NCBI GenBank assembly: GCA_030067055.1
Contig: JASJAL010000325.1
Span: 1-5,788 of the forward strand
Direction: 5' to 3'
Length of the DNA: 5,788 nucleotides
DNA from: Kiloniellales bacterium
Lineage (GTDB): Bacteria; Pseudomonadota; Alphaproteobacteria; Kiloniellales; JAKSBE01
Shown: positions 1-5,788 of the stretch, one piece after another
Layout: the number at the start of each line of letters is the position of its first letter
Numbering within the stretch: the first letter of the stretch is position 1
Made by a program: the position numbers and the translations under genes
Notes under the pieces: generated by a model
Databases searched by the model: none
Told to the model about the DNA's origin: nothing
The model's input: the letters and a program-made list of their open reading frames with translations, nothing else

Positions 1-906
1 GCCCTCGCCGAGCAGCCGAAGGTCATCTTCACCACCTTCGGCGACGCCTTGCGGGTGCCCGGCTCGAAGAAGAGCCTGATGCAGGCCAAGGCCGAGGGCG
101 CCGACGTGCGCATGGTCTATTCGCCCCTCGACGCGCTGCAGCTGGCCCGCGACAACCCGGATCGCGAGGTGATCTTTTTCGGATTGGGCTTCGAGACGAC
201 CATGCCGAGCACGGCCTTGACCCTGCTCCAGGCCGAGGCCGAGGGCATCGAAAACTTCTCGCTGTTCTGCAACCACATCACCATCATCCCGACGATCAAG
301 GCGATCCTCGATTCGCCGGACCTGCGGATCGACGGCTTCCTCGGACCCGGCCACGTCTCGATGGTGATCGGCAACCGGCCCTACGCCTTCATCGCCGAGC
401 GCTACCATCGCCCCCTGGTCATCGCCGGCTTCGAGCCCCTCGATATTCTGCAGTCCATCTGGATGCTGCTGAAGCAGTTCGCCGAGGGCCGCTGCGAGAT
501 CGAGAACCAGTACGACCGCATCGTACCCGGCGAGGGCAACGCCCAAGCCCTGGAAGCGGTCGACAAGGTCTTCGAGCTGCGCGAGTACTTCGAATGGCGC
601 GGCCTCGGGTCGATCGATCATTCCGGGGTGCGCATCCGCAAGGCCTACGCGCGCTTCGACGCCGAGCGCAAGTTCGTGGTGCCGCAGCTCAAGATCGCCG
701 ATCCCAAGTCCTGCCAATGCGGCGAGGTCCTGAAGGGCGTGATTAAGCCCTGGCAGTGCAAGATCTTCGGCAAGGCCTGCACCCCCGAGACCCCGGTCGG
801 GGCCCTGATGGTCTCGAGCGAGGGTGCCTGCGCCGCCCATTACAACTACGGCCGCCTGGACCTTGGCGCGCAGACCGCACCTAAAGAGGAGGCCCTGTCG
901 CGATGA
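1..906 (+). CDS. hypD: Hydrogenase maturation protein HypD (5' partial)
   Basis: The reading frame is open from base 1, so the gene begins upstream of the window. The 301 residues seen correspond to the E. coli HypD sequence from just before FGDAMRVPG to the end; about 80 N-terminal residues, including the CGGH and GPGCPVC motifs, are missing only because of the window edge. Visible family blocks are FGDALRVPG (about 13-21), GLGFETTMP (about 61-69), the NHIT segment, GPGHVSMVIG and GFEPLDIL. The C-terminal cysteine region has C238, C240, C253, C260 and C277 (fragment numbering), which includes the ligands of the [4Fe-4S] cluster, followed by GALMVSSEGAC. HypD is the cytoplasmic iron-sulfur scaffold that, with HypC, carries the Fe(CN)2CO group made with HypE and HypF. 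Its stop overlaps the hypE start (ATGA). A TTG at 49 lies inside the conserved FGDALRVPG block and is not the start. Confidence 0.97.
   Translation, partial: ALAEQPKVIFTTFGDALRVPGSKKSLMQAKAEGADVRMVYSPLDALQLARDNPDREVIFFGLGFETTMPSTALTLLQAEAEGIENFSLFCNHITIIPTIKAILDSPDLRIDGFLGPGHVSMVIGNRPYAFIAERYHRPLVIAGFEPLDILQSIWMLLKQFAEGRCEIENQYDRIVPGEGNAQALEAVDKVFELREYFEWRGLGSIDHSGVRIRKAYARFDAERKFVVPQLKIADPKSCQCGEVLKGVIKPWQCKIFGKACTPETPVGALMVSSEGACAAHYNYGRLDLGAQTAPKEEALSR
883..892 (+). promoter_or_regulatory. Ribosome binding site of hypE inside hypD
   Basis: AAAGAGGAGG, a strong Shine-Dalgarno match, lies within the last codons of hypD with a 10-base spacer to the hypE ATG at 903. It supports that ATG over the internal GTG at 975. 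Confidence 0.7.
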
Positions 907-1985
907 ACCTGCCTCTTCCCCAGGACCAGACATCCGGCTCATCCCGCCGCCGCGCCCGGGTCAGCCTGCCGAAGGTGACCCTGGCTCACGGCGGCGGCGG
1001 CAAGGCCATGCGAGACCTGATCGACGACGTTTTCCTCGGCGCCTTCGACAACCCGGCACTGGCGCCGCTCGAAGATCAGGCCCGCTTCGACCTGGCGGCC
1101 TTGCAGGCCCAGGGTGACCGCCTGGCCTTCACGACCGACAGCTACGTCGTCGATCCTCTGGTCTTTCCCGGCGGCGACATCGGCCGGCTGGCTGTCTGCG
1201 GCACGGTCAACGACCTGGCGGTCGGCGGCGCCCGGCCGCTCTACCTCAGCTGCGGCGTGATCATCGAAGAGGGCTTCCCGGTCGAGGACCTGCGGCGAAT
1301 CGCGGCCTCGATGCGGGCCGCGGCGGACGAGGCCGGGGTCGCGATCGTCACCGGCGATACCAAGGTCGTGCCCAAGGGCGCGGCCGACAAGCTCTTCGTC
1401 AACACTGCTGGGGTCGGTGTGATCCCCGGAGGCATCGAGATCGCCGCCCGGCGTGCGGCGCCCGGCGACCTGGTCCTGGTCAACGGCCTGCTGGGCGACC
1501 ACGGTGCGGCGATCCTCGACGCCCGCGGCGACCTGGCTCTGGACTCGCCCATAGAGAGCGACTGCGCGCCGCTGAACGGTCTGATCGGTGCGATCTTGGC
1601 AATTTGCCCAGAGGTGCACTGCTTGCGCGACGCAACCCGCGGCGGCGTCGCGACGGTGCTCAACGAGTTCGCCCAGGCGGCCGGGGTCGGCATCGAGATC
1701 GAGGAGAGCGCGGTGCCGCTGCGCGAAGAAGTGAAAGGTTTCTGCGAGATCCTCGGGCTTGATCCGCTCTACTTGGCGAACGAAGGGAAGCTTGTGCTGA
1801 TCCTGCCGGAGGACCGGGCCGAGGCGGCGCTTGCCGCGATGCGGGCCCATCCGGCCGGTGCGCACTCGGCGGTCATCGGCCGCGTGCTGCCCGCGCCGGA
1901 GGGGTCCGTCGTGATGAAGACGCTCTTCGGCGGCACCCGCGTGGTCGACATGCTGGTCGGCGACCAGCTACCGCGGATCTGCTGA
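903..1985 (+). CDS. hypE: Hydrogenase maturation protein HypE (thiocarboxamide dehydratase)
   Basis: The 360-residue product matches HypE of the PurM/ThiL-like ATP-binding superfamily. HypE receives a carbamoyl group from HypF on its C-terminal cysteine and dehydrates it with ATP to a thiocyanate, which gives the CN ligands of the hydrogenase iron. Visible blocks are LAHGGGGKAM (27-36), TDSYVVDP (78-85), the GTVNDLAVGGA segment, VTGDTKVV (149-156), DATRGGV (D243 onward), NEGKL, and the terminal PRIC with the acceptor cysteine at residue 360. The ATG at 903 overlaps the hypD stop and has a good ribosome binding site. It gives about 20 residues more at the N-terminus than E. coli HypE, an Arg- and Ser-rich stretch before the first conserved motif. 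The GTG at 975 would give a start closer to the E. coli protein but has no good Shine-Dalgarno. All expected catalytic elements are present. Confidence 0.97.
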   Translation: MNLPLPQDQTSGSSRRRARVSLPKVTLAHGGGGKAMRDLIDDVFLGAFDNPALAPLEDQARFDLAALQAQGDRLAFTTDSYVVDPLVFPGGDIGRLAVCGTVNDLAVGGARPLYLSCGVIIEEGFPVEDLRRIAASMRAAADEAGVAIVTGDTKVVPKGAADKLFVNTAGVGVIPGGIEIAARRAAPGDLVLVNGLLGDHGAAILDARGDLALDSPIESDCAPLNGLIGAILAICPEVHCLRDATRGGVATVLNEFAQAAGVGIEIEESAVPLREEVKGFCEILGLDPLYLANEGKLVLILPEDRAEAALAAMRAHPAGAHSAVIGRVLPAPEGSVVMKTLFGGTRVVDMLVGDQLPRIC

Positions 1986-1991
1986 GGGAGG
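1984..1991 (+). promoter_or_regulatory. Ribosome binding site deciding a TTG start
   Basis: GAGGGAGG overlaps the hypE stop codon and sits 7 bases before the TTG at 1999. This strong site is the main reason to accept TTG as the start of the transporter gene. Confidence 0.65.
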
Positions 1992-1998
1992 CGGGGTC

Positions 1999-2718
1999 TT
2001 GGAAGGCTTCTTGGTGCTCGGGTTGCTGATCGGCATGCAGCACGCGCTGGAGGCCGACCACCTGGTGGCGGTCGGCACCATGGCCGCCGGCCGGCCGGGC
2101 GGCAAGCGCGGCCTCGCGCTGCGCGGCGCGGTCTGGGGCCTCGGCCATACGATCACGCTCTTTGCGATCTGCTCGGCGGTGATCCTGCTGGGCCTGACCC
2201 TGACCGAGCAGATGGCGGCGGCGCTGGAATTTGGGGTCGGGGTCATGCTGGTCCTGCTCGGCCTCGACGTGCTGCGCCGGATTCGGGCGCAGCGGGTCCA
2301 CTTCCATGCCCACAGGCATCACGGCGGGCGGCCGCATATCCATGCCCACAGCCATCGGGGTGCGACCGCGCCCCATGGCGAGGACCCGCACGCACACCGG
2401 CACCCGGAGAGCTTTCCCCTGCGCGCCCTGCTGGTCGGTCTGGTCCACGGCGCCGCCGGCTCGGCGGGGCTGCTGGCGCTGGCGGTTGCGGCGACCCGCG
2501 AGCCTTGGATGGCGGTCGGCTACGTCGCGGTGTTCGGCCTTGGTTCGATCCTCGGCATGGCGGCGCTGTCCTTCGTCGCCGCCTGGCCCCTGGGCGCGGC
2601 GGAGCGCCGCGCAAGGTGGCTCCACAGCAGCCTCGCGCTCGGCGCCGCCGCGCTCGCGGTCGGGATCGGCATCGACGTCATGGCCGAAACGGCGGCCGTC
2701 GCCTGGGGCGGCACCTGA
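1999..2718 (+). CDS. Nickel/cobalt transporter-like membrane protein with His-rich loop
   Basis: The 239-residue product is an integral inner-membrane protein, probably with six helices (roughly 2-28, 41-66, 73-91, 140-165, 170-196 and 209-229). The first helix contains H15-x4-D20-H21 (HALEADH), the metal-selectivity signature of NiCoT-type and UreH-like nickel/cobalt permeases. GLGHT (47-51) resembles the second NiCoT motif (LGHS/T), and GLVHGAAGSAGLL (147-159) is a further polar-in-membrane motif. The loop between helices 3 and 4 (101-135) holds 13 histidines, a likely metal-binding segment. Classical NiCoT proteins have about eight helices and 300-350 residues, so this is a compact relative, closer to UreH-type proteins. 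Its place between hypE and hypA points to Ni2+ import for hydrogenase assembly; Co2+ cannot be excluded. The start is TTG with a strong ribosome binding site, and the stop overlaps the hypA ATG (TGATG). No symbol is assigned because several names are used for such proteins. Confidence 0.85.
   Translation: MEGFLVLGLLIGMQHALEADHLVAVGTMAAGRPGGKRGLALRGAVWGLGHTITLFAICSAVILLGLTLTEQMAAALEFGVGVMLVLLGLDVLRRIRAQRVHFHAHRHHGGRPHIHAHSHRGATAPHGEDPHAHRHPESFPLRALLVGLVHGAAGSAGLLALAVAATREPWMAVGYVAVFGLGSILGMAALSFVAAWPLGAAERRARWLHSSLALGAAALAVGIGIDVMAETAAVAWGGT
2303..2356 (+). repeat. Imperfect 18-bp direct repeat coding His-rich loop
   Basis: TCCATGCCCACAGGCATC at 2303-2320 recurs at 2339-2356 with one mismatch (C for the second G of the AGG). 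The copies are 36 bases (12 codons) apart and in the same frame. They encode the two halves of the transporter's His-rich loop (HFHAHRHH and HIHAHSHR), which suggests the loop grew by a short in-frame duplication. Confidence 0.6.
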
Positions 2719-2960
2719 TGCACGAGTTCAGCCTGATCCGGAACGTGGTCTCGATCGTCGCAGAGCACGCGAAGGGGCGGAAGGTCCGGCGGATCCGCCT
2801 CGCCATCGGCCCTCTGGCTTGCGTCGAGCGCCGGGCGCTCAGCTTCTGCTTCGACCTCGCTGTGGAGGGGACGGCGCTGGCCGGGGCCAGCCTCGAGTTC
2901 CTCGAGGCTGAGGGCGACACCCTGTTGATCAAGGACTACGAAGTGGAGGAGGCAGCCTGA
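2718..2960 (+). CDS. hypA: HypA-like nickel chaperone lacking the zinc domain
   Basis: The 80-residue product aligns with HypA at both ends. It starts MHEFSL with H2 and E3, the N-terminal nickel site of the family. Residues 31-46 (GPLACVERRALSFCFD) match the E. coli GAFSCVETSSLAFCFD region closely, and 59-65 (LEFLEAE) matches the strand before the zinc domain. The chain then jumps to GDTLLIKDYEVE (66-77), which corresponds to the C-terminal strand that normally follows the zinc domain. The usual two CxxC pairs, some 30-40 residues, are absent; the only cysteines are C35 and C44. Family members are normally about 113-118 residues. The ATG overlaps the transporter stop (TGATG) with only a weak GGGGCGG upstream, so translation is probably coupled. 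The stop overlaps the hypB ATG. HypA normally passes Ni2+ with HypB to the hydrogenase large subunit. Membership is clear; whether this shortened form works is unknown. Confidence 0.88.
   Translation: MHEFSLIRNVVSIVAEHAKGRKVRRIRLAIGPLACVERRALSFCFDLAVEGTALAGASLEFLEAEGDTLLIKDYEVEEAA
2945..2952 (+). promoter_or_regulatory. Ribosome binding site of hypB inside hypA
   Basis: GGAGGAGG lies in the last codons of hypA with a 7-base spacer to the hypB ATG at 2960. It is much stronger than the site before hypA, so hypB may be made in excess of HypA. Confidence 0.65.
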
Positions 2961-3799
2961 TGTGCGGAACCTGCGGATGCGCCGATCCGGCCAACGCCGT
3001 GACGCTCACCGATCCGGATAGCGGCGAGAAATCCCTGCTGCGCCAGGGCGCGACCACGGGTGGGGATCATGGCCACCATCGAGACCATGGCCACGATCAT
3101 GACGTGCCCCACCTGCATGGCCCGGGCGGCGAGGTCGTCACGCTGGAGCAAGCGGTGCTCGCCAAGAACGACCGGATCGCCCTGCGCAACCGCCGCTGGT
3201 TCGAAGGCCGCGGCATTCTGGCGCTCAACCTGGTCAGCTCCCCGGGGGCCGGCAAGACGACCCTGCTGGAGCGATCCATCCGTGAGCTGGCCGGCCGGCG
3301 CGAGATCTCGGTCATCGAGGGCGACCAGATGACCGTCAAGGACGCCGAAAGGATCCGGGCTGCGGGGGCCAGGGCGATCCAGATCAATACCGGGGCGGGC
3401 TGTCACCTGGAGGCCGACATGGTCGCCGAGGCGCTCCGCAAGCTGGACCCGCAACCGGGATCGATCCTGATGATCGAGAACGTCGGCAACCTGGTCTGCC
3501 CGGCCCTCTTCGACCTCGGCGAACGCATGAAGGTGGCCGTGATCTCGACCCCCGAGGGCGACGACAAGCCGCTGAAGTACCCCCACATGTTCCGCGCAGC
3601 CGAATTGGTGATCATCAACAAGCTCGACCTCGCGTCCCACGTCGATTTCGACGAGGAGCGCTGCCGCGAGAACATTCACCACGTGAACCCAGACGCCAGG
3701 CTCTTCGCGCTCTCCGCGCGCAGCGGCGAGGGATTTGGACCCTGGCTCAACTTCCTGATCGGCCATGCAGAGATGATCTCGGTTCGAGACGAGGCGTGA
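2960..3799 (+). CDS. hypB: Hydrogenase nickel incorporation GTPase HypB
   Basis: The 279-residue product is a full-length HypB, a SIMIBI-class GTPase that drives nickel insertion into the [NiFe]-hydrogenase large subunit. The N-terminus is MCGTCGC, matching the high-affinity Ni site CxxCGC of E. coli HypB. A His/Asp-rich stretch follows (36-53, with 8 His), typical of HypB types that also store nickel. The GTPase domain then shows SSPGAGKTT (93-101, P-loop), EGDQMT (120-125), GCHL (147-150) and ENVGNLVCP (173-181), with C148, H149 and C180 as the second metal site at the dimer interface. Next come NKLD (220-223, guanine specificity) and SARSGEG (252-258). No residue needed for GTP or metal binding looks altered. 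It is the last gene of the operon; its stop lies 5 bases from the stop of a convergent gene. Confidence 0.98.
   Translation: MCGTCGCADPANAVTLTDPDSGEKSLLRQGATTGGDHGHHRDHGHDHDVPHLHGPGGEVVTLEQAVLAKNDRIALRNRRWFEGRGILALNLVSSPGAGKTTLLERSIRELAGRREISVIEGDQMTVKDAERIRAAGARAIQINTGAGCHLEADMVAEALRKLDPQPGSILMIENVGNLVCPALFDLGERMKVAVISTPEGDDKPLKYPHMFRAAELVIINKLDLASHVDFDEERCRENIHHVNPDARLFALSARSGEGFGPWLNFLIGHAEMISVRDEA
3065..3100 (+). repeat. 18-bp tandem repeat coding the HypB His stretch
   Basis: Two adjacent 18-base units, 3065-3082 and 3083-3100, share the core CATGGCCAC and encode DHGHHR and DHGHDH. This is a short in-frame tandem duplication inside the His-rich nickel-binding stretch of HypB; the copies have diverged at several positions. 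Confidence 0.5.
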
Positions 3800-3804
3800 C
3801 GGCT

Positions 3805-4131
3805 TCAGGCGTGGCCGACCTGGGGGGTGTGATGGACGCCCTCTTCGGCGGCCGCCAGGGCGGTTCGCAGGAGTTGCACTGAGAGAGATTCCACCGTCGC
3901 CTGGGGCGAAGCGATCATGCGCGAACGGATCGCCATGGCCATTGCGACGGCCTGTAGGACGTCGCCGTTGCTGGTGTCCCCGCCGAGGGAAATGTCTTTG
4001 TCGATCGCGTCGAGAACCGCCGACAGCAACTGCCCTACCCTGACGGCGTCGCGGGTCTCGTCGTGCAGCGGGAAGTCGATGTCGAAGCTGTCGCCACTGG
4101 CCGTGCGCGCGCGATAGGGCAGTTTCTTCAT
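3805..4131 (-). CDS. Hypothetical 108-residue protein
   Basis: I do not recognise this protein. It starts at ATG (4131) with a GAGGAA ribosome binding site about 8 bases before it, and it follows the DUF4149 gene on the same strand by 24 bases, so the two are likely co-transcribed. The N-terminal 25 residues look like a short strand pair (KLPYRARTASGDSFDIDFPL). The rest is probably helical, with DAVRVGQLLSAVLDAIDKDI, a Gly/Asn/Asp turn at about 50-56, then LQAVAMAMAIRSRMI and a final helix at about 80-96. There is no signal peptide, membrane helix or cysteine, so it is probably a small cytoplasmic protein. It is supported as a real gene by its ribosome binding site, its position in the operon and its ordinary composition. 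The stop faces hypB across 5 bases. Confidence 0.75.
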   Translation of the reverse strand: MKKLPYRARTASGDSFDIDFPLHDETRDAVRVGQLLSAVLDAIDKDISLGGDTSNGDVLQAVAMAMAIRSRMIASPQATVESLSVQLLRTALAAAEEGVHHTPQVGHA

Positions 4132-4155
4132 GGCGATTTCCTCGTTTTCTTGACG

Positions 4156-4581
4156 CTAGGCGGCGGCCAAGCGCAGCAACACAATGAAGGCGGCGAGCAA
4201 CTGGGCCGCGTTGATCCAGACGGAGAGCTGGTGCAGCCGATTGAAGGCGCCCTCGGCGTCGGCTTGGCCCTCGAGCATCCGGTCGCGGTGGTGATTGATC
4301 CGCGGCATCAGAATCTGCCGCGAGACGACAGCGCCGAGCGCAATGAACCCGAGCGCGGCGGCTTCCAGCGGACGCAAGGCCACCAGCGCTGCCAGGGCGA
4401 GCAGCGCGAGCAGGCCGACGACAAGGTAGTACCAAGGAAAGAACCCGCGCAGGAATCGCCCGGCCGATGCGCCGTCCAGCTTGACGAAAACCAGAGGCGC
4501 GACGACGAAGGAAAAAAAGGCCATCGATCCGAAGAGCGTGGCGACGGCGACCAGGCCTATGATGTCGAGGACGAGCGGCAT
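4156..4581 (-). CDS. DUF4149 domain membrane protein
   Basis: The 141-residue product has about four membrane helices (3-31, 48-69, 72-90 and 118-139). It carries the features of the DUF4149 (TMEM205-like) family: a first helix with FGSMAFFSFVVAPLVF (17-32), FFPWYYLV in the second helix, then LMPRINHHRDRM (91-102) and FNRLHQLSVWINAAQLL (113-129), whose His, Ser and Asn residues are the conserved part. The length is that expected for a complete member. The function of these proteins in bacteria is not established. The ATG at 4581 has no clear Shine-Dalgarno, but starting there gives the expected N-terminus right before the first helix. It is the first gene of a two-gene minus-strand unit with the 108-residue protein and is divergent from the CIA30-family gene, so its promoter should lie in 4582-4669 or within the start of that gene. 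Confidence 0.88.
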   Translation of the reverse strand: MPLVLDIIGLVAVATLFGSMAFFSFVVAPLVFVKLDGASAGRFLRGFFPWYYLVVGLLALLALAALVALRPLEAAALGFIALGAVVSRQILMPRINHHRDRMLEGQADAEGAFNRLHQLSVWINAAQLLAAFIVLLRLAAA

Positions 4582-4669
4582 CGTCTAAATGGTACGGGAC
4601 CCACCGTTCCAGGGATCAGCCGAGATGGCGGCGATGACAGATCTACGGCGAAGGAGGCCTTCCGGTCGG
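4582..4669. promoter_or_regulatory. Divergent intergenic region, probable promoters
   Basis: This 88-base gap separates the divergent DUF4149 and CIA30 genes, so promoters for both are expected here. No convincing -35/-10 pair could be recognised on either strand. A quasi-palindrome at 4591-4610 (GGtACGG, six-base centre, CCGTtCC) could be an operator, but it may also be chance. If the CIA30 gene began at the ATG at 4589, the gap would vanish. Confidence 0.4.
4651..4657 (+). promoter_or_regulatory. Ribosome binding site deciding the CIA30 start
   Basis: AAGGAGG lies 12 bases before the ATG at 4670. The other in-frame ATGs at 4589, 4625 and 4634 have no comparable site, so this one favours 4670. 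Confidence 0.55.
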
Positions 4670-5275
4670 ATGTGGCAGCGCCATGGCTACGGCCTGGCGG
4701 CCCTTGTATGCTTCGGCCTTCTCCTTTGGCTGCTGGGAGTGGGCGATGTCCGGGCGCAGAGCGAAGATATGTTGATCGACGACTTCGCTGCCTCCAACCT
4801 GATCTCGAGGTTAGGGACGCGCTGGCGCGGAGTCAGCGACCGGGTCATGGGCGGGATCTCCGAAGCCAGCATCGCCAAGGATCGCATCGAAGGCCGTGCC
4901 TGCCTGCGTTTGACCGGTCGCGTTCGGCTGGAGAACGAGGGCGGCTTCATCCAAGCGGCGCTCGATCTGGCGCCTGACGGCGGCAGTTTCGATGCCTCGG
5001 CCTTCCTCGGCCTTCGGCTTCTCGTGCGCGGCAACGGCGAGCGCTATGCGCTCCACCTGCGCACGCCCGACAACGTCCGGCCCTGGCAGTCCTACCGAGC
5101 GCAGTTCATCGCTGGCCCGGCCTGGGAAAGGGTCGAGCTGCCCTTCGCGTCCTTCGTACCCTATCGGCTCGATGCGCCGCTTGACGTCAGCCGCCTGCGG
5201 CGGCTCGGCCTGGTCGCGATCGGGCGCGCGTTCCATGCCGACCTCGCGGTCGCGGAGATCGGCTTCTACCGGTAG
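4670..5275 (+). CDS. CIA30 family protein with signal peptide
   Basis: From the ATG at 4670 the product is 201 residues. It opens with a Sec-type signal peptide: a short basic start (MWQRHGYG), a hydrophobic core at about 8-25 and a probable cleavage after VRA (27-29). The mature part is a galactose-binding-like beta-sandwich of the CIA30 family, named after a complex I assembly factor of mitochondria. Diagnostic pieces are DDF (37-39), W52-RGVSDRVMGG (to 62), LENEGGF (87-93), RTPDN (131-135), WQSYRAQF (139-146), FVPYR (162-166) and the closing LAVAEIGFYR. Bacterial members are of unknown function; some are thought to bind carbohydrate or assist assembly. The predicted export argues against a direct role on the cytoplasmic arm of complex I. 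The start was chosen by the AAGGAGG site and the signal peptide; in-frame ATGs at 4589, 4625 and 4634 would add 27, 15 or 12 residues before it. It converges with the phosphatase gene, 15 bases away. Confidence 0.85.
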   Translation: MWQRHGYGLAALVCFGLLLWLLGVGDVRAQSEDMLIDDFAASNLISRLGTRWRGVSDRVMGGISEASIAKDRIEGRACLRLTGRVRLENEGGFIQAALDLAPDGGSFDASAFLGLRLLVRGNGERYALHLRTPDNVRPWQSYRAQFIAGPAWERVELPFASFVPYRLDAPLDVSRLRRLGLVAIGRAFHADLAVAEIGFYR

Positions 5276-5290
5276 TTCGCGCCTGGGCGG

Positions 5291-5788
5291 TCAATCGGTC
5301 TCGATCGTTCCGACGACGACGAGCCCGCCGTCTTGTGACCGGCGAATCACCACCATCTCGCCCGAAGTTGGAAAGACCCCGGTCAAGGCGGTGATGTTGA
5401 CTTGATGGGTGACCAGGACGACGGGACGGTCGAGATCTTGCTCCGCGAGCCAGCCCTCGAGCCCCCGGGTCTGCCGCTCTTCGTTTTCCCGCCGCTCGTA
5501 GAAGGAGTTCAGAATCGGCAGTTCTTCGACGGGTCCCAGGCCGAGTAACTCCGCCGTCTCGAGGCAGCGGCACCATTGGCTGGAAAAGACCCGCACGGTT
5601 TCGATTCCCCGTTCACGGAAGCGGTCACCGATGCGGGCCGCCTGCCCACGGCCCCTGTCGGAGAGGTTCCTTTGCGTGTTGCAGTCCTCCAGCGTAAAGG
5701 CCGCCGGATCGCCGGTGCCAGGCGCCAGGGCGTGCCGGATCAGGGCCACGTGTCCTCCGGAGCGAAGTCCCTGCCAGGCCGCCGCTTC
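5291..5788 (-). CDS. Histidine phosphatase family protein (5' partial)
   Basis: The frame is open to the window edge, so 165 C-terminal residues are seen and the start lies beyond base 5788. A GTG at 5749 falls inside the conserved GGHVALIRHA motif and is not a plausible start, since the residues before it (WQGLRSGGH) are themselves typical of the family. Catalytic features of the branch (phosphoglycerate mutase-like) are R18-H19 with the phosphate-accepting histidine, then PGTGDPAAF, DCNTQRNLSDRGRGQA, SSQWCRCLETA with R74, E98 in NSFYE, and VTHQVNITALTG with the second histidine at 128 (fragment numbering). Members with the GTGDP and DCxTQRNLS blocks usually carry a signal peptide upstream and act in the periplasm; that part cannot be seen here. 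The substrate is unknown. It is convergent with the CIA30 gene. Confidence 0.92.
   Translation of the reverse strand, partial: EAAAWQGLRSGGHVALIRHALAPGTGDPAAFTLEDCNTQRNLSDRGRGQAARIGDRFRERGIETVRVFSSQWCRCLETAELLGLGPVEELPILNSFYERRENEERQTRGLEGWLAEQDLDRPVVLVTHQVNITALTGVFPTSGEMVVIRRSQDGGLVVVGTIETD

Follow-up and report, generated by a model that had tools for sequence, protein, structure and literature searches.

A HypA protein that naturally lacks its zinc domain is encoded on a contig of a Kiloniellales bacterium, and it most likely remains functional in serving a Huc-type (group 2a) [NiFe]-hydrogenase. This putative role is the best explanation that we can offer, with a mechanism that is inferred; computation shows that the zinc module is cleanly lost, that the length is constant and the selection purifying, that the nickel domain is predicted to be intact, that the operon is conserved in relatives and that, as a rule, the genome encodes no further HypA. 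HypA is described as binding nickel by its N-terminal MHE motif, taking nickel from HypB and carrying it to the hydrogenase large subunit, and as having a zinc-binding part in every case. The window is the whole stretch of DNA analyzed, that is, 5,788 nt of contig JASJAL010000325.1 (positions 1 to 5,788), and coordinates without a locus name refer to it.

The HypA protein in the window

The short hypA gene (2718..2960, + strand) starts with ATG, has MHE as codons 1-3 and encodes an 80-residue protein (MHEFSLIRNV...LEFLEAEGDTLLIKDYEVEEAA) that keeps the nickel domain and lacks the CxxC...CxxC zinc loop. In the Pfam scan it matched PF01155 (HypA) with 58.3 bits against a cut-off of 28.9, over profile positions 1-69 of 112 only. 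With the NCBIfam equivalog TIGR00100 it scored 49.6 bits, under the cut-off of 88.1, and the two CxxC zinc motifs expected of TIGR00100-type HypA are absent. The sequence-only reading had claimed that LEFLEAE is joined directly to the segment of the last strand, and aligning the protein with the two full-length homologs recovered (112 and 116 residues) locates the gap exactly there, between LEFLEAE and GDTLLIKDYE (between codons 65 and 66, window 2912/2913). About 32 residues, both cysteine pairs included, are gone, and past the gap the protein resumes at the last strand. The frame is open, as had been stated, and the stop overlaps the hypB ATG by 1 base (TGATG).

The same reading had held that the nickel domain could still fold, closed by a turn, and had proposed a structure prediction of HypA alone. 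The AlphaFold model agrees with it, giving a closed nickel domain (pLDDT 94) in which strands 58-63 and 69-76 flank the deletion. At the junction (2907..2918, + strand; codons 64-67, A-E before the gap and G-D after it), alignment and model together point to a predicted hairpin turn that replaces the zinc domain. All 80 residues of the model superpose on 3a43_B, a known HypA, and the predicted structure thus has the nickel-domain fold of PF01155. M1, H2, E3 and E37 are invariant in 19/19 aligned short HypA proteins, and E37 aligns with H. pylori D40. The MHE-bearing short HypA is not categorically new; it is a true and conserved variant of a known family, and probably a functional one.

Upstream in the window lie hypD (1..906, +; 5' end cut by the window; TIGR00075, 418 bits), an intact hypE (903..1985, +; TIGR02124, 465 bits) and a NicO-like nickel permease gene (1999..2718, +), whose stop overlaps the hypA ATG and whose NicO match of 22.2 bits falls below the cut-off of 27.7. 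Downstream, hypB (2960..3799, +) encodes 279 residues with an N-terminal MCGTCGC motif, a His-rich stretch and a G domain. Directly after hypB there is a 108-residue ORF (3805-4131, -) with no Pfam or NCBIfam match, and the same place in L064 is taken by an ORF that begins very similarly (L064:5856-6182).

Conservation and distribution

A search with the window sequence returned 87 homologs, of which 84 have 80 residues, one has 81 and two are full-length (116 and 112). All 87 start with MHE, and CxxC occurs only in the two full-length proteins, being absent from the other 85. When an alignment of 19 diverse short members was used for the search, 1171 proteins were found, and the best 120 of these 1171 are all of 80-81 residues. 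Scanning genome contigs yielded 17 loci; 13 have the short form, and the other 4, from three Actinoplanes and one Hyphomicrobiaceae, retain the zinc loop. The short loci belong to named taxa (Kiloniellales, Tistlia consotensis, Allgaiera indica, Roseovarius and Pseudaestuariivita) and to MAGs labelled Parvularcula, Erythrobacteraceae, Rhodobiaceae, Marinosulfonomonas and Gammaproteobacteria. Among 17 short hypA genes, pN was smaller than pS in 136/136 pairs (Nei-Gojobori counts).

A second, full-length hypA or hybF had been suggested as something to look for, and 13 short-HypA genomes (8 MAGs and 5 named isolates) were searched for other HypA. In 12 of them there is no full-length HypA and every PF01155 match is short, an absence that carries less weight in the MAGs; one genome holds the short form twice. 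The 13th genome, G011, has an additional full-length hypA on a contig carrying another hydrogenase. G011, a MAG labelled Gammaproteobacteria, is possibly mis-binned and a mixture, since its contig with the short hypA (L011, L068) closely resembles L013, which comes from a Marinosulfonomonas MAG of that metagenome study.

Genome samples show how the zinc-less forms are distributed. Of 398 Pseudomonadota, 98 genomes exceeded the PF01155 cut-off, and the only matches above it that stopped near position 70 were those of G006, the centre of the sample and included by design, and G810, where the match is cut by the contig end. A sample of 385 Alphaproteobacteria had 27 genomes above the cut-off; 7 of these 27 are zinc-less, comprising one of the window type (the centre) and 6 of a second, group 3b type. 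In 397 genomes sampled from the family of G007 (an Erythrobacteraceae MAG), the 11 over the cut-off include 4 of the window type, one being the centre, and 3 of the group 3b type. A search of the available papers for short, truncated or zinc-less HypA found neither the window-type nor the group 3b form, and we came across no biochemistry of the window-type form, which counts against our explanation.

The Huc-type operon and its plasmid-borne examples

The short hypA genes of relatives sit in Huc-type (group 2a) [NiFe]-hydrogenase operons. The window itself does not include hucS or hucL, its left edge cutting hypD, and the Huc context is taken from relatives with short hypA. A [NiFe] large subunit was found in 12/13 short-HypA genomes. 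As read from ten loci holding both hucL and short hypA, the operon begins with a regulator, a small zinc-ribbon protein, the small subunit, the large subunit, two small Cys-containing proteins and a protease; these are followed by a 105-residue protein, a TPR-like protein and two small proteins (membrane-like by eye), then by a NifU-Rieske protein, an NHL-repeat protein, hypF, hypC and, in some loci, a SIS protein, and the operon ends with hypD, hypE, permease, hypA and hypB. The small subunit of one short-HypA operon matches 7uur (E 1.4e-156), which we take to be Huc of M. smegmatis. A Huc-like large subunit (>1100 bits) occurs in 4/385 Alphaproteobacteria; HypA is short in one of these and full-length in the other three, and the operons are otherwise similar.

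Several features of these operons are recorded here as observations. The two small Cys proteins after hucL (128 and 110 residues; L062:13517-14246, -) are adjacent and mutually similar, are present in the Huc operons compared and belong to no known family in L057, the one operon scanned. The SIS-domain (GmhA-like) gene between hypC and hypD is present in some Huc operons (L054:6043-6693, -; L061:6915-7625, -; L129, L132 and L133) and absent in others. At L129:7064-10456 the match to the TPR-like gene falls into two parts separated by 2.4 kb, as though an insertion had split the gene.

A plasmid search showed that plasmid F (28.5 kb) of Sphingopyxis alaskensis RB2256 carries a short hypA inside a complete Huc operon; the protein has 80 residues and no zinc loop, and the same arrangement is found on plasmid pRIdsm_03 of Roseovarius indicus. 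The L062 large and small subunits are 84% and 90% identical to their S. alaskensis counterparts, and two other genomes with a HypA identical to that of S. alaskensis have one PF01155 match each. S. alaskensis, with its plasmid-borne group 2a hydrogenase (hucL), is reported to oxidize H2 to sub-atmospheric levels during growth (PMC10305171); the accessible part of that paper does not speak of HypA, and a search of the available papers found none joining this strain, its hydrogenase and HypA. That a bacterium with demonstrated hydrogenase activity carries the short HypA, as read from its plasmid records, would be indirect support for function.

The permease slot and gene coupling

Relatives of similar length in the same gene order had been called for, and the order permease-hypA-hypB is kept in all 20 short loci, three of which share an identical HypA. 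The nickel permease gene lies immediately upstream of hypA in each (19 by tblastn, L058 read directly); as the queries were taken from short loci, some matches are of a query to itself, and the search could reveal NicO- or HupE-like genes only. In a Kiloniellales MAG (L002/L062) an internal deletion has left a permease remnant of some 69 residues (L062:3333-3524, -). Seven permeases were scanned: two are HupE_UreJ (172 and 174 bits) and five are NicO-like (three over the cut-off, two under), so two families fill one slot. Among 29 distinct full-length hypA genes, no permease gene was found in the upstream stretch examined, which was mostly 1.5 kb (about 0.7 kb for L086/L131). These 29 derive from 31 loci, because L088/L129 and L086/L131 are each the same gene twice; they include L081, whose hypA has an internal stop codon, and leave out the full-length hypA of G011 (L018). 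Two full-length loci gave a match that is not directly before hypA: in L016 a HupE-like gene lies 5.5 kb further upstream, and in L088, a full-length Huc cluster of G392, a NicO-like gene follows hypB. Since the 20 short loci share ancestry, they do not amount to 20 independent observations, and the apparent link with the permease is drawn from a single clade and from gene presence.

The hypA ATG is overlapped by a stop codon in 14/20 short loci, and this stop is the permease's own in the window and in S. alaskensis. Between hypA and hypB there is a 1-base overlap in 16 of the 20 loci and abutment in 4, with the HypB start taken at MC... The MCxxCGC motif and His-rich stretch of HypB are present in short- and full-length-HypA clusters alike and are therefore not specific to short HypA. 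In L141 (G404:C1:1986166-1986802) hypB is apparently split over two frames, while the short hypA is open.

Origin of the zinc-less form

In a HypA tree of 47 selected rows and 85 columns, which has few columns and long branches, including a long group 3b branch, the short HypAs form one clade (15 rows, support 99/99) beside the full-length Huc-type HypAs. Their HypB partners likewise form one clade (18 rows, support 100/99), beside the HypBs of full-length Huc clusters and Actinoplanes. The HypB tree has 41 rows; L141, L083, L084, L087, L091 and L138 (all full-length except L141) and nine group 3b loci gave no HypB for it. The two single clades suggest that the zinc module was lost once, in the alphaproteobacterial Huc lineage, and the zinc-less form probably spread with the operon, partly on plasmids. 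One common clade of window-type and group 3b zinc-less HypA was rejected (p-AU 0.012).

Proposed mechanism and alternatives

In the mechanism that we propose, nickel would still be bound via Met1-His2-Glu3, with Glu37 in place of H. pylori Asp40, and the nickel domain alone would still dock HypB and the hydrogenase large subunit. The co-translated permease and the His-rich HypB may supply nickel locally and keep it high at the chaperone, and the zinc module would be dispensable because such a supply would remove the need for its affinity and sensing roles. Published mutants bear on this. In H. pylori, zinc-site Cys mutants are reported to bind nickel more weakly and to retain between 9 and 60% of hydrogenase activity; of four Cys-to-Ala mutants, three are at 9-12% and the fourth at 36%. 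A hypB mutant is reported to be rescuable by added nickel. The Cys-to-Ala losses show that the zinc site matters in at least one organism, and they count against our explanation. A wider version, put forward tentatively and in our view doubtful, treats permease-HypA-HypB as a translationally coupled relay in which the importer passes nickel directly to a minimal zinc-free HypA-HypB, the zinc domain being a sheddable affinity and sensing module that would have disappeared on at least two occasions, once in the Huc-type form, which has permease and HypB, and once in the group 3b form, which has no HypB.

A zinc module might instead be supplied in trans, for which the best candidate is the protein of about 72 residues encoded between the regulator and hucS (HWCSxC...ECPxCGNRHG; L057:17884-18102, -; a scan of one member gave no Pfam family above the cut-off). 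It has a conserved CxxC...CxxC ribbon, its gene is present in 13/13 short-HypA loci containing the region before hucS (11 loci and 2 plasmids), and hhalign aligned it with full-length HypA at 87% probability over 25 columns on the zinc loop. However, zinc ribbons match one another generically, the hhalign profiles are shallow, and the gene is equally present in 3/3 Huc clusters of genomes with zinc-domain HypA (L129, L130 and L132), so it did not arise as a replacement. For this reason the idea was dropped as the main reading, and we consider it unlikely. Ranked below it, and improbable as well, is a short HypA that carries no nickel and acts as a scaffold docking HypB on the large subunit, with HypB or free nickel delivering the metal. 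HypA is considered a scaffold for HypB on HycE (PMC7055735), and a His-rich HypB and a permease are at hand, but the scaffold idea is at odds with the invariant M1, H2, E3 and E37 of the 19 short forms and with the MHE start of every homolog.

The sequence-only reading had left the choice between a new variant and a decaying gene, with assembly error as a further risk. Viewed as a single gene missing about 32 residues, the short hypA could pass for a pseudogene beside intact neighbors; constant length and MHE conservation over many taxa, pN<pS in every pair, the confidently predicted closed fold and tight coupling to hypB in 20/20 loci leave decay with next to no probability. An assembly error or a deletion private to the window contig is the least credible, as the short form recurs in 13 further loci of other assemblies and on plasmids of S. 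alaskensis and Roseovarius indicus whose records are complete. Constant length across independent assemblies and isolates, together with purifying selection, thus excludes both, and with the predicted closed fold and a HypA that is usually the only one, the new-variant branch stands.

Because the zinc part has been cleanly lost in a conserved family that includes a consumer of atmospheric H2, it is probably not essential everywhere. A natural zinc-less family contradicts a review's general statement on the HypA zinc domain and makes that statement testable; the role of the zinc site can now be addressed directly by natural comparison and domain grafting. The family also defines a minimal nickel chaperone for Huc-type hydrogenase.

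Comparison with known and related HypA forms

A second zinc-less family is the group 3b HypA (L101-L106, L142-L144), which differs from the short Huc-type HypA in its length of 87-93 residues, its separate clade and its hydrogenase type. Its operons have no HypB over the cut-off in 9/9 genomes and no permease match near hypA, which means that zinc loss is not generally tied to permease supply. The full-length HypAs of alphaproteobacterial Huc operons (L088/L129, L086/L131 and L132; the operon of G356 is split over two contigs) come from operons that are otherwise very similar, also in gene order, but they still carry the zinc-loop cysteine pairs and, unlike the short loci, have no permease gene between hypE and hypA. 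Canonical HypA/HybF (PF01155; T. kodakarensis 3a43/5aun, H. pylori 6g81/2kdx) shares with the short HypA the MHE start, the nickel-domain fold and the adjacency to hypB, and differs in possessing the zinc domain, whereas the short form lacks it and stays below the TIGR00100 cut-off.
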